Virus record (IMG/VR): IMGVR_UViG_3300033143_001219 | Location: 17,106-81,105 of that record | Source: a virus | Length of the DNA: 64,000 nucleotides | Reading direction: 5' to 3' (one strand) | Part shown: positions 1 through 64,000 of the stretch, piece by piece | Numbering within the stretch: the stretch's first letter is position 1 | How the letters are laid out: each line of letters starts with the position of its first letter | Translations under genes and position numbers: made by a program | The notes under the pieces: model-generated | The model's input: the letters and a program-made list of their open reading frames with translations, nothing else | What the model was told of the DNA's origin: nothing | Database searches by the model: none

Positions 1-1
1 T

Positions 2-1108
2 CTAGAATTACTAGATGTTTCAGATGATATTGATAATTTAATAGCTACAGAAGCATTAAAAGATCAATTTACACAAGATGAAACATTAAATCAATTATCT
101 ACTTTTGTAGATAAGATACCTACATATGATACCGTGGAAGTTAAAGAAGAATTAGCTAACATACTATTAGACCTTGAACAAAAAACAGAAACTTCAGAAG
201 AAATATTTTTAATGAATGATATATTCGTTATAGATAATGAAGAAGTTCACAGTAGAGTTACATTGGGATTAAACAATAATTTTGATGCAATTACAGGGGG
301 TCTATCTTTAACTGAATTAATCATGATAGGCGGACATAGAGGCTCTGGAAAAACTGTTGCTGCTTGTAACATTGCCGTTAACCAATATGAACAAGGAAAT
401 GTAGGACTATTTTTCTCTATCGAAATGCGATACAGAGAGATATTTAATAGATTTATATCTATATTATCCGATGTAGATAACAACAAATTAAGAAATATGC
501 GCTGTAATCTAGATGATTACATGAAGATTGCAAATACTAGAAGCAACATGTTTGTTGACAGTGAGGAAGTATTACAAGATTATATAAAACATAGAGACTA
601 TGAAAAATTTGAAATAGATTTAGTAAAGTCTAAACGACTGAAATCAGATAGCCAATTAATTATTGTAGATAATCAATCATTAACTATGGCTGATATTGAT
701 TTGAATATCACTAAGTTTAAAATGCAGTTTGGAGACAAGCTAAAGGTTGTTATAGTTGACTATGTAAATCAGATACAAACACCAGACATATTTGATTGGA
801 AAAATCAAATATCAATGTCTAAAGGATTAAAATCATTAGCTAGGAAGCATAACATTGTTATGGTTACACCGTATCAAACAGATACATCTGGTGAAGCTAG
901 ATTTGCAAAGGGATTACTAGATGCGGCAGACGTAGCTGCAAACTTAGAAGCCTCTGATGATTACATAACATTTACAAGTACAAAAACTAGGAATATTGCT
1001 CCATTTCAATTCAACTCTCCAATAAACTGGGATAGTTTTGCAATGTCATCAACGGATGCAGTGCTAGAAAGTGCAGATGGAGAGAAACCAGAAGATACTC
1101 CAATTTAA
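2..1108 (+). CDS. Replicative DNA helicase, DnaB/RecA-fold family (5' part outside window)
   Basis: The frame is open from base 2, so the gene begins before the window; the first in-window start-like codon (GTG at 134) lies inside coding sequence. A Walker A motif, GGHRGSGKT, is encoded near 329-355 and a Walker B-like VVIVDYVNQ near 745-771. Both fit the RecA-type ATPase core of DnaB helicases, which unwind the fork ahead of the polymerase. The segment after Walker B contains the VMVTPYQT stretch where this family usually has its sensor residues. Primase and polymerase genes follow on the same strand, which supports a replisome role. The N-terminal primase-interaction domain cannot be judged because it is cut off. 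The family call is firm; which DnaB subfamily it belongs to is not resolved. Confidence 0.85.
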   Translation, partial: LELLDVSDDIDNLIATEALKDQFTQDETLNQLSTFVDKIPTYDTVEVKEELANILLDLEQKTETSEEIFLMNDIFVIDNEEVHSRVTLGLNNNFDAITGGLSLTELIMIGGHRGSGKTVAACNIAVNQYEQGNVGLFFSIEMRYREIFNRFISILSDVDNNKLRNMRCNLDDYMKIANTRSNMFVDSEEVLQDYIKHRDYEKFEIDLVKSKRLKSDSQLIIVDNQSLTMADIDLNITKFKMQFGDKLKVVIVDYVNQIQTPDIFDWKNQISMSKGLKSLARKHNIVMVTPYQTDTSGEARFAKGLLDAADVAANLEASDDYITFTSTKTRNIAPFQFNSPINWDSFAMSSTDAVLESADGEKPEDTPI

Positions 1109-1122
1109 AAGGAAATTAAATT

Positions 1123-1596
1123 ATGTTTATTACACAAACAAAATATAGCAATATGAAAGATAGAATTACTAATCTTGAAGGTCAAGTAGAAGCACTTCAC
1201 GTAGATAAAGTATTAGAACGAGATAAAAAATTAGCAGAAATAGGTAATCTAGATGATAAAATAATTCACCTAGAAAAGTCAAAAAGAAAATTACAAAACG
1301 ATGTAGATGATAAAGTAGCTGAAAATAAAAGAGCTGAAGAGAATATAAAACATAAAGTTAAAATTGTAATGGAAAAGCATGACCTAGAAGTAGCTCAGAA
1401 GAAACAAGACCTTGTAGTAGAAAAGAATGATGAAGTTGCTAGCCTTAAAGATAAGTTTAGGGATAAGCGTGAGAAACAATTAGAATTACAAGGCAGTGAA
1501 ATGAAAGGTATGTATACTGAAATGATGAAAATCTTAACTAGTGTTCAAGGGACTATAACTGCCCCAACAGGTGCCCGTCATGGCAATAGCGACTAA
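1123..1596 (+). CDS. Coiled-coil protein of unknown function
   Basis: A 157-residue protein of unrecognised family. It is very rich in Lys, Glu and Asp with regularly spaced Leu/Ile/Val from about residue 12 to 130, which predicts a long alpha-helical coiled coil. The last 20 residues are different (Thr, Pro, Gly, Ala). It begins 15 bases after the helicase stop with AAGGAAATTAAATT just upstream as ribosome-binding site, so it is cotranscribed with the helicase and primase. A structural or adaptor role at the replisome is possible, but only its position suggests it. Confidence 0.6.
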   Translation: MFITQTKYSNMKDRITNLEGQVEALHVDKVLERDKKLAEIGNLDDKIIHLEKSKRKLQNDVDDKVAENKRAEENIKHKVKIVMEKHDLEVAQKKQDLVVEKNDEVASLKDKFRDKREKQLELQGSEMKGMYTEMMKILTSVQGTITAPTGARHGNSD

Positions 1597-1822
1597 TTAT
1601 CCACAACCTTATACAGGCGTAGGTGGAGGCGCGGGTACAAGTACATTTACAGGTACTACTTGGTATAATCATTACGCTTTTGATGTATATAATAATAGAT
1701 ATGTAGCAGAAAATAATATTATATTAGCTTATGACCCGGCAGCACCCGCAACTCCTAAGAAGAAAACTTTTGAAGAGAAAATGCAAAAAGAAGTTGATGA
1801 TTGGTTAAGTATATTTAATTAA
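1580..1822 (+). CDS. Small hypothetical protein
   Basis: An 80-residue protein if started at ATG 1580; a GTG at 1571 would add three residues. It overlaps the end of the coiled-coil gene by 17 bases. The N-terminal half is rich in Gly, Thr and aromatic residues (Tyr, Trp), followed by a Pro/Ala stretch and a charged C-terminal helix ending near EVDDWLSIFN. No family is recognised. Its continuous frame between two real genes supports it being coding. Confidence 0.5.
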   Translation: MAIATNYPQPYTGVGGGAGTSTFTGTTWYNHYAFDVYNNRYVAENNIILAYDPAAPATPKKKTFEEKMQKEVDDWLSIFN

Positions 1823-1834
1823 AGAGAAATTATA

Positions 1835-2710
1835 ATGGACGTTAGAACTTTATTAGAAGATAAAGGTATTGTATTTAAATCTCAAGGAAGAGATTATGTT
1901 ACTAAGTGCTTAAATCCAGAACATGAAGATAGTAATCCCTCTATGAGAATTGATAAGATCTCAGGATTGTTTGGCTGCTTTAGTTGTGGTTTTGGTGGTG
2001 ACATATTTGATTACTATAATATTAATAAAGAGAAGTTTATTGATATTAAAGTAGCTGAAGTAAAGGATAAAATACAAAATCTACTGGCACAAAAATCAAT
2101 TCCGATGCCATTAGATGCAATACCTTTCAAAGAAGATTTTAGGAATATTAAGGGAAGTACATATGAGTTATTTGGTGCTTTCACCACAGAATCCTTATAT
2201 GGTATGGAAGGTAGATTAGTATTTCCAATTAAGGATATTCAAGGAAATATAATAGCGTTTCAAGGAAGATATATGTACTCGGATTTAGACCCTAAGTACA
2301 AATTCTACCCAGAACATACTACAGTACAGTTTCACCCCATGATACCTAAGCCTATAGATAATAGTATTATTTTAGTTGAGGGTATATTTGATATGATAAA
2401 CTTATGGGATAAAGGATTGCATAATGCAGTTACTTCATTTGGTATTAGTTTAGGGACTGTTAAGAGGCATAAGAAGAAGGCTCTAGTTGCTAGTAGATTT
2501 AATGTATTTAAACTGCAAGGCATTGAGACTATATGGATAATGTATGATGGTGATAAACGTGGTAAAGATGCTGGTGAAGGTTTGAAAGAAACTTTACAGC
2601 AAGATAGAAAATTCTTTGTAGATACAATAGATTTACAAGAAGGAATGGACCCAGGTGAATTTACATTGGATGAAGTTAAAGGATTAAGAGTACAATTGTA
2701 TGGCGAATAA
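1835..2710 (+). CDS. DNA primase (CHC2 zinc finger plus TOPRIM domain)
   Basis: A 291-residue protein, short for a DnaG-type primase. Near the N-terminus it has a CHC2-type zinc finger: C25, H30, C48 and C51, with the NPSM segment typical of the family between them. The TOPRIM core follows: an acidic motif in LVEGIFDMIN (about residues 178-187) and the metal-binding YDGDKRGKDAG (about residues 230-240). Primases of this type make the RNA primers for lagging-strand synthesis and work with the DnaB helicase encoded just upstream. The length implies that no C-terminal helicase domain is fused, unlike T7 gp4. The ATG at 1835 follows AAGAGAAATTATA. The gene overlaps the polymerase start by 11 bases, suggesting coupled translation. 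Confidence 0.88.
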   Translation: MDVRTLLEDKGIVFKSQGRDYVTKCLNPEHEDSNPSMRIDKISGLFGCFSCGFGGDIFDYYNINKEKFIDIKVAEVKDKIQNLLAQKSIPMPLDAIPFKEDFRNIKGSTYELFGAFTTESLYGMEGRLVFPIKDIQGNIIAFQGRYMYSDLDPKYKFYPEHTTVQFHPMIPKPIDNSIILVEGIFDMINLWDKGLHNAVTSFGISLGTVKRHKKKALVASRFNVFKLQGIETIWIMYDGDKRGKDAGEGLKETLQQDRKFFVDTIDLQEGMDPGEFTLDEVKGLRVQLYGE

Positions 2711-4895
2711 TATTGCAGTAGTAGAGAAGTACCCATCAAATTATAATTACGAGGCATTACTACCTTTTGATTTTGATAGATTATCTCTAGTAGATGAAAG
2801 AATGGATAAAGTACTAAAACGAGATATTACTTTAGATATTGACCTAGTTAAGGAAGAATATGAATATATAATACTTATTGGAAAGGAACCCAGTAAGTTT
2901 GTAGGTAACATATCTTCTGTCACAGAATATCAAGGATACTTGTTAGATGATAAGTTCTTAGCTTTAATGAACCCCGTAGCGGTAGCTTTGCGACCCTCAC
3001 TAAAAACAGCCTTTGATAAGTCTGTTAATGATATAATTATAACTATAACTAAGGGTGAACTAGTACTACAGAATGTAGATGTTACACCACTTGAAACTGA
3101 AAGTGATATATTAAAGTACTTAGATGAAGTTATTGAGTACAATCCTGAGTTTATTGCAATGGATACAGAAACCTCAGCATTATACCCTAGAGATGGGTAT
3201 GTACTAGGTATATCTATGACACACAGAGATAATCAAGGTGTATACATAGATAGTATGGTTGTATCGGATAAAGTAGTTGAAAAGCTACAATATATATGTA
3301 ATAAATTTAAAATAGTATTTCATAATGCTAAGTTTGATATCAAGATGCTTGCATATCATTTTGGATTAGTATTCCCAGACTGGGATGATACAATGCTTCT
3401 ACATTTTGATTTAGATGAAAATAGTCCACATGGATTAAAACATCTAGCTATTAAGTATACTAACTTAGGTGATTATGATGCTGAGTTAAACAAATTTAAA
3501 ATACAGTATTGTAAAGATCATAATATTAAAAGAGCAGACTTTACTTATGATTTAATACCTTTCCATATTATGTTTCCTTATGCAGCTAAAGATACAACCG
3601 CTACTTTTGAACTATATCAAAAGTTTATGCCACTTATTGCTAAAAATACTAGACTTAAGTATGTATACGATGATTTATTAGTAAAGGGTACTAAGTTTCT
3701 AATAGATGTTGAAGAGACTGGGATTCCTATCAATAAGGAACTTATAGAGTTTCATATTATAAGAGTAAGTGATGAAATAAAAGTATTAACAGCTTCATTA
3801 TATGAACATGATGAAATAAAGAAAGTAGAAGAAATTAAGAAGAAATTATTTAATGTTAATAGTACACATGATTTAAGAGCACTATTCTTTGATATATTAG
3901 ATATGCCTTATACTAAGCTGACTGATACAGGGCAGCCAAGTACAGATGCAGAAGTGTTAGAAGAACTATCTACTACACACCCTATTGCTAATATAATTAA
4001 TAAAATTAAGAAGCTTAAAAAGATTAAATCTACCTACCTAGAAAAGATGTTACAAGGTTGTGACATGGATGGTAGACTAAGAACAGGATTTAACTTACAT
4101 ATAACTACATCTGGGAGACTAAGTTCATCTGGAAAGATTAATGCTCAACAATTACCTAGAAAGGATAAGACACCTAAACTTTGTATAGAAGCTAAGGAAG
4201 GTTTCAGTATTGTGAGTCAGGATTTGAAAACAGCGGAAATGTATATTGCCGCAGTATTATCTGGAGATAAAAACTTACAGAAAGTATTTATAGATAAGCA
4301 AGATTATCACGGAACAATGGCAGTTATGAAGTTTGGGTTAACTTGTAAACCAAATGATGTTGCAAAGTTATTTCCAGATTTAAGACAAGCAGCTAAAACT
4401 GTTTCGTTTGAAATTCTATACAAACTAAATTATAGAGAGCCAGCATTAGAGAAGTTTAAAAGGCTTAAGCGCTGGTTACAAGAACAAGAAGAGTGGATTA
4501 AAGATAAAGGATATATCTATTCAGCCTTCGGTAGAAAACGCAGAGTATCTGACGTATTCTCACCAAATAGAAAAGAAGCACAACATCAAGTAAGAAGTGC
4601 AATTAACTTCTTAGTACAAAGCGTATCTAGTGATGTTAATCTATTGGCAGGAATTGAAATGCAAGAATGGATTGTAAAGAATGGATATACTGAACAAATG
4701 AAAATATTTGGTTTAGTACATGACTCAATCTTAGCAGAAGTTAAAAATGAATATATTGATATGTATTTAGAAAAACTGGCTTACTTTACCCAGATGGATA
4801 GAGGAGTTTCAATTCCAAACAGTCCTATAGGATTAGATATCGAGATTGGCAGTAGTTACGCATTTACTGATGAGAATTACAAATATGCAGCCTAA
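2700..4895 (+). CDS. DNA polymerase, family A, with 3'-5' exonuclease domain
   Basis: A 731-residue replicative polymerase. The proofreading domain has all three exonuclease motifs: MDTETS with D155 and E157, HNAKFD, and YAAKDTTATF. The polymerase domain has motif A around D508 (SQDLKTAEM), motif B from R562 to Y574 with R562 and K566 conserved, and motif C H674-D675-S676. Family A enzymes usually have DYSQIE-type motif A, an NFGxxYG ending in motif B, and HDE in motif C, so all three differ here while the metal-binding aspartates D508 and D675 remain. There is no sign of a separate 5'-3' exonuclease domain; that activity is encoded separately at 11,050-11,874, as in T5. The ATG at 2700 overlaps the primase end. 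Confidence 0.93.
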   Translation: MANNIAVVEKYPSNYNYEALLPFDFDRLSLVDERMDKVLKRDITLDIDLVKEEYEYIILIGKEPSKFVGNISSVTEYQGYLLDDKFLALMNPVAVALRPSLKTAFDKSVNDIIITITKGELVLQNVDVTPLETESDILKYLDEVIEYNPEFIAMDTETSALYPRDGYVLGISMTHRDNQGVYIDSMVVSDKVVEKLQYICNKFKIVFHNAKFDIKMLAYHFGLVFPDWDDTMLLHFDLDENSPHGLKHLAIKYTNLGDYDAELNKFKIQYCKDHNIKRADFTYDLIPFHIMFPYAAKDTTATFELYQKFMPLIAKNTRLKYVYDDLLVKGTKFLIDVEETGIPINKELIEFHIIRVSDEIKVLTASLYEHDEIKKVEEIKKKLFNVNSTHDLRALFFDILDMPYTKLTDTGQPSTDAEVLEELSTTHPIANIINKIKKLKKIKSTYLEKMLQGCDMDGRLRTGFNLHITTSGRLSSSGKINAQQLPRKDKTPKLCIEAKEGFSIVSQDLKTAEMYIAAVLSGDKNLQKVFIDKQDYHGTMAVMKFGLTCKPNDVAKLFPDLRQAAKTVSFEILYKLNYREPALEKFKRLKRWLQEQEEWIKDKGYIYSAFGRKRRVSDVFSPNRKEAQHQVRSAINFLVQSVSSDVNLLAGIEMQEWIVKNGYTEQMKIFGLVHDSILAEVKNEYIDMYLEKLAYFTQMDRGVSIPNSPIGLDIEIGSSYAFTDENYKYAA

Positions 4896-5388
4896 GACAT
4901 GGTCAGATATTAATTTTCCCATATTCGTTATAACACCAAATTATAAGAGAATATGGGATGAATTTAATGTTAAGTATATAGAAACCGAAAGTGGAACATA
5001 TGTACTTGACAATATGAACATGACTGGAGACACATTAGGCGAGCGAAGATTACAGATTAGAAACAGTTTGCGATACATCCCTCGCAAAGCATACTACAAT
5101 ATTACGCAGCTCATAAAAAGTAATAACAAGACGTATATCGACAACACAGGATGTGTATTTACTTATAAGAAAACAAGGATGGTTCCTTTAAAGTATTACA
5201 AAGTCATGGATGTAGTTAGCACGGAGGAGGGGTGTATCCTTTTAATTAAGGGTATAAACTTTAGAATTAGAACCCACTGTAGAGAAGCCTATAATATTAA
5301 TTATGTAGGTTTATTAATTGTAGCTAACAATTATATTCTCTATGATACAAGTGAAGTAAAGAAGAAGGATACAATTAGGAAAATATAA
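4885..5388 (+). CDS. Hypothetical protein between polymerase and helicase
   Basis: A 167-residue protein if started at ATG 4885; ATG 4870 is an alternative, and neither has a clear Shine-Dalgarno sequence, so translation may be coupled to the polymerase end (stop at 4893-4895). It is basic, mixed alpha/beta, with many aromatic residues and an RKAYYNIT stretch. No catalytic motif is visible and I do not recognise the family. Its position between polymerase and SF2 helicase genes suggests a replication-associated role, by context only. Confidence 0.6.
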   Translation: MQPKTWSDINFPIFVITPNYKRIWDEFNVKYIETESGTYVLDNMNMTGDTLGERRLQIRNSLRYIPRKAYYNITQLIKSNNKTYIDNTGCVFTYKKTRMVPLKYYKVMDVVSTEEGCILLIKGINFRIRTHCREAYNINYVGLLIVANNYILYDTSEVKKKDTIRKI

Positions 5389-5390
5389 GT

Positions 5391-6650
5391 ATGAAAGCAG
5401 TATTAAGTAACAGAATATATTTAACTAGGACTCCTGAGTTACACAATAGTTTAATTGAAGAACTAACATATAGATTGCCACCTAAGAAACCGGGCAATCC
5501 CTATGAAATAGAATGTGATGTAACTAGAATCAATAAAGATATACTAACAATACCCTCAGGTAGGTTAGACTTAATACCTAAAGATTACGAAGTAGTAGAT
5601 AAACGTACGTTGAATCCAACTACGTTTCCTGAGTTTAAATTTACACTAAGAGAATCCCAGCAAGAGATATATGATTTAGTAGATGATAATTGTATGATAA
5701 TTGCTAACCCTAGTTATGGTAAAACATTCACGGCTATTTCAATTGCTACAAAGCTAAAGCAGAAAACTTTAATCATAGTACATACTAAATTTCTATTAGA
5801 ACAATGGGTAGATGAAATAAATAAAACTTTAGGCATTAAAGCTGGTATAGTAGGTGTAGGTAAGTTTAAAATTGATTCTCCTATAGTTGTAGCATTATTT
5901 CAAACATTGCGAAATAAAGGCCACACCATAAGTAAAGAGTTTGGTACTGTAATAGTAGATGAAGTACATCATACACCAGCTAAAGTCTTTAAAGGTATTG
6001 TTGATAAGTTTAATGCACGATATAAAATAGGGCTAACAGCGACACCTTGGCGCAAAGATGGCAGACATGTAATGTTGGCAGATTACTTTGGAATGAAGGA
6101 ATACAACCCTAAAGACGAGAATGAATTAACACCTAGTGTGATAATGGTTGAGTCAGGCATTAAGTTTGATTCTTCACCTATGACCCCTTGGGCTAATAAA
6201 GTGAATGAATTAGTTAATAATACAAATTACTTAGAACTAGTACTAAATCTAGCACAAATTCAGGCTCAGCGTGGACACAAAGTGTTAGTAGTAGCTGATC
6301 GTACCGAATTTCTCGAGACTTGCGCCGACGTCCTAGATAATTCGATGTGCATTATAGGAAACACAGAAGACAGAGATTTCTTAGGTAGTGGAAAAGATAT
6401 ATGTTTTGGTTCTATTAAAATATTTGCAGAGGGTGTAAATATGCCACCTCTCAGTTGCTTAATAATAGCAAATCCACTTAACAATAGAGGCTTGCTAAAA
6501 CAGCTAATAGGTAGAATAGCGAGACCGTGTGAGGGGAAGAAAAACCCTGAAATAATAGATATTATACTAACTGGTAAGACTGGTAAAAATCAAGCAGCAC
6601 AAAGAATAAGCTATTATACAGAGAAAGGATATAAAATTAAATACATATGA
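5391..6650 (+). CDS. SF2 ATP-dependent helicase (T5 D10 / UvsW-like)
   Basis: A 419-residue helicase. Motif I (Walker A) is NPSYGKT with K111 and T112, motif II is the DEVH box at residues 190-193, and motif III is GLTATPWR at about 214-221. Further down GSIKIFAEGVNMP and QLIGRIARP fit motifs V and VI of superfamily 2. Phage enzymes of this kind (T4 UvsW, T5 D10) remodel branched DNA and R-loops during replication and recombination. Its place after the polymerase matches T5 gene order. The start ATG 5391 is two bases after the previous stop. The next gene overlaps by four bases (ATGA). Confidence 0.88.
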   Translation: MKAVLSNRIYLTRTPELHNSLIEELTYRLPPKKPGNPYEIECDVTRINKDILTIPSGRLDLIPKDYEVVDKRTLNPTTFPEFKFTLRESQQEIYDLVDDNCMIIANPSYGKTFTAISIATKLKQKTLIIVHTKFLLEQWVDEINKTLGIKAGIVGVGKFKIDSPIVVALFQTLRNKGHTISKEFGTVIVDEVHHTPAKVFKGIVDKFNARYKIGLTATPWRKDGRHVMLADYFGMKEYNPKDENELTPSVIMVESGIKFDSSPMTPWANKVNELVNNTNYLELVLNLAQIQAQRGHKVLVVADRTEFLETCADVLDNSMCIIGNTEDRDFLGSGKDICFGSIKIFAEGVNMPPLSCLIIANPLNNRGLLKQLIGRIARPCEGKKNPEIIDIILTGKTGKNQAAQRISYYTEKGYKIKYI

Positions 6651-7075
6651 TAAGATATAATTGGGAAGTAATTAAAAAGTATACAGAATGTAAACCCGAA
6701 TTAGTAATTGATTATTTTAAAAATATATATGTACTAAAAGGCGAAATGTATTCATACATGCAAGCAAATAAGTATGCTAGAAATATAGTTAGAAGTAAAG
6801 AAATTAAATCAAGTTATTTATTACATATAGATAGCTTAATTAAAAATGATGCTAAGGCAACACTCACAGAGCAGTTTATATACTTAGACTTAGCTAGTAT
6901 GAGGGATGCCTTTTCATTATTTAATAGCAAGGGTCGTAAACGCTATCTGCACGAATGGGAGATAGCGGGTAATTACGATATTAAAAAACTAGAAATAAAC
7001 AAATTGTTAAATATAAGTGACAAGAAAATTTATTTTATTTATGAAGAAGGAGATGACTATGGGAATGGCTTTTAA
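6647..7075 (+). CDS. Hypothetical protein
   Basis: A 142-residue protein starting on an ATGA overlap with the helicase stop. It is predicted mainly alpha-helical, rich in Lys, Tyr and Ile, with no recognised motif. The C-terminal 17 bases overlap the start of the single-strand binding protein gene, and the ribosome-binding site for that gene lies inside this one. By position it could be a replication accessory protein comparable with T5 D11, but there is no sequence evidence for that. Confidence 0.6.
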   Translation: MIRYNWEVIKKYTECKPELVIDYFKNIYVLKGEMYSYMQANKYARNIVRSKEIKSSYLLHIDSLIKNDAKATLTEQFIYLDLASMRDAFSLFNSKGRKRYLHEWEIAGNYDIKKLEINKLLNISDKKIYFIYEEGDDYGNGF

Positions 7076-7733
7076 TGCCTCTAATGGCGCAGCAAAGAAA
7101 AGTGGTTTAGATTATATTAAATTAGAATTAGGTGAGAACAAATTTAGAATGGTAGGTGAGTTACTTGCCCGCTATTGCTATTGGAAGAAAATGGGTGATC
7201 ATAACATCCCTGTTGAATGCTTAGCATTTGATAGAGATAAGGAAAGGTTTACTAATGTAACTCAGGATTGGTTTAGACATTATTACCCAGATCAAAAATG
7301 TGTATGGTCTTACGTTATTCAAGTAATTGATAGCAAGGACGGTAAACTAAAGTTAATGGGATTAAAGAAAAAGTTATTTGACCAGATTATGGACTTAGCA
7401 AATGATTTAGGTGATCCTACTGACCCAATTAATGGTTGGGATGTTATTGTAGATAAAAAGAAAACAGGCCCTCACATCTTTAATATAGAGTACAAATTAA
7501 AAGAACGCTCTATTGAAAAACGTGAATTAACTGATGATGAGAAAGAGGCTATAAAAGATATCAAATCTATTGATGATTTAATACCCCGTCCAGATGCAGA
7601 AGAACAAAAAGCATTTATTGAACAAAATTGGGTTAATAAGCAAGAAGAAAATACTGATAGTGAAGCTATTGATGAATTTGATGCTGCCGAAAAACCTAAA
7701 AAGGATACTTTTGACGACGACATCCCGTTCTAA
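7059..7733 (+). CDS. Single-stranded DNA-binding protein (T4 gp32-like)
   Basis: A 224-residue protein from ATG 7059, chosen because AAGGAG lies six bases upstream; ATG 7053 would sit directly on that site. The N-terminus (GMAFNASNGAAKKSG followed by a beta-rich segment with RMVGELLARYCYW) resembles the core of phage gp32-like OB-fold proteins. The C-terminus is strongly acidic and ends in DTFDDDIPF, like the acidic tip by which SSBs recruit partner proteins. It would coat single-stranded DNA at forks and recombination intermediates, in keeping with neighbouring polymerase, helicase and SbcCD genes. A strong hairpin terminator follows. Confidence 0.75.
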   Translation: MGMAFNASNGAAKKSGLDYIKLELGENKFRMVGELLARYCYWKKMGDHNIPVECLAFDRDKERFTNVTQDWFRHYYPDQKCVWSYVIQVIDSKDGKLKLMGLKKKLFDQIMDLANDLGDPTDPINGWDVIVDKKKTGPHIFNIEYKLKERSIEKRELTDDEKEAIKDIKSIDDLIPRPDAEEQKAFIEQNWVNKQEENTDSEAIDEFDAAEKPKKDTFDDDIPF

Positions 7734-7757
7734 TAAAACCTAGCGTTTATTTATAGT

Positions 7758-7787
7758 GAGAGAGGCTAATAACCTCTCTCATTTTTT
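7758..7787 (+). terminator. Rho-independent terminator after the SSB gene
   Basis: GAGAGAGG (7758-7765) pairs with CCTCTCTC (7773-7780) around a seven-base loop and is followed by ATTTTTT. It separates the helicase-to-SSB group from the SbcD-to-reductase group, so the downstream genes need either read-through or their own promoter. Confidence 0.85.
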
Positions 7788-7838
7788 AACTTATGAAAAC
7801 TAAAACACAAAAAGATTTAAAACAACTTGGAAATACTT

Positions 7839-8789
7839 ATGAAAATACTCTTCTCCGCGGATCATCACATAAAATTAGGTCAAAAGAACGTGCCAAAAGA
7901 GTGGCAAAAGAAAAGATATAGTATGTTATGGAAGAAGCTACACGAGCTTGAGGCAGAGTGTGATATTCATATTATGGGTGGAGATATCTTTGATAAGATA
8001 CCTAATCCTGAAGAAATATCAATGTACTTTGAATTTATAGTTGGTTGTAATATACCTACATTTATATATGATGGAAATCATGAGGCACTTAAGAAAGGCC
8101 ACACATTCCTAAAATATCTAGAGCAAGCCAGTAATGATATAAATAATAATGTTCACATTATTGACGGTATATATGAAATTGGAGATATAGATATCATTCC
8201 TTATACATGCCTAAAAACTTTCAATCCTAAAGACTTCAATAATAAGATTCTATGCACACATGTTAGAGGTAATATTCCTCCCTATGTTATAGAAGAAGTT
8301 GATTTAGAAAAATTTGATGGTTGGGAAGTTGTGCTTGCAGGTGATCTACACTCTTATGAAAACAGTCAAGGTAATATACTATATCCAGGTAGTCCTTTAT
8401 CAATTACATTCCATAGAAATAAAATAGATAATGGAGTGATTATATTTGATACTGAAACAATGGAACATGAGTTTATACCTTTAGGCTTGCCACAATTACT
8501 AAGAAAAACAGTAGATAATAAAGACGATGTTATTCCCACGGAATATGATCATACTATCTACGAAATTACTGGTAACCTATTAGAGTTATCAGATATAGAT
8601 ACTACATCTGAATTTATAGATAAAAAAATAGTAAATAAGAAAAATGATAGTGTACTTAATCTAAAAGATATTACATTAGAGAAAGAGCTAGATTTATACT
8701 TAACAATTATTTTAAAGTTTTCAGCAGAAGAAGTAGTATCAGTACTAAAGGTTTTCAATGATTATACTAAAGAATTTGACATGGAGTAA
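7839..8789 (+). CDS. SbcD/gp47-like nuclease subunit (Mre11 family)
   Basis: A 316-residue metallophosphoesterase. Motifs in order: SADHHIK (D8, H10), GGDIFD (D49, D52), DGNHE (N80, H81), and the late AGDLHSYE with YPGSP after it. This pattern is that of T4 gp47, T5 D12 and bacterial SbcD, the nuclease half of the Mre11-Rad50 complex that processes DNA ends and hairpins. The partner ATPase is encoded immediately downstream and overlaps by 32 bases. ATG 7839 is preferred over TTG 7827 because GGAAATACTT precedes it and the protein then begins at the usual first strand (MKILFSADHH). Confidence 0.9.
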   Translation: MKILFSADHHIKLGQKNVPKEWQKKRYSMLWKKLHELEAECDIHIMGGDIFDKIPNPEEISMYFEFIVGCNIPTFIYDGNHEALKKGHTFLKYLEQASNDINNNVHIIDGIYEIGDIDIIPYTCLKTFNPKDFNNKILCTHVRGNIPPYVIEEVDLEKFDGWEVVLAGDLHSYENSQGNILYPGSPLSITFHRNKIDNGVIIFDTETMEHEFIPLGLPQLLRKTVDNKDDVIPTEYDHTIYEITGNLLELSDIDTTSEFIDKKIVNKKNDSVLNLKDITLEKELDLYLTIILKFSAEEVVSVLKVFNDYTKEFDME

Positions 8790-10605
8790 CTGGTTCTCAT
8801 ATGGTGAAGATAACTATATAGATTTAGAAGAGACTCCATTAATGCAGATATCAGGTAAAAACGGTAGTGGTAAAAGTTCTATACCTTTAATAATAGAAGA
8901 AGTATTATATGGTAAAAATCATATAGGTAAGAGAAAGCAAACTTTAGTTAATAGATATATAAAAAATCCTATCCTTACAGCAGAATTAAACTTTTCAAGG
9001 GATGAGGTAGATTATAAAGTGAAAATTTCTCGAAAAAGCACCGTGAAAATACAATTTTTTCGTGAAAATGAGGATTTATCATCACATACATCAACCAATA
9101 CGTTCAAGTCAATACAAGAGGTTTTAGGTATTGATTTCAAAGTATTCGTTCAACTTATATACCAAAGTTCAAAAATTAACTTAGAGTTCTTAGAGGCTAC
9201 AGATACTAATAGGAAGAAATTCCTTATTAGCTTATTTAAGCTACATAAATACTTAGAGATACATGAAGTATTTAAGAAAGCTGAGAGTGGTATTAATAAT
9301 GAAGTATTAATACTATCAAGTAAGTTAAGTACTATTGAAGCTTGGATAACTAAGCATATTAATAAAGAGTTAATACATATAGATACCAAAGAACTACCAG
9401 AAGTTAATAAGGATGATATAGATAAATTAGCAGTATTTAAAGTTGAATTATTAAATATTAAAGATACCAATACAAAAATAAATAAAAATAATGAATATAA
9501 AAACTTATTAAAAACATTAGATTTAAGTGCTCTTTCTTATGTAGGTGAAGTACCAAATGATAAGGATAAGCATGAAGAGTACAGAAGATTAGGTCAACAT
9601 AAACTGACTGAAATTAAAACTAAAATTAAAACACATAAAAATAGTATTGATAAGGTAAAGAGATTTGAAGACAGGTGTCCTACTTGTGCTCAAGATATAA
9701 CAGAAGATTTTAAAAATAAACTGATACATACTGATCAACGTAATATATCAGACCTAGAGACTGACGCCTCTATAGTTAATAAAGCTATAAAAGATGTTGA
9801 AGATAAGTTAAAAAATTATCAGCAAATAGCTAATAAGGTAAAAGAACGTGAAAGGGTATCAGATGATTTCTCTACACTACAAAATTTAGTTGATAATTCA
9901 ATATTAAGTGATATAATGGTTGAGGGTGATATACTAAAAAATATAACTGCGCTAGAGACTAAACTTAGAAATATTACTGAAGATATTAAACGCATATCTA
10001 CTTTTAATAACAAAGCTGAAAGTAATAATTCGACTGTTAAAGTTATAACTGCACAGCTAGAAGAGTACAAATTACAAGCAGAAGATGTACGTGAACAATT
10101 ATATGAAATAGAAGAACAGAAAAATAAATTAGGCATACTTAAAAAGGCTTTTAGCACAAATGGACTGTTGAATTATAAATTGGATTATTTAATAAAAGAC
10201 TTAGAGTTACAAATTAACTCTTATTTACAAGAATTATCTTCAGGGAAATTCCAAATAGTATTTATATTACAGGAAGAAAAACTTAATATAGAGATATTGG
10301 ACGAAGGTGCATCTATAACTATTGAAGAACTATCAGCAGGTGAACTAGCACGTATCAATACAGCAACACTGTTAGCTATACGGAAGTTAATGTCTGCAAT
10401 ATCTTCAACAAAGCTTAATATCTTATTTTTAGATGAGGTAATGGGAGTTCTAGATGAAGAAGGCAAAGAAAAGCTAATAGAAGTATTACTGAAAGAGAAG
10501 GACTTAAATACGTTTTTAGTTAGTCATGAGTATTCACATCCATTAATCCCTAAGATAAATATAATAAAGGAAAATAAAATAAGTAGGATAGATAATGGTA
10601 GATAG
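8758..10605 (+). CDS. SbcC/gp46-like ATPase subunit (Rad50 family)
   Basis: A 615-residue SMC-like ATPase. Walker A is GKNGSGKSS beginning at G33; the zinc-hook CPTC is at C307-C310 in the middle of long coiled-coil arms; the ABC signature LSAGELARINTA and Walker B ILFLDEVMGVLDEEG are in the C-terminal quarter. With the upstream nuclease it forms the end-processing complex (T4 gp46/47, T5 D13/D12). The coiled coils are short compared with cellular Rad50, as is normal for phage versions. The 5' end overlaps the nuclease gene by 32 bases, favouring balanced expression. Confidence 0.92.
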   Translation: MIILKNLTWSNWFSYGEDNYIDLEETPLMQISGKNGSGKSSIPLIIEEVLYGKNHIGKRKQTLVNRYIKNPILTAELNFSRDEVDYKVKISRKSTVKIQFFRENEDLSSHTSTNTFKSIQEVLGIDFKVFVQLIYQSSKINLEFLEATDTNRKKFLISLFKLHKYLEIHEVFKKAESGINNEVLILSSKLSTIEAWITKHINKELIHIDTKELPEVNKDDIDKLAVFKVELLNIKDTNTKINKNNEYKNLLKTLDLSALSYVGEVPNDKDKHEEYRRLGQHKLTEIKTKIKTHKNSIDKVKRFEDRCPTCAQDITEDFKNKLIHTDQRNISDLETDASIVNKAIKDVEDKLKNYQQIANKVKERERVSDDFSTLQNLVDNSILSDIMVEGDILKNITALETKLRNITEDIKRISTFNNKAESNNSTVKVITAQLEEYKLQAEDVREQLYEIEEQKNKLGILKKAFSTNGLLNYKLDYLIKDLELQINSYLQELSSGKFQIVFILQEEKLNIEILDEGASITIEELSAGELARINTATLLAIRKLMSAISSTKLNILFLDEVMGVLDEEGKEKLIEVLLKEKDLNTFLVSHEYSHPLIPKINIIKENKISRIDNGR

Positions 10606-11050
10606 TCGAGCAAAAGGTGCAAGAGCAGAATCTAAAGCTAAAGAGATACTTACTAAACATACAGGATTAAATTGGCAAAGAATACCTGCTTCAGGTGCAT
10701 TAGATGCAGTACATGGATTGAAGGGTGATTTATACATTCCTGATGAAAGTAATAAATATTGCATAGAAGTTAAGTCATATAAGGAGTCTGCAATTAATCA
10801 TTTATTGGTTAGTGGTGCTGGACTACCTTTACGAGACTGGATGGTTCAGGCAATAAGACAAGGTATACAGGTAAATAAAAAACCCTTACTAATATTTAAA
10901 CATGATAGAAGTAAATTTTATATTTGTAGTTGGGAAGAACCTGCTAATTTAGAAGTATATTTAATGTACTTTTATGATGGTGAGGAATTACCAGTATATA
11001 TAGCACTCCTAGAAGAGTGGCTAATACACGAAAAGGTAGAGTTTATATAA
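10595..11050 (+). CDS. PD-(D/E)XK nuclease, Holliday-junction-resolvase-like
   Basis: A 151-residue protein with an N-terminal basic helix (SRAKGARAESKAKEIL) carrying a conserved-type glutamate, then GALDAVHGLKGDLYI and CIEVKSYKES. Together these give the E...GD...ExK pattern of archaeal Hjc and related PD-(D/E)XK resolvases. T5 places a Holliday-junction resolvase (D14) at the same position between SbcC and the flap exonuclease, so resolution of recombination intermediates is the likely role. The start overlaps the SbcC stop by 11 bases. A related restriction-like nuclease function is possible. Confidence 0.7.
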   Translation: MVDSRAKGARAESKAKEILTKHTGLNWQRIPASGALDAVHGLKGDLYIPDESNKYCIEVKSYKESAINHLLVSGAGLPLRDWMVQAIRQGIQVNKKPLLIFKHDRSKFYICSWEEPANLEVYLMYFYDGEELPVYIALLEEWLIHEKVEFI

Positions 11051-11874
11051 TGGGAACAGATTTTATAAAGAAAAATAGATACGAAAACTTGCTTATAATA
11101 GATGGATTAAATCTAGCATTTAGGTATAAGTTTGCAAATAAGAAAGATTTTGCACCCTTGTATGTAAAGACAGTACAATCCTTAGCTAAATCGTATGATG
11201 CTAGGAGAGTTGTTGTTCTAGGTGATGGAGGTTCCTCTTATAGAGAAGCTTTATACCCAGATTATAAAGCAAATCGTAAGGATCTTAGAGCAAAGCAAAC
11301 GCAACAAGAGGCTGATGATTTTCAAGATTTCTTAGAGGAGTTTGGTGTAGCATTTGAATTGTTAGGCTTACAGTACGATACTTTTAGATTTAAAGGTGTT
11401 GAAGCTGATGATATTGCAGCCTATCTTGTTAAATACTACAAGGATAGTTTTGAGCATACTTGGATGATTTCATCTGATAAAGATTGGGATTTGATGATTG
11501 CAGATAATGTTTCAAGATTCGCATATACAAGTAGGAAAGAAATCACATTAGATACATGGAATGACTTTTACGAGTATCAACCAGAACAACACATAAGTAT
11601 TAAAGTACTTATGGGTGATAAGGGAGATAATGTACCGGGTGTGGAAGGTATTGGTGAAAAACGCGCTAATACCATACTAAGAGATTATGAGACTGCTTAT
11701 GATGTGTATGCAAGCTTACCAATAGCTAGTAAATATAAGTATATACAGAACTTAAATAAATTTGGTGATCAATTATTAGTAAATTATGAGCTTATGGATT
11801 TGCTCACTTATTGTGAGGATGCCATAGGTAAAGAAAATATAGAAAAAATAGAAGAGGTATTTAATGGCGATTAG
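11050..11874 (+). CDS. 5'-3' exonuclease / flap endonuclease (T5 D15-like)
   Basis: A 274-residue FEN-family nuclease. Acidic metal ligands stand out: D18 in IIDGLNLA, D59 in LGDGGSSYR, E118/D120/D121 in VEADDIA, D143/D145 in SSDKDWD, and D190/D193 in MGDKGDNVPG, which begins the helix-three-turn-helix (GIGEKRA). The segment between residues 64 and 78 (YREALYPDYKANRK) is the helical-arch entry typical of the family. It removes RNA primers and flaps, the activity that the separate polymerase lacks. ATG 11050 forms a TAATG overlap with the upstream stop; a GTG at 11017 in the same frame would add 11 residues and is less likely. Confidence 0.9.
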   Translation: MGTDFIKKNRYENLLIIDGLNLAFRYKFANKKDFAPLYVKTVQSLAKSYDARRVVVLGDGGSSYREALYPDYKANRKDLRAKQTQQEADDFQDFLEEFGVAFELLGLQYDTFRFKGVEADDIAAYLVKYYKDSFEHTWMISSDKDWDLMIADNVSRFAYTSRKEITLDTWNDFYEYQPEQHISIKVLMGDKGDNVPGVEGIGEKRANTILRDYETAYDVYASLPIASKYKYIQNLNKFGDQLLVNYELMDLLTYCEDAIGKENIEKIEEVFNGD

Positions 11875-12295
11875 AATAGTTTTAGATAATGAAGATTGTG
11901 AGCCATATAAAGGCAATCGATGGGATGGTGGTTGGGACTTACGTTCAAACAATCCAGATATTACAATAGAACCCGGACAAAAGGTTAAGATATATACAGG
12001 TGTTAGAATGGAAATACCTGTAAGACACATAGGTATGGTAGTACCTAGAAGTGGTTTAGGATCTAAATATAGACTAACTTTAGCTAATACCGTGGGTGTA
12101 ATTGATTCAGACTACAGAGGTGAAATTATAGTTAACTTAGTTAACGGCGGTGATGAAGCTGTAGAAATCAATCAATTTGATAGATTTTGTCAAATACTAG
12201 TTGTACCAGTTAGAATAGATACTTTTAGAGTAGTAACTAAACTACAGGAAACTGGAAGAGGCGAACAAGGGTTCGGAAGTAGTGGAGTAGAATAA
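11864..12295 (+). CDS. dut: dUTPase
   Basis: A 143-residue trimeric-type deoxyuridine triphosphatase. All five family motifs are visible: motif I GWDLRS around D25, motif II PRSGLGSK at 61-68, motif III GVIDSDYRGE with D81 and Y84, motif IV QFDRFCQILV at 104-113, and motif V GRGEQGFGSSG at 131-141. It hydrolyses dUTP to dUMP and pyrophosphate, keeping uracil out of DNA and feeding thymidylate synthesis. AGAGGTATTTA precedes the start. It overlaps the exonuclease by 11 bases and is followed without gap by the ribonucleotide reductase, forming a nucleotide-metabolism pair. Confidence 0.95.
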   Translation: MAIRIVLDNEDCEPYKGNRWDGGWDLRSNNPDITIEPGQKVKIYTGVRMEIPVRHIGMVVPRSGLGSKYRLTLANTVGVIDSDYRGEIIVNLVNGGDEAVEINQFDRFCQILVVPVRIDTFRVVTKLQETGRGEQGFGSSGVE

Positions 12296-14335
12296 ATGCC
12301 AAGTACTAGAGCAGAGATTATAACAAGAAGAACATATAATAGACCTATTGACTTTGACGAAACAAGATTTGAAACTTGGGACGATACTATAGATAGAGTT
12401 GTTGGGCATCAAAGATGGTTATGGGAAAGAGCCTTAACACATAATAAACTTAAGAATATGCCTTTACATGATATCACGGAAGATATGCTAGAATGGGCAT
12501 ACTTAAATAGTGACCAAGAATATGAGTTAGAAGAGTTAAGAGAGGTCATGCTAGCACGTGAAGCTTTACCAAGTGGTAGAACACTTTGGTTAGGTGGTAC
12601 TGAAGTAGCAAAACGAAGAGAAGCTAGTCAATTTAACTGTGCACATTTAAATGTTGAAACAGTTTATGACGTTGTAGATTCTTTATGGTTATTATTACAA
12701 GGTACTGGTATTGGTGGTACTGCGAAAGTAGGTACTTTAACCGGTTTTAGAAAACCTATAAAAAATATACAAGTTATTAACTCTACTAGAACTGCTAAAG
12801 GCGGAAGATCTACTAATGAGGAACATTATATTAATGGTGTATGGACTATTTCAGTTGGTGATAGTGCTGAAGCCTGGGCTAAATCAATAGGTAAACTATT
12901 GGCAGGAAAATACCCAGCCCATACACTTATATTTGACTTCTCAGAAATAAGACCAGCAGGTGACAGATTAGCCGGATATGGTTGGATCTCTTCAGGAGAC
13001 GGACCTATATCTAGAGCGTATCCTAAAATTGCTGAGATACTTAATAAGAGAGCTGGTGGCCTACTTAGTAAGTTAGATATAATTGAAGTACTAAATCATC
13101 TGGGAACTGTCTTAAGTTCTAGACGATCTGCTGAAATTATGCTAATGGAGTATGGTAGTGATGAATGGTTAGAGTTTGCTAACTTTAAAGAGAAATGTTA
13201 TGAGGAAGGCTATATACATAGACAGCAATCTAATAACTCTTTAGTGTTTTATCAGAAACCTTCCAATGAACAACTGACAGAGATATTCGATAAGATGATA
13301 GCTGCTGGTGGTTCTGAACCCGGTTTTATTAATGGTCAAACTGCTAAAAACAGAGCTCCATGGTTCGCGGGAGTTAATCCTTGTGCAGAGATACTATTAG
13401 GTAACAAGTCATTTTGTAACTTAGTGGAGATTGATGTATCAAAATTTATTGGTAACAGCGCCGACCTTCATAAAGTAGCAACCCTTGTTGCAAGAGCAAA
13501 CTATAGACAGACTGTAGTTGATTTCAGGGATGGTGTGTTACAAGAAGCTTGGCATCTTAACAATGAATTCTTACGTTTATGTGGTACTGGTGTCACGGGT
13601 ATCGCGCAGCGCGATGATATGACAGAGTATGATTGGAAAGATTTACGTTACTCTGCAGTTACAGCTGCTAGAGGTATGGCGAATGAATTAGGTTTGCAAC
13701 ACCCAAAGAATGTAACCACAGTTAAGCCTAGTGGAACACTATCTAAAATAATGGATACTACAGAAGGCGTACATAAGCCAGCAGGTAAGTACTTATTTAA
13801 TTGGATTAACTTTAATGAGCTAGATCCCTTAGTTCAAAAATTAAAGGATGCAAATTATCGATCGTTGGTCAATCCTACTGATTCGACTGGTGTGTTAGTA
13901 TGCCTTCCAGTAAAATTTGAAAATGTAGATTTTACAACGAAAATAGTAACTAGATCTGACGGTTCTGAAGATGTTCTCGAAGTAACTGATGAATGTGCCA
14001 TAACGCAATTGGAAAGATATCGTAAGATTCAAACCCATTATTGTGACCAGAATGTAAGTAATACAATATATTACAATCCAGATGAAAAAGAAAAAATTGT
14101 GAATTGGCTGTTACAACATTGGGACGTATATGTAGGTGTTTCATTTCTGTTTAAGAATGACCCGACTGTAAGTGCTAAAGACCTAGGTTTTAGTTATTTA
14201 CCACAAGAGTATGTTACTAAAGTTAAATATGATGAATATGTTAAAGACATATTACCAGTTAATTTTGATAATACTGATTCTTTTGAAGAATTGGAAGAGG
14301 ACGACTGCCCACAGGGTGTTTGTCCTGTTAAATAA
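12296..14335 (+). CDS. nrdJ: Ribonucleoside-triphosphate reductase, class II (adenosylcobalamin-dependent)
   Basis: A 679-residue monomeric-type enzyme. The active-site motif NPCAEI is at 361-366, with C363 as the thiyl-radical cysteine and N361 and E365 as partners. C115 (QFNCAHL) and C374 (KSFCNL) are the likely redox pair. The C-terminus ends in C671...C676 with a CPVK tail, matching the swinging thiol pair of the Lactobacillus leichmannii RTPR group. VKPSGTLSKIMD is the phosphate-binding loop. It makes deoxynucleotides from ribonucleotides using vitamin B12 and needs neither oxygen nor a small subunit. None of the usual class I partner genes is nearby. GGAGTAGAATAA supplies the ribosome-binding site. 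Confidence 0.92.
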   Translation: MPSTRAEIITRRTYNRPIDFDETRFETWDDTIDRVVGHQRWLWERALTHNKLKNMPLHDITEDMLEWAYLNSDQEYELEELREVMLAREALPSGRTLWLGGTEVAKRREASQFNCAHLNVETVYDVVDSLWLLLQGTGIGGTAKVGTLTGFRKPIKNIQVINSTRTAKGGRSTNEEHYINGVWTISVGDSAEAWAKSIGKLLAGKYPAHTLIFDFSEIRPAGDRLAGYGWISSGDGPISRAYPKIAEILNKRAGGLLSKLDIIEVLNHLGTVLSSRRSAEIMLMEYGSDEWLEFANFKEKCYEEGYIHRQQSNNSLVFYQKPSNEQLTEIFDKMIAAGGSEPGFINGQTAKNRAPWFAGVNPCAEILLGNKSFCNLVEIDVSKFIGNSADLHKVATLVARANYRQTVVDFRDGVLQEAWHLNNEFLRLCGTGVTGIAQRDDMTEYDWKDLRYSAVTAARGMANELGLQHPKNVTTVKPSGTLSKIMDTTEGVHKPAGKYLFNWINFNELDPLVQKLKDANYRSLVNPTDSTGVLVCLPVKFENVDFTTKIVTRSDGSEDVLEVTDECAITQLERYRKIQTHYCDQNVSNTIYYNPDEKEKIVNWLLQHWDVYVGVSFLFKNDPTVSAKDLGFSYLPQEYVTKVKYDEYVKDILPVNFDNTDSFEELEEDDCPQGVCPVK

Positions 14336-14345
14336 GGAGAAGTAA

Positions 14346-14537
14346 ATGACCACAACTGTTAAGGTAGAAGCACATTGTGATGACAATACAGAAGTTATTG
14401 TCAGTGTTACTGATTATAGTATTAATACTGATAATGCTAATTTTGAAGATGTAGTAATGCAAGATGGGGAATCTGTAGACTTTTATGTATATGATAATCG
14501 TGAAATTACAATAAAAGAAATAGAAAAGGAGAAGTAA
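14346..14537 (+). CDS. Small acidic hypothetical protein
   Basis: A 63-residue acidic protein with alternating beta-type residues and no recognised family. It starts nine bases after the reductase stop behind a clear AAGGAGAAGTAA ribosome-binding site, and the sequence before its own stop (AAAAGGAGAAGTAAGAA) is the binding site for the next gene. Confidence 0.6.
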   Translation: MTTTVKVEAHCDDNTEVIVSVTDYSINTDNANFEDVVMQDGESVDFYVYDNREITIKEIEKEK

Positions 14538-14540
14538 GAA

Positions 14541-14789
14541 ATGGATGTTAAACTAGGAGATAGTGTAAAAGATATAGTTTCAGGTTTTATGGGTGTTATA
14601 GTATCTCAACATGACTACCTAAATGGCTGTACTAGATTTACTATACAACCAAGAGTTGATAAGGATGGAAAGTTACCTGAAACTCAAACTTTTGATTTTC
14701 CACAACTTGAGTTAGTTAAATTTGAAGTGGCAAAGAAAGATGATGGAATGACCGGTGGTCCTTCAAAGTATGAAGATACTACAAGGTAA
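14541..14789 (+). CDS. Small hypothetical protein, SH3-like or KOW-like fold possible
   Basis: An 82-residue protein with an excellent Shine-Dalgarno (AAAAGGAG). The pattern KLGDSVKDIVSGFMGVIVSQHDYLNGC resembles small beta-barrel proteins in which a GD...V...G turn is followed by a G-hydrophobic strand; similar short proteins are common near phage nucleotide-metabolism genes. Function unknown. It is the last gene before the convergent terminator. Confidence 0.6.
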   Translation: MDVKLGDSVKDIVSGFMGVIVSQHDYLNGCTRFTIQPRVDKDGKLPETQTFDFPQLELVKFEVAKKDDGMTGGPSKYEDTTR

Positions 14790-14800
14790 ATAAAAAGAAA

Positions 14801-14823
14801 AGGGGCTTGCGCCCCTTTTTTTT
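14801..14823. terminator. Bidirectional terminator between convergent replication and late regions
   Basis: AGGGGC-TTGC-GCCCCT forms a compact hairpin followed by eight T on the plus strand. The run of A just upstream (14,792-14,800) gives a T-run on the minus strand, so it can stop both the replication operon and the late operon, whose last gene ends at 14,822. Confidence 0.85.
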
Positions 14824-15400
14824 ATTTCTTAAATAAGTTAAATAATGGTTTAAAGTCTTCACCCAATGCAGCGCGTTTTTCCTTACCACGTTGATATGCT
14901 GAAATACCTAGTACCGCTAAAGGTACAGACCAAAATACTTGTAAAGATGCTATAGAGCTAATAATAGCTGGTGCCGTTGCAGGTACTGCTATCATAACAT
15001 ATATAAGTGCAACTGTCTGTATAAAGAAAGCCACCCCTGATATATACCCCCAGAAAGGTCTCCATCTACGTTGCCAAGCATCACCTGAAACAGCCTCTGT
15101 TCGCATAGTAGCATTTACTGATTCAACTTGAGAAGTTTCATGAGCTAACTCATTAGATCTACCTTGTATAATCAGTCTCTCAAGATCTACTTTATGTGTA
15201 TATTCTAATTCTTTTAGTTTAACAGCAGCTTGTGGATCTGCTTCAATTAGTCTAGCTAACTGCTCAGGACTATCATCTGGCTTTCCACCAAACATATTAG
15301 ATATTAAACTACCTATTGCAGCCCCACCAGGACCACCCACTGCACCACCTAAAATCGGTGCTATACTTGCTAGGCTTGAGCCTAAATCACTCCATTCCAT
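14822..15400 (-). CDS. Putative holin (three-TM, gene-transfer-agent type)
   Basis: A 192-residue protein with a Gly/Ala-rich hydrophobic N-terminal segment (SIAPILGGAVGGPGGAAIG), a charged middle helix with ERLIIQ and HETSQVESVNATMRTEAVSGD, then WQRRWRPFWGY leading into two transmembrane segments (about residues 118-142 and 146-165). It ends with a basic tail. This layout and the WRRxxRP segment fit the three-TM holin family found in gene transfer agents and many phages. It lies directly after the endolysin gene at the end of the late region, where holins are expected. Assigned by topology and motif memory, not by search. Confidence 0.7.
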   Translation of the reverse strand: MEWSDLGSSLASIAPILGGAVGGPGGAAIGSLISNMFGGKPDDSPEQLARLIEADPQAAVKLKELEYTHKVDLERLIIQGRSNELAHETSQVESVNATMRTEAVSGDAWQRRWRPFWGYISGVAFFIQTVALIYVMIAVPATAPAIISSIASLQVFWSVPLAVLGISAYQRGKEKRAALGEDFKPLFNLFKK

Positions 15401-15401
15401 A

Positions 15402-15818
15402 TTAATCTCCTACTATTTCAAAATGTACTAAGTCATCAAATTTATTATCGGTATAGTCATAATCTCTATCCCAATCACCACCCCACCTAATTGTAATCCC
15501 TTTCTTAGCAGCTTCATAAAAGATAATTGCTTTTAGTTCATAAAATTTAGTGCGTTCTTTCCATTCTGTAGCACCCCAATCTGTGGGAATTGGCCAAGGG
15601 GCCACATCCACTGCCATTGAGGGTATAGAATTATGTTTACTATTTGGCCAACTAACCTCTGAAAGGTTTTGGTCAAATTTAGCGTTTTGTTCTTCTTTTG
15701 TTCTGTGTCCTGTGATAATAGTACAATCATAATATTTAACGACTTCGCTTAATATATGAAGCCATCTAGCATCACAAGTACCTAATCTATCCCTAGATGT
15801 TCTTCCAAAATTTGGCAT
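15402..15818 (-). CDS. Endolysin, M15-family L-alanyl-D-glutamate peptidase
   Basis: A 138-residue enzyme, nearly the same length as the T5 endolysin (137). Zinc ligands of the M15C family are visible: H62 in SKHNS, D71 in MAVDVAPWP, and H132 in DLVHFE, with E134 two residues later. It would cleave the peptide stem of peptidoglycan. There is no signal peptide or membrane anchor, so release depends on the holin encoded next. The start ATG overlaps the previous stop (TAATG). Confidence 0.85.
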   Translation of the reverse strand: MPNFGRTSRDRLGTCDARWLHILSEVVKYYDCTIITGHRTKEEQNAKFDQNLSEVSWPNSKHNSIPSMAVDVAPWPIPTDWGATEWKERTKFYELKAIIFYEAAKKGITIRWGGDWDRDYDYTDNKFDDLVHFEIVGD

Positions 15819-16090
15819 TATCTTCCTCCGTGATGTTCTTTCTCATGTTCTCTAATATTTGAGCCACAATCAAGTAACTTAACAACTACTTTTGTTTCTG
15901 TAGGATTCCATCTTTCGTGATCCTGTTTAGCTGGAACAGCATCAACTTCTTCCTCAATGACTATAGTCTCTACTGGTGTAGTATCAGATAAATACGCCTG
16001 CATACCATTAGTACCAAATAAAGCTATTAAGAATAACCACATTTTATATGCGTCTACAAAAGCTTTAACTCTTTTATATAAGTTTTTCAT
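15818..16090 (-). CDS. Small membrane-anchored protein, lysis-region, possible spanin
   Basis: A 90-residue protein from ATG 16090, preceded by GGAGCTATTAAT. An N-terminal basic stretch is followed by one transmembrane segment (MWLFLIALFGTNGMQAYL, about residues 17-34), then a soluble tail with Pro, Glu and Lys and a C-terminal His-rich end. The topology, with a periplasmic tail of about 55 residues, is that of an inner-membrane spanin or another lysis accessory, and the position beside the endolysin agrees. The tail is too short and not clearly coiled-coil, so this is only a candidate. Confidence 0.5.
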   Translation of the reverse strand: MKNLYKRVKAFVDAYKMWLFLIALFGTNGMQAYLSDTTPVETIVIEEEVDAVPAKQDHERWNPTETKVVVKLLDCGSNIREHEKEHHGGR

Positions 16091-16091
16091 A

Positions 16092-16451
16092 TTAATAGCT
16101 CCATGTATAGCCAATACCTATACCTATTTGTGTATCATTATTAACGTTACCCGCTGATATTGATGCACTAAATAACCCACAATCTCGACACTCTCTATGT
16201 GCTAATGCAGCGGAGACTGCTGATGAATCTCCATATACTGCGGCAGTTACAGACTTTTGATATGCATAAGTACCATAATCAAAGTGATGTTGACCTGCAG
16301 CTATTGCTATAGCAGACTGTATGTTATATTCATTATATATACTTGTACTAGTATTAGTAACTACAGATTCTTTTTCCTCATCGTGATGTGGATTATCTGC
16401 ATATATATTCATTGAAATAGCCATTATAGCTATCATAATTATCTTATTCAT
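16092..16451 (-). CDS. Secreted protein, possible small outer-membrane protein
   Basis: A 119-residue protein from ATG 16451, which follows GGGAGAGAAG and overlaps the upstream stop as ATGA. Residues 1-18 form a signal peptide (basic NK, hydrophobic core, cleavage after NIYA). The mature part has a His/Glu/Asp-rich start, then Ala/Gly/Ser-rich amphipathic segments (SAIAIAAG, SAVSAALA, GIGIGYTWSY) and ends in an aromatic residue, as outer-membrane beta-barrel or YadA-anchor-like strands do. Four cysteine/arginine residues (HRECRDCG) interrupt it. A surface-modifying or exclusion function is possible; the fold is inferred from pattern only. Confidence 0.5.
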   Translation of the reverse strand: MNKIIMIAIMAISMNIYADNPHHDEEKESVVTNTSTSIYNEYNIQSAIAIAAGQHHFDYGTYAYQKSVTAAVYGDSSAVSAALAHRECRDCGLFSASISAGNVNNDTQIGIGIGYTWSY

Positions 16452-16783
16452 CTTCTCTCCCAAAAAGTACAACTATCAGCATTTTTAGCTGTATGGTAAT
16501 GACCATATATACAGTGGAACAATTCATGTCCAGCTACACACATAGCTTTATCATCATATACATCTAATAATGGTAAAATGTAAATATAACATTTATTATT
16601 TTTAAAAACCGTTAATCCTTGTATTGGTATCTTTATGTTATATTTTTCTCTAAGTTCAGTAAAATCTTCTGTGATATTTACATCTATTCTTGGTTGCATA
16701 TTTTCCCAAGAGTGTATTGCTTTAGGTGATGAACATCCGAGTAACACCAATGCTATTAGTAATAATACTACCAGATTTTCCAT
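16448..16783 (-). CDS. Lipoprotein with HExxH zinc-protease motif
   Basis: A 111-residue protein. A short lipoprotein signal ends in LVLLGCSS, so C17 is the likely lipidated residue. Near the C-terminus is GHELFHCIYGHYH: H86, E87, H90 form an HExxH motif with further histidines at 95 and 97, as in small zincin metallopeptidases. It would sit on the periplasmic face of an envelope membrane. It is cotranscribed with signal-peptide and membrane proteins near the lysis genes, so it may be a lysis accessory or an envelope-modifying enzyme. The motif is clear; activity and substrate are unknown. Confidence 0.55.
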   Translation of the reverse strand: MENLVVLLLIALVLLGCSSPKAIHSWENMQPRIDVNITEDFTELREKYNIKIPIQGLTVFKNNKCYIYILPLLDVYDDKAMCVAGHELFHCIYGHYHTAKNADSCTFWERR

Positions 16784-17244
16784 TCAATTACAATACCCAG
16801 TGAATCATATGCATTATCGTCAGGATTTAAAGCACAACTGTGATGCGTGTACTTTAAGCCAATATTCATAACATCATCTGTTATCATGTTTTGAACAAAT
16901 CCAATGTTACTGGACAAACGGTTATTTATACCGCCCCCTTTACAAAATGGGCTAGGCCTTAATGTATTATCTATACCTACAAATACCGTTGCGCTGTCGA
17001 AATATGTTGTATCTGCCGCATTACTATTACCAGCATATAATATTCCCGCTAGAATAATGGGAACTATTAAGATTACTGATACTCCTTTCCATACTGAGGT
17101 TTTACCACCTTCCGCATGTACCCAGTTCTTCATAAACTGCTCCTTAGACCAGTTTGCTTTATAAAAGGCATACACTATTAGTGCGCCTAATAAAATCATT
17201 TCTAACCCTAGAAAGGTTAGTGCTTGTGCTATAAATATTTCCAT
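16768..17244 (-). CDS. Membrane protein with C-terminal beta-rich domain
   Basis: A 158-residue protein with two N-terminal hydrophobic helices (about residues 6-27 and 53-72) around a basic loop, then a C-terminal domain (about 78-158) of alternating strands ending in EWKIW. That domain contains KYTHHSCALNPDDNAYD. The H-x-S arrangement followed by an acidic residue 11 positions later is reminiscent of the catalytic His-x-Ser of PagL lipid A deacylases, and the aromatic C-terminus suits an outer-membrane barrel, though the domain is shorter than PagL and carries inner-membrane-type helices. AAGGAGAAACAA precedes the start. Function unknown. Confidence 0.5.
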   Translation of the reverse strand: MEIFIAQALTFLGLEMILLGALIVYAFYKANWSKEQFMKNWVHAEGGKTSVWKGVSVILIVPIILAGILYAGNSNAADTTYFDSATVFVGIDNTLRPSPFCKGGGINNRLSSNIGFVQNMITDDVMNIGLKYTHHSCALNPDDNAYDSLGIVIEWKIW

Positions 17245-17254
17245 TTGTTTCTCC

Positions 17255-17608
17255 TTATAATTTTGCTTTAATTGCAGTTTTTAATTGTTGAACTGTTCTA
17301 CTAGGCAATCCTGCCTGAGTTCTAAGAATGTTAATTTCATCTAAAACGACTAAGGCGAAGGCTTTTAATGTTGAGTCAAAAACTAATTCTATATCTGCTT
17401 CAGCTGTTTTTTCTACATCAATTTCTATATCAATTGCAGCCTGATTAATGGTATCTAAACCATCATTAGTTGCATTTAGTCTCTCCGTTGTAGTATCAGG
17501 AGTATATCCTATCTGTAAACTTACCTGCGTAACTGAGTCCCAACGTAAATCATCATATTGAGAAAAAACTTCTATTTTCTTGGTTATTTTATTACATATT
17601 ACTTGCAT
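17255..17608 (-). CDS. Hypothetical protein at the end of the tail-fibre cluster
   Basis: A 117-residue acidic, mainly helical protein without recognised motifs. It begins with MQVICNKITKKIEVF and has an AGLPSRTVQQL segment near the end; similar short proteins after fibre genes act as virion components or fibre chaperones. Its start overlaps the fibre stop and follows AGGAAAGAATTA. Assignment to the virion is by context only. Confidence 0.5.
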   Translation of the reverse strand: MQVICNKITKKIEVFSQYDDLRWDSVTQVSLQIGYTPDTTTERLNATNDGLDTINQAAIDIEIDVEKTAEADIELVFDSTLKAFALVVLDEINILRTQAGLPSRTVQQLKTAIKAKL

Positions 17609-19662
17609 TAATTCTTTCCTCTGAAATCAGTGTAACCTATAGAATTTATTGCTCCAGAAATACTAGCTGAGCTTGAAAAATAATAGTAAAGCCCATCTTG
17701 TTGTAGTGAGTAAAATACACTACAACCATAATCGTAGTTGTCTCTTGTTGGGCCTATAAGATATAGTGTACTTTCTAAATCTGAACGATAATATAGTGAT
17801 CCACCCCCCGTTGCACCACAAGTAGCATATCCCTGTATATGCGCCAAACAGTTTATACCTAGTGGTTTATACATATTTTCTACATAAGTACTAGATGTAA
17901 CAATAGAATTTGTAATTGTTTTATTATCTAGCCAAATAATAGTATCCCCATCTTGAACAAACGCATATATATTAGAACTACCATCCGTTCTTATTGAACC
18001 AATACGTCTATATGCTGTATATCCAGAAGGAATTCCAGCAGCACTAGTAGATAAATCAAAATATGCATCTATTACTCCATTTGAAACTTTCTTAATTAAA
18101 TGCGTATGATACCATGTATTAGGGGCTAGACCATTTTTCTTAACAGTATCTGCTACAGATACGTCTGTAGTAAATGCACTCTCTATTGTCATAGTAGTTG
18201 AATTAGTAACAACTGTTATCCTTCTACCTTCTACCTTATCATCAGAATATAGAACATCATTAACTGCAAATTCTGTATTAAAAGATGAACTAGAACCAGT
18301 TACCGCCGTACCTGAAGTAGTAAATGTACCTGTCTCAGTAGTTATTACAGCCATACCACCAGCATTAGTACCCACTGCCCAAGTAGCATCCAATTGTTTA
18401 ACCATAGTAGCAGATAATTCTGCAAATGTAGTATCGGATAAACCACACTCTCCAGCTGCTATATCTATATCTTTATTGGCATCTGTTGTATTATTTGATA
18501 AATTAAGTCCTGATATATAATTAAGAGGTACTTTAACAGCCGCAGCCTCCGTAGCTGCTGTATCGGCATATGCTGTAGTAGCTAATTTAGTACTGTTATC
18601 ATCTATTGTTTGAGTAGTTGCAGTAGTACCAGTTGGCAAACTAGGAGTTCCAGTAAATGTTGGACTAGCTAAGGGTGCATAATATATACCTTCGTTACCA
18701 TCTAATAAATCTGCATTTAAACCGGACCCTACACCATCATTACCAACATGCCATACTGCATTATTATTAACAAACATAGTACTTGCATTAATTGATCCAA
18801 CACCCTTAGGACCACCTGTAGGACTACCAATAACTAATCCACCTAAACTATCGAAGTATCCGCGTTGTGTATTTGTTGTATAAAATACAAGATCACTCGC
18901 GCTCTCTGTAATTAATTCAAGATTACCTGTGCCTTTATGGAGTATTTGTGAGGTTGCATTAGCACCAGTATTATTTCGTACAATTCTTAAGCCGTAGTCT
19001 GTATGTGTAACATCACTAATTAAGTCTATGTGGCTGGTACCATTACCTGATCTTCCTAAACCTACTTCTATTGCTACAGTTTCTGTGCTTGGGGCATTTC
19101 CTACAGTTATACCATTTAATGTCGTTCTTAGTTTTTCAGTGTCATCATGGTATAATCTTATATAGGGTGTAGGTCCACCAAGTATTATATTGTTTTTCTG
19201 TGTGTTACCACTATCTTGTGTTCTTAAATATGTATATTGGGATACTGTTAAATTATCTAAAAATAAATCACTAGTTACACCAGAATTTCTAATATACATA
19301 TTCCCAACAGTATTAGATATATAGCTATTAGTACCACTATGATATAAATACATATCACTATCAGTACCTAAATATATACGGTTATTATCCCCAAAAATTG
19401 CATTGTTACTAGCATCTAATGTTAAAGTTGTAGCTGTGGAATTATCATCTATACCAGTAGAAGTAAAATTAGTAATAGTACCAGACATAGCTCCACCAGC
19501 TAAACTTAATTTCAAGTTAATACTATCCAATAAATTAGCTTCACCATTCCTAGCTGTTTCTACTTCTGTATCTATAGCTTCACTTGCTACAATGAAATTA
19601 GATATTTGTACATCATATGTTGTAGATCCTAATGCTGGTATATATGCTGTATAATTAGCCAT
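17608..19662 (-). CDS. Tail fibre / receptor-binding protein
   Basis: A 684-residue beta-rich protein. The N-terminus (MANYTAYIPALGSTTYDVQI, then EAIDTEVETARNGEANLLD) is shared with the two fibre genes at 20,547 and 21,527 and is probably the virion-attachment module. Known fibre segments follow: GSGLNADLLDG (about residue 305) and the FTGTPSLPTGTT...TKLATTAYAD element (about 330-370). The C-terminal half is unique, Gly/Ser/Tyr-rich, and ends in TDFRGKN. It likely contacts the host surface. GGAGAAAACAACAA precedes the start. Confidence 0.75.
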   Translation of the reverse strand: MANYTAYIPALGSTTYDVQISNFIVASEAIDTEVETARNGEANLLDSINLKLSLAGGAMSGTITNFTSTGIDDNSTATTLTLDASNNAIFGDNNRIYLGTDSDMYLYHSGTNSYISNTVGNMYIRNSGVTSDLFLDNLTVSQYTYLRTQDSGNTQKNNIILGGPTPYIRLYHDDTEKLRTTLNGITVGNAPSTETVAIEVGLGRSGNGTSHIDLISDVTHTDYGLRIVRNNTGANATSQILHKGTGNLELITESASDLVFYTTNTQRGYFDSLGGLVIGSPTGGPKGVGSINASTMFVNNNAVWHVGNDGVGSGLNADLLDGNEGIYYAPLASPTFTGTPSLPTGTTATTQTIDDNSTKLATTAYADTAATEAAAVKVPLNYISGLNLSNNTTDANKDIDIAAGECGLSDTTFAELSATMVKQLDATWAVGTNAGGMAVITTETGTFTTSGTAVTGSSSSFNTEFAVNDVLYSDDKVEGRRITVVTNSTTMTIESAFTTDVSVADTVKKNGLAPNTWYHTHLIKKVSNGVIDAYFDLSTSAAGIPSGYTAYRRIGSIRTDGSSNIYAFVQDGDTIIWLDNKTITNSIVTSSTYVENMYKPLGINCLAHIQGYATCGATGGGSLYYRSDLESTLYLIGPTRDNYDYGCSVFYSLQQDGLYYYFSSSASISGAINSIGYTDFRGKN

Positions 19663-19681
19663 TTGTTGTTTTCTCCATTAC

Positions 19682-20554
19682 TTATGCAACTGATCCTTTA
19701 ACCTGATCTCCATTATTACCACCATCCCAAGTTATAGAATTACCATTTAAACTAACTGCGTTACCAGCTGAACCACCTGAGCCTCCAGCATTAGTAGGAC
19801 ATATAGCGCTACCACTAGAAGTACCAGAATTACCAGTAATACCATATTCACCGCCATCACCACCAGCACCCGTAGCACCATTTGCTACATTTGTTAATGC
19901 ACCACCCGTACCACCTACTGTTGTACCTGCTAACCCTACATTACCTCCAGAACCACCGGATCCACCAGTATCACCGGCCCCGCCACCACCGCCGCCACCA
20001 TCTGCTTCACCTGCATCTCCACAAGTTCCAGTACCACCATATGAATGACCACCACCGCCGCCGCCGCCACCACCACTAAATACATCACCATTTGTATTAT
20101 CTATAGTTAAATCTAGTGTAGTAGTTATGGCATCTCCACCGTTATTACCAACAGAGCCTATAGGAGTTCCAGAAGTACCACCAGCTCCACCATCACCACC
20201 AGCTCCAATTATTTGTCCATTATTAATAATAGTTATTATTGAGCCTGAGGGAAAGTTTCCAATTGTTAGTGCAGCATTTGTTGTAGATGTTGAACCTATA
20301 ATTACTGCACTGTTAATTATTAGTTCATACTGAATAACTGCTGTAGGAGAATCAAATAAAGTAAACATATTTTGATCATCTGCATTTGTTGTAATTGTAT
20401 AACTTTTTAATGCATGTGATTTATGACCCGCTGCTGCTCTTAAACTTTTTAACACAGTTTTCTCCTGTTTTATTGGTTGTTCTATTAGTTGTTCTATTGG
20501 TTTATTTTTTATACCAAATAGTCTTTTAAAAAACTTTATAATGTTATTAAGCAT
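19682..20554 (-). CDS. Glycine-rich adhesin-like tail protein
   Basis: A 290-residue protein from ATG 20554, overlapping the previous stop by eight bases; TTG 20566 would add four residues. The N-terminal third is basic, with repeated Ile/Glu/Gln (PIEQLIEQPIKQ) and a beta segment ending SGSIITIINNGQIIGAGG. From about residue 115 it is dominated by poly-glycine tracts (GGDGGAGG, a nine-Gly run, GGGGGGGAG, GGSGGSGG, GGTGG, GAGGDGG) separated by short variable loops. This alternation resembles the polyglycine-helix sandwich of T4-type gp38 adhesins such as that of phage S16, where loops bind outer-membrane proteins. It sits between fibre genes, as expected for a fibre-tip adhesin. Confidence 0.6.
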   Translation of the reverse strand: MLNNIIKFFKRLFGIKNKPIEQLIEQPIKQEKTVLKSLRAAAGHKSHALKSYTITTNADDQNMFTLFDSPTAVIQYELIINSAVIIGSTSTTNAALTIGNFPSGSIITIINNGQIIGAGGDGGAGGTSGTPIGSVGNNGGDAITTTLDLTIDNTNGDVFSGGGGGGGGGHSYGGTGTCGDAGEADGGGGGGGAGDTGGSGGSGGNVGLAGTTVGGTGGALTNVANGATGAGGDGGEYGITGNSGTSSGSAICPTNAGGSGGSAGNAVSLNGNSITWDGGNNGDQVKGSVA

Positions 20555-21527
20555 AATTCTGTCCAACTAAGTTTCCACGCCACTTTGTACCTCCATCATA
20601 GGTGAATACTGTTACTACATCTTCGTTACCTGATGTAGTGCCCCATGTTGGTAAAATACCTCCATCCCAATCAACAGATGCTGGAAATGCAGGTACTCTA
20701 TTACCGGTACCATCTTGAATTAATACAAAAGTAACTGTGGTACTTTTGCCTGTTATTGGTATATTTGAAAAAGATATTGTAGTATTTCCCCCCATAGTTA
20801 ACTGAAAAAGACTTCCAGTACTTAAATCCGCAGTATATGTAGTAGTTGGGGTAGCTGTAATACTAGTTTCAGTAATTAGTTTTGTATCTATAATAGAGAA
20901 AGTATTAGTAAGTGTAAAAGTATTAGTAACTCCAGTACCCGCAGCACTCAACGTTGCTCTAGCTGCTGTTGCACTAGTATCATCAATAAGACTTGCACCA
21001 AAGGTGCTAATTGTTGTACTGGCAGGTAAAGAAATAGAACCTAAATCAGTATCTAAACCCAGTGTAGTTAATACTGTATTAGCATCAGCATCATCAACAA
21101 CAGTAGCACCGAAGGCGCTAATTGTTGTATTGGCTGGTAACGCTAAGGTTTTAATATCTGCATCAACTTCTGAATCCATTAAAGCACCGGCAGTAGTTAC
21201 ATTAGTTGTATCTGTTACATCTGCTAAAGCTTCTATAGCATCTAACTTAGTGCCATCAATAGATATATCTCTACCATCTACGGTTCCCGAGACTATTATG
21301 TTACCTGCTGTTAGTGTAACACCCCCTGTCGAAATAGTTAAAGCCCCAGTCATAGTTCCACCTGATAGATTTAACTTTAAATTAATTCCATCTAATAAAG
21401 TAGATTCACCATTTCTAGCTGTTTCTACTTCTGTATCTATAGCCTCACTAATAGTAATGAAGTTAGATATTTGCGTTGGGTAATCTATAGCGCCCACAGC
21501 TGGTATATAAGCTGAATAATTAGCCAT
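20547..21527 (-). CDS. Tail fibre protein, paralogue
   Basis: A 326-residue beta-rich protein. The N-terminal 60 residues repeat the module of the other two fibres (MANYSAYIPAVG, EAIDTEVETARNGESTLLDG, LNLSGGTMTGALTISTGG, then VDGRDISIDGTKLDAIEALADV). A middle region has two LPA(N/S)TTIS(A/T)FGA repeats. The C-terminus (WDGGILPTWGTTSGNEDVVTVFTYDGGTKWRG) resembles the structural end domain of many phage fibres. Start overlaps the previous stop (TAATG). Confidence 0.7.
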   Translation of the reverse strand: MANYSAYIPAVGAIDYPTQISNFITISEAIDTEVETARNGESTLLDGINLKLNLSGGTMTGALTISTGGVTLTAGNIIVSGTVDGRDISIDGTKLDAIEALADVTDTTNVTTAGALMDSEVDADIKTLALPANTTISAFGATVVDDADANTVLTTLGLDTDLGSISLPASTTISTFGASLIDDTSATAARATLSAAGTGVTNTFTLTNTFSIIDTKLITETSITATPTTTYTADLSTGSLFQLTMGGNTTISFSNIPITGKSTTVTFVLIQDGTGNRVPAFPASVDWDGGILPTWGTTSGNEDVVTVFTYDGGTKWRGNLVGQNYA

Positions 21528-22615
21528 TACTCTATAACCTCCATTGCGAACCAGTTATACTGTCCACCAGTTTTTAGCCAAATAGCTGCCCCACCTGAAG
21601 TATCTAATGTTATACTTACTGTAAAATAGTCTGTATCCGTTACTTCTAAAATAGGTGATGTTAACTGTATACAAGCCTCCTGACTTAAAGGTGTATAATC
21701 AATCCTAGAATGAGGTGCCCCCGTATAATTACTTAATCCATTTTTAAGAATAAAATACTGCTCATCTGTTATAGTAGTTCTATCTGCATCAGACATGAAA
21801 ATTTGTGCAGTCATCCTAACTTTAGTTACACCTGTTGGTACATATAATCTATCTTTATTAGTAGTAAGATCATGTATAGTATCCGTATCATATTGTTCTA
21901 TATTATAAAGTACACTTGTAGCAGACTCATCATTTATTGTTAAAGTATTTGTAAGTCCTACCAAACATCCCCTAAAGGAAGGTAAAACAGCATCAGCATA
22001 AGCTGTAGTAGCTAATTTAGTACTATTATCAGCTGCCGATTGAGTAGTGCCTGTTGTACCTGTTGGTAAACTAGGAGTTCCAGTAAATGTTGGACTAGCT
22101 ATGGGGGCTTTGGCTGCTATAGTGCCTACACTAGTTACTGCGGCGTCATCATATGCATTAGTATCTGCTTCTAGTTCATATGCAGTTTTAATCTCTGCAC
22201 CTGTTTGATCTGCAGTTGCTAAAGTTTCAATATTACCTAATTTAGTTACAGCTGCATCATCATAAGCATTAGTATCTGCTTCTAGTTCATATGCAGTTTT
22301 AATCTCTGCACCTGTTTGATCTGCAGTAGCTGAAGCTTCTATAGCATCTAATTTTGTACCATCAGTTGCTATATCTCTACCATCTACTGTACCTGAGACT
22401 ATCATATTACCAGCGGATAGTGTTAAATTTCCAGCTGTAAGCGTAGCACCTCCTGTAGATATTATAAGAGCACCAGTCATAGTACCTCCAGCTAAATTTA
22501 ATTTATCTGTTTCTAAGGCTGATACATCCGTAGTTAATGCTGTAAAACAGTCGTTAATGCTTACAGGGTATGTAGTACTATTTACAGCAGGTATATATTG
22601 TGTATAATTTGCCAT
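21527..22615 (-). CDS. Tail fibre protein, paralogue with internal duplication
   Basis: A 362-residue protein starting MANYTQYIPAVNSTTYPV, related at its N-terminus to the two downstream fibres. It contains two nearly identical 37-residue units (TADQTGAEIKTAYELEADTN...DDAAVT), a linker type common in marine phage fibres, then FTGTPSLPTGTTGTTQ and TKLATTAYADAV, shared with the 17,608 fibre. The C-terminal 140 residues look like a compact beta domain ending in WFAMEVIE. AGAGGTTTAATAC provides the ribosome-binding site. Confidence 0.7.
   Translation of the reverse strand: MANYTQYIPAVNSTTYPVSINDCFTALTTDVSALETDKLNLAGGTMTGALIISTGGATLTAGNLTLSAGNMIVSGTVDGRDIATDGTKLDAIEASATADQTGAEIKTAYELEADTNAYDDAAVTKLGNIETLATADQTGAEIKTAYELEADTNAYDDAAVTSVGTIAAKAPIASPTFTGTPSLPTGTTGTTQSAADNSTKLATTAYADAVLPSFRGCLVGLTNTLTINDESATSVLYNIEQYDTDTIHDLTTNKDRLYVPTGVTKVRMTAQIFMSDADRTTITDEQYFILKNGLSNYTGAPHSRIDYTPLSQEACIQLTSPILEVTDTDYFTVSITLDTSGGAAIWLKTGGQYNWFAMEVIE
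22140..22331 (-). repeat. Two direct DNA repeats of 111-base period in a fibre gene
   Basis: The stretch around 22,140-22,220 recurs almost unchanged at 22,251-22,331, encoding the 37-residue ADQTGAEIKTAYELEADTN unit twice. The near-identity at DNA level implies recent duplication or gene conversion and gives a substrate for length variation. Confidence 0.8.
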
Positions 22616-22618
22616 GTA

Positions 22619-24205
22619 TTAAACCTCTTCCATTATATATTTTGATTTGTAATAGTTTTGTGCAAATTCAGTAAATTTAGGTACTTTTGTCATTTTTACT
22701 ATTCCACTATAATCTTCTTTTTTATCATTTGATACATCTTCTGGAAATAAACTAACAAACATATCGCGCCTTAATCCAGCATTTCTTAATTCATGTTGTA
22801 AAGTTATTCTATCTGTTTCCGTAATAGTACCTAAGCTAAATTCAAACTTTCTGTAAGGAATAGATACGTCTGATCTTAGACTTCCGGAGTCTGTTCTATA
22901 TTGTTTAGTTGTTTCTTCCCATGTTAATGAATGGCCATAACCAATATTATATGTAGGTTGTATATACTTACCTACTATTAATCTACCAACCTCAAAATAT
23001 GAAATATTACTACCAGCACTAAATAATTCTATTTTAAAACCCCTAATACCGGTTTGAACTGTAGGTATCCACTCAACTATATTAGAGGGGGGGGAAAATT
23101 CTACAGTTATTTTATCTGATCCCCATGCTTCTACACCCCATAAAAATGATCCCCACTCCCATAAGCTAGTAGCTTCAGTTTCAGAAGTAACATTTAATAT
23201 ACCACTATCCCAAGCTAAGAAATCTGGTAATATTATACCATCAAAATTAGGTGTTGTGATTGTATTAGTAACAACAGGTATAGTAGTATATATAGGCAAT
23301 ATGTCCCCATCAAAGGAATGGCCTGAAATATCTTCTTCAACTGTAATCTCTGTTCTAGTAGATCCTCCATTATATGCTACACCCACTATGCTATATGTAA
23401 TATTAGAGGCTGTATTAGTATCTCCTGTTACAGTGATTGATGTAGCCCTATTTATTATAGCAGTTTGATCTCCTGTGATATAAAAAATATCATTTGTAGG
23501 ATCTGCATTATCTACACCGCCGGTTACAGCAAATGTTGTAACGTTTTCTGTAGCCCCACCAGTATCAACAGTATAGCTTGCATAAGGTGCTAAGCTACCA
23601 TCGAAAATAGCTCCACCTGTTTCTTCTTCTACAGTTATAAATGTATCTGGAGCACTATACGTAGAACTAACTACTGTATATATTCTGTTAGAAGTAGTTG
23701 TAGTATCCCCGGTATAATTAAACTTAGTTCCTAAAATATAGTCAGTAGTTACATCTGTAGCTACTTGAAATATATCTTGTGTAGGAGAAGTATTATTAGT
23801 ACCACCTGCACAAGAATGAATATATGAAGTATCCCCTATAACATCAAAATCAACACCAGCAATAAAAATACTTGCACGATTTCCTGCAATATAGAAATCA
23901 TCATTGGCACTCTCTGTGCCACCTGTATTAGTATATTCTGTATCTAAAATACTACTATTATATAGTGTTATTCTATATTGCATATCTATAACAAAGTTAT
24001 GTCTACCAATAACAATAGCTGAGACATCTTTAACACTTGAAAAGAACCCTTTTATTACTTGGTTAGTATTATCAACACTTCTAGTAATTTTTGATCTAGA
24101 AGACTCCTGTACATTAAATACAGGTAAATTAGTATCCATAGTAGGCTCTGCAGATATACTTGCAGTATTTATATAATTATCTATAATGAATCTTATTTTG
24201 CTCAT
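22619..24205 (-). CDS. Tail-tip / distal tail protein, unassigned
   Basis: A 528-residue protein. Residues 1-110 (MSKIRFIIDNYINTASISAEPTM...IVIGRHNF) and the last 200 (WIPTVQTGIRGFKIELF... to YIMEEV) have the look of phage tail or baseplate proteins. The middle carries three related Thr/Val-rich segments (YITGDQTAI, ITVEEDISGHSFDG, ITVEEETGGAIFDG), suggesting repeated small beta domains. A run of eight C on the coding strand (23,087-23,094) encodes the SPPSN turn. It lies between the hub-like protein and the fibres, so a tail-tip role is likely. GGGGATAAA precedes the start. Confidence 0.55.
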   Translation of the reverse strand: MSKIRFIIDNYINTASISAEPTMDTNLPVFNVQESSRSKITRSVDNTNQVIKGFFSSVKDVSAIVIGRHNFVIDMQYRITLYNSSILDTEYTNTGGTESANDDFYIAGNRASIFIAGVDFDVIGDTSYIHSCAGGTNNTSPTQDIFQVATDVTTDYILGTKFNYTGDTTTTSNRIYTVVSSTYSAPDTFITVEEETGGAIFDGSLAPYASYTVDTGGATENVTTFAVTGGVDNADPTNDIFYITGDQTAIINRATSITVTGDTNTASNITYSIVGVAYNGGSTRTEITVEEDISGHSFDGDILPIYTTIPVVTNTITTPNFDGIILPDFLAWDSGILNVTSETEATSLWEWGSFLWGVEAWGSDKITVEFSPPSNIVEWIPTVQTGIRGFKIELFSAGSNISYFEVGRLIVGKYIQPTYNIGYGHSLTWEETTKQYRTDSGSLRSDVSIPYRKFEFSLGTITETDRITLQHELRNAGLRRDMFVSLFPEDVSNDKKEDYSGIVKMTKVPKFTEFAQNYYKSKYIMEEV

Positions 24206-24206
24206 T

Positions 24207-26225
24207 TTATCCCCAAACCTCCAATATTACTCGTTTATCCGTTGGGTACTCTTCCAACCCTATTATTATTACTTTTTTACCTGGGTATGTAAAGTCATAC
24301 CTACTATTTAATACTGTTATAACATCCCCTATACTTAATGTAAATGGAGAAGCTACGGCTTCTATTTTATTTATATATCTTTTTTTGCTTCTTATTACTG
24401 ATCTTCTATTTGCTTCAGTATCTGCATCTGTACTTGAATATATTAAAGTACCAACTAAATCTGAATCTGTAAGTAAAGGATATTCAGTATTAGTTAATCC
24501 AGTATATTTAATAACATTACTGTACTCAGTAGTAAGCTGATCTAAGAAGTCTAAATTATCACTCTCTAATACCGAACCAGCTACAGCGGCTTTATCTTGT
24601 ACTGTCCAATTCTTCATATAACCTAGATTAATAGACTTCTCTGGCAGTTCTATACTAGTTATACTTAGACCCTTTTCAACAATTAAATCTTCAGTTAACG
24701 TTAAATTAGATGTTTCAAAAAGTGGATCTACAAATCTGAATATCTGTAATACACATAAGCGTTCAAATCTAATATACCCACCAACTGAGGCCATGACTTC
24801 TGTTATAACATTTAATACATTTGATTCATCTTTTATATAGATACCTAAACTATCTGTATTAGTAAAAGGTAGTGACCCTGTGGGACTGAATGTTTGTGGG
24901 CATATATCAGTATCAATAGTACTTACTACAGCTAAACTTGTTTTCTCTAGTGTTAAATATTCTACTATAAACGCTGCACTGTGTGAAATTATTCCCGGCA
25001 CAATAGCGTTACTGGTATATTGAGTTCTAGCTGCTTGTCCAGTAATATCACAAGTAATTTGTGTACTTTGATCATGTACTAATAAACGTATGCAACCAGC
25101 TTGTAAGTTTTCTTCATATTGTAATGCATCCACTGTTGGCGCCGTAGTACTTAACCAACCTTCATATGTATGCCCCGTTAACCATCCCGCTACTGTTGCA
25201 GTTTGATCTGTTGCATTAGTATTTACAGTCACGGTATCCGCATCTGTAAAACCTATAACGTATCTAGACTCATCTAAAGTTATATTTCTTATTACACCTC
25301 TAGAGTATGTGCCTGTAGTCCATGTTAAACCTGTGCAATCTATTACATTTCCTGTAATAGTTACACTTGTTAATGTTGTACCAGTACCATTTAAACTATT
25401 ATCAACTAACTTATCTAAATTAGCATCATTAATACCAGTTAACTTCACGCCATTAGCGCGCACTTCAGTTACTTCAGATATACCATAATTAGTATTATCT
25501 GGACATTCATGTATTTGATATACATGATTGTAAGAATCTACTAATACTGGTTCAATATTAAATACTTTACCTAAACATATAGGTACTAAAGTGTTCTCGG
25601 TACCTGAGGGTATAACACCTAAAGAGGTGTCAAAATCTAAATATGCTCCAGAAGTATCATATAACTTCTTGGAAAATATAGTAGGAAACTTATCATATAG
25701 TCCAACACTATTACCGTTTAAATAATCAACTGTAACACTTGTATAATAAAGTGTAGCTTCTTGCGTTGTTACATTTAAAACTTCTTTCTTATCTCGTATA
25801 TTTATAGCTAATAAGTGAGGTTCTGGCGCCGTTAGTGAATCTAATACGCCTTCTAAAATTAAAATAAATTGATTTCTAGTCCAGTTAGGATCACCTATAT
25901 ATATTTTAATAGTGTGACCTTCCCAAGAATTACTTATACCTAGCATATCATCATATTCACCTTCAGTATTAAGTAATGTAATATTACCAATAGACTTGGA
26001 TGAATTGATTTTAGTTGTTATTCTAGATACATCAAATACTATATCATCATATGATATACTAGATATTGAATCACCCAAAATATTTATGAAGCTTTCCCCA
26101 TATCTTTGAACATAGGGATAGCTACTAAAGTACTTTGTGTTTAAACTAGTTCCATCATGATAGGAAATATCTACTAAGACAATTTTATGATTATCTGCAT
26201 CTAGCCAATCTTGCTCAGTTGCCAT
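24207..26225 (-). CDS. Tail-tip hub-like protein
   Basis: A 672-residue protein encoded directly after the tape measure, the usual place of distal-tail and hub proteins. It starts MATEQDWLDADNHKIVLVDI with a YFSSYPY segment; the middle contains Thr-rich beta repeats (TITGNVIDCTGLTWTTGTYS), and the C-terminal 200 residues include IRFERLCVLQIFRF and SIGDVITVLNSRYDFTYPGKK, typical of baseplate hub folds where an OB-like strand set ends the protein. No lytic domain is visible. Assigned by position and composition. Confidence 0.55.
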   Translation of the reverse strand: MATEQDWLDADNHKIVLVDISYHDGTSLNTKYFSSYPYVQRYGESFINILGDSISSISYDDIVFDVSRITTKINSSKSIGNITLLNTEGEYDDMLGISNSWEGHTIKIYIGDPNWTRNQFILILEGVLDSLTAPEPHLLAINIRDKKEVLNVTTQEATLYYTSVTVDYLNGNSVGLYDKFPTIFSKKLYDTSGAYLDFDTSLGVIPSGTENTLVPICLGKVFNIEPVLVDSYNHVYQIHECPDNTNYGISEVTEVRANGVKLTGINDANLDKLVDNSLNGTGTTLTSVTITGNVIDCTGLTWTTGTYSRGVIRNITLDESRYVIGFTDADTVTVNTNATDQTATVAGWLTGHTYEGWLSTTAPTVDALQYEENLQAGCIRLLVHDQSTQITCDITGQAARTQYTSNAIVPGIISHSAAFIVEYLTLEKTSLAVVSTIDTDICPQTFSPTGSLPFTNTDSLGIYIKDESNVLNVITEVMASVGGYIRFERLCVLQIFRFVDPLFETSNLTLTEDLIVEKGLSITSIELPEKSINLGYMKNWTVQDKAAVAGSVLESDNLDFLDQLTTEYSNVIKYTGLTNTEYPLLTDSDLVGTLIYSSTDADTEANRRSVIRSKKRYINKIEAVASPFTLSIGDVITVLNSRYDFTYPGKKVIIIGLEEYPTDKRVILEVWG

Positions 26226-29200
26226 TTATACTATACCTTTTGTGCTCGCTGTTTTAGAAAAGCCTATACTAGTCCCAACATCTTTAGTTGCAACTCTAAG
26301 TTCTTCATTTTTATTAAGCATATCCTCATTTCCTGAAGCTACTACTTGAGTTAAAATACTAATTGCAGATACTATGTCAGAGTTGTCTCCACTGTTTGTA
26401 GATAGTGCATCTGCTGTACCATAAATAGAATCACCACTTCTAATAGATTTAGAAGTATCAGATGTTAATATTGTTTCACCTTTATGTATCATAGCTACTT
26501 GGTCATAACTGATTTCCTCAGCACCAGAAGCAAATGAATTCATTGCAAAGTTACCCATTGTATTATTTAACATTGTTAATTGAGTTAATATAGGATTCCA
26601 AGAATCATTATTAACTTGATCTAGCTTAACTAATATAGCATCTAGATTATTAACAACTGAAGGCATTAATGCCGTTAGCTCATTATTTAAGTTAATTGTA
26701 TTTTGTTCGTTTAAAGCTACAAGTATATCATCTAATGTTTGTAGTTGTGTTATTGTTTGTAGCTGAAGCTCAGTCAGTGAGTCTTCTAGTGAATTAATAG
26801 CAAGAGTTTCCTCAGATAACCCAATTTCAGCTAATAGATTTTGATCTATAGATTCTAAAGCACCTACAACATTATTAAATATAGCTTGGTATTCCGGACC
26901 AATTGCCCAGAATACGTTTGCTAATTCTAATAATGTAGAAGCACTTTGTAAAAGATCTCCTCTAGCAGCTTCCGCTAACTCAGTATCTTGAGACAATACA
27001 TTTTGAAGGTTCGTATCAAATTGTGTTTGAGCCTCAGCTAATTTTTGTGCATTTGTTAATGGCGATAAATCACCTACAAATAGGTCATCTAAGAAGTTAC
27101 CTATTTCTTCAGATAAGTCTTTAAGTGCAGATATTGAATCCATTATACTAGATTCTAAATCTTCTGCTGCTGCAACTTCTGCCTCATATCTTGCCATTAC
27201 TGCGTTTTGTAGTTCTTCAACTAAGTTGATTTGATCAGTAATAGTCTCACCACTACCAACAGTAATTTCTATAAATTTCTCTAATGTAGTTAAGAACTCA
27301 CTAGTATCAGATAAATCTGAAAATACTGAGAAGTTAATACCTTGTCCAATATTACCTAAGCTAGTTGCTAATTTATCAACTATCTTTGTAACACGAATAC
27401 TTTGGTATGATACTTCATTCCAACCTAAAGCTGATTGAAGCACAGTTAATATTGAACCATTAATTGAAAGCATAGTATCTTCAATTGAATCAACTATTCT
27501 TTGGTTATAATCTCTAATAATATCAAGGCGTAGTAAACCATAGTATGTTTCAACTAGTGACATTTCCGTACCTGTTTCCATAGCTTCTTTTACTGCATCT
27601 TCAAAGTCGAAACTTAATTGTAATAATTCTAACTCTTTACCCAGTAAACCAAATAAAGCTATTTGTCTTTCATATTGTTGGTTTAAATTATCAATACTAT
27701 CTTCTAACTCTACTATTGCTTGTTGTTGATCATCTAAAGCTGCGCCAAGTTGAATCATAGTAGCAAATAAATCTGCACCTGATGAATCTATCTCACCTGT
27801 TGCAACGTCAACGACTGTAGCGAAAGCATTTGTTTCTTGTCCTAATTCATATACTGCTCTTAGTGCTTCTGAAGTATTATCAGGACCTAGCGTAGCTAAT
27901 AAATCTAAATCACCTCTAGCTATTAATTCTTGACGTAAAATGTCAAAACCATTACCTACTGTATCAGTTGCTGTTGCTAAACTTATTTCAAGTAGTTCTG
28001 TTTCTGTAAATAAAGCATTAGAAAACTTATCAAATAATACATTAAATTCATCTAAATCTTTAAAGTTTCTTAAAAATGCTTCTTGCCAAGAGGCAACCAT
28101 TTCTAGCTTTAAAGCTTCAAGTGCTGAATTTATAGTAGTACTTAAATTACCTGTAGATACAATAAATGAAATATCTAAACCTAGTTTATTAAATGAATTT
28201 GATAACTGTATAGTTGTATTAGTTATTCTAATTAATGTATCTGATAACTCTTCACCAGCTCTTGCAAAATCAGTTATAAATGGTATTACCTTCGAAATTA
28301 CTGTATTACCCATATTAGAGAACCATGCTGCAATTGCATCACTTTGCTCTTGTACTGATTTATCTTTTAAACTAATTCTTAATGTATCTATACTTATAAT
28401 ACCTATATCTGAAAATAATGTTGTTAAATTAGTATCTACAGCGTTGCCAAATACTGTAAAAATACTTGTAATAGTATTAAGAGTATTTGCTAATGCAAAA
28501 CTAAGTGCGTTTTCTAATGTCTGTGGTAATGCTCTGTATAATGTTTCTAATCTTGTACTTGTTTTAGAAATTAAACCCCACCAATCATTTGTAGTTGTAG
28601 TTACTTGTGTAACCAATACTGCAGAAGCGTTTTCTAAATTAAATGACAGTTCACTACCTACTAATTGAATTGTAGCACCAAATTGAATACCAGAGTCTAC
28701 TAATGAATTAGTTATCTCTTGGGTACTGAAACCTATTTCTTTTAAGAAATCAGATATCCCTGCTTCAGCTAATCCTGAAGTTTCTGTTTTATTTATTAGT
28801 TCATTGATTTCAGAATAACTTTGCCCACTACCTGACTTTATAGCAAATTCTTGTTTTCCAAATACTTGACCAAAATTAGTAGCTGCTGAAGCCTCACCAA
28901 ATCCACCTAATTGAACTGCAAATACTCTAGCAACACCTAAAAATATATCACCTAAATTATTTATAGCTATTTGTAATTCTCTTTCTGCACTAAATAGTTC
29001 AGTGTTAGTTTTAACTAATTCATCTATAGAGTTTACTAATGAGTTAGAAATTAAATCAGTACCAACTAAGCCTTGTGATCCTATTGTTGCTGTGTAATCT
29101 TCACCAGCAGTTGCACTACCACTAACACCACCAAATGACATATTAGCTGCAGAAAGTATAGACGTAACTAATCCAGCCATTGCCGCTATTCTTGCAAAAG

Positions 29201-32200
29201 CTGAGTAAGGGTCACCTTTACCTTGTTCAAGTACTGCGACTACGGCGCTTATTATTGCTAACCCTTGTTGTACTGCTGCGAATGCTTCTGCTTGTTTAGA
29301 ACCCTCATCAAATGCTTTAGATAATGCACCTACAGCTTGACTAGCTAGTTGTAAATAATCTTGCATTTCTGCTTTATTCTTTCCAGAGAATTTCTCCCCA
29401 AAAGATTCAAACGCTAAGGCTAGTGAGAATATAGCTTCACTAACATTGTCTCCAGCTTCTTTAGCTATTTTAGTCATAGCTAATAAACCTGCAGTGAAAT
29501 TATTAATCTTGTCATTATCTAGAGCAGCGTATAATTCATTTATAGTTTCTCTAAAAGGATCTAAGTTATCTATTACAGATTTTATTTGTGAATTAATATT
29601 AGTTGCAAAATCAATATCATCTTTATCCTTTAATTCTTTTTCAATATCATCTGTATTAGTAACACCATTTTTCTTTAATTTAGCTATCACCTGCAATCTT
29701 TTAATCTGTGCCAGCTCTTGTTTAGTAGCTAAAGCACCCGCTTTTAGTATTTCGAAAGCATTAGCATTAGTAGCTTTTAATTGTAAAACCATTTCCGCAG
29801 TTAACTTCTTAATATTAACTAATCTACTTGCATCATTAGCGGCTATGTTTTTAGTTATTTGTTCTACAAGTTTCTGGGCTGTTGCATATGCCGTCGTTTC
29901 CTTAGTACCCTTTAGCGCAAGTTCTGCGGCTTTAGCAGTCGCTAGATTTGATTGTAGTTTTTGTTTAGTTATTATAAATTCTTTATCCACACGATCACTT
30001 AGTAGTACACCAAATTCACGCATATACTCTAACTCTGCTTTTTCAGATACAATTCTCTGCTGTATAATTTTGTTCTGTGCTATCAATGAGTCTACAGAAG
30101 GAAGGCTATTTTTAGATATAGCTATAGCGAAATCTTCTGCAGCTTTTGAAGAAGCTACCATACGCTCTGCTAATTCCAAAGCTTTTACTGATATACCTTC
30201 TATAGATATAGCAACATCAAGATAACCTTGATACAATTCTTCTCTAATTACTCTTGCTTGTTCTACAGACACACTTAAGCCTGCAGCAACTTCCTTAGTA
30301 GTTTTACCAAGTTCTTTCTGCAATACCTTAACTTGCTTTATATAATTAGCAGTAATTTTACTTCTATTCTCTAACAACTTATTATTTAACTGTTGTCTTA
30401 AACTTTCACCAGACTTTAAAGACTTCTCAAGTCCTGCAATATCTTTTTTAGGTGCCGTTTCTATTTCTTTTTTAGTATCTTTTATAGCTTGTTCTACAGC
30501 TTTTAAATCAAATCTAACTTGTGATGTAACAGTATTTACATACTTGTTCTCAGCATCTGTTAATTCATTTAATAACCTTAATCTTGTTTTTAGTCCCTTA
30601 CTTTCCTCAATATTAGAAACAGCATTTCTAGACCTTATATCTGCTATTTCTTTTTGGGCATTTACTATTGCTTGGAATCTTTTTTGTACCCTACCAAGTT
30701 GCTCAATTATGCCTGCAGATTGTTCTTTAAGTTTTGCATTAATTTCCTCTATACTACTTGAATACGATTGTATAAGAGATGTTAAAATCCCAAACTCCCT
30801 TTCTGTTTCTTTAGTTATAAATGATGTATAATCTTGGCCACCACCAGTAGCTAGTCCACCAGATGAAGCTCGTAGATCTTGCAACTTCTTTAATTCTTTC
30901 TTAGCATTTGTAAGATTTTTAGTATAATCATCTAAGTCAACTTTAATATTCGATATATTTTTAGCAATACCCGATAAACCTAGTTGACGTAAATCAAAAT
31001 TATTTAACTTTTCTATTGCTGATATTACTGTAAAAATATTCGTAGCATCTAGGTTGCGTAGTATAACATTTAAATTAAAGAAAGCTTTTTCAATACCAGT
31101 CAATGCTGGTAGCCCGTCGTTTAGTTGTGTTAAACCTTTACTAAGTTCATCCAGAGATTCTGTAATAACATTATTTAAGTCTAATGTTCCAGCAGCATCC
31201 TCTTGCTTAGCTCTTAATAATTTAAATAATTTTTCTGCAGCATATTCTGCTTCCTCGCCACTAAGTCTAGTTAGTTTATTGAATTGTTTAAGTATTCTAT
31301 TTGTATCTTCGCTAAACCCAAATTTATTCAATACCTTAGTAATTGTTACTAATTGGTCTTTTAATTCATCTAGATTTCCTAATGCGAATGCATCTAAGAA
31401 ATTATCTATGCTATCAAATCCACCACTTAAGTCAAGATCTTTTAATGTATTTTCTAAGTTAGCTGATAGTGTACCAAATGTATTAGATAATAATTTTGCT
31501 TTCTTTGCTATGTTATCTAAAGTATCTGGTAAATCTTTTAATTTTGAGTTATAGTATTCCGCACTTTTAGCTGCCGTTTTAAGTGCCTCTGTATTATCTT
31601 CTAATGTTTCACTAAAATCTACTAAAGATCCCTCATATATGAATCCTTTAATTGCCTCAAATGCTGAGGAAAGTAGTGACCATGCAAATACAACTTGCCC
31701 TATAATAGGTATCCATTTTAGAAAAGCCCCTCCAATACCACCTATAGTAGCACCTAATAAAGAGAATGCTCTAGTTAAACCTTTCGTAGTTAGTGCTAGA
31801 TACTTAAGTTCATCTCTCAATCCTGCAAAACCGTGCTGATAACCTGCTAATGCACCTGATATAGTTGCTGAGGAAATCGCACTAGTAAATGCTAGAACCT
31901 TAGTTTTTGCAAAGGCAAATGTTGTTGAAACACCTTGACCAAATTGTTGCAAGCTACTTTGAGCCTTTATAGCACCACCGCTTATTTTTTTTATTACAGA
32001 ATTTGTTTCGCCTAACTCTTCACGTAATTCATCTAAGTGAGTTTCATTAAATCCCTGTGATACTTTAGTACCATTTTCCAGAGCTCGTATAACTCCCTGT
32101 AATCCTTTCTTATAAGATTTTAAACCCCTCTCCGTATCAGTACCAAATTTAAATGCATCTTGAAAGTTTTTACCTACTCTGTTAGTTTTCTGCACTACCT

Positions 32201-33326
32201 TTTGTATACCTTCTACACCCCTAGCAAACTTAGTTAATTCTTTCCTAGCAGCTTCGCTGGTTCCCTTTATATTTTTAGCCCAGTTGACTTGAGTGGCTTC
32301 AGCTTTCTTTAATGCTGCGGAGGCTCTTTCTGTAGCACTTATTAATTTAGTTTCCATTACTTCTACAAAGTTAGATAACGCCGGAAATGCTTTTCTTAAT
32401 ATAGAAACTGAAAACAATACTATGGCGGCAGTTAGCGCAGCCACATTCTCAGTTAAAAAGGTTAATACCGGAGTAATAGGTACATTTATTATTTGTATTA
32501 ATGATGCCGAAATATTTTGGAATGATGAAGATAGTTGTGTAAATGCATTAACATCTACTTCAGAAAATTCACTAAATTTATCTTCACCTTGTTCTAGTAC
32601 AGCATTTACAACTGCTTGTTGTTTTTCAAAAGTAGTTAAGGCATTAGCTGACTTACCTAAAGCAGCGGCGTAATTTCTAGCTGCAGTATCTAATCTAAGT
32701 ATAATACCTAATTCATCTAATAGTTCCGGTTCAGCTTTTATGGCACCTTTAAATACACGATTTAAAGAGTCTGTCATATCTCTACCTAAAGCTACAGATG
32801 CGTTTCTAGCTACTTGAGTTAGGTTTTTAATAGTTTTATCATCAAAACCTGCAGACGCAGCTATACTAGCGCTTTCCAACGCTTCTTTCATAGTTATAGC
32901 ATTATTTGTAATTTCTTGCATACCTTCACTTAAGGTAACAAGAGATCTACCAGTTTGTACGGCTAAAGTTTCTGCAGAGTCTGTTAGAATTTTCAAGTCA
33001 GCGGCACGTTTAAGTGCGCCGAAAGCAGCTGTTAGTGCGAAGACGGTAGCTGCTACTGTTGCATAGGCGGGAACAAGAGTGCCTGTCATACCTTGAGCCA
33101 TTTTAGAAAATGACTTAGTTTGATTATTAGTAAGCTGACCTACACCTTTAGCTTTTTTAGAATACTTATCTTGTTTATTACTAACCTTATCAAATGATTC
33201 ACCAGTATCTTGTACTGTAGAACTCATACCCGTTAAATTACGGTTGAGATTTTGTATCTCTTTTGTAATGCCTTTAAATCCAGTTCCGATTAACTTTAAA
33301 ATATATTCTTGCTTAATTGCTGCCAT
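26226..33326 (-). CDS. Tape measure protein
   Basis: At 2,366 residues this is by far the longest gene, following the tail-assembly chaperones as tape measures do. It is mostly alpha-helical and Lys/Glu/Asn/Ala-rich with coiled-coil stretches. Hydrophobic segments occur near residues 80-110 (LVPAYATVAATVFALTAAFG), about 285-310, about 515-560 (LGATIGGIGGAFLKWIPIIG) and about 1390-1450 (ISAVVAVLE, MAGLVTSILSAANMSFGG). The protein sets tail length and is thought to form the DNA channel in the host membrane. No murein-hydrolase motif was recognised. Using the usual rough figure of 0.15 nm per residue, the tail would be near 350 nm. Confidence 0.9.
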   Translation of the reverse strand: MAAIKQEYILKLIGTGFKGITKEIQNLNRNLTGMSSTVQDTGESFDKVSNKQDKYSKKAKGVGQLTNNQTKSFSKMAQGMTGTLVPAYATVAATVFALTAAFGALKRAADLKILTDSAETLAVQTGRSLVTLSEGMQEITNNAITMKEALESASIAASAGFDDKTIKNLTQVARNASVALGRDMTDSLNRVFKGAIKAEPELLDELGIILRLDTAARNYAAALGKSANALTTFEKQQAVVNAVLEQGEDKFSEFSEVDVNAFTQLSSSFQNISASLIQIINVPITPVLTFLTENVAALTAAIVLFSVSILRKAFPALSNFVEVMETKLISATERASAALKKAEATQVNWAKNIKGTSEAARKELTKFARGVEGIQKVVQKTNRVGKNFQDAFKFGTDTERGLKSYKKGLQGVIRALENGTKVSQGFNETHLDELREELGETNSVIKKISGGAIKAQSSLQQFGQGVSTTFAFAKTKVLAFTSAISSATISGALAGYQHGFAGLRDELKYLALTTKGLTRAFSLLGATIGGIGGAFLKWIPIIGQVVFAWSLLSSAFEAIKGFIYEGSLVDFSETLEDNTEALKTAAKSAEYYNSKLKDLPDTLDNIAKKAKLLSNTFGTLSANLENTLKDLDLSGGFDSIDNFLDAFALGNLDELKDQLVTITKVLNKFGFSEDTNRILKQFNKLTRLSGEEAEYAAEKLFKLLRAKQEDAAGTLDLNNVITESLDELSKGLTQLNDGLPALTGIEKAFFNLNVILRNLDATNIFTVISAIEKLNNFDLRQLGLSGIAKNISNIKVDLDDYTKNLTNAKKELKKLQDLRASSGGLATGGGQDYTSFITKETEREFGILTSLIQSYSSSIEEINAKLKEQSAGIIEQLGRVQKRFQAIVNAQKEIADIRSRNAVSNIEESKGLKTRLRLLNELTDAENKYVNTVTSQVRFDLKAVEQAIKDTKKEIETAPKKDIAGLEKSLKSGESLRQQLNNKLLENRSKITANYIKQVKVLQKELGKTTKEVAAGLSVSVEQARVIREELYQGYLDVAISIEGISVKALELAERMVASSKAAEDFAIAISKNSLPSVDSLIAQNKIIQQRIVSEKAELEYMREFGVLLSDRVDKEFIITKQKLQSNLATAKAAELALKGTKETTAYATAQKLVEQITKNIAANDASRLVNIKKLTAEMVLQLKATNANAFEILKAGALATKQELAQIKRLQVIAKLKKNGVTNTDDIEKELKDKDDIDFATNINSQIKSVIDNLDPFRETINELYAALDNDKINNFTAGLLAMTKIAKEAGDNVSEAIFSLALAFESFGEKFSGKNKAEMQDYLQLASQAVGALSKAFDEGSKQAEAFAAVQQGLAIISAVVAVLEQGKGDPYSAFARIAAMAGLVTSILSAANMSFGGVSGSATAGEDYTATIGSQGLVGTDLISNSLVNSIDELVKTNTELFSAERELQIAINNLGDIFLGVARVFAVQLGGFGEASAATNFGQVFGKQEFAIKSGSGQSYSEINELINKTETSGLAEAGISDFLKEIGFSTQEITNSLVDSGIQFGATIQLVGSELSFNLENASAVLVTQVTTTTNDWWGLISKTSTRLETLYRALPQTLENALSFALANTLNTITSIFTVFGNAVDTNLTTLFSDIGIISIDTLRISLKDKSVQEQSDAIAAWFSNMGNTVISKVIPFITDFARAGEELSDTLIRITNTTIQLSNSFNKLGLDISFIVSTGNLSTTINSALEALKLEMVASWQEAFLRNFKDLDEFNVLFDKFSNALFTETELLEISLATATDTVGNGFDILRQELIARGDLDLLATLGPDNTSEALRAVYELGQETNAFATVVDVATGEIDSSGADLFATMIQLGAALDDQQQAIVELEDSIDNLNQQYERQIALFGLLGKELELLQLSFDFEDAVKEAMETGTEMSLVETYYGLLRLDIIRDYNQRIVDSIEDTMLSINGSILTVLQSALGWNEVSYQSIRVTKIVDKLATSLGNIGQGINFSVFSDLSDTSEFLTTLEKFIEITVGSGETITDQINLVEELQNAVMARYEAEVAAAEDLESSIMDSISALKDLSEEIGNFLDDLFVGDLSPLTNAQKLAEAQTQFDTNLQNVLSQDTELAEAARGDLLQSASTLLELANVFWAIGPEYQAIFNNVVGALESIDQNLLAEIGLSEETLAINSLEDSLTELQLQTITQLQTLDDILVALNEQNTINLNNELTALMPSVVNNLDAILVKLDQVNNDSWNPILTQLTMLNNTMGNFAMNSFASGAEEISYDQVAMIHKGETILTSDTSKSIRSGDSIYGTADALSTNSGDNSDIVSAISILTQVVASGNEDMLNKNEELRVATKDVGTSIGFSKTASTKGIV

Positions 33327-33901
33327 TAAGGTACCTTGAATGTTTCTGTATTACCAGACGTTAATAATCCAGTATTTATTTTTAAATGATCTATATTTTT
33401 AGACCATTGTTTTTCTAATTCTCTAGCTTCTGAGCCTAGAGTAAATTCTCTCAGTAATATTATTTCCGGAATGCTACCGAAATGCTTAAATCTTATTGAG
33501 GGTTTATTACTAATACCAAATTTATATATGTCATAATCTGAAAAATATATTAAGTAAGTTGTACCTGATATACTGCTATTGAATGAACTATTACACATAG
33601 GACACCCATGACCACTTAATATTGTGCGTGGTGGTACTTTCCATTCAAAGCCACATGAATGCTTATGTAATATTTTAATATTTGCACCCAAATATAATTC
33701 AAGCACTAGTATATCGGTAGGTACTTGAGTTATATATTTAGCATGTGTTTTATTATAATTTGTACTATATAATTTAAATCTATTAGCTTGATGACTTACT
33801 GATATTGAAGTCCTTTTAAGCTCATTTCCTATTTCTTTATGAGTCCATCCTTTTTCTAAAGCTACACTCATAAAATCTATTTCATCTAATTCCCATTTCA
33901 T
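33326..33901 (-). CDS. GIY-YIG endonuclease with HTH and zinc-finger modules
   Basis: A 191-residue protein from ATG 33901 (GGGGATAAAT upstream); a TTG at 33913 is an alternative start. Residues 1-45 form a Myb/SANT-like helix-turn-helix (DEIDFMSVALEKGWTHKEIG). A zinc finger follows (HKHSCGFEW...GHGCPMCNSS). The C-terminal part has the GIY-YIG core: TTYLIYFSDYDIYKFGIS, then R in SIRFKHFG and E in EARELEKQW. Such proteins in phages are usually free-standing homing endonucleases. It interrupts the chaperone-tape measure pair, a typical insertion site for a mobile gene, and overlaps the tape measure start by one base. Confidence 0.7.
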   Translation of the reverse strand: MKWELDEIDFMSVALEKGWTHKEIGNELKRTSISVSHQANRFKLYSTNYNKTHAKYITQVPTDILVLELYLGANIKILHKHSCGFEWKVPPRTILSGHGCPMCNSSFNSSISGTTYLIYFSDYDIYKFGISNKPSIRFKHFGSIPEIILLREFTLGSEARELEKQWSKNIDHLKINTGLLTSGNTETFKVP

Positions 33902-33927
33902 ATTTATCCCCAATAAGATAGGCTAGG

Positions 33928-33947
33928 GGATGTATTGGCATCCCCAA
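33928..33947 (-). terminator. Intergenic hairpin upstream of the GIY-YIG gene
   Basis: GGGGATG-TATTGG-CATCCCC is a seven-pair stem with a six-base loop, without a strong T-run on the minus strand. It may be an RNA-processing or weak termination signal separating chaperone and endonuclease translation. Confidence 0.45.
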
Positions 33948-33968
33948 GGTGATCAAACCGTTTCGCCT

Positions 33969-34298
33969 TTATTTTTTACTATTCTTGTTTTTTCGTTGTT
34001 TATGTTTTTGTTCCGCAGCCCTCTGTGCCATAATTAATCTATCTATTAAAGTAATAAACTGAACTAGCTGAGCCTTGTTATCTACCTTATAAACTTCTTC
34101 TGCTAAATAAGGTAATAATATGTAGTCTTTACCCATATAGGTTCCACTCATACCCTCCCACTTGTCTGGGAGGATTGCGTGAATATTCATGGCTGTTTGA
34201 ACGATATGTGGAAAATCTTCAAAGTCGGCAGGCATCTCGTCATCTAGAGGTACTTTGCCTAACTGCTCACACATATCAATATACTTATTTTTAGTCAT
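33969..34298 (-). CDS. Tail assembly chaperone, downstream (T-like) part made by -1 frameshift
   Basis: The 109-residue segment beginning MTKNKYIDM has no Shine-Dalgarno before its ATG (AGTGTTAAA), but the frame is open upstream and joins the chaperone gene at 34,343 through a slippery heptamer at 34,370-34,364. The combined product would be 263 residues. This is the G/GT arrangement of lambda-like tail chaperones: the short protein and the frameshifted fusion bind the tape measure during tail assembly. The segment ends in a very basic tail (KHKQRKNKNSKK), typical of T domains. Confidence 0.75.
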   Translation of the reverse strand: MTKNKYIDMCEQLGKVPLDDEMPADFEDFPHIVQTAMNIHAILPDKWEGMSGTYMGKDYILLPYLAEEVYKVDNKAQLVQFITLIDRLIMAQRAAEQKHKQRKNKNSKK

Positions 34299-34342
34299 TT
34301 TAACACTAGAATTATTATAAAAATTCTTTAATTTAATTTCTA

Positions 34343-34759
34343 TTAATTCGAGCTGCTTTTCGAAAAATTTTCAACATCATCAAGTACCGAAGTAACCCAG
34401 TTGTCAAAGTCTACACCATTCTTCATTAGCATTTCTGCATTTGCTGTACTAAATTCTAATTCATCTTCCATATCATCGACAATAGATAAGTCTATTGGTA
34501 ACATAGTTTTTAAGTATTTATACTTAAGGCCTTCCCATCCATTAAGGATAGCTGCTATATATAACTCTTGAAACAAGTCATTATCGACTTCTTCCTTCAT
34601 TTGTCTTGTTTTTCTATCTAATTTTTGACTAGTACACTTATCTCTTATTTTCATTAATTCATCTTTAGTAAGATAAGATAATGTTACCACGAAGCCAGGC
34701 ATACCTGGGTAGTCTACTTCCGTAGTTGAAATTGGTACCATTAATTTTGATAAATCCAT
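34343..34759 (-). CDS. Tail assembly chaperone (G-like)
   Basis: A 138-residue protein between tail tube and tape measure. It starts MDLSKLMVPISTTEVDYPGM and has LSYLTKDELMKIRDKCTSQK and an ELYIAAILNGWEGL helix, a pattern shared by tail chaperones of HK97/T5-type siphophages. AAGGAGATTTACAAA precedes the start. The gene ends 22 bases after a slippery site, so part of the ribosomes can continue into the downstream frame. Confidence 0.75.
   Translation of the reverse strand: MDLSKLMVPISTTEVDYPGMPGFVVTLSYLTKDELMKIRDKCTSQKLDRKTRQMKEEVDNDLFQELYIAAILNGWEGLKYKYLKTMLPIDLSIVDDMEDELEFSTANAEMLMKNGVDFDNWVTSVLDDVENFSKSSSN
34364..34370 (-). promoter_or_regulatory. -1 ribosomal frameshift heptamer A AAT TTT
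   Basis: On the coding strand the codons GAA AAT TTT TCG contain A-AAT-TTT in the X-XXY-YYZ register. Slipping back one base leads into a frame open for 22 codons (FEKQLELIEIK...) that runs directly into MTKNKYIDM and on to the stop at 33,969. Confidence 0.75.
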
Positions 34760-34780
34760 TTTGTAAATCTCCTTAAAAGT

Positions 34781-34800
34781 GAGGGGGATTAATCCCCCTC
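34781..34800 (-). terminator. Hairpin after the tail tube gene
   Basis: GAGGGGGATTAATCCCCCTC is a perfect 20-base palindrome. On the minus strand it is followed by ACTTTTA, a moderate T-run. It probably gives partial termination or 3'-end protection of the abundant tail tube message. Confidence 0.65.
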
Positions 34801-34807
34801 TATATTA

Positions 34808-36211
34808 TTATGTTGCTGGTAAATATTGAACTGTTATTTCATTTGTATCTTCAAAACTAGCAATACCGTTACCAGTATCCCAAGGTTGAGCACTAAATGT
34901 AATTTCTGTTGTTAATACGTCTTCTACACCTGTACTAGGAATACCTATCTGTGCATAAGGTATATTGAAGTATACTCTTGGATTAGTAGTTGTAGTACCA
35001 CCCATTTGAAATGTTAACGTAAAGTTATTTGACACTTCATTGATCTTAACTAATAGATCTTGTAGTAACCCACCTGAACCTTCGGCACCAGTATTTAAGT
35101 ATGCTGTTAATGTACCTGAAGTTGATCTGCTTCCTGAAAAACCAGCTAAAGGTTGGTTAACCACTGCTAATTCTTCCGGTGTTAAATATGTGAAGTTATT
35201 TTCAATTGTTAGAGTTGCTCCAGTAATTGGAATTGTATAAGAAACAGCTGCATGTGACCCTGGTAAATGTAAATCAAGGACATCTGCTGCGTTCCACGCA
35301 GTAATATCATCTGCACCAGATACAGTTACTGTAGAGGCTGCACCAGTTGTATGTGAAATAATAGTTGCCCAAGAAGTTGTATCTGTATTATATATTCTAC
35401 CACCATCATATTCATTAGCAGTAACTATATTAATATCTGTAGTTATAACTTGAGATGCTGCAGAAGTAAAGGTTCCTGATTGCTCACCTGTACCTGCCAC
35501 ACCTTGATTATCAGTTAATACTAAAGTACTTAACTTATTACGTATAAATGATGCTGACGTTGTTGTAGGCATCGCTGTATAATCAGTTCCAGCAATCCAA
35601 GTTGCAACTTCTGTATCCATATTTTCACTTTCTGTAAGTGTTGATCCTTGTCCAGACCAGTTAATTGTTGCAATACCATCAATACTGAAATCAACTTCTG
35701 TAGTAGAGATATTAAAATCTTCTATTACATATGTTGTATTACCTAGATCAAATATTAGTGTTAAAGCTAATAATTCATTAGAATTAGATGTTTCTAATCC
35801 AAATGTCATATCTTCTGTACCTGCACCATTAGTTGAACTATAAGTAGATGGTGGTGTACCTGCACCTGCATCGTTACTATTAGTGAAACCTGTTGCAGTA
35901 CCTAAAGCACTAGACCATAGAATTTTTTCACCTGAATCTCCATATGTTGATGTTATAAATGATCTGATATATGTACTGAATGATACATCTACAGGATTAA
36001 GAGCAGTATTAAATGTTCTTGATCCACGTACTGGTGATGTACCAGCTTCGTTAATACTAATCTCTTGATTAGTTAAGTCTTGTGAGAAACTGTACCCGTC
36101 TAATACCTTTACTTCGAATGTATCTGCTGTAGATGCACTTCCTGCTTCTAAAGCAGTTCTAGTTAATGTAGATGCATACAGTTTCGTATCTCTTGCTAAA
36201 CTTCTAGCCAT
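34808..36211 (-). CDS. Major tail tube protein (T5 pb6-like)
   Basis: A 467-residue protein, about the size of T5 pb6 (464). The N-terminus has the same pattern as I recall for pb6: RDTKLYAST, then FSQDLTNQEISINEAGTSP, RGSRTFN, LNPVDVSFSTYIR. pb6 contains a duplicated tube domain plus an Ig-like domain and builds trimeric instead of hexameric rings; the length here fits this. The gene lies between the tail terminator-like gene and the chaperones, the normal place for a tube protein, and has flanking hairpins. AAGGAGAATAAACTA precedes the start. Confidence 0.8.
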   Translation of the reverse strand: MARSLARDTKLYASTLTRTALEAGSASTADTFEVKVLDGYSFSQDLTNQEISINEAGTSPVRGSRTFNTALNPVDVSFSTYIRSFITSTYGDSGEKILWSSALGTATGFTNSNDAGAGTPPSTYSSTNGAGTEDMTFGLETSNSNELLALTLIFDLGNTTYVIEDFNISTTEVDFSIDGIATINWSGQGSTLTESENMDTEVATWIAGTDYTAMPTTTSASFIRNKLSTLVLTDNQGVAGTGEQSGTFTSAASQVITTDINIVTANEYDGGRIYNTDTTSWATIISHTTGAASTVTVSGADDITAWNAADVLDLHLPGSHAAVSYTIPITGATLTIENNFTYLTPEELAVVNQPLAGFSGSRSTSGTLTAYLNTGAEGSGGLLQDLLVKINEVSNNFTLTFQMGGTTTTNPRVYFNIPYAQIGIPSTGVEDVLTTEITFSAQPWDTGNGIASFEDTNEITVQYLPAT

Positions 36212-36259
36212 TAGTTTATTCTCCTTAATATTTGTAGTTTAGATTTATTAGATTTTTAT

Positions 36260-36700
36260 CTAATTACTCTCTAAATCATACAATATTTTAATAGTCATCT
36301 CGCCTACGCCGATAGGTGCTAATAACCCTTCATCTGTGTTTATAGTTAATATTTGCATATCTTCTATCATTTTATTTGTATCATACTCTAGGGTGCCGAA
36401 CCCATCTATGATTCTTTCTATATCTTCTAGAATCCCTTCTAATTCTTCCTCTGGGTTTTCGCTTTTAACATATATTCTTATGTTTACTAAAAGGTTTGCC
36501 CATTTAAATGCTGATGGGAGGTAGTCTCTTGTTTCTTGTCCTGCTGTTAAAAATACAGTAGGGTAGTCATCTACCTCGTCCCAAAATTTTAATTTGTTGT
36601 AAACTCTACGTCTTAAGTCTGAATTATAGAGCCCTGCTCCATTCACTTCTTCAGAAATTGTGTTTACTAATGCAGTTACTATTTTTGTTCTATATGACAT
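36260..36700 (-). CDS. Tail terminator-like protein
   Basis: A 146-residue protein with MSYRTKIVTALVNTISEEV at the start, a YPTVFLTAG strand, then NIRIYVKSENPEEELEGILEDIERII and a C-terminal MTIKILYDLESN. The helix-strand order and 'VNIRIYVK' segment are typical of the gpU/T5 p142 tail-terminator fold that closes the tube before head joining. Supported by position directly upstream of the tube gene in the late operon. Confidence 0.6.
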   Translation of the reverse strand: MSYRTKIVTALVNTISEEVNGAGLYNSDLRRRVYNKLKFWDEVDDYPTVFLTAGQETRDYLPSAFKWANLLVNIRIYVKSENPEEELEGILEDIERIIDGFGTLEYDTNKMIEDMQILTINTDEGLLAPIGVGEMTIKILYDLESN

Positions 36701-37963
36701 TTATACTAACCCCAATGCTATGCCAGGAAACTTTCTCTTCATGATAGCTAATGCTAATTCTCTAATAGAACCCTCAATATATAAACTAGGGTTTCTTTTG
36801 AGTGTACCTAATCTATGACCGGGTGCAAATACTTCATAAGGATTTTTCTGATACGTATAAGTACCAGCTAATACTCCTGCTTTATTTCTTGTCAATGTAA
36901 GCATCTTTGCTGACTCAGCAAATCTACCTGTTTGATTTCTTAGTAATACCGGAGGATCATGTGGCTCTCCCATATTATCTTTAATTTGTTGAGATAGTGA
37001 TTCATTTATTAATGCCATTATACTAAATAATGGTAAATCCGCACCAGCTCCTAACTGTTTGAATGTTGGTAACTTTGGTAACTTTTTATTTTTAAGCTTA
37101 TCTCTAGCAGCTCTTACTTTCGTAGACCTTGCCTTTTTGATTTCAGTTTTACTTACATTCTTTCTATTCTGATTTCTACCTTTCTTACCTAGTATCGCGG
37201 TAGTTAACATATTCTGTACATCTTTTACAAAGTTTGGCGAAAAGCCAACATTTTGTATTCCTAGTTGTTGTGCTAACTCTTCCACTTTGTAAGTAGTCTT
37301 CAGTTCTTTTTCTACCATAGATACAACTAACTTAGACAATTTACCTTTATAAGCATTTATTGCAGTTGGCTTTACTTCTATGGAAATTTTGCCTCTACCA
37401 TTACTTAAACTAACATTTGTTTCTTTCAGTAGTTTAACTGATAATGACATATCATTTTCTGATAATGATATAAGCTCTGGTATTTCTTTTATGGTAGCTC
37501 CAGAACTGTTAAGATTTTTAATTTTACTTAGTACTACTTTAGCTTTACTTATAAGTACAGCTTGTCTTTTACTTATATTTCCTAAGTGTCTTAAGTTAGT
37601 TTCAAGTATATTCATTTTTAATAATGCTAATGATATATCACCCTTATCTAACATATCATCACTAAATATATTTCTAATATCTTGTAGATAAGCTAAGTTT
37701 TCTATACTACTGCCATCTACACTTTCATCTTTATTAGCTTTAACTATTTCTAAATTTATTATACTTATTAAGTAATCTTTTTCTTGTGCTAATAAATTCA
37801 TGTATTGCAAAGGTAAATCTTCTAAGATTCTACCTATTGATTTTGCTGTAACTGCGGATCTTTTCTTAGATGCAGTTTCAAATTGTTTTATTGATAAATG
37901 CACGGAATCAGAACTTGAGTTACCTAATACTTTGAAACTTTTAAAACTTTTAAATTTTATCAT
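36701..37963 (-). CDS. Head-tail joining / tail completion protein
   Basis: A 420-residue protein. The first 300 residues are helical and basic. The last 90 (residues ~325-420) contain PPVLLRNQTGRFAESAKML and NPYEVFAPGHRLGTLKRNPSLYIEGSIRELA, a pattern found in gp10/neck and tail-completion proteins where a Gly-His segment precedes a terminal helix. It lies between connector and tail terminator genes. The exact family is not certain, and no Shine-Dalgarno stands out; the start is three bases after the connector stop. Confidence 0.5.
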   Translation of the reverse strand: MIKFKSFKSFKVLGNSSSDSVHLSIKQFETASKKRSAVTAKSIGRILEDLPLQYMNLLAQEKDYLISIINLEIVKANKDESVDGSSIENLAYLQDIRNIFSDDMLDKGDISLALLKMNILETNLRHLGNISKRQAVLISKAKVVLSKIKNLNSSGATIKEIPELISLSENDMSLSVKLLKETNVSLSNGRGKISIEVKPTAINAYKGKLSKLVVSMVEKELKTTYKVEELAQQLGIQNVGFSPNFVKDVQNMLTTAILGKKGRNQNRKNVSKTEIKKARSTKVRAARDKLKNKKLPKLPTFKQLGAGADLPLFSIMALINESLSQQIKDNMGEPHDPPVLLRNQTGRFAESAKMLTLTRNKAGVLAGTYTYQKNPYEVFAPGHRLGTLKRNPSLYIEGSIRELALAIMKRKFPGIALGLV

Positions 37964-37965
37964 AA

Positions 37966-38541
37966 TTATAAATCAACAGACCTATAGTGATCTAGTACTC
38001 TTCTTATATGTGCAGGTAATCTAGCTGTGTTATCTGCCATAATTATATTTTCAACTGTAACGCCCGAAAAAGCTTTCTTAGCTGTATATTGTTCATCTAA
38101 AAAATACTCTACTAGATGCGCTGATGATAGTTTTAAATCTTCAGGTATTTTCTCATACCCTCCCTTATAAACTAACTCTACGCTGTTTGTTGGCACTACT
38201 GCGTCAACAAAACAATCAATAGTAGAAACTATTCGAGAATTCGCTGTATCTATTACATAGTGAGTATACTCGTCCAATGTAGTAGCATATGTTTCTCCGT
38301 TATCCGAAGAAGTCTTTAATGTAGTTACTGATACGATTGGGTATACAGATGGGTATATTTCAATATTTGTACCATCAAAGTATTCCGTTTTATCAGTTGT
38401 ATAATAATCAGTAAAAGACCTATTACAGTAACTAGATATAAATGAGTTTGTTGCTTTTATCACTTGCGTAATACCAGCATCTCTATCTGTACTTGTAATA
38501 TTTTTTATTGCTTTATACTCTTGTAATGTTAAAATTGCCAT
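37966..38541 (-). CDS. Head-tail connector (HK97 gp6-like adaptor)
   Basis: A 191-residue protein. It opens with MAILTLQEYKAIKNI and has ITQVIKATNSFISSYCNRSF, then VELVYKGGYEKIPEDLKLSSAHLVEYFLDE and a C-terminal RLPAHIRRVLDHYR. This matches the adaptor family that binds below the portal (gp6 of HK97): N-terminal helix pair, central beta insertion and a YxxGY...P.dl..a...l helix. AAGGATAACA precedes the start. Confidence 0.7.
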   Translation of the reverse strand: MAILTLQEYKAIKNITSTDRDAGITQVIKATNSFISSYCNRSFTDYYTTDKTEYFDGTNIEIYPSVYPIVSVTTLKTSSDNGETYATTLDEYTHYVIDTANSRIVSTIDCFVDAVVPTNSVELVYKGGYEKIPEDLKLSSAHLVEYFLDEQYTAKKAFSGVTVENIIMADNTARLPAHIRRVLDHYRSVDL

Positions 38542-38554
38542 TGTTATCCTTAAA

Positions 38555-38580
38555 AAGGGTGGGGGTGCAAAGCACCCCCT
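38555..38580 (-). terminator. Terminator after the capsid gene
   Basis: GGGGGTGC-AAA-GCACCCCC forms a strong stem; on the minus strand it is followed by ACCCTTTTTA. A second small hairpin (AACCT-TCTT-AGGTT) lies at 38,608-38,623. They sit directly downstream of the capsid gene and should set the level of late genes beyond it. Confidence 0.75.
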
Positions 38581-38646
38581 ACCTAAGCCAAATTAAGCAG
38601 CTCAAAAGTAAACCTAAGAAGGTTCACTGTTATCTTATTATGTAGC

Positions 38647-40587
38647 TTATGATGCTGGGTAAATTAATGCTGAAGAGCTTTTAGCTCCTGGAATTAATTC
38701 ACTGAAAGCAAATCTACGTGTAGCAACTAAAAGATTCTTTTGGTTTGCAATATCACGGTCACGTTCAACCATCATACCACGTAACTCACCAAATAAGAAG
38801 TTAGCTGAATTTAATGCAACTGCAGCTACTGTTCCAACTGCTGGTACAGCAAACGAATCAGATACAACTACTGGCGAACCATTAACTGAACCAATTTGTC
38901 CACGTAAGATAGTAGCCTTATCACCAACTAAATCAGAAGTACGGAAATCCGGATCTTCTAATAAGTCATAATATGCACCTTCACTTACAATGTAAACTAC
39001 GTCACTAGGATTTAAACCATAAGGACCCATTTGTCTACGTGTAGATTGTAAATCCGCAACAGTAATTGGGTTATTACTACCAAATGTACCATCTTGTGTG
39101 AAGCTACTACCATTATCTGTTGCAAGTGTTGCAACACCACTAATTAATGCAAGACCAGTTTGACCTGCAATAGTTTCAACACCTGCGTTACCACGAAGTA
39201 ATTCAGTATCTGTTGTGCGAGCCATTCTACGAACGATAGCGTTACGTACAATTGGTGCAATTGCGATAATTGAATCTTCTTCTTCTTCATATCCTAAATA
39301 CTCTTTAGAAGCTAATTTCTCAGCTTTTAATAGATTATCTGCTGGAGTATGAGTTCTAGCAACACCAGATGAATCTCCATTAGTAGATTTATATGCTGTA
39401 TCTGCTACCCATGATGCGTGTCCTGCTTCTGGGTTATATGGGAAAACTAAAGTTCTAGAAGTCATTTTAACTCTGTTTGAGAACATTGGCTCTAAGATTA
39501 GTTTATCTTGCATATCTTGATATAAGTTAGTAGAGAATAAAGTCTCCCAATCACTACCATCACCAGCTCCACCGGAATCCATGCCACCTAAGTGATCACC
39601 AATTTTTTCGATGTATGCTTTATATGAATCTAATTCCACAATACTCTTGCCCATAATTTTAGATGTTAAAACGAACTTATCAATTTCGTCCTGTGCAACT
39701 TGCTTATTAGAACGATTATCATCAAAACGCATTTTAGATGTAGTTAAAGCAATAATTTCATCTTGCTTTTCTTTCAAATCAGTTTCTAATGCTTTTAATG
39801 ATTCCGCTATAGTTTGATCTTTAGCTTCAAGTCGTGCTTCAAGCTCTTTAACTAAACGTTCTGCGCCGGACGTACCAGCTTCAGCAGCAAGAGTAGCAAT
39901 TTCTGCTTTCTTCTTGTCTGCAGCTTCTTTTTCAGCAAATGCTTTTTCAATAGCCTTTGTTTCTAATTTTTTAACCTCTTCAGGTGTTAAATTAATTGTG
40001 TCTTTACTCACAGTTATTTCTCCTTTGTTTACAGTAGTATCCAGATCTGTATCTGGTAACTGTATATTATCATTGTTGAATAAGTTTTTAAACTCATTAT
40101 ATTCTTCTTCATCTTTAAAAGATTTTTTCACAGAAAATATAGATTCGGCATTTGCTGGAATACTAACTACTGATAGTTCATATAGTTCGAGATCTTTTAT
40201 TACAAAGATATCGGTGTCAGTGTCATAGTCGGCATCTTTGACTCTAAACCCTACTGAAAAAGCTTTTAGTACTCCTTCTTTTACTAGGTTATAAACGTCA
40301 CCAGCAGACTTGCTGATTTCGGCTATAACTCGTAAACCTTTATTATTTACGCTATAATCTGTTACCTCTCCAATAGGTTTTTCGTGATTATGAAAAGCAA
40401 GAACAATAGGATTTAGTAGATAATTATCCATCCCACCCTTAGTCCATGCTTCTTCAAGTATTACATCACCTACCCTATCTTTGTTTGTAGTATTTGCGTA
40501 ACCTTCGATCGTGATAGTTTCTTTATCATCACTAACAGACTTAACTCTAAAAATAGAAGTTAGCTGCATATTTTTATTCATTTCCAT
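38647..40587 (-). CDS. Prohead protease - scaffold - major capsid fusion protein
   Basis: A 646-residue protein from ATG 40587 (AGAGGATTCCGATA upstream); ATG 40629 in frame is less likely. Residues ~7-155 are an HK97-type prohead protease (peptidase U35): VLAFHNHEKPIGEV with H66/H68 and LKAFSVGFR with S111, then LYELSVVSIPAN. Residues ~190-295 are a charged coiled coil like a scaffolding delta domain. From ~310 on comes the HK97-fold capsid part, with DSYKAYIEKIGD, WETLFSTNLYQDMQDK and C-terminal VERDRDIANQKNLLVATRRFAF. Most phages encode protease and capsid separately; here one polypeptide must supply both, so the protease presumably cuts itself free after assembly. Confidence 0.85.
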   Translation of the reverse strand: MEMNKNMQLTSIFRVKSVSDDKETITIEGYANTTNKDRVGDVILEEAWTKGGMDNYLLNPIVLAFHNHEKPIGEVTDYSVNNKGLRVIAEISKSAGDVYNLVKEGVLKAFSVGFRVKDADYDTDTDIFVIKDLELYELSVVSIPANAESIFSVKKSFKDEEEYNEFKNLFNNDNIQLPDTDLDTTVNKGEITVSKDTINLTPEEVKKLETKAIEKAFAEKEAADKKKAEIATLAAEAGTSGAERLVKELEARLEAKDQTIAESLKALETDLKEKQDEIIALTTSKMRFDDNRSNKQVAQDEIDKFVLTSKIMGKSIVELDSYKAYIEKIGDHLGGMDSGGAGDGSDWETLFSTNLYQDMQDKLILEPMFSNRVKMTSRTLVFPYNPEAGHASWVADTAYKSTNGDSSGVARTHTPADNLLKAEKLASKEYLGYEEEEDSIIAIAPIVRNAIVRRMARTTDTELLRGNAGVETIAGQTGLALISGVATLATDNGSSFTQDGTFGSNNPITVADLQSTRRQMGPYGLNPSDVVYIVSEGAYYDLLEDPDFRTSDLVGDKATILRGQIGSVNGSPVVVSDSFAVPAVGTVAAVALNSANFLFGELRGMMVERDRDIANQKNLLVATRRFAFSELIPGAKSSSALIYPAS

Positions 40588-41770
40588 TATCGGAATCCTC
40601 TTTTTTAGGTGCTCCACCTTCTCCTGCATCTAAAGCTGATCCAGCTATGTTTGCGGGTAAGATTAAGTCATCTGCAAATTCAGAATCTGAATCTTCGTAG
40701 CGTAATTCCGCCCTAGCTTCATTTCTTGATATAATACCAGCGTTAACTAAAGTACTATAGTAATTTGCAGAATCTCTAAGTTCCGGTCTCAGTGCTAATA
40801 CATTTTGCGATATAGGTTTTATATCATAACCAAAGAAATATTCTAAACTTTGTATGGTCTTATTAACTAAGGGCATAACTGTGTTTATATAAAACATTCT
40901 TAAGTTTGGGTTTATATTTGCGTTGTTCCCAGAATCTAGTAATAGTGGAGGTACTCCTAAAGCTTTAAGTATTGCTTGCTCTTGTATTTTAATACTTTCC
41001 GAGAAATCAAGTTCTTTAAAGTTATACTTAGATAAGGATTCCACTGAGAAATCTCCATCTAATACCATAGGTCTCTTTCCACCCCTACGTGGGTTATATT
41101 TTGACATCCATTGGTGAACTATTCTATCCTTAACTCTCTGCGAAAGAGGATTAGGGGTTTTAAGAATAATACCCGGTATTGCTGAGTTGTCAAAAAAGTT
41201 CTTTTGAAAATCATTCATGCTCATTAATAGGTTAATATTTGATTTAGCGGAGTCTAATCTAGATTTTCCTTCGTAGATCGAATCTCCGGAATTATCTTTG
41301 ATATGTATTACTTCATTTGGTTTAAATGTAGTATTTCCATATCTAAATCCTTTTATGTATGTTTTTTTGTCCGTAATAATTTCAGTCTTCAAAGCTGGAA
41401 GATTGTACATAAATACACCATCATAGTATATAAACGCATCACCTTCTAGTATTAAATCTGTATATATATTCCTAAAGAATACATCTGCACTATGATACGG
41501 ATTAGGTCTAAATGTAAGTAACTGAGTTAGTTTCTTCTTTCGTATCCGTGTTTCTGAAGTAAACCAATCCTGTATTTCACCTACATCCATCTTGATATCA
41601 GCACATGCGTCTATAATTAAATCTACACCTCTACTGACAGTTCCAACTGTATTATAAGCCTTTTGATTATTATAATGATCTCTAGATGGAGATACTGTAT
41701 CTCCAAAATCATCTGATATTTCGGGCTGAGCTGGGTTAATTTTTTCTCTTATTTTATCCCATATATTCAT
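40574..41770 (-). CDS. Portal protein (HK97 family)
   Basis: A 398-residue protein forming the dodecameric DNA gate of the capsid. Typical features: VGTVSRGVDLIIDACADI near the N-terminus, LLTFRPNPYHSADVFFRNIYTDLILEGDAFIYY at ~83-115, PNEVIHIKD, the stem helix region SAIPGIILKTPNP, and ILKALGVPPLLLD...NPNLRMFYINTVMPL. The C-terminus is acidic and low-complexity. AAGGGTAAACAC precedes the start. The end overlaps the protease-capsid gene by 14 bases. Confidence 0.9.
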   Translation of the reverse strand: MNIWDKIREKINPAQPEISDDFGDTVSPSRDHYNNQKAYNTVGTVSRGVDLIIDACADIKMDVGEIQDWFTSETRIRKKKLTQLLTFRPNPYHSADVFFRNIYTDLILEGDAFIYYDGVFMYNLPALKTEIITDKKTYIKGFRYGNTTFKPNEVIHIKDNSGDSIYEGKSRLDSAKSNINLLMSMNDFQKNFFDNSAIPGIILKTPNPLSQRVKDRIVHQWMSKYNPRRGGKRPMVLDGDFSVESLSKYNFKELDFSESIKIQEQAILKALGVPPLLLDSGNNANINPNLRMFYINTVMPLVNKTIQSLEYFFGYDIKPISQNVLALRPELRDSANYYSTLVNAGIISRNEARAELRYEDSDSEFADDLILPANIAGSALDAGEGGAPKKEDSDNGNE

Positions 41771-41794
41771 GTGTTTACCCTTAAAGTAAGTAGC

Positions 41795-41812
41795 CCCTTT
41801 CGAGGCTACCCA
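41795..41812 (-). terminator. Hairpin upstream of the portal gene
   Basis: On the minus strand GTAGCC-TCGAAAGG-GGCTAC forms a six-pair stem ahead of TTACTTTAAG. There is no strong T-run, so it is more likely a processing or partial termination signal between the 41,826 gene and portal. Confidence 0.4.
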
Positions 41813-41825
41813 TATCCATAAACTA

Positions 41826-42608
41826 TTAAGCTGATGGTAAGAACGCTAATGCTGTTCCTTGACCTTCTCTTAATAATTCCCAAGCTGCGCCGTCCCATCT
41901 AAATTCAGCACTCATACCTATTTCACCAGTAGTGAACAATGCTTCTACGGAAGCTGTTCCTGCGTCTGCTAAATGACCAACTAATGTTGGTGTGTCAGAA
42001 CCTGCTGCTGCTTTGATAACTACTAGTACTGTATCGCCTACACTATTTCCGTCGTCTACAACATAGTACTCTTTATCTTGCGTACTACCTGTAGTATCAA
42101 TTGAAGAGTATTTATAGTTACCAGATACAACTTTTGCTGCTCTACCTAAAGATGCAGTTACTGGTTGAGTTAAAGTTGTAATATCCGCTGTCCCACCTAA
42201 AGTTACTCCATTACCTCTAACTCCTGGGTAGAATGTTAACGTTAATGTAGCTGTTGTGAAATCACAACCTACTGCATCTACAGGATATAAATAACCCCAT
42301 GCACCAGTAGTTTCTGTTTCTGCTAAAACCTGAGCTTCTAAACTAGCTCCTGCTGTTGCTAAGTCAGTGATAGCTTGAAATAAATGTGGATCTGCTGCAG
42401 TACCTGCTGATGTTCCAGCAGCTTCTGATGCACCCGCTTGCGCTTCAAATACATAATCACCAATAATTACTGTTTCACCAGCTAAAGGGATATCTGTAAA
42501 TAAGATTGAACCTACTGCCAATCTACCTGCGGCACCTACAAATTCTTCTGTACCCATCATAGCATTATAAAGACGTGCTCTTGATTTGTTTTTACTAATA
42601 TTTTTCAT
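41826..42608 (-). CDS. Possible capsid decoration protein
   Basis: A 260-residue protein rich in Ala, Gly and Thr, predicted all-beta after a short basic N-terminus (MKNISKNKSRARLYNAMMGT). It contains VIIGDYVFEAQAG, DTVLVVIKAAAGSDT and ends with FRWDGAAWELLREG. Its place just before portal and capsid genes, and its good AGGAGAAACA ribosome-binding site with hairpin downstream, fit an abundant head protein. No family match is remembered, so the decoration role is inference. Confidence 0.45.
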   Translation of the reverse strand: MKNISKNKSRARLYNAMMGTEEFVGAAGRLAVGSILFTDIPLAGETVIIGDYVFEAQAGASEAAGTSAGTAADPHLFQAITDLATAGASLEAQVLAETETTGAWGYLYPVDAVGCDFTTATLTLTFYPGVRGNGVTLGGTADITTLTQPVTASLGRAAKVVSGNYKYSSIDTTGSTQDKEYYVVDDGNSVGDTVLVVIKAAAGSDTPTLVGHLADAGTASVEALFTTGEIGMSAEFRWDGAAWELLREGQGTALAFLPSA

Positions 42609-42653
42609 TGTTTCTCCTAGTCCTTCTCTACGTTATTATAATTATTGTATAGA

Positions 42654-43025
42654 TTAGTTATTATATTTAAGTTTTTGTTTTTCGCACCAGCGTTCTTGCT
42701 TCGCAGCAGTACTTAATGCCGGTACTTTACCATAGACTTTATGAAGTCTATTCATGTGATGAAACTTACATAATGTAATAGTCTTATTATATATCTCATC
42801 ATGAAATTTTTCTTTAAAGACTTCACGATGTTCTAATATATCATCCACACTATTAATTGTGATTTTTTCATCTTTCTTCCACTTTAACCAAAGCAGAGTC
42901 ATTGAAAAGAAATGATGGAACTGTAATTCTTCTTCTGAGTTGCATATATAACAAGCATTTGCTTTCTTATATGCACCTTTAGCTAAGTCTCTTACATATT
43001 TTATCTCATCTCTTTTTAAATCCAT
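42654..43025 (-). CDS. HNH-type nuclease-like protein
   Basis: A 123-residue protein. A CYIC knuckle is followed by LQFHHFFSM, then TLCKFHHMNRLHKVYGKVP: cysteine pairs and HH motifs as in HNH/treble-clef nucleases of phages. HNH proteins near terminase and portal genes help DNA packaging in several siphophages; others are homing endonucleases. The classical central Asn is not obvious apart from N in HHMN, so activity is uncertain. Confidence 0.6.
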   Translation of the reverse strand: MDLKRDEIKYVRDLAKGAYKKANACYICNSEEELQFHHFFSMTLLWLKWKKDEKITINSVDDILEHREVFKEKFHDEIYNKTITLCKFHHMNRLHKVYGKVPALSTAAKQERWCEKQKLKYNN

Positions 43026-43027
43026 TT

Positions 43028-43405
43028 TTACTTTTCCTTATGTATATGTATACTGTCTTTACGTCTAGATTGTTCCCTATCTATTCTATATACTTTTCCA
43101 GATTGCTTATCAATTTTTCGTTCTAATTTATCAATTAAATCAATAAGTCTACCTAGACCTCCGTTATATTCAGCGGTGAGAGTTTCTAATTTAATAACTC
43201 TCTCTAATAAATCAGGTCTTTGTTTAAACTGGGCAACGTCACTTGTTAATGTTGCTGCCCACCAAACTGTAGATACTATATTAACTAGTAATAAACCTAT
43301 AATAGATAGTGATAAACTTTTTGTCTGATGCCAATGTATATCACCAACTATAACTCTTCTTTCTTTACCTTGATATAAGGGTGCTTCATTTTTATCTTTT
43401 GACAT
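43028..43405 (-). CDS. Single-pass membrane protein with coiled coil
   Basis: A 125-residue protein: a short N-terminal region, one transmembrane helix (about residues 32-52, LSIIGLLLVNIVSTVWWAATL), then a heptad-type helix (RVIKLETLTAEYNGGLGRLIDLIDKLERKID) and a basic end. This topology is shared by small phage proteins of unknown function often encoded near virion genes, and by inner-membrane spanins. It is far from the lysis genes, so a spanin role is not favoured. Confidence 0.5.
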   Translation of the reverse strand: MSKDKNEAPLYQGKERRVIVGDIHWHQTKSLSLSIIGLLLVNIVSTVWWAATLTSDVAQFKQRPDLLERVIKLETLTAEYNGGLGRLIDLIDKLERKIDKQSGKVYRIDREQSRRKDSIHIHKEK

Positions 43406-44521
43406 TTATTTTAGTCCTAAGTATTTTGGTAAACTTAGTGCAGCACTTTCTTCCCACACACGTGTGGATGTTACTTGGTCTGCTATTGTAGTTCCCGTAC
43501 TATTATCTGATATTTTCATTCCATCTCGTAAAGCTACTGTTCCATCCGTGTTTCCAGCTTGTAAAACACATAAACCCGATAACACATCTATACATACTAT
43601 AGAATTGGCATCTGTTATGCCTGTTACTTCAAAAGGTCCTGCGTGACCCCTTATTGCACAACTTGCATGTCCATTTACATCTAATACAGGTCTTAAAATA
43701 GACTCTGCTCTAATAGTAAATGATCTAACAATTGTAAATACTCCACCAAGCACATAAGGCCCAGCACCTGCATATCCAAGATTATGAGCCTCTCCCTGTA
43801 AACCTGTCACACCATCGGGGTGCAGATCAACATTTTCAAAACGCATAGTAGTTCCATTTAAATCACCCTTAATACATAGATTTTTAAATACTGTATTTGT
43901 AGTTGAGGAACCCGCAGTTAAGTCTAAAATTGTTGAATTAGAACTAACGGCTTGTACTACATAATTATCAATATTTTCTGCTGCACCTATAGTTAGGTTT
44001 CCAATAATATGTATTACTTTAATACCATAAATATTAGAAATAGCTTTCGTATCTGTTAAATTATTTGAAGGACTACTAGGAGTTCCTGCAGGATAATCAG
44101 TTCCAGATATTCCATTTGCAACATCTATTGTTATTACATCATTAAATGTACCATGATTTAAGAATATAGGATCAATGAAACCAGTAGTATTATTAGTATT
44201 AACACTTACTTGATTTTTTACCTCTACATCTCGAATATTAGTATTACCATTAATAATGTTAACGGAGTATAACCCATCTTCAAATTGTAGTTCATAATAA
44301 TCTTCATTAACTTCTGTAATACTTGGTGTGGAAGAAGTTGCTGATATACGTGAATATATTACAGGAGATACAATACCTTCTGGACTATCTGCATAATCTC
44401 TTAATAGTTGCCAAAATACATCTACTGTTAACTTGTATTTAGTACCTATATCCAATGTTAAATCAGATTTAGGTAATGTTATTAACCAAGGGGTAACTGT
44501 ATAATCAACACTAATTGCCAT
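43406..44521 (-). CDS. Beta-helix type virion protein, unassigned
   Basis: A 371-residue protein from ATG 44521, preceded by GGAAGTACGGAA and overlapping the previous gene by 11 bases. The first 110 residues (DYTVTPWLITLPKSDLTLDI...DYYELQFEDG) are a distinct domain; the remainder has regularly spaced Asn/Gly and short strands (IIGNLTIGAAENIDNYVVQAV), typical of beta-helix or beta-solenoid proteins. Part of the group of surface-type genes between terminase and portal. Function not known. Confidence 0.5.
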   Translation of the reverse strand: MAISVDYTVTPWLITLPKSDLTLDIGTKYKLTVDVFWQLLRDYADSPEGIVSPVIYSRISATSSTPSITEVNEDYYELQFEDGLYSVNIINGNTNIRDVEVKNQVSVNTNNTTGFIDPIFLNHGTFNDVITIDVANGISGTDYPAGTPSSPSNNLTDTKAISNIYGIKVIHIIGNLTIGAAENIDNYVVQAVSSNSTILDLTAGSSTTNTVFKNLCIKGDLNGTTMRFENVDLHPDGVTGLQGEAHNLGYAGAGPYVLGGVFTIVRSFTIRAESILRPVLDVNGHASCAIRGHAGPFEVTGITDANSIVCIDVLSGLCVLQAGNTDGTVALRDGMKISDNSTGTTIADQVTSTRVWEESAALSLPKYLGLK

Positions 44522-44720
44522 TTTCCGTACTTCCACCATTGAAGCTTTTAGTTAGCATTAGATTAATCTTATTATTCATTAGACCCAATTTTTCATCTTG
44601 AGTTCTAATTAATGCCTCTAAAAAGTCTACTTTTAATCTTAATTCATCCACAGCTTTTAAAGCCACCATAGTATTGCGCTTTACAACTTCTTCTCTTGCT
44701 TTTGCTATTGCATCATCCAT
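44511..44720 (-). CDS. Small coiled-coil protein
   Basis: A 69-residue protein with a continuous amphipathic helix (AIAKAREEVVKRNTMVALKAVDELRLKV, FLEALIRTQDEKLGLM) and a flexible Asn/Gly end. AAGGAAATAAT precedes the start. Might be an oligomerisation partner or chaperone for the neighbouring beta proteins; no family recognised. Confidence 0.55.
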   Translation of the reverse strand: MDDAIAKAREEVVKRNTMVALKAVDELRLKVDFLEALIRTQDEKLGLMNNKINLMLTKSFNGGSTENGN

Positions 44721-44729
44721 ATTATTTCC

Positions 44730-46574
44730 TTATTCGTCTGAGATCATTACTGCCGTTGAACTATATCCTGTAGAACTAGATATTATTCCAGTTAATACAC
44801 CCTCTTGTAAGAATGGTGATGCACTTGATTTTCTAGTCCAACCAACTACAGGTTGATCAGATGCATAAACTCTAGATGTACTTATTTCACCATTTACATC
44901 TGTTAATCCAGTTAATGCTACAAATGTAGACTTAATTGTACCAGTTGGTGAAACCCCGGGTGTTGAATTCATAGTATATGTATATTCATTAGTATTAGTT
45001 ACTGTTATTTGCCAAACACCTCTATTAGCAGATACATCACCTTGTGTTATCTGTACATAATCATTAGTAGACATAGAATGTCCTGTATGTGCTACAGTAG
45101 CCGTAGTTCCTGAATTTGATATTGTTACAGTTGCATTATATGGAAAAGGTCCTGTACCATCGGAGGCTCTTAATAATACTCTAGCTGATTGTATACCTGT
45201 ACCTGTATTACTAGCAGCTTTAGCTAACACTGTTACTGTTCCTGATACTATGCTAGTTGTAGCACTAGTACCATTTAAATATGTTGGAGTTGATGCACCA
45301 TTAATTACGTTAATTGTTACTGCACCACCACTGTTATTGTATATAGTTGCATCAGTTGTACCAGTTGTACCATATCCACTCTCTGTATTTGCATCCCAAT
45401 TATAACTGCCAGCCGTTGTTATTGTTACAGCATGCCCAGTACCTGCTGAAGTAAATGATGTACCTGTTACATTAGACATACTAGCTGTAGTTATTGCTGA
45501 TGTTGCCGTACTACTATCTATAGTACATCCATCTAATGTTCCTGTTAATGTAATTAAATCACACTGATTAAAACTGCTTCCTGTTATATCATTAGCTATA
45601 GTAGAGGTCCCACCGGACTGGAATACTATACCACTCATTGTTTGCCCAGATGCTGTTGTTAGTGTATTAAAACCACCAAGTGAACCACCTGTCATTGTGA
45701 AAGCAGTAGCGCCGGATGCATCAAAATTAAAATCTACAGCTCCGGAATTATTAATTATTGAGTTAGTTAAAGTTACTGTTCCAGTAATATCACATTGATA
45801 AGTATAAGTACCACCTAATGTATCAGTAAATACAAGTGTTTCAGCAATAGATGTTTGAGCAGTACCACTAAATTCAATACTACCTTGAGAAAATATAATA
45901 CCATTAGATTCTGAAAGAATACCTATAGCTGTTGTACTATCAGCCACTTGAGACTCAGAAAATAATAAATCACTAGCTGTGGTTCCTTGAAATGTTAAAC
46001 CATCACCAACTTCCATCGCGTCAACAACAAAATTATCAAATCTAGCTGTTGTACCACCAACATCAGTAACAAAACCAATCTCAGTAATATCCCCTAAATC
46101 TGCAGCTGTTCCACTATTTTCACTCTCTGTAATTCCTGTAAATGCAGCCCATTTTTGAAAGCCACCAGAATAGTCATCACTACCAGCCACATTCCAGTAA
46201 GAAATATTTGTACCATCACCTAAATAAATCTGTAAACCACCATTGGCTTTTGTAAATGCAGAACCTGCCGCTAAAAACGCCGCCCAGATATAAATAATTC
46301 CATCAGGTATAGCAGTTGCTCCTGCTCCTGTAGTACCTGTAGTAAAATCAAATCCAGCTGTTTCAGTAAAAATTATAGCTACGCGTTGCTTATTAGTACG
46401 AGCAGCTCTAGCATCACTACCTTCAGCAACTAAATCAATAGTGCCTACGGAGGCAAGTAGAGTCGGTGCACCACCGGCTCCCTCTAGTTTAATAGCAGAC
46501 CAATTGGTTGCTGTATCAGCTGTATCTACCCTTGAAACAGTGTAGGTACCCCCCGTATTAATAGTAATAGCCAT
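44730..46574 (-). CDS. Large beta-rich virion protein (beta-solenoid)
   Basis: A 614-residue Thr/Ser/Gly-rich protein. Residues 1-190 look like a globular domain (MAITINTGGTYTVSRVDTAD, WAAFLAAGSAF). From ~195 to 400 come short repeating strands with Gly/Asn turns (ITGTVTLTNSIINNSGAV, SGIVFQSGGTSTIANDI), as in right-handed beta-helix spikes. An Ig/carbohydrate-binding-like segment (GTVTVLAKAASNTGTGIQSARV) precedes the C-terminus. Start overlaps the region of the previous stop. Likely an adhesin or head fibre. Confidence 0.5.
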   Translation of the reverse strand: MAITINTGGTYTVSRVDTADTATNWSAIKLEGAGGAPTLLASVGTIDLVAEGSDARAARTNKQRVAIIFTETAGFDFTTGTTGAGATAIPDGIIYIWAAFLAAGSAFTKANGGLQIYLGDGTNISYWNVAGSDDYSGGFQKWAAFTGITESENSGTAADLGDITEIGFVTDVGGTTARFDNFVVDAMEVGDGLTFQGTTASDLLFSESQVADSTTAIGILSESNGIIFSQGSIEFSGTAQTSIAETLVFTDTLGGTYTYQCDITGTVTLTNSIINNSGAVDFNFDASGATAFTMTGGSLGGFNTLTTASGQTMSGIVFQSGGTSTIANDITGSSFNQCDLITLTGTLDGCTIDSSTATSAITTASMSNVTGTSFTSAGTGHAVTITTAGSYNWDANTESGYGTTGTTDATIYNNSGGAVTINVINGASTPTYLNGTSATTSIVSGTVTVLAKAASNTGTGIQSARVLLRASDGTGPFPYNATVTISNSGTTATVAHTGHSMSTNDYVQITQGDVSANRGVWQITVTNTNEYTYTMNSTPGVSPTGTIKSTFVALTGLTDVNGEISTSRVYASDQPVVGWTRKSSASPFLQEGVLTGIISSSTGYSSTAVMISDE

Positions 46575-46577
46575 TTT

Positions 46578-48458
46578 TTAAGCATCCACTGTTCTAATCG
46601 CGTTAGATGAACCACCTGTATTTGTTAGTGTACCTGTAGTAATGTACTCCTTAATAGGAGTTCCACCACCGTCTCTAACTTTAATAACTAAAGTTCTATC
46701 TGCGTCATATACTCCAATAAATGAATGTGAAGTATTATATGTATAAGTATCTCCTGTTCCCGTGCCTGGGCCAGAAGCTGTAAATATTGTACCTGGGTCA
46801 CTATTTGCTGCACCAATTAAAGTGAAATCAGTAGTACCCGTAGTTTGGATTACATATGTTGTACCATTTACACAACCTGTAGCCACAACCGTTGTACCTA
46901 CAGATATTTGATCTAAGTATGAAATAAATACATTCTTAGGTGTACCTGAACCATCTGAAGGATCTGCAGAGAAATTCTCTGATGTAATTGTATATGTACT
47001 ACCAGTATAAGAAGTATAATCACATATACGGTACTTACCACTATTATTTTCTACTCGAATAGTTCCTGCGTTAGGAGTATCTGTAGGGATAGCTGTATCC
47101 ATTACAATGGACGTTACGGCTGCGCCGTTAAGTAATACGCTTTGTGTATCTTGATTATAATCTACTTCTGGGTTACCATCTGCATCTGTTGCAGTACCAT
47201 CCCAAGGACCAACAATAACATAATCTTCATTATGTATTAAACCACCAACTGTAAATGTTACATTATTTGGTGGTTGGTACGTAGCATCATCTAAGGCTTT
47301 TAGTAGATCACTGTTACTTAAATCAGCGTATTCAATACCAAAACCATATGCACCAATCAATGCTGAACCAGTAGAGTTACCACAGAATGGTGCATTAATA
47401 CTTCTTTCTGTTGCTCCAGATACAGCAAATACTGCTGCAGCCGCACCAGTAACATTACCAGTAGTTGGTGCTACACCCGTTAATACTTGTATCCATAGCT
47501 TAGTGGCAGCAGATGTACTATCTACTGCAAAAATTTGTCCTGAACCACCAGTCCATGTACAACTCTCAGGTTCTACAAATGTTCCTGATGATTGTGTACC
47601 ATCTAATTGATGGGTAATACCACGGAATACTTCACCATTTAATCCATATAGAGATTCAGTGCTACCATCTTCAGTTAAGTACTTCATACGCTCGTAGAAT
47701 TGATTAATTGTATAGGTATCACGATTCCATTCTGAATAGTAAAATTCATTAGTAGTATCATTGTTAACATCAATAGGTCTATAACCTTCTGTGTTTGTAA
47801 TTGTAGTCCATGTTGCAACGGTTGCTGATGCGGTTGCGTTGTTCAAATCATCTGAGTCAGCTAAGGCTAATACGTTATTACCTGACGCAGTTCCGTTAAT
47901 CTTGAACTCACCATAAGTATTTAAATACGTACGATTAGTACCAATAAGTCTACGACCATCAGTGTCTGTACCCGCATTAATTGTTTGAATTAAAAATCTA
48001 TGAGATATACCCGCTGTAGCGTCTGCATTTAGACCACCACCAGCTGCTAAATTCCACCAATCATCAGCAATTACTGCTCCGTTTTGTTGAATCTGAATGT
48101 ATACTGTTGAGTTACCAAAGTTTACAATACCATCCCAACGTGTTCCATCAGAACTTTGTACTATAGTACCATCATATAAATGTTCAATACCTGCAGCTGT
48201 AATAGTTACATCTGAAGTTAAAGTTATAATGTTATCTGTTGAACGTAATGATGGATTCAAGTTGATGATATCAATTTCATCATCACCAGTATATTCATCA
48301 TCATCGGCTAAACCTTGTAGCCATCTGTGTAATTCAATTACTGTAATATAGTTGGGTGTAGTTCCACCATAACGAATATGATCGTCACCAATATAATCAA
48401 TTGCACCACCGCCTGTTGCGTTACGTGTAAAGGTCCAATCTGCTGCTACAATAGCCAT
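46578..48458 (-). CDS. Large beta-rich virion protein, unassigned
   Basis: A 626-residue protein starting MAIVAADWTFTRNATGGGAI, behind AGGAGAATAAATA. Residues 60-200 contain IINLNPSLRSTDNIITLTSDV and WDGIVNFGNSTVYIQIQQNG; a Trp/Tyr/Asp-rich middle (EFYYSEWNRDTYTINQFYERM) is followed by several Gly/Thr-rich beta modules, including GTTVVATGCVNGTTYVIQTT. It belongs to the same cotranscribed group as the neighbouring repeat protein and probably forms part of a virion appendage. Confidence 0.5.
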   Translation of the reverse strand: MAIVAADWTFTRNATGGGAIDYIGDDHIRYGGTTPNYITVIELHRWLQGLADDDEYTGDDEIDIINLNPSLRSTDNIITLTSDVTITAAGIEHLYDGTIVQSSDGTRWDGIVNFGNSTVYIQIQQNGAVIADDWWNLAAGGGLNADATAGISHRFLIQTINAGTDTDGRRLIGTNRTYLNTYGEFKINGTASGNNVLALADSDDLNNATASATVATWTTITNTEGYRPIDVNNDTTNEFYYSEWNRDTYTINQFYERMKYLTEDGSTESLYGLNGEVFRGITHQLDGTQSSGTFVEPESCTWTGGSGQIFAVDSTSAATKLWIQVLTGVAPTTGNVTGAAAAVFAVSGATERSINAPFCGNSTGSALIGAYGFGIEYADLSNSDLLKALDDATYQPPNNVTFTVGGLIHNEDYVIVGPWDGTATDADGNPEVDYNQDTQSVLLNGAAVTSIVMDTAIPTDTPNAGTIRVENNSGKYRICDYTSYTGSTYTITSENFSADPSDGSGTPKNVFISYLDQISVGTTVVATGCVNGTTYVIQTTGTTDFTLIGAANSDPGTIFTASGPGTGTGDTYTYNTSHSFIGVYDADRTLVIKVRDGGGTPIKEYITTGTLTNTGGSSNAIRTVDA

Positions 48459-48470
48459 TTATTTATTCTC

Positions 48471-49238
48471 CTAATAATTATAAGTATATGTTAGTCTATC
48501 ATCCCAGACTTTATTAAAGGTGTCAGTTCCATCTGCCCATGTTTCAACTACATCATTATCCGATGCAGCTATAGTAATTTTTCGTATTCTCCATACGCTG
48601 GCACTATTTAAAGTGCCCGGTATTGCTTCTGCACGATATAACAAATTATCAGTTATAAAATCTACTCTTTTCTCGTACATTATTTCATCCTCTGCGGGTA
48701 GTCCTATTGGGCCTGCTATCCCTACTCTTCCTTCCGTACCAAAACTTATATGTATATCACTAACACCAATATTTGCTGTGGGACTTGGATTATTTGTAGA
48801 ACTTACTCGTTTTAATTTAATATGCATTGTATACGTATCATTGATTAAATATACAGCTCTATCTAACTCTACAGCTGCATGAGTATCTACAAAAGCAGTT
48901 GCTAGTAAAGGTAGATCATTTGCATATACTATTCCTGTATAGTCATACGAATGATCTGCATTATGTACTGTAATATGTATTTCCCAAGAAGTATCATAGC
49001 CACCAGTATTAGTTGCAACAGAGAAAAATGTTCCTTCAAATTTAGGGTTAACACCTCTATCAATATCTACAGGTATTGTCCACATCGTATATAATTCATC
49101 ATCTATACCAAAGGCTTCATATATAACATTTTCGTTAATACCAGTTGAGGTTTTAGATCCACCAGAACCACTACCAATAAATGCTAATGCTTCACTTGCT
49201 GTATTAAATCCAGTAGGTGGCCCAGCTGGGCCTTGCAT
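48471..49238 (-). CDS. Virion-appendage protein; true start uncertain
   Basis: A 255-residue protein from ATG 49238 (MQGPAGPPTG, a collagen-like Gly-Pro start). The frame stays open upstream to 49,364 and encodes a plausible protein (GVHNIATYIENKDLK...NHIDNTADYTYVISEG), but contains no ATG, GTG or TTG, and the ATG at 49238 has GAGGG only one base away. The open segment begins right at the stop of the repeat protein (ACA CAT GAT TAA), in its -1 frame. It may use a non-standard start such as ATC or ATA after AGGGG at 49,353-49,349, or be joined to the upstream gene by frameshifting or by a sequence error. The C-terminal 60 residues (RVDFITDNLLYRAEAIPGT) look structural. Confidence 0.55.
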   Translation of the reverse strand: MQGPAGPPTGFNTASEALAFIGSGSGGSKTSTGINENVIYEAFGIDDELYTMWTIPVDIDRGVNPKFEGTFFSVATNTGGYDTSWEIHITVHNADHSYDYTGIVYANDLPLLATAFVDTHAAVELDRAVYLINDTYTMHIKLKRVSSTNNPSPTANIGVSDIHISFGTEGRVGIAGPIGLPAEDEIMYEKRVDFITDNLLYRAEAIPGTLNSASVWRIRKITIAASDNDVVETWADGTDTFNKVWDDRLTYTYNY

Positions 49239-49360
49239 ACCCTCAGATATTACGTAAGTATAGTCAGCTGTATTATCAATATGATTAACAATGTTCTGGA
49301 TAACAATATCTGTTTTTAAATCTTTGTTTTCTATATAAGTTGCGATATTATGTACCCCTG

Positions 49361-52300
49361 TTAATCATGTGTAGTAATATATATTATCTTATATTTATCT
49401 TGTATATAAGTTATATCCTCTACTACAGTTGAATATAATGCGGGAATATAACCCGTTGCTGTTATTACGTCGTTATCTTCAACTACATTAAGTGTACCTA
49501 TTATATTATTTAATATAATACCAGCTGCTGTTGCTACATCATCTTCTTCAGTTTCATTAACTGTTCCTAAGTAATGTTGCGTACCCGCTGTAGTACTTGT
49601 ATCATCTATGTCTGTTGTATTAGCTGTACCAATAAATATTAATTCACCGGTCGCAGTACTTGTATCGTCTACATCTGTTACATCAACTGTACCTAAGTAA
49701 GTTTGTGTCCCTGCTGTAGCTGGTAGATCATTTTCTTCAGTTACATCAACTGTACCTAAGTAATGTTGTGTTCCTGCTGTACTTGATGTATCTTCTTCTT
49801 CAGTTACATCTAATGTACCAGAAGAACTATTAATAGATGTACCGGCTGCTGAGATTGTATCATCTACGTCAGTTGTATCTAATATAGCTAAATAAGCTAT
49901 TATACCATTTGCGTTAGTTACATCATCATTATCAGTTGTATCAGAAGTACCAGTAAATATTACTTCACCGGCTGTAGATGTTGTATCATCTACGTCAGTT
50001 ACGTCAACTGTACCTAAGTAAGTTTGTGTTCCTGCAGTTGTTGTTTCATCATCTTCTTCAAGTACATTTAGAGTGTTTATCTCTGAATGTATACCAACCG
50101 CAGTTATAGTATCATCAATATCTGTAGTATCTAATGCACCACTTGGTTGCATTATGCCAGATGATGCTATTGTATCGTCTACATCTGTCTCAACTAATGT
50201 ACCAGTAAATATTACTTCACTAGCTGTTGCTGTTGTATCATCTACATCTGTTACATCAACTGTACCTAAGTAATGCTGTGTACCTGCAGTTGCAGTTGTA
50301 TCATCTACGTCTGTTACATCAACTGTACCTAAGTAATTTTGAGTACCAGCCGTAGTACTTGTATCGTCTACATCTGTAGTATTTGCTGTACCAGTGAATA
50401 TTTGTTCACCAGCTGTAGTAGATGTATCATCAACATCTGTTGTATTTAGTGTTCCTAAATAAGTTTGTGTTCCTGCTGTAGTGCTTGTATCGTCTACGTC
50501 AGTTACATCAACTGTACCATTGGTATTATCTAGTGCACTACCAGTAGCAGAGATTGTATCATCTACATCTGTAGTATCTGACGTACCTAAGTAAGTTTGT
50601 GTACCTGCTGTAGTAGATGTATCGTCTACGTCAGTTACATTAACTATACCAGATGGTTGCATTAGTCCAGATGCAGAGATTGTATCGTCTACGTCTGTTT
50701 CTACTAATGTACCTGCGTACGTTGATTTACCCACTGCAGTTGTAGTATCATCCACATCTGTAGTATTAGAAGTACCTAAATAATGCTGCGTACCTGCTGT
50801 TGCTGTTGTATCGTCTACATCCGTTGTATTAGATGTACCTGTTGTTATTTGTTCTCCAGATGCCGCGATTATATCGTCAACATCTGTTGTATTTAGTGTC
50901 CCAGTAAATATTAATTCACCAGCTGTAGCACTTGTATCGTCTACGTCTGTTGTATTAGCTGTACCAATAAATATTACTTCACCGGCTGCAGTACTTGTAT
51001 CATCTACATCTGTAGTATCAGAAGTACCTAAGTAAGTCTGAGTACCTGCTGTAGTTGTTACATCATCAACATCCGTTGTATTAGCTGTACCAGTGAATAT
51101 TTGTTCACCAGCTGTAGTACTTGTATCGTCTACATCAGTTACATCAACTGTACCTGTAGGAGCTGCTGCTGCTCCAGCTTTTATTTCTACGGCTACTACA
51201 CCACAATCATAAGAGCTATCCCATGTTATATCTACAGTAGTATCGTTATCATCTCGCCATTGTGTTTGAAGACCAGATGTATAAGAACCATCATCAAAAC
51301 CATCTTCTGTAATTTCAGTAAAACCAGTGCCCGGTGTAGCTGAAGGTGGCGTACCATCTCCCGCGTAAAGTTGACCAAATGCACCATATGTAGCATTATT
51401 TGCGCTGCCGAAAGCAGCTAATGTTGCAGTAATTGATGCTGTTACACCTACGGTATTAACAGCACTTTGTACTATTGCAGCGGAACCATTAGTTCCACCA
51501 GTATCTACACCTGTAAATTCACTTAGAGACCATTGACAATCATCCATAGTCTCTGCATATGTGATTGTAATCGTACCAGTAGAGGGTGACGCTCCCATTG
51601 CTCTGAATAAAAATACAGATGAATAACTTGTATCTGTATCTGCCTCAGCAATTAAAACCCATGTTAACCCATTACCAGAAATAGAAGGAACTGCAGGAGC
51701 TCCACCGCCACCAGTATTTGAACCATGAACGGCTAATAATTGTAAATAATCACCTGTTGGTGAAACAGAAGCGGTTGTAAAACCTGTTCCGTTTGTCTGA
51801 GATTCAGCATTAGTTAATAATGCTTGAGTAACACTAGTAGTAGAATGTGTTCCCGCACCTGCTAATGTATCATTTACATCAGTTGTATTAGATGTACCTA
51901 ATATCCCATCTGGAAAGAATTCTGCTAATAAATTATAACCAGTACCAGTTCTGGTACCATCAAATCCGTTATCAGATAAGTCTACCTCTGTAGCGTTATC
52001 CCCTCTGAATCGTAAGTCTAACTCCGCATCAGAACGCACTATTGTTATGTGCTTTCCTTCTGCTAATGTTGTTAGATCAGTGTTACTAAGAGAATCATTA
52101 GTAAGTATAAATACTTCACCAACTGTATTACCAAAATATCTTGTAGTATTACCATCTGGTCTTCTACCAATATTTAAGGTAGGGAATGTATTCGCTGTAT
52201 TAGCATTATTGCTAAAAGAATTATCAGCACCAGATACTGTATCACCTTCTGGTATCCAATAACCATAAGTCGTAGTACCAATTCGCTGAATAACTAATAA

Positions 52301-53347
52301 ATGGTCTGTATTATCTATACCAGTAGTTACATCACCAACACCAGCATAAACTAACTGATTTACTTCTGTACCTGTTATACCATTATAACGTACAATTATT
52401 TCTCTAAAATTAGAAGTCTCACCAAAAAATATATGGAAAGAGTTAGAAGTACCGATAGTTCCAGCAGAAAATATGTACTGGTAATCCATTGTAGTAAGTA
52501 AGCCTTCTGGCATTCTTACCCACATACCCACACACCAATCAGCATCTGGTAGTACTAAACTAGTTGTTGCTACATCTACATCAAAATATCTTGAATTATT
52601 ATCTGCACCAAAGTTTAAAGCTGTTGATGGTAACGATGTGCCTGCGGCACTGATTGTATCATCTACATCTGTTACATCAACTGTACCAGTAAATGAAGTT
52701 GCACCAGCTTTTATCTCTACGGAAACACCGGCTACATCTTGTGGATCACCAGTTGTTGCCCAATTAATTAAGTTATCATTTGACTTATATGCTGTGTGAA
52801 GAGCTACTTCAGCCGGAGATTCAATGAGATCCGCATGAATAGTTGTAAAACCTGTTGGTACTACAACTGGATCATTAACATTAATACCACAACAAGAGTA
52901 TGCATAGTTGTCAACACTACCAAAAGTAGCTAAATCTATGTCTACGTTGTCTGCACTTGCTGTATTAGTAGTACTTTGTACTACTGCGCCGGAACCATTA
53001 GTTCCTGTTGTATCTACACCAGTAAATTCTGTTACTGATACAATGTAACCATCTTGGCTAGAAGCAAAGTTTACTGTTACTGCGCCAGATGTAGGTGATG
53101 ATCCCATTGCACGGTATACTGATACCTTACCTTCGAATGTGTCACCTGTATATGCTTGACTATCTACTAGTACCCATGTTAACCCATTACCTGTTACAGA
53201 TGATGGTGATGAAGCAACAGTGGCATGTGTTGTTGTTACAGTCGCTAGTACTAGTGCGTCACCTGTTGGTGTAATAGAAGAAGTTGAAAAACTTGTTCCA
53301 GACGACTCTTCTAGTAATAATGTTAATGCTGTATTAGCAATTGCCAT
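49361..53347 (-). CDS. Giant repeat protein (1,328 aa), putative head or tail appendage/adhesin
   Basis: Domain order: a ~210-residue beta domain (1-213, NGLTWVLVDSQAY...SVTEFTGVDTTGTNGSGAVV); one 21-residue repeat; a LamG/concanavalin-like domain (~240-430, WCVGMWVRMPEGL, ILTNDSL); another repeat; a second copy of the first domain (~500-715, NGLTWVLIAEAD, SLSEFTGVDTGGTNGSAAIV); then 27 tandem 21-residue repeats of the form GTxxxTDVDDTxxTAGxxxxx (~720-1300), and a short end. The acidic TDVDD turns suggest calcium-binding or a stiff beta stalk. LamG-like modules bind glycans, so a fibre that holds a glycan-binding tip away from the virion fits. Encoded between terminase and portal genes. Confidence 0.7.
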   Translation of the reverse strand: MAIANTALTLLLEESSGTSFSTSSITPTGDALVLATVTTTHATVASSPSSVTGNGLTWVLVDSQAYTGDTFEGKVSVYRAMGSSPTSGAVTVNFASSQDGYIVSVTEFTGVDTTGTNGSGAVVQSTTNTASADNVDIDLATFGSVDNYAYSCCGINVNDPVVVPTGFTTIHADLIESPAEVALHTAYKSNDNLINWATTGDPQDVAGVSVEIKAGATSFTGTVDVTDVDDTISAAGTSLPSTALNFGADNNSRYFDVDVATTSLVLPDADWCVGMWVRMPEGLLTTMDYQYIFSAGTIGTSNSFHIFFGETSNFREIIVRYNGITGTEVNQLVYAGVGDVTTGIDNTDHLLVIQRIGTTTYGYWIPEGDTVSGADNSFSNNANTANTFPTLNIGRRPDGNTTRYFGNTVGEVFILTNDSLSNTDLTTLAEGKHITIVRSDAELDLRFRGDNATEVDLSDNGFDGTRTGTGYNLLAEFFPDGILGTSNTTDVNDTLAGAGTHSTTSVTQALLTNAESQTNGTGFTTASVSPTGDYLQLLAVHGSNTGGGGAPAVPSISGNGLTWVLIAEADTDTSYSSVFLFRAMGASPSTGTITITYAETMDDCQWSLSEFTGVDTGGTNGSAAIVQSAVNTVGVTASITATLAAFGSANNATYGAFGQLYAGDGTPPSATPGTGFTEITEDGFDDGSYTSGLQTQWRDDNDTTVDITWDSSYDCGVVAVEIKAGAAAAPTGTVDVTDVDDTSTTAGEQIFTGTANTTDVDDVTTTAGTQTYLGTSDTTDVDDTSTAAGEVIFIGTANTTDVDDTSATAGELIFTGTLNTTDVDDIIAASGEQITTGTSNTTDVDDTTATAGTQHYLGTSNTTDVDDTTTAVGKSTYAGTLVETDVDDTISASGLMQPSGIVNVTDVDDTSTTAGTQTYLGTSDTTDVDDTISATGSALDNTNGTVDVTDVDDTSTTAGTQTYLGTLNTTDVDDTSTTAGEQIFTGTANTTDVDDTSTTAGTQNYLGTVDVTDVDDTTATAGTQHYLGTVDVTDVDDTTATASEVIFTGTLVETDVDDTIASSGIMQPSGALDTTDIDDTITAVGIHSEINTLNVLEEDDETTTAGTQTYLGTVDVTDVDDTTSTAGEVIFTGTSDTTDNDDVTNANGIIAYLAILDTTDVDDTISAAGTSINSSSGTLDVTEEEDTSSTAGTQHYLGTVDVTEENDLPATAGTQTYLGTVDVTDVDDTSTATGELIFIGTANTTDIDDTSTTAGTQHYLGTVNETEEDDVATAAGIILNNIIGTLNVVEDNDVITATGYIPALYSTVVEDITYIQDKYKIIYITTHD
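49430..51156 (-). repeat. 27 tandem repeats of about 63 bases (21 residues)
   Basis: Consensus GTxxxTDVDDTxxxAGxxxxx, with the core DVDD changed to EEDD, EEED, DNDD or similar in a few units, and a two-residue insertion in some. Two more single units stand near the LamG-like domain. The DNA copies are diverged but still similar enough for recombination to change the number of units. Confidence 0.9.
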
Positions 53348-53351
53348 AGTT

Positions 53352-53810
53352 TTACACCAGTGTTATAGAGGTTATGACATCCTGTAAAAGCGTATTAAGT
53401 GTACTTACTGGTGCGGCACCTGTATTAAAGTTATTATAAGTTTTGTTGTATGCAGCATCATATTGATATACACTCCAATAAGTGTTTGTTCCTAATACTG
53501 TCAATATGTGATTTAGCACAGCTTTCATTTTAACAACTAAAGCTGCAATCTCTGTGTCTATAGCATAATTATTATCATCATATTGTGATTTAGCTTCCGC
53601 TATTACATCTGCCCTTATTGATATTCTTTCAAAAAAGGTTATTATGCTTGAGTAGTGGTCAATTAATTTTTCGAGTTGGATAACGGATATTGTAGCATTG
53701 TTATTAATGACATTAATTGCAAAATTAGCATCATTAATAACTTGTTTAGCTTTTCCGTCTAACTCTAGAATGGCGCTGTCTAGCCGTTCATTATTGACTA
53801 ATACGGCCAT
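53352..53810 (-). CDS. Small helical virion-region protein
   Basis: A 152-residue, mainly alpha-helical protein (LDSAILELDGKAKQVINDANFAI, LEKLIDHYSSIITFFERISIR) ending in a flexible Asn/Thr region and TLLQDVITSITLV. Its start overlaps the preceding gene stop by one base. It may be a chaperone or oligomerisation partner for the giant repeat protein that follows; no family recognised. Confidence 0.5.
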   Translation of the reverse strand: MAVLVNNERLDSAILELDGKAKQVINDANFAINVINNNATISVIQLEKLIDHYSSIITFFERISIRADVIAEAKSQYDDNNYAIDTEIAALVVKMKAVLNHILTVLGTNTYWSVYQYDAAYNKTYNNFNTGAAPVSTLNTLLQDVITSITLV

Positions 53811-54226
53811 TACGCGTTACCGATTGTGATATCGAATTGAGTAATAGAAACTGTTGCACCGATAACGATGGAAACAGTATTTAAATTTAGATCTGAACCA
53901 GATGTACCAACATCTCCGTCCATAATGTGAGTTCCAGCTGACTGAGTTAATACTCTGAACCATGTTGCTGTTCCAGTAGCGTCTGCTGCTGAGTCGTCTG
54001 TGATTGCTGCACCTACGATTACGCCAGATGCTGCTGCTGCGAATGATGCAGCTGAGAATGTTAGTGTTGCTAACAGAACCTGTGTAGTTACTGCACCACC
54101 AGTAGCAGGACGACCTGTACCAGTACTATCATAGATTTCTATGATTGCTGCTGTTCCCGCATCCATCTCTGTTGTGATTGCGTCTGCTTTTGCGTTACGT
54201 ACTGCTACGCTATATCCTAATGCCAT
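53810..54226 (-). CDS. Small beta-rich virion protein
   Basis: A 138-residue protein, Ala/Thr/Ser-rich, with RNAKADAITTEMDAGTAAIIEIYDSTG and LLATLTFSAASFAAAASGV. Short proteins of this pattern are frequent in marine phage structural regions. GAGGAATACAAA precedes the start. Role unknown, probably virion component. Confidence 0.5.
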   Translation of the reverse strand: MALGYSVAVRNAKADAITTEMDAGTAAIIEIYDSTGTGRPATGGAVTTQVLLATLTFSAASFAAAASGVIVGAAITDDSAADATGTATWFRVLTQSAGTHIMDGDVGTSGSDLNLNTVSIVIGATVSITQFDITIGNA

Positions 54227-54276
54227 TTTGTATTCCTCTTTTTATTTATATTTTAAAATTGATAATCTAGTATAGA

Positions 54277-54639
54277 TTATCTTGTAACTCCACCGATTAT
54301 AGAGACTACGCCTTCTATAAGTCTGTTTACATCATCTGGATCACCAGCATTATATAATTCTAAATCATAAACGCCTGTTTCTATTGATAATGCATCTGTA
54401 TCCGTTGCACCTATAATTAAATCTATTCTTCCAGTTTCCGCACCATCTTCTAGTAATATTCTACTATTTGTAGTAGTTAATTCTAGTACGAAGCCTACAT
54501 CACCTATTTGTTCGCGAATATGCATTCTGGCTGATAAGCCTGCTAATGATATTGCTGTTTTTGTGCTATCACGCCAAATGAATGTTTTGTAATATTTAGC
54601 ACCTTTCTCTATTGTTAAGTTGATTTTAGCTGCTGGCAT
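54277..54639 (-). CDS. Small virion protein (Ig-like/BppU-type N-domain)
   Basis: A 120-residue protein with INLTIEKGAKYYKTFIWRDST, SLAGLSARMHIREQIGD, and GVYDLELYNAGDPDDVNRLIEGVVSI...TR. This order of strands, with a W-[RK]-D turn and a YDLEL...RLIEG ending in VTR, is a common phage structural domain found in many podo- and siphophages near head or adaptor genes. GAGGTAGTCAA precedes the start. Structural role inferred. Confidence 0.55.
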   Translation of the reverse strand: MPAAKINLTIEKGAKYYKTFIWRDSTKTAISLAGLSARMHIREQIGDVGFVLELTTTNSRILLEDGAETGRIDLIIGATDTDALSIETGVYDLELYNAGDPDDVNRLIEGVVSIIGGVTR

Positions 54640-54643
54640 TTGA

Positions 54644-54985
54644 CTACCTCGCTAGTAACATGCAATCTAGGTCCGTTGTACCATCTCCTGCAGTAACATT
54701 TGGTCTATAGTAAAGTGCTATGTCTCTTACTGTTAAGAAGCCCGCTGCTGTTAGTGAGATTGCTGATCCTGTGCTATCTAGTAGTGTTGTCCACGCAGTG
54801 CCATCAAGGCTGCCTTCTAGTACAATAGTACCACCTGCGCCGAACGTTCCAGATACCTGAACAGTAGCAAATCTGTTGCTACTATTTGTATAAATATCAC
54901 CAGTATCGCCGTTTAACATAGTTGACCATGTTAATACAATATCTCGATTACTCTGTTTCTTCGTTGTTGCTACAATTACTGCCAT
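54644..54985 (-). CDS. Small beta-sandwich virion protein
   Basis: A 113-residue protein with strand-like segments (RFATVQVSGTFGAGGTIVLEG, SLDGTAWTTLLDS, VRDIALYYRPNVTAG), a pattern seen in fibronectin-like or receptor-binding head proteins of phages. GGGAGTTAAAA precedes the start, immediately after terL. Function not known. Confidence 0.5.
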   Translation of the reverse strand: MAVIVATTKKQSNRDIVLTWSTMLNGDTGDIYTNSSNRFATVQVSGTFGAGGTIVLEGSLDGTAWTTLLDSTGSAISLTAAGFLTVRDIALYYRPNVTAGDGTTDLDCMLLAR

Positions 54986-54987
54986 TT

Positions 54988-56280
54988 TTAACTCCCTATT
55001 GTATCTACATTATATGAATGTGTATACATTGCATATCTTAATGCGTCTGGTAAATGTGAATGTAAGTGACTAGGTCTTTCATTAAGTAAGCCTATTTTAT
55101 CATCCCATACATAATTATCTAATGCGTTTAGTAGTTCAGTACAGGACTTATCTATATATAACCTGTCATGTTCTATCATACTACTAACATACCCAACTCC
55201 ATCCAATACTGACTTCTTAGCATTTACTGTTGTTATATCGTAATCGTATGCTAAATCATATCGTGTTTGTTGTGCTGCTGAATCAATATATATAAAGTCT
55301 ATATCATACTCATCTATTAGTTCTTGCAATGCTTTAGCATAATCAGAAGTCGCTGCTTCCTTATGGTAATATTCGCCTAGTGCGTACCAGTCATGCCCGT
55401 CTGTTGCAAGGACAACGATTGCTGTTGGATCTCTGAAACCCATATCCATACCAGCTATTACATCTAATATTTCTAGTTTTGAGACATCAATATCAACAAC
55501 GTTAGCTTTATTAATGTTCCAGATCTGACCTTGCATCGCAATGAAGTCGCCTTCATATTCTTGTGCAAACTCTGCTGTACTCATTGACTTTCTAGCGTCT
55601 TCTATATCTTCTGGGTTAGATCTTGGATTATCTGCGTATGTACTGTGTATAGACGCCCATTTAGGGTACTTGTCACTAAACCCGCGTTTGTAGAAATCAT
55701 AGAACCAGTTCTTACCACGAGGAGTAGATATAAAGATACATTTACTATTTGGTTTATCTAGTGTTGGTCGTAGTTGAATGTTGAAAGCTTTTTCACCATC
55801 GTTGTTTAATGCACACTCATCGAATATGATTAAATCGTAGCTACGTCCTACTACACTATCCACTTGCGTAACAGAACCAACTCTTATAGTAGATTCATTA
55901 GCAAGCTCAATTATCTTGTCTTTAGCGTTACTTTTAGTAAGTTCAATATCAAACGTATTTATTAATTTACGTTGTATGTCCCAGCTTACAGCCGAAAGGC
56001 TGTAGTTTGGGGCTATAACCAGTATATTCATACCGGGAACTAAAGTAACTAAATGACCAATTATATTAGATATTAAACTCTTACCTGTACGTCTAGCTAG
56101 TACAGCGGTTACAAATCTATATCTTGGGTCTTGAATTGCGTTTATAAGTGCTATTTGTGGGGGTACTGGTGTAATTCCAAGTAGTTCTACGTATTTCTCA
56201 ATAGGTAGTTTAATAAATCGTTCTTCTTGTGTAAACTCAGTTAGCTCCGTGCCACTAATGTCTTCCCTGCTTATATCCAT
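54988..56280 (-). CDS. Terminase large subunit
   Basis: A 430-residue packaging motor. The ATPase has Walker A LARRTGKS (K67) and Walker B DLIIFDECA; the nuclease part has MDMGFRDPTAI, IYIDSAAQ and HLPDALRYA, the acidic clusters of the RNase H-like domain. It drives DNA into the prohead and cuts the concatemer. The upstream gene fits a small subunit. AAGGCTAAAT precedes the start. Length and motifs are complete. Confidence 0.93.
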   Translation of the reverse strand: MDISREDISGTELTEFTQEERFIKLPIEKYVELLGITPVPPQIALINAIQDPRYRFVTAVLARRTGKSLISNIIGHLVTLVPGMNILVIAPNYSLSAVSWDIQRKLINTFDIELTKSNAKDKIIELANESTIRVGSVTQVDSVVGRSYDLIIFDECALNNDGEKAFNIQLRPTLDKPNSKCIFISTPRGKNWFYDFYKRGFSDKYPKWASIHSTYADNPRSNPEDIEDARKSMSTAEFAQEYEGDFIAMQGQIWNINKANVVDIDVSKLEILDVIAGMDMGFRDPTAIVVLATDGHDWYALGEYYHKEAATSDYAKALQELIDEYDIDFIYIDSAAQQTRYDLAYDYDITTVNAKKSVLDGVGYVSSMIEHDRLYIDKSCTELLNALDNYVWDDKIGLLNERPSHLHSHLPDALRYAMYTHSYNVDTIGS

Positions 56281-56282
56281 AT

Positions 56283-56756
56283 TTAGCCTTCATCATCCCC
56301 TGTTAAATTCTTAAGAAGGTTAGTATAATTCTGGCCAAATTCAGCTTTAATGTTATTTTGTACGTTAGTTTGATTTAGCACGGGGGTAGCTTTATTTTCT
56401 GCTTGTATCACTTTAACTTCGTCCATACGCATTTTATGCACCATGACAAGTAAATCAGCGATATCCTTAGTAGATGACATCTCAGCTTCCTCTAATTCTT
56501 CTAGTTTTTTCTCAATAATATCAGTCATTGCCTGCGCAATCTTACCGCGATTAAAGTACCCCTGCTCTAAAAATACAGTATCAATATACTTTTTAGCTTC
56601 GCGTTTATTTAAGTATTGAATTACTTTTTCACGAGGCATACGCAGTTGATTTGATGTAGCACCTATATCATTGGTCATCAAATAATTATTTACTACTACT
56701 AACACTTCTGGTGCAAGCTTAACTCCTTCTTCAGCACTTAATAAATCCGTACCCAT
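56283..56756 (-). CDS. Terminase small subunit (putative)
   Basis: A 157-residue protein, first gene of the late operon. Its middle (TNDIGATSNQLRMPREKVIQYLNKREAKKYIDTVFLEQ) resembles the helix-turn-helix and following helix pair of terminase small subunits that recognise the packaging site, and the rest is helical with KKLEELEEAEM. It starts behind GGAGAAATATGTA and a good promoter and precedes terL by two bases. Confidence 0.75.
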   Translation of the reverse strand: MGTDLLSAEEGVKLAPEVLVVVNNYLMTNDIGATSNQLRMPREKVIQYLNKREAKKYIDTVFLEQGYFNRGKIAQAMTDIIEKKLEELEEAEMSSTKDIADLLVMVHKMRMDEVKVIQAENKATPVLNQTNVQNNIKAEFGQNYTNLLKNLTGDDEG

Positions 56757-56781
56757 TACATATTTCTCCTATTATTTTATT

Positions 56782-56810
56782 ATTATATCAAAAAAATTGC
56801 TGTATGTCTA
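56782..56810 (-). promoter_or_regulatory. Sigma-70-type promoter for the late operon
   Basis: Minus-strand TAGACA, 17 bases, TATAAT, then 28 bases to the terminase small subunit start. It matches the consensus at 11 of 12 positions and is read by host RNA polymerase, if no phage factor is needed. Confidence 0.8.
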
Positions 56811-56893
56811 GCCTAAAAGTTAAAAATTTTACATATCTAAATTTATATTGTTACAAAGTTTCAAATATCGATCAAGCAACTAAAAAATAATAC

Positions 56894-56922
56894 TTGACAT
56901 TCTAGTTAAATGCGAGTATAAT
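56894..56922 (+). promoter_or_regulatory. Perfect sigma-70-type promoter for the small-gene operon
   Basis: TTGACA (56,894-56,899), a 17-base spacer and TATAAT (56,917-56,922), followed after ~30 bases by AAAAAGGAGAAGG and the ATG of the first small gene. Full consensus suggests strong early transcription by the host polymerase. Confidence 0.9.
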
Positions 56923-56963
56923 TACTTAAATAATTAGAGAAATAATATAAAAAGGAGAAGGTA

Positions 56964-57107
56964 ATGGGTTTTAATTTAGTGGCATTTTTTGAAGAGTTAA
57001 ACTTAATAATAAATAATACGGAGTATAGTGAAGCTGAAAGACTAGAAGCTATAGCAGCAGAAGTTACGTGGCAACAAAAATATGCTTTGCAATGTGGTCA
57101 GATATGA
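56964..57107 (+). CDS. 47-residue protein, first gene of the early operon
   Basis: Starts at ATG 56964 after a very strong AAGGAG and lies directly behind the consensus promoter. It encodes an acidic helical peptide (NLVAFFEELNLIINN, EAERLEAIAAEVTWQQK) and ends QCGQI. No family recognised. The stop overlaps the next start (ATGA). Too short for routine gene calling but well supported by signals. Confidence 0.65.
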   Translation: MGFNLVAFFEELNLIINNTEYSEAERLEAIAAEVTWQQKYALQCGQI

Positions 57108-57283
57108 GTAAAATAACAGTAGCAGATCATGGATTTGAAAAGGGTGATATTCTTGAGGTTAAAGTACATAATAGCTTCTGGAAGGTTTTATGGCACTGGG
57201 TAGCAAGAAAGGATTTAAAGAGAAGTACTAAATATACAATAACAAATGTAACTAATACAGAGTTTACTATAGATTATGCTTAG
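57104..57283 (+). CDS. 59-residue small protein
   Basis: ATG 57104 overlaps the upstream stop as ATGA; a GTG 36 bases earlier in frame would lie inside the previous gene. The sequence (MSKITVADHGFEKGDILEVKV, TKYTITNVTNTEFTI) looks like a small SH3-type beta barrel. Host-takeover proteins are often of this size; no function can be given. Confidence 0.6.
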   Translation: MSKITVADHGFEKGDILEVKVHNSFWKVLWHWVARKDLKRSTKYTITNVTNTEFTIDYA

Positions 57284-57614
57284 CGCTTATTTTGTGCCAT
57301 TAAAAGAAGACGTACCAGGTTATGGTGGACATATTATGTTTCTGCAGACTATGCATGGTAGAACAGATATATTTAGAGGTAGTACATATCCTGAAGCTAA
57401 ACCTTCACAGTCTAGAATAGGTATGCTTGATATGGACGTTGATGAGAAATTAATAACTCAATGGTGTTACGCTCATTTTAAACCTTGTGCAAAACATCCT
57501 GCTATTTATAAAGTTAATTTAGAAACTATGCAACGAGAGCTATATATGGATGATTATATTGAAGATTTTGTAACTAAACACTATGATGAAATTGTGGAGA
57601 GATTAAATGCTTAA
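57276..57614 (+). CDS. Hypothetical protein, 112 aa
   Basis: Overlaps the previous gene by eight bases. It has aromatic and Pro/Gly-rich N-terminal part (YFVPLKEDVPGYGGHIMFLQT), a Cys/His patch (WCYAHFKPCAKHP) and an acidic C-terminal helix. The cysteines and histidines could bind a metal, but no known motif is matched. Confidence 0.55.
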   Translation: MLSAYFVPLKEDVPGYGGHIMFLQTMHGRTDIFRGSTYPEAKPSQSRIGMLDMDVDEKLITQWCYAHFKPCAKHPAIYKVNLETMQRELYMDDYIEDFVTKHYDEIVERLNA

Positions 57615-57849
57615 ACAATTCTTAGGATTAAAAGGTAGCTGGAAATGGGCATGTAGACAAATGGCTGCTGGATATATTGTGAAGCCAAAAAATATTACAG
57701 GTGTTGTAAAATATAAAGTAGATACTGAAGGACAACGTAGAATATTATTTACCTTTAGTAAGGTAATATCAAAAAGTACAAAATGGGAAAATGCAATTAT
57801 ATTCTTATCAGATTTTGAAATAGAGTGGGAGTTAGTTGAGGGATTATGA
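57607..57849 (+). CDS. Hypothetical protein, 80 aa
   Basis: Basic N-terminal helix (LKQFLGLKGSWKWACRQMA), then beta-type segments ending in DFEIEWELVEGL. GAGAGATTAA precedes the start, overlapping the previous gene by eight bases. No family recognised. Confidence 0.55.
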   Translation: MLKQFLGLKGSWKWACRQMAAGYIVKPKNITGVVKYKVDTEGQRRILFTFSKVISKSTKWENAIIFLSDFEIEWELVEGL

Positions 57850-58232
57850 AAATACTAAGTAAAGGAACAGATGGTGGGGATAAGTCAAACGTAGTAGGTT
57901 ATTGGCTAGTAGAGATTAAACCATTATTCTCTATAGTACTATTACGATTTGGGAAGGGTTCGAGAGAGTGTTACCATAATCATGCGTTTCACGCATTAAC
58001 ATGGTTCCTTAAGGGCGAAGTAGATGAACATCACACGGATGGGAGAATAATAAATTGGAAACCTTCTCTAAAACCAAAAATAACTAAAAAGGACTGCTTC
58101 CACAAAGTATATGCGTTGGAAACGACTTGGGCTATTAGTTTTAGAGGACCTTGGGATAAAACGTGGAAAGAATATAATCCTACAACTGAGAAAGAAACTA
58201 CATTAACAAATGGAAGGGTGGTAGTAAAATGA
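57846..58232 (+). CDS. Cupin-like protein
   Basis: A 128-residue protein. The pattern RECYHNHAFHALTWFLKGEVDEHH carries the H-x-H...G of cupin motif 1, where a mostly beta barrel binds a metal, and the later FHKVYALETTWAISFRGP would be motif 2. Cupins have many roles (oxygenases, isomerases, sugar or nucleotide binding), so the reaction cannot be told. GAGGGATT precedes the start. Confidence 0.6.
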   Translation: MKILSKGTDGGDKSNVVGYWLVEIKPLFSIVLLRFGKGSRECYHNHAFHALTWFLKGEVDEHHTDGRIINWKPSLKPKITKKDCFHKVYALETTWAISFRGPWDKTWKEYNPTTEKETTLTNGRVVVK

Positions 58233-58414
58233 GTTATATGAGTCAAGATGAAATGAAAAAACTAGATAAGTTATTAACTTATAAAGATTGTATTAATGAT
58301 ACATTAAGTTGCTGGAGAGCCACAAGAATTAATGGTGCTTCTGCAAGTTTAGCTTGTGATGGTAATATTAGTATCCCATTATTAAAAGCATTTGATAAGG
58401 TAAGGGAATTATGA
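58229..58414 (+). CDS. Hypothetical protein, 61 aa
   Basis: Starts on an ATGA overlap after AAGGGTGGTAGTAAA. A helical N-terminus (SQDEMKKLDKLLTYK) is followed by an Ala/Ser-rich segment with two cysteines. No family recognised. Confidence 0.5.
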   Translation: MSYMSQDEMKKLDKLLTYKDCINDTLSCWRATRINGASASLACDGNISIPLLKAFDKVREL

Positions 58415-58695
58415 AACGTGAAAATATAATACTAACAGTGATAGTAATTATTATAGCATTATTTATATACAAGGTAGGGAAGAGTTATAATGACTTTCAA
58501 GTAAAGTTTAGTAAGGCAGAAATTATTAATGCTGAATATATACTTTTAGAACATGACTCAACACATAATTGCAAGACAGTTAGTATTAAAGGCATTATGA
58601 AAGATGGGATTATATCAAACAAAGAATATGATAAGTTTAAAAAAGATTGTAAACTTGCTCAAAGTCAAGAGATTAAGGGTAGGTTAAAATGGTAA
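58411..58695 (+). CDS. Membrane-anchored small protein, 94 aa
   Basis: An N-terminal transmembrane helix (IILTVIVIIIALFIYKVG, about residues 5-22) is followed by a Lys-rich soluble domain with two cysteines. AAGGGAATT precedes the start. Possibly acts at the inner membrane early in infection, but this is inference from its operon. Confidence 0.55.
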   Translation: MKRENIILTVIVIIIALFIYKVGKSYNDFQVKFSKAEIINAEYILLEHDSTHNCKTVSIKGIMKDGIISNKEYDKFKKDCKLAQSQEIKGRLKW

Positions 58696-59033
58696 GAACT
58701 AAAATAAGAATAATAGGTAATAAAAAATATTGTATATATTGTGCAGAACCTTCGAAGAGAGATTCAGATGGTTCACAACATAATAATGACTATATTGAGT
58801 TTGATGTTTGTAATTGTTATGGTGCTAAGAAGGCAGTGGACATTAAGCAGGAAATTGATGGTAGATGGATGGATATTGAGGATCTGCCTAAGATACATAA
58901 GTATAAACTTGATAAAATGCAATTTGATATAGAATTAAAAGAATTACGCGATAAGTGGGGCGTTGAAACACCTAAGAACCCATATGAGGGTGATGTTGAG
59001 TCTGCTCCAAATAAGAAGACAAGGATAAAATAA
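58689..59033 (+). CDS. Zinc-ribbon-like small protein, 114 aa
   Basis: Residues 14-17 form CIYC and residues ~41-43 CNC, a spacing that could bind zinc. The C-terminal half is Lys/Glu-rich and helical (LDKMQFDIELKELRDKW) with a basic end. AAGGGTAGGTTAAA precedes the start. No family recognised; regulators often look like this. Confidence 0.55.
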   Translation: MVRTKIRIIGNKKYCIYCAEPSKRDSDGSQHNNDYIEFDVCNCYGAKKAVDIKQEIDGRWMDIEDLPKIHKYKLDKMQFDIELKELRDKWGVETPKNPYEGDVESAPNKKTRIK

Positions 59034-59377
59034 TGGATCCAAAAATAAAGCACAGTGTAATTGCAATAGAGAAATTAACTTCACGCATTGAGTTTAGGGA
59101 GATTGATTTACAATTCAAAGAAAAAATTACATTAGATAATGAATATAAATTATTAGAATTTATTAAACCTTTTATTAAATCACAATACTATAATAGGTAT
59201 AAGAATGCTTCTAGTTATATAGAATCTGTTATACATCTTCCATACGTGAGAAATGAAGTTATTAAAAACTTAGAAAATAGACTGGGCTGGGAAACTAAAG
59301 AGGTTACTCTATTACAAAAGAAAATTAAATTACATAATAAATTGCCTTGGTGGAAAAGATTGAAGAGGATTAAATAA
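59033..59377 (+). CDS. Hypothetical basic protein, 114 aa
   Basis: A mostly helical, Lys/Arg-rich protein (KIKHSVIAIEKLTSRIEFREIDLQ, LLQKKIKLHNKLPWWKRLKRIK). AAGGATAAAATA precedes the start. The basic, aromatic C-terminus might contact nucleic acid or membrane. No family recognised. Confidence 0.5.
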   Translation: MDPKIKHSVIAIEKLTSRIEFREIDLQFKEKITLDNEYKLLEFIKPFIKSQYYNRYKNASSYIESVIHLPYVRNEVIKNLENRLGWETKEVTLLQKKIKLHNKLPWWKRLKRIK

Positions 59378-59550
59378 TGGAACACATTAAAGAAATAGTA
59401 TTATTAACTGTAGCTAAAGTAGATATACTTAAAATTAAAGCGGATCACTATACTTGGAGTGCTTTATTATCTAATACTGATCGTGAATCTTTAGAGTCTA
59501 CTTTAGCTAATATTAATAATTTATTAAAGGAATTAAGTGATGAATCATAG
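59377..59550 (+). CDS. 57-residue helical protein
   Basis: Starts on a TAATG overlap with the previous stop and ends 11 bases inside the next gene. The peptide is amphipathic (EHIKEIVLLTVAKVDILKIK, LESTLANINNLLKELSD). Supported by continuous spacing in the operon; function unknown. Confidence 0.55.
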   Translation: MEHIKEIVLLTVAKVDILKIKADHYTWSALLSNTDRESLESTLANINNLLKELSDES

Positions 59551-59893
59551 TAAGAAAATAGAATGGATGCACAAGTATGCAGCAGACCATAACGTAGTAT
59601 TAACATTAGAAGGTGAGTGTGGATTCGGTCGTGAATGCGTAGGCATTTTACTGAATGAGTCTTATCCGGACTACCCAGAAGAAGTTTGGGTACCTGATGA
59701 CGCATATCATAAACATGCTTGCGTTGCTGTATTAGGGCGCGGGGAAGATGCCGAGAATCAATTATATTTGTGGTTACAATGGTTTAATAAACATAAGTAT
59801 ATACCAGTTGAAACTAAATTAGAAAATCCTCCTGATGACTATATTAGTTTAATGTTTGGTCGCGATAGTCATAAGGATATGGTAAAACAATGA
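59540..59893 (+). CDS. Hypothetical protein, 117 aa
   Basis: ATG 59540 has AAAGGAATTAAGTG upstream; a GTG three bases earlier gives one extra residue. The protein has KIEWMHKYAADHNVVLTLEG, a GFGRECVGILL strand with SYPDYPEEVWVPDDAYHKHAC, and a Trp-rich helix. It looks like a compact alpha/beta domain of unknown family. Confidence 0.55.
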   Translation: MNHSKKIEWMHKYAADHNVVLTLEGECGFGRECVGILLNESYPDYPEEVWVPDDAYHKHACVAVLGRGEDAENQLYLWLQWFNKHKYIPVETKLENPPDDYISLMFGRDSHKDMVKQ

Positions 59894-60078
59894 GATTTGA
59901 AATATATAGTATGAAAGGGGGATTTACTGCGGAAGCGTGTGATACTGAAAGTGCTGAAGCATATAAAGTAACAGGTGTAGGTAAGACAATCAGTCTCGCG
60001 GTTGATGATGCACTTGTTGAACTTGGGAGGTTTAAGACAAAATGTTTAAAATTAAACGATTCTTCTGCTTGCATTTAA
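59890..60078 (+). CDS. Hypothetical protein, 62 aa
   Basis: Begins on an ATGA overlap after AAGGATATGG. The sequence (MRFEIYSMKGGFTAEACDTE, VTGVGKTISLAVDDALVELG) is a strand-strand-helix type with a GVGKTISL turn that resembles but is not a Walker A motif. No family recognised. Confidence 0.5.
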   Translation: MRFEIYSMKGGFTAEACDTESAEAYKVTGVGKTISLAVDDALVELGRFKTKCLKLNDSSACI

Positions 60079-60191
60079 ATTGGACTAGTAGTTATCAACT
60101 TATGTATGGTTATAGATTCTATAGGTGTTGTGATTGTGGGAAATTAAAAGAATTTAATGTATATAATCCGCCAATTAACTACGACTCCTGA
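60042..60191 (+). CDS. 49-residue cysteine-containing protein
   Basis: Starts at ATG 60042 behind GGGAGGTTTAAGAC and overlaps the preceding gene by 37 bases. A basic, aromatic sequence (FKIKRFFCLHLNW, YGYRFYRCCDCGK) with CCDC could be a half zinc knuckle. Last gene of the operon. Confidence 0.5.
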   Translation: MFKIKRFFCLHLNWTSSYQLMYGYRFYRCCDCGKLKEFNVYNPPINYDS

Positions 60192-60252
60192 TAGGCACCT
60201 TGTAGCGAAACTCAGTTTCTTTGGATACCGTACGTGCGGAGGGGTGTAGAGA

Positions 60253-60287
60253 GGGAGGGTTAGACTGAGTCTAATAACCGCCCCCTA
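60253..60287. terminator. Structured intergenic hairpin at a convergent gene end
   Basis: TTAGAC-TGA-GTCTAA forms the top of a stem extended by GGGAGGG on one side and CCGCCCCC on the other with a small bulge; TCTCCTTTTATT follows. A second hairpin (GAAACT-C-AGTTTC) lies at 60,207-60,219. Together they probably end the small-gene operon and its convergent neighbour. Confidence 0.55.
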
Positions 60288-60313
60288 CCATAGTCTCCTT
60301 TTATTGTCAACCC

Positions 60314-60697
60314 CTAAATAAATGCATTGTTGGCATGGTTTTTGAATGCAAAATTCTGTTCTGATATATTCGTGTCACGAATAACCACACTCATAAGAGG
60401 GCAATTATTATCATGCTCGGTTCCGAAGGCTGCGTGACATATCTCATGGAATACAACGTGACGAATGGCATCAGCTTTCATTGTCAACGTGGTCGCTGGA
60501 ATCCAGATAATGCAATCACGAATTCTAGCTGTTCCGAGAACTCCCGCTTGAATGCAATCGGTAATTCTCACATCAATGCGCGGCAACTCTGCCAGCTTCT
60601 TAGCTTCATAGATGAAGCCCATCACAATACGGCGCAGCTTATACGTGTCGCTATTCATATCTCGGTTATGGTGACGTGATGCAGTTTTATTTTTCAT
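60314..60697 (-). CDS. HExxH putative metallopeptidase, 127 aa
   Basis: From ATG 60697, preceded by AAGGATTTTTGAAG; an in-frame ATG at 60751 would run through a strong hairpin and is unlikely. The C-terminal third contains VVFHEICHAAFGTEHDN: H84-E85-x-x-H88, with H95 as possible third zinc ligand, as in small zincins. The N-terminus is basic (RHHNRDMNSDTYKLRRIV). SprT/Wss1-like or host-protein-targeting peptidases have this build. Substrate unknown. It has a different codon look (more G and C) from the late genes. Confidence 0.6.
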   Translation of the reverse strand: MKNKTASRHHNRDMNSDTYKLRRIVMGFIYEAKKLAELPRIDVRITDCIQAGVLGTARIRDCIIWIPATTLTMKADAIRHVVFHEICHAAFGTEHDNNCPLMSVVIRDTNISEQNFAFKNHANNAFI

Positions 60698-60711
60698 CTT
60701 CAAAAATCCTT

Positions 60712-60725
60712 GCCCCCGAAGGGGC
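60712..60725 (-). terminator. UUCG-tetraloop hairpin between two minus-strand genes
   Basis: On the minus strand GCCCC-TTCG-GGGGC folds into a very stable five-pair stem with a C(UUCG)G loop, followed by AAGGATTTTT. It may attenuate transcription into the metallopeptidase-like gene, whose AAGGA ribosome-binding site follows directly. Confidence 0.65.
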
Positions 60726-60731
60726 TGTTGA

Positions 60732-60926
60732 TTACTTCGTAACTTCGTCAAAATATTCAGAGGCAGCGGTCAAATCTTGATTGAAATAATGACCCCAATA
60801 GCAGCTGGCTTTGGTATCACCTTCAAAGATTGAATAAGACCAAACAACATACTGACCGTTGAACTTGGCTAATACTTTGCCCTTCATTGCTTCGAAAACT
60901 TTCGCACCATTTTGTAACTCTAACAT
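60732..60926 (-). CDS. Small beta-rich protein, 64 aa
   Basis: Sequence MLELQNGAKVFEAMKGKVLAK then FNGQYVVWSYSIFEGDTKASCYWGHYFNQ; an aromatic, strand-forming protein of unknown family. It has its own promoter and the leader AAACGGGAGAAGTAAA, which resembles that of two tiny plus-strand genes further right. Possibly an early host-acting protein. Confidence 0.6.
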   Translation of the reverse strand: MLELQNGAKVFEAMKGKVLAKFNGQYVVWSYSIFEGDTKASCYWGHYFNQDLTAASEYFDEVTK

Positions 60927-60958
60927 TTTACTTCTCCCGTTTGTTAATTTCTATATTA

Positions 60959-60986
60959 ATTATAGCAGCTGATCCCCATTTGTCTA
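60959..60986 (-). promoter_or_regulatory. Sigma-70-type promoter for the 60,926 gene
   Basis: Minus-strand TAGACA, 16 bases and TATAAT (60,964-60,959). The transcript leader contains AACAAACGGGAGAAG, the same AAACGGGAGA block found behind the promoters at 61,599 and 62,202. Confidence 0.7.
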
Positions 60987-61039
60987 CCACCTCAGTGAAA
61001 ATAAACCATTTATTTATGGTCAATTATTGACCACATCTA

Positions 61040-61075
61040 TATTAGCATATTAGAATATTATAATATGCTTGCGCC
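61040..61075. repeat. AT-palindrome repeat, copy 1, ending TTGCGCC
   Basis: ATATTAGCATATTAGAATAT followed by TATAATATGC and TTGCGCC. Built from TTAGNATAT and ATATNCTAA half-sites that recur throughout 61,040-62,755. The TGCGCC ends at 61,075. Confidence 0.8.
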
Positions 61076-61099
61076 AATTTTACCATACCAACCCCCTAC

Positions 61100-61129
61100 T
61101 TGTCAATACCTATATATGGGTATTGACAA
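61100..61129. repeat. Inverted repeat TTGTCAATACC / GGTATTGACAA
   Basis: Perfect 11-base arms separated by TATATATG. The 18 bases from CCCCTACTTGTCAATACC are repeated exactly at 62,603-62,620. Each arm contains TTGACA reading outward, so it can be a pair of -35-like sites or a repressor operator. Confidence 0.8.
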
Positions 61130-61136
61130 ATAAACT

Positions 61137-61223
61137 TGGCACGAGGATTGCATGCCACCTATGCAAGACGCATGCCACATTAGAATATTATAATATACTA
61201 CTAGACAAGCAAGATGCGTGCCA
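61137..61223. promoter_or_regulatory. Three sigma-54-like -24/-12 elements
   Basis: Plus strand 61,137-61,152 TGGCACG-N4-TTGCA; minus strand 61,177-61,162 TGGCATG-N4-TTGCA; minus strand 61,223-61,208 TGGCACG-N4-TTGCT. All keep the invariant GG-N10-GC spacing of RpoN promoters. Two point left towards the 60,926 gene and one points right. They may instead be a shared protein-binding site. Confidence 0.45.
61178..61204. repeat. AT-palindrome repeat, copy 2
   Basis: ATTAGAATATTATAATATAC followed by TACTAG, closely matching copy 1 and the copies at 62,450 and 62,670 but lacking TGCGCC. It lies between two of the sigma-54-like elements. Confidence 0.75.
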
Positions 61224-61351
61224 ACAGATGCTAAGTCATTGATTTATAAGGCTATCTTTGTGTGCCACGAACTCACCCTAACATAGGCAATCATAAAGGG
61301 TACTCCAAGTGGGCTGAGACAGGCTGACAAGAGCTTAGGATTGATAAAAAC

Positions 61352-61399
61352 TTGGCACGGTTTGTGAATGAGAACGATTCGCATCAAGAATCGTGCCAA
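61352..61399. repeat. Nested inverted repeat TTGGCACG ... CGTGCCAA
   Basis: TTGGCACG (61,352-61,359) and CGTGCCAA (61,392-61,399) face each other, and within them CGATTC-GCATCAA-GAATCG is a second inverted repeat. The right part on the minus strand, TTGGCACGATTCTTGATG, is nearly identical to plus-strand 62,782-62,799. Confidence 0.6.
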
Positions 61400-61400
61400 C

Positions 61401-61559
61401 AGCATATGATTATATTATTATATTCTAATATAGATCTTCATTAGAATATTATTATATTAGACTATTCTAATATGCTTGGTATATTAGAATATGGGTATAT
61501 TAGAATATGCTAATATTGCGCCGTACCCTATATAAGCAAATGCTAATATACTAATATAC
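61401..61559. repeat. AT-palindrome array, block with at least four units
   Basis: Successive units of TATATTCTAATATAG, ATTAGAATATTATTATATTA, CTATTCTAATATGC, TATATTAGAATATG (twice) and GCTAATATTGCGCC (GCGCC at 61,518-61,522), then GCTAATATACTAATATACC. It ends 17 bases before the promoter of the tiny-gene operon, so a role in its control is likely. Confidence 0.75.
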
Positions 61560-61576
61560 CGTTCGTCGGATAGGTG

Positions 61577-61604
61577 TTGACACTGGGGGCTAATTTGCTA
61601 TAAT
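61577..61604 (+). promoter_or_regulatory. Sigma-70-type promoter for the tiny membrane-peptide operon
   Basis: TTGACA (61,577-61,582), 16 bases, TATAAT (61,599-61,604). The leader TACTACATTGAAACGGGAGA matches the one behind the 62,202 promoter and supplies a GGGAG ribosome-binding site. Confidence 0.8.
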
Positions 61605-61630
61605 TACTACATTGAAACGGGAGATACAAA

Positions 61631-61720
61631 ATGTTAAACAAATTATTTATTCTTATTATTTTAGTCGGCGTTCCTTTATGGTTTGGCCTTTCTTCATTTG
61701 CTCACTTAGCGGGGTTATAA
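61631..61720 (+). CDS. 29-residue membrane peptide
   Basis: Starts MLNKLFILIILVGVPLWFGL and ends AHLAGL: a single hydrophobic helix with a basic N-terminus. It follows the promoter and the AAACGGGAGA leader with ribosome-binding site GGGAG. Peptides of this type act on membranes or membrane proteins. Too short for standard gene callers; signals support it. Confidence 0.65.
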   Translation: MLNKLFILIILVGVPLWFGLSSFAHLAGL

Positions 61721-61723
61721 AAA

Positions 61724-61870
61724 ATGCTTAATTTAATTACACTAAACGCTCTTATCTATACGCTGTTGAGCTTTCAAGCTAACCTATACGGCATGGATAG
61801 ATTAACCGTACTTTTTGTGTGTGTTACCATGTGTTTTGTTATTCCTATGGTTTTGATGGAGGAAAAATGA
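61724..61870 (+). CDS. 48-residue membrane peptide
   Basis: Begins four bases after the previous stop. Two hydrophobic segments (LITLNALIYTLLSFQANLYG and LTVLFVCVTMCFVIPMVLM) separated by MDR, ending MEEK. No Shine-Dalgarno is obvious; translation may be coupled to the upstream peptide. Function unknown. Confidence 0.6.
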   Translation: MLNLITLNALIYTLLSFQANLYGMDRLTVLFVCVTMCFVIPMVLMEEK

Positions 61871-61956
61871 AATACTTACATTTACTATCAGCATTACTAA
61901 CGGGTTCAGCCTTTGCCATTATCACTTATTTAATTTGTTTATCTAATCAATTTTAA
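61867..61956 (+). CDS. 29-residue membrane peptide
   Basis: Starts on an ATGA overlap after GGAGGAAAA. Single hydrophobic helix (YLHLLSALLTGSAFAIITYL) with a polar end. Third member of a three-peptide operon closed by a terminator, so all three are probably made together. Confidence 0.6.
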   Translation: MKYLHLLSALLTGSAFAIITYLICLSNQF

Positions 61957-61983
61957 TAACCTTATAAAACCCTCCCGTTTTAG

Positions 61984-62006
61984 CCCTACGAAATGTAGGG
62001 TTTTTT
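61984..62006 (+). terminator. Terminator of the tiny-peptide operon
   Basis: CCCTAC-GAAAT-GTAGGG followed by six T. Directly before it lies CTCCCGTTT (61,972-61,980), complementary to the leader AAACGGGAG (61,615-61,623) of the same transcript. It is followed by AATTTCGGGTATATTAGAAT, a junction repeated after the 62,417 terminator. Confidence 0.85.
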
Positions 62007-62014
62007 AATTTCGG

Positions 62015-62139
62015 GTATATTAGAATATTCTAATATTCTAATATTGCGCCTTTCGCGATATAAGCATATTATAATATACTAATATGCTCTACCCCAGGTT
62101 CATTAGAATATTAGCATATGCTAATATGCGCCGATTATA
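62015..62139. repeat. AT-palindrome array, three units, two with TGCGCC
   Basis: Contains the perfect 14-base palindromes TTAGAATATTCTAA (62,020-62,033) and TTAGCATATGCTAA (62,111-62,124), units ending in GCGCC at 62,046-62,050 and 62,128-62,132, and between them GCATATTATAATATACTAAT. The second is followed by GATTATACACC, as at 62,581. Confidence 0.8.
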
Positions 62140-62179
62140 CACCTCACAAATACTTTCTGTCAATACCCACAAAGAGATA

Positions 62180-62207
62180 TATACAAATGCTTGCCATGCG
62201 CTATAAT
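62180..62207 (+). promoter_or_regulatory. Promoter for the 57-residue protein
   Basis: TATAAT at 62,202-62,207 with a weak -35 (TATACA) 16 bases upstream. The leader TTACAACTTAAACGGGAGAT repeats that of the 61,599 promoter. Upstream CTGTCAATACCCACAAAGAG is a relative of the inverted-repeat block at 62,610. Confidence 0.6.
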
Positions 62208-62236
62208 TATTACAACTTAAACGGGAGATTCAAAAA

Positions 62237-62410
62237 ATGCATACTAAAGACACGAAACGGGTTTTGATCACTGGTCGCGATTCTGCGGGCGAAATTGTGA
62301 ATTTGCTTGAAATCAAACGCACGTCGTCTGTCGGTTTTCGGATTCACAAAAAAATGCATATTAATTCGATGCGGAATTATTGCGCGACGGTTACTTGCGA
62401 AAAACTTTAA
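62237..62410 (+). CDS. 57-residue basic protein
   Basis: Sequence starts MHTKDTKRVLITGRDSAGEI and continues with a basic beta-type segment (KRTSSVGFRIHKKMHINS) and YCATVTCEKL. It has its own promoter, leader, GGGAG ribosome-binding site and terminator, so it is a complete one-gene cassette. Its codons are clearly richer in G and C than those of the late genes. Possible host-acting or nucleic-acid-binding protein; family not recognised. Confidence 0.65.
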   Translation: MHTKDTKRVLITGRDSAGEIVNLLEIKRTSSVGFRIHKKMHINSMRNYCATVTCEKL

Positions 62411-62416
62411 AAGGTA

Positions 62417-62440
62417 AAACCCGCGAAAGTGGGTTTTTTT
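62417..62440 (+). terminator. Terminator of the one-gene cassette
   Basis: AAACCC-GCGAAAGT-GGGTTT followed by further T. The sequence after it, AATTTCGGGTATATTAGAAT, is the same as that after the terminator at 61,984. Confidence 0.85.
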
Positions 62441-62448
62441 AATTTCGG

Positions 62449-62590
62449 GTATATTAGAATATTATAATATACTAATTTGCGCCGATCCGGTAAGACGCTA
62501 CTCTAATTATAACACAAAAAATCCATGCTGTCAACACTTATTTTCAGGTCGAATATTAGAATATTAGCATATGCTAATTTGCGCCGATTA
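62449..62590. repeat. AT-palindrome units with TGCGCCGAT
   Basis: Two units: TATATTAGAATATTATAATA with CTAATTTGCGCCGAT (GCGCC 62,479-62,483) and GAATATTAGAATATTAGCAT with ATGCTAATTTGCGCCGATTATA (GCGCC 62,581-62,585). The second holds TTAGCATATGCTAA at 62,564-62,577. The 68 bases between them, with TGCTGTCAACACTT, show no gene. Confidence 0.8.
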
Positions 62591-62609
62591 TATCACACCC
62601 ATCCCCTAC

Positions 62610-62639
62610 TTGTCAATACCCATTAAGAGATATTGACAA
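62610..62639. repeat. Inverted repeat TTGTCAATA / TATTGACAA, second copy
   Basis: Nine-base arms around CCCATTAAGAGA. The block is a diverged copy of 61,093-61,152, including the sigma-54-like element that follows at the same distance. Confidence 0.75.
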
Positions 62640-62645
62640 ATTAGT

Positions 62646-62661
62646 TGGCACGAAGTTTGCA
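62646..62661 (+). promoter_or_regulatory. Sigma-54-like element TGGCACG-N4-TTGCA
   Basis: Exact match to the RpoN -24/-12 consensus core with correct GG-N10-GC spacing, reading towards the GNAT-like gene 225 bases downstream. Its context repeats that of the element at 61,137. Confidence 0.45.
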
Positions 62662-62669
62662 CCGACGCG

Positions 62670-62755
62670 AATATTAGAATATTATAATATACTAATATAC
62701 TAATATAGGTCTGGAGTATATTAGAATACAGTTATATTCTAATATTAGTAAGTTA
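62670..62755. repeat. AT-palindrome array, last block
   Basis: GAATATTAGAATATTATAAT, ACTAATATACTAATATAG, then TATATTAGAATAC and TATATTCTAATATTAG. No TGCGCC end. Together with the following inverted repeat this is upstream of the GNAT-like gene. Confidence 0.75.
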
Positions 62756-62781
62756 GTATATCGTTATAAACTAATGGAGAA

Positions 62782-62816
62782 TTGGCACGATTCTTGGTGG
62801 GCAAAAAACGTGCCAA
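62782..62816. promoter_or_regulatory. Inverted TTGGCACG pair with sigma-54-like spacing
   Basis: TTGGCACG (62,782-62,789) and CGTGCCAA (62,809-62,816) with 19 bases between. Minus strand 62,815-62,800 reads TGGCACG-N4-TTGCC (GG-N10-GC intact); plus strand 62,783-62,798 reads TGGCACG-N4-TTGGT. It may be an operator 70 bases before the next gene. A possible -10 (TAAAAT, 62,851-62,856) follows. Confidence 0.45.
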
Positions 62817-62886
62817 AATATTAAGTTTGCATCTCGTTATAAAATAATGTTAAAATATCCGCAAGGAAAAAAAGGGGTATAGGATT

Positions 62887-63312
62887 ATGAAAAGCACAAA
62901 ATTTTTGGACACAATCGCGCTATGTAATAGTGAAGGTTTTGGTGGCGTGGATTATTACAGCAAAGGCGAAAATATAGCTGAGTTTCTTAATGAATATGAA
63001 ATAGAAACGGCTGGAATTGTAACAACAAAAGTGAAGGGCAAAATTGCGGGCTTCGTTTTATGGTATATAGAAAATAATGCTATTAATATATGTAGACGCG
63101 CAGTATATGAAAAATATCAGGGTTTAGGGTTAGGCGTTAAACTTACTAAACAGACTATGAAAATCGGGTTATCATTTGGCGCGCATTTTGAGACATACGC
63201 TAGTAACTGGAATTTAGCTAGTATAAATAGTTCTATAAAATGCGGTTGTTATATTACTAAAATAGGGAAGGATTATACATGCCTTTCAAATAAAAAACGG
63301 GTTAAAAAATGA
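62887..63312 (+). CDS. GNAT-family acetyltransferase-like protein
   Basis: A 141-residue protein. IAGFVLWYIENNAINICRRAVYEKYQGLGLGVKLTK has the strand-loop-helix of GNAT enzymes with the YQGLGLG acetyl-CoA pyrophosphate loop (Q/R-x-x-G-x-G), and FETYASNWNLASINSSIKCGC matches the later N-x-x-S helix and beta-bulge. It could acetylate a host protein or small molecule. AAGGAAAAAAAGGGG precedes the start. It has no visible partner genes; a neighbouring membrane protein overlaps its end. Confidence 0.75.
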   Translation: MKSTKFLDTIALCNSEGFGGVDYYSKGENIAEFLNEYEIETAGIVTTKVKGKIAGFVLWYIENNAINICRRAVYEKYQGLGLGVKLTKQTMKIGLSFGAHFETYASNWNLASINSSIKCGCYITKIGKDYTCLSNKKRVKK

Positions 63313-63518
63313 AATGGCTGGAATATATAGGCGTACTACTGGCGGGTATTGGGTTTTCACTGTTATCTATTGGTATCTTAAAAATCGGTTTTATATTAGG
63401 CTTTATATCATGCCTGTTATTAATAACCTTTTTTAAACACAATAAATTAAATGGGCTTTTAGCCTTGCAAACTTTCTTTTTGTTTGTTAATGTATTTGGA
63501 ATATATAACAACTTTTAA
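63309..63518 (+). CDS. Two-helix membrane protein, 69 aa
   Basis: Starts on an ATGA overlap. Hydrophobic segments at residues ~5-32 (YIGVLLAGIGFSLLSIGILK and LGFISCLLLITFF) and ~50-68 (LLALQTFFLFVNVFGIY). No family recognised. Cotranscribed with the GNAT-like gene. Confidence 0.6.
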   Translation: MKWLEYIGVLLAGIGFSLLSIGILKIGFILGFISCLLLITFFKHNKLNGLLALQTFFLFVNVFGIYNNF

Positions 63519-63527
63519 GGGCTTATT

Positions 63528-64000
63528 ATGATAAAGAAAATTAAAATATATGATCTGGATGGAACACTTATAAATTCATTACATAGGTATAGAATAAATG
63601 CGCGTGGGCGTATCGACCTTGCACACTGGCGAAAAAATGACACTAGAAAAAATGTTTTAGATAATGACACTTTTCTCGATTTATATAAATGGCTGCGGGT
63701 AGATTTAGAACGTGCGGATACTTATGTAATTTTTGCAACTGCTAGGGCGTGTACTTATAACGACCACAACTATGAATTTTTAAAAAAACATAATATTATG
63801 CCTGACTTGTTTATTCATAGACAAGGCGAGAGCGACCAAAGAGGCGGGGCAGAATTAAAGATAGCAGCCATTAAGCCGCTATTAAATTTAAAACAATTTC
63901 AAAATGCCACTATACATATATTTGAGGATAATATACAATATTTACATGATATGGTTATATCATTAAAGGGTGACTTTTCAAAAGGTCGCAAGGTTGTAGG
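63528..64000 (+). CDS. HAD-superfamily phosphatase (3' part outside window)
   Basis: ATG 63528 follows AAGGGCTTATT and the frame runs open to the window end (157 codons seen). Motif I is YDLDGTL (D9 and D11), motif II FATAR, and a late EDN acidic motif matches motif IV. This is the HAD fold; phage members are deoxynucleotidases or polynucleotide 3'-phosphatases. T5 encodes a deoxynucleoside monophosphatase in its pre-early region, so a similar role is possible, but the family link to T5 is not shown. Confidence 0.75.
   Translation, partial: MIKKIKIYDLDGTLINSLHRYRINARGRIDLAHWRKNDTRKNVLDNDTFLDLYKWLRVDLERADTYVIFATARACTYNDHNYEFLKKHNIMPDLFIHRQGESDQRGGAELKIAAIKPLLNLKQFQNATIHIFEDNIQYLHDMVISLKGDFSKGRKVV

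Follow-up and report, generated by a model that had tools for sequence, protein, structure and literature searches.

The region at 61.04-62.77 kb of the window (the whole stretch of 64,000 nucleotides that was analyzed) is, on balance, best read as an early control region of a T5-like phage, in which modular strong promoters are each fused to a predicted host-regulator site. On this reading, strong sigma-70 promoters (TTGACA-N17/18-TATAAT with a GGCGC discriminator) would be fused just downstream of their start to sites for host regulators, and the gaps would be filled by additional operators and by sigma-54 (-24/-12) sites that stand on their own. The palindromes would be bound as operators by an ArsR-family repressor of the host, one that has an SQHL-type recognition helix (in Gammaproteobacteria, BigR/SqrR-like), and several repressor dimers would assemble on two or three half-sites spaced in 8-bp register. 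A repressor bound at the transcription start would block the leftward promoter, which would fire once the host regulator has left the DNA, as sulfide/persulfide-type sensors do under sulfur stress. Sigma-54 polymerase would remain in a closed complex, waiting for a host activator. Such binding and repression would benefit the phage by tying its early transcription to the state of the host. Several observations count against this reading: the leftward promoters have almost no gene ahead (only that at 61106 reads toward 60926-60314), which makes it difficult to name a gene product that would be repressed; most promoter modules sampled in other phages have none of the sites tested; the convergent sigma-54 pairs are tight; and the ArsR proteins found beside the cellular copies of the site differ in sensor type.

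The window covers the greater part of a T5-like phage record of 81 kb. Matches to T5 were found for 31 window/contig proteins, largely in T5 order, and the terminase matches Demerecviridae at 48%. The contig is linear, has no end repeats and carries 18 tRNAs at its left end. The terminase lies on one side of the array and, across the contig ends, the tRNA block on the other; in T5 this is the position of the terminal repeat. A DNA-level search of the array region against annotated phages gave no match, and a search against Rfam gave no family. A conserved sequence near 60.2 kb, considered as a packaging site, was found in a single other contig in one scan. The features of the array are as follows (strand is given where one applies).

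61042-61066: predicted ArsR-type operator unit, two forward half-sites plus an imperfect reverse one, just downstream of the leftward promoter 61106-61077
61071-61106, minus: sigma-70 promoter TTGACA-N18-TAAAAT with GGCGC discriminator
61136-61151, plus: sigma-54 site TTGGCACG-N4-TTGC, exact
61163-61178, minus: sigma-54-like site, 2 mismatches
61180-61201: predicted ArsR-type operator unit
61209-61224, minus: sigma-54 site, exact
61352-61399: convergent sigma-54-like pair (61352 plus, 2 mismatches; 61384 minus, 1 mismatch) flanking the Fur-box-like AATGAGAACGATTCGCATC
61407-61470: two predicted ArsR-type operator units
61484-61554: predicted ArsR-type operator units, including the exact 61500-61513; GGCGC tag at 61518
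61577-61604, plus: sigma-70 promoter TTGACA-N16-TATAAT, serving the tiny-gene cassette
61631-61956, plus: tiny-gene cassette with a 48-aa ORF at 61724-61870 (ORF list) and shorter flanking frames seen by eye
61982-62002, plus: terminator-like hairpin with T run
62020-62041: predicted ArsR-type operator, exact palindrome TTAGAATATTCTAA plus an extra half-site; GGCGC tag at 62046
62061-62082: predicted ArsR-type operator unit, imperfect
62103-62124: predicted ArsR-type operator, TTAGAATATTAGCATATGCTAA
62128-62163, minus: sigma-70 promoter TTGACA-N18-TATAAT plus C plus GGCGC
62180-62207, plus: sigma-70 promoter-like TATACA-N16-TATAAT, serving the 57-aa ORF
62237-62410, plus: 57-aa ORF without Pfam match
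62416-62437, plus: terminator-like hairpin
62454-62475: predicted ArsR-type operator unit; GGCGC tag at 62479
62506-62534, minus: sigma-70 promoter, 12/12 consensus, N17
62556-62577: predicted ArsR-type operator, TTAGAATATTAGCATATGCTAA
62581-62616, minus: sigma-70 promoter, 12/12 consensus, N18, plus C plus GGCGC
62645-62660, plus: sigma-54 site, exact
62674-62766: run of three predicted ArsR-type operator units (62674-62703, 62721-62742, 62753-62766)
62782-62816: convergent sigma-54 pair (62782 plus, 1 mismatch; 62801 minus, exact)

The repeat array of TTAGNATA/TATNCTAA half-sites, noticed in a sequence-only reading of this DNA, is real. There are 28 exact half-sites within 61,000-62,800 (15.6 per kb), more than the 23 in all of the other 61 kb (0.38 per kb), and the repeats are not scattered through coding DNA, a distribution that had been named as speaking against a cassette region. 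Their register is strictly 8 bp (FF spacing 8 or 16, RR 8, FR 6, 14 or 22). The exact 14-mer TTAGNATATNCTAA has four copies in the 81-kb record, all within the array (61500, 62020, 62111 and 62564), and its reversed control pattern has none. With at most one mismatch, 13 sites are found in the array, compared to a dinucleotide-shuffle mean of 0.07, and none of 300 column-permuted palindromes matched this number. Other details of that reading were also borne out: the perfect palindromes are present (TTAGAATATTCTAA at 62020, TTAGCATATGCTAA at 62111 and 62564), the six GCGCC tags (61071, 61518, 62046, 62128, 62479 and 62581) share one orientation, and the common junction of terminator and AATTTCGGGTATATTAGAATATT is present twice (segments 61992-62042 and 62426-62476, which share 90% identity across 51 nt). 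The 8-bp register, the sigma-54 sites between the repeats and the promoter nature of GCGCC...GATTATA had escaped that reading. The statement that "several" tags continue with GATTATA is slightly generous, as this holds for two of them (one of the others has AATTTTA).

For the 22-bp repeat form, an ArsR-type operator is the most likely identity, because in cells it is found directly upstream of genes for ArsR-family repressors and of sulfur or efflux genes. A pattern search in 84,980 species genomes returned 52 loci, 14 of which have the start of an ArsR-like gene at most 250 bp downstream. The flanks of these cellular loci contain 24 ArsR-like ORFs in 383 kb, and the other neighbors include sulfur-transport, DsrE, metallo-beta-lactamase and efflux genes. 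The known operators of this family (BigR/SqrR/YgaV/HlyU) are likewise AT-rich palindromes in front of arsR-type genes and of genes for sulfur and efflux functions, and the phage has the same 22-bp site. The bacterial operators are, however, single and precede the regulated gene, whereas the phage has about a dozen in one region and lacks the repressor gene. HTH_5 had no match in the phage record or in 20 other records, nor did a custom ArsR profile match any of the viral ORFs searched with it; the predicted binding protein is thus probably encoded by the host. As read from their sequences, the ArsR proteins encoded beside the genomic sites represent a mixture of sensor types: a two-cysteine pattern at loci L159 and L160 (the latter in Amphritea atlantica), metalloid-type cysteine motifs at L132, L136 and L152, and neither at L117 and L153. 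The E. coli ygaV promoter and the V. cholerae HlyU operator were dropped as proof of site identity, since they match the 14-mer only weakly (2 mismatches and at least 4 mismatches, respectively).

The recurrent string GCGCC...GATTATA is the reverse complement of the -10 box and GC-rich discriminator of strong leftward sigma-70 promoters; GGCGC is read as the discriminator both in the window and at other phage loci. The recurring unit consists of a plus-strand promoter, a tiny gene, a terminator, an operator and a leftward promoter. In other phages, the promoter module recurs and is followed by exchangeable predicted sites of the ArsR, Fur, DnaA or sigma-54 type. This exchange of operators behind a conserved promoter is directly observed: GGCGC is followed by an ArsR operator three times in the window and at L010 and L059, by a Fur box at L199, and by a sigma-54 site at L217, L056 and L046. 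Further motifs were seen at L046 (GTCAAN4TTGAC) and in T5 (TGTGCRAATCCGACA). A sample of 105 modules was chosen by the promoter alone and scored for five site types. A Fur box lies at most 80 bp downstream in six of them (0.0 in shuffles, 0 upstream), DnaA boxes lie downstream in four and upstream also in four, and a sigma-54 site lies downstream in two. An ArsR site was found in none of the 105, and most have none of the five tested sites. The proposed modular cassette region has held up, with recurring units and with swapped operators behind the same promoter module in related phages; its suggested likenesses to T4-type elements and to an iteron origin have not. The promoter early stem-loop elements of T4-type phages (likened by description) are also repeated promoter cassettes between small genes, but the window phage is T5-like and has predicted operators in place of stem-loops, its palindromes being loopless, of the type expected for protein binding and in 8-bp register.

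Between the array repeats are seven matches to the sigma-54 motif (0.02 expected), four of them exact, and none of 300 permuted motifs reached the count of seven. Shuffle and permutation controls thus show host-regulator-type sites concentrated to a statistically extreme degree in one non-coding region. The array sites conform to the consensus TGGCAC-N5-TTGC, with GG and GC doublets at fixed spacing; the form that they share with sigma-54 (RpoN) promoters is TTGGCACG-N4-TTGC(A/T) with a T-rich N4, and the pooled profile across T5-like phages is TTGGCACGATTCTTGC. The phage sites differ from RpoN promoters in that they often form tight convergent pairs, for which we know of no example among bacterial promoters. 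Most of these pairs measure 35-37 bp, which leaves too little room for two polymerases simultaneously. The pair at 62782-62816 lies 70 bp upstream of a GNAT gene (62887-63312). Inverted pairs were also considered as hairpins, but the N4 spacers of their arms match each other at only 55 of 176 positions, which is about chance, and this reading was rejected.

In the annotated injection stop signal of T5 (AY543070, 9140-10149) there are seven matches to the Fur box, one DnaA box and a LexA box that deviates from consensus at a single position. They lie between the 3' ends of convergent genes and are thus not gene operators. Vibrio T5-like phages have LexA, DnaA and sigma-54 sites, and the site counts in these phages and in the T5 stop signal exceed those in shuffled or permuted controls; no panel site was seen in Proteus phage M4H10_20. 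Matches to the ArgR motif in T5-like phages were discounted, since most overlap LexA-type boxes. A literature search with limited reach into subscription papers turned up nothing relevant on Fur or LexA sites in T5 or on sigma-54 sites in phages.

The array might instead control DNA entry as the counterpart of the T5 stop signal, with host proteins on many high-affinity sites pausing the incoming DNA until they are removed, which we consider possible but unlikely. Host components have been proposed to block second-step transfer at the T5 stop signal (PMC13250531), the array lies in the neighborhood where T5 has its terminal repeat, and both regions belong to T5-like phages and combine non-coding repeats and palindromes with a set of predicted host-regulator sites. 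A few sites could presumably block one DNA molecule and would hardly titrate abundant regulators. However, the sites of T5 (Fur, LexA, DnaA) are not tied to promoters, while those of the array are, and T5 has A1/A2 and an annotated terminal repeat, whereas the linear contig of the window phage shows no end repeats. The A1 family (phrog_1745) had no match in five records (G000, G001, G017, G019 and G020), which are that of the window phage and those of four relatives, one of them covering the 20 kb that separate the array and the tRNA-side genes; this absence is provisional, as the records are incomplete and the search was silent even in control genomes.

It is less probable still that the sites are decoys, titrating away the repressors and sigma-54 polymerase of the host and thereby de-repressing its regulons or disturbing its transcription. 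The near-perfect, multi-copy sites would suit this, as would the promoters and sigma-54 pairs without a gene ahead and the multiple sigma-54 sites of L200 (three successive convergent pairs) and L201 (ten sites in 1.5 kb). But about a dozen sites per genome are, from general knowledge, few relative to typical regulator numbers until the phage replicates, and a decoy does not need operators at one fixed position relative to a conserved promoter. That the operators serve a phage-encoded repressor, for immunity or early shut-off, is quite improbable: operators are swapped between related phages as with immunity specificities, but neither the 81 kb nor the relatives yielded an ArsR-type gene, several of the swapped sites fit familiar regulators of the host (Fur, DnaA, sigma-54), and the gene content is that of a lytic, T5-like phage. 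An iteron-type replication origin, as had been suggested, is hardly credible even though the AT-rich repeats are phased and non-coding and DnaA-box arrays adjoin the same repeats at L016 and L027, given that the array has no DnaA boxes and no GC-skew switch confined to it, that the repeats are interleaved with promoters and genes, and that the same sites are used as operators across bacteria.

An early control region built from host-regulator sites has a parallel in the CtrA-binding-site arrays of pili/flagellotropic phages of Alphaproteobacteria, for which binding and regulation are experimental (Mascolo et al. 2022, PMC9437464). There, one regulator is involved, whereas the phages described here are T5-like and combine a conserved sigma-70 promoter module with several exchangeable types of predicted site (ArsR/BigR type, sigma-54, Fur, LexA and DnaA). 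Related viruses, including T5, have similar arrays of predicted sites for other host regulators and may thus wire their first genes or DNA entry to these. It is a tentative and rather doubtful generalization that the DNA which enters first or controls early genes in T5-like phages, including the T5 stop signal, is a composite array of host-regulator sites (Fur, LexA, DnaA, ArsR type, sigma-54) suited to the host, the occupancy of which gates entry and early transcription. If true, the phage would sense the iron, sulfur, DNA-damage and nitrogen state of its host within minutes of the start of infection. With the T5 stop signal seen as a Fur/LexA/DnaA block, and with environmental relatives carrying ArsR-type and sigma-54 sites, the idea becomes testable genetically with deletion strains of E. 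coli K-12. It would also extend the CtrA case, as several kinds of lytic phage seem to combine one conserved promoter module with host operators that can be exchanged.

The AT-rich palindromic repeats that the sequence-only reading had described between tiny gene cassettes form a real array, concentrated at 61.04-62.77 kb of the window. Its six GCGCC tags and both like junctions were borne out. There are 28 exact half-sites (TTAGNATA/TATNCTAA) within 1.8 kb, compared to 23 in the other 61 kb, and the exact 14-mer is confined to the array when the whole 81-kb record is searched. Near-exact 14-mers number 13 in the array (shuffles: 0.07), while 300 permuted palindromes reach a maximum of 8. Half-sites of the same orientation are spaced strictly by 8 or 16 and facing ones by 6, 14 or 22. 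This is a single 8-bp register, as would be expected from side-by-side protein dimers.

The continuation of GCGCC into GATTATA is TATAATC-GGCGC on the opposite strand, which we assign as the -10 box and GC-rich discriminator of predicted leftward sigma-70 promoters. Their -35/-10 boxes are perfect or near-perfect. The tag touches the -10 box in three of six cases and is about 22 bp away in one; no consensus promoter was found at the other two tags (61518, 62046). The repeats are interspersed with seven sites of sigma-54 type (TTGGCACG-N4-TTGC), which include four exact ones and two convergent pairs. The shuffled expectation is 0.02, and none of 300 permuted motifs gets to seven.

Sites between the repeats of the array
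61136, + strand, exact match to the sigma-54 type site
61209, - strand, exact match to the sigma-54 type site
62645, + strand, exact match to the sigma-54 type site
62801, - strand, exact match to the sigma-54 type site
about 61366-61384, the one Fur-box-like sequence

A genome scan with TTAGNATATTAGNATATNCTAA (84,980 species, one genome each) returned 52 loci, and in 14 of these the start of an ArsR-family gene lies no more than 250 bp downstream. The flanks, 383 kb in all, contain 24 ArsR-like ORFs, and Pfam HTH_5 was confirmed in five of the proteins. Further immediate neighbours are Sulf_transp (sulfur transport), DsrE-like and metallo-beta-lactamase proteins; efflux proteins (TolC, membrane-fusion) were also recognised there from their sequence. 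Matches are distributed over bacteria and archaea; those within genes of AT-rich genomes are probably due to chance. A persulfide-sensing cluster of ArsR proteins, with BigR, SqrR and YgaV among its members, has been described in work on HlyU (PMC10509353), together with the part played by the recognition helix. In the ArsR proteins beside the sites, an SQHL-type recognition helix is shared but the sensor cysteines vary, and the array sites are thus assigned no further than as putative "ArsR type, BigR/SqrR-like in Gammaproteobacteria". No recognisable ArsR gene was found in the phage record or in 20 other array-bearing or related records, and a profile from 13 genomic ArsR proteins had no match among viral-locus ORFs.

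The window comes from a linear IMG/VR record, of which it covers bases 17106-81105. The large terminase has 48% identity to Demerecviridae. Matches to T5 were obtained for 31 proteins, whose genes largely keep the T5 order between D2/D3 and the small terminase subunit. With 18 tRNA genes at the left end of the record, the array is therefore located between the terminase and the tRNA block, as is the long terminal repeat in T5. In the relative G001 (roughly 65-90% protein identity), the promoter-operator unit of the window stands at the beginning of the contig (locus L010), and about 20 kb of additional sequence follows before the genes with which the window's record begins. Second-step transfer in T5 requires the gene A1; no A1 was found in the phage record or in four relatives (incomplete records, searched without a positive control). 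An element at 60180-60290 (CCGTACGTGCGGAGGGG...GGTTAGACTGAGTCTAATAACCGCCCCC), possibly a packaging or genome-end signal, recurs partially upstream of the terminase in L039, L056, L199 and L200. A putative tmRNA in the phage record (L005 10415-10889, tag ANDNDFAMAA) is possibly a false positive.

The promoter module TTGACA-N17/18-TATAAT-C-GGCGC is kept across the clade, while the sequence after it varies.

Sites after the promoter module (window and viral loci)
ArsR operator: window (three times), L010, L059
Fur box: L199
sigma-54 sites: L217, L056, L046

In L046 (1-4300), from a related T5-like phage, 11 GTCAAN4TTGAC palindromes (0 expected) occupy the place where ArsR operators would stand. 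In an independent sample of 105 distinct modules from IMG/VR, chosen by promoter alone, Fur boxes lie within 80 bp downstream in six (0.0 expected; 0 upstream), DnaA boxes in four (likewise four upstream) and a sigma-54 site in two. Some carry other palindromes matching no assigned regulator, and the majority lack all five of the scored sites.

A further 36 viral contigs, with a G+C content of 34-63%, contain convergent sigma-54 pairs. The commonest pair length is 35-36 bp, and in one case three pairs are consecutive; eight of the loci have T5-like terminases. Tandem arrays of these pairs were seen in viral contigs of varied G+C (L200 3660-3780, L201, L218). ArsR arrays of the window type also occur in G007 and G005, which read like podoviruses; G007 has T7-like structural proteins and G005 has 12 DnaA boxes. 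In L016 (G005; 31.9-32.2 kb) and L027 (2.3-2.8 kb), ArsR-type operators adjoin clusters of 12-13 DnaA boxes, all perfect or nearly so, that span no more than a few hundred bases. An ORF at one end of a T7-like contig (L186 18813-19892) may, judging by its sequence, encode an AlkB-type alkane monooxygenase.

Named T5-like phages were scored, in the region equivalent to that of the array, with a panel of regulator motifs that used generally known consensus sequences. In T5 itself, the stretch annotated as injection stop signal (9140-10149) contains seven Fur-box matches (0.0 expected), representing about five separate sites because some overlapping matches double one stretch, as well as one DnaA box and, at 9409, a one-mismatch LexA box (TACTGTATAAATATACAGTA). 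The T5 record (L169, AY543070) has no such annotation for the LexA box and Fur-box block (9409-9715). TGTGCRAATCCGAC occurs nine times in and near the stop signal (9752-10340 and 12153). BF23, EscoHU1, SE24, Klebsiella Sealy and Yersinia phiR2-01 resemble T5, while Vibrio T5-like phages have 14 sigma-54 sites in 13.7 kb, 15 DnaA and four LexA. None of 300 permuted motifs reaches the Fur, LexA and DnaA counts (enteric) or the LexA, DnaA and sigma-54 counts (Vibrio), and the panel had no matches in two structural-gene regions.

We consider it somewhat probable that the array consists of promoter-operator modules. Within the ~40 bases that follow a very strong promoter, a host repressor or sigma-54 polymerase would be bound and would keep the promoter closed or tuned to the host state. 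A pure operator function is, however, at odds with the lack of a gene ahead of most leftward promoters and with the T5 Fur block being located between converging gene ends. For the T5 stop signal, DNA-entry roadblocks have been suggested in a general way (PMC13250531); that the array sites serve as such is rather unlikely. That they are decoys is more doubtful still. Operator and roadblock roles could also coexist.

The closest precedent is several phages of Alphaproteobacteria with many CtrA sites in a single intergenic region, for which binding and regulation were demonstrated (PMC9437464), whereas the window array sites are candidates from sequence. No paper with the following three points was found in the literature covered, which was without the primary T5 stop-signal papers, so that prior mention is possible. 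New would be the identity of the repeats as candidate ArsR-type operators, an interpretation of the T5 stop signal as a putative Fur/LexA/DnaA block, and the apparent mixing and exchange of several host regulators' sites behind one promoter module.
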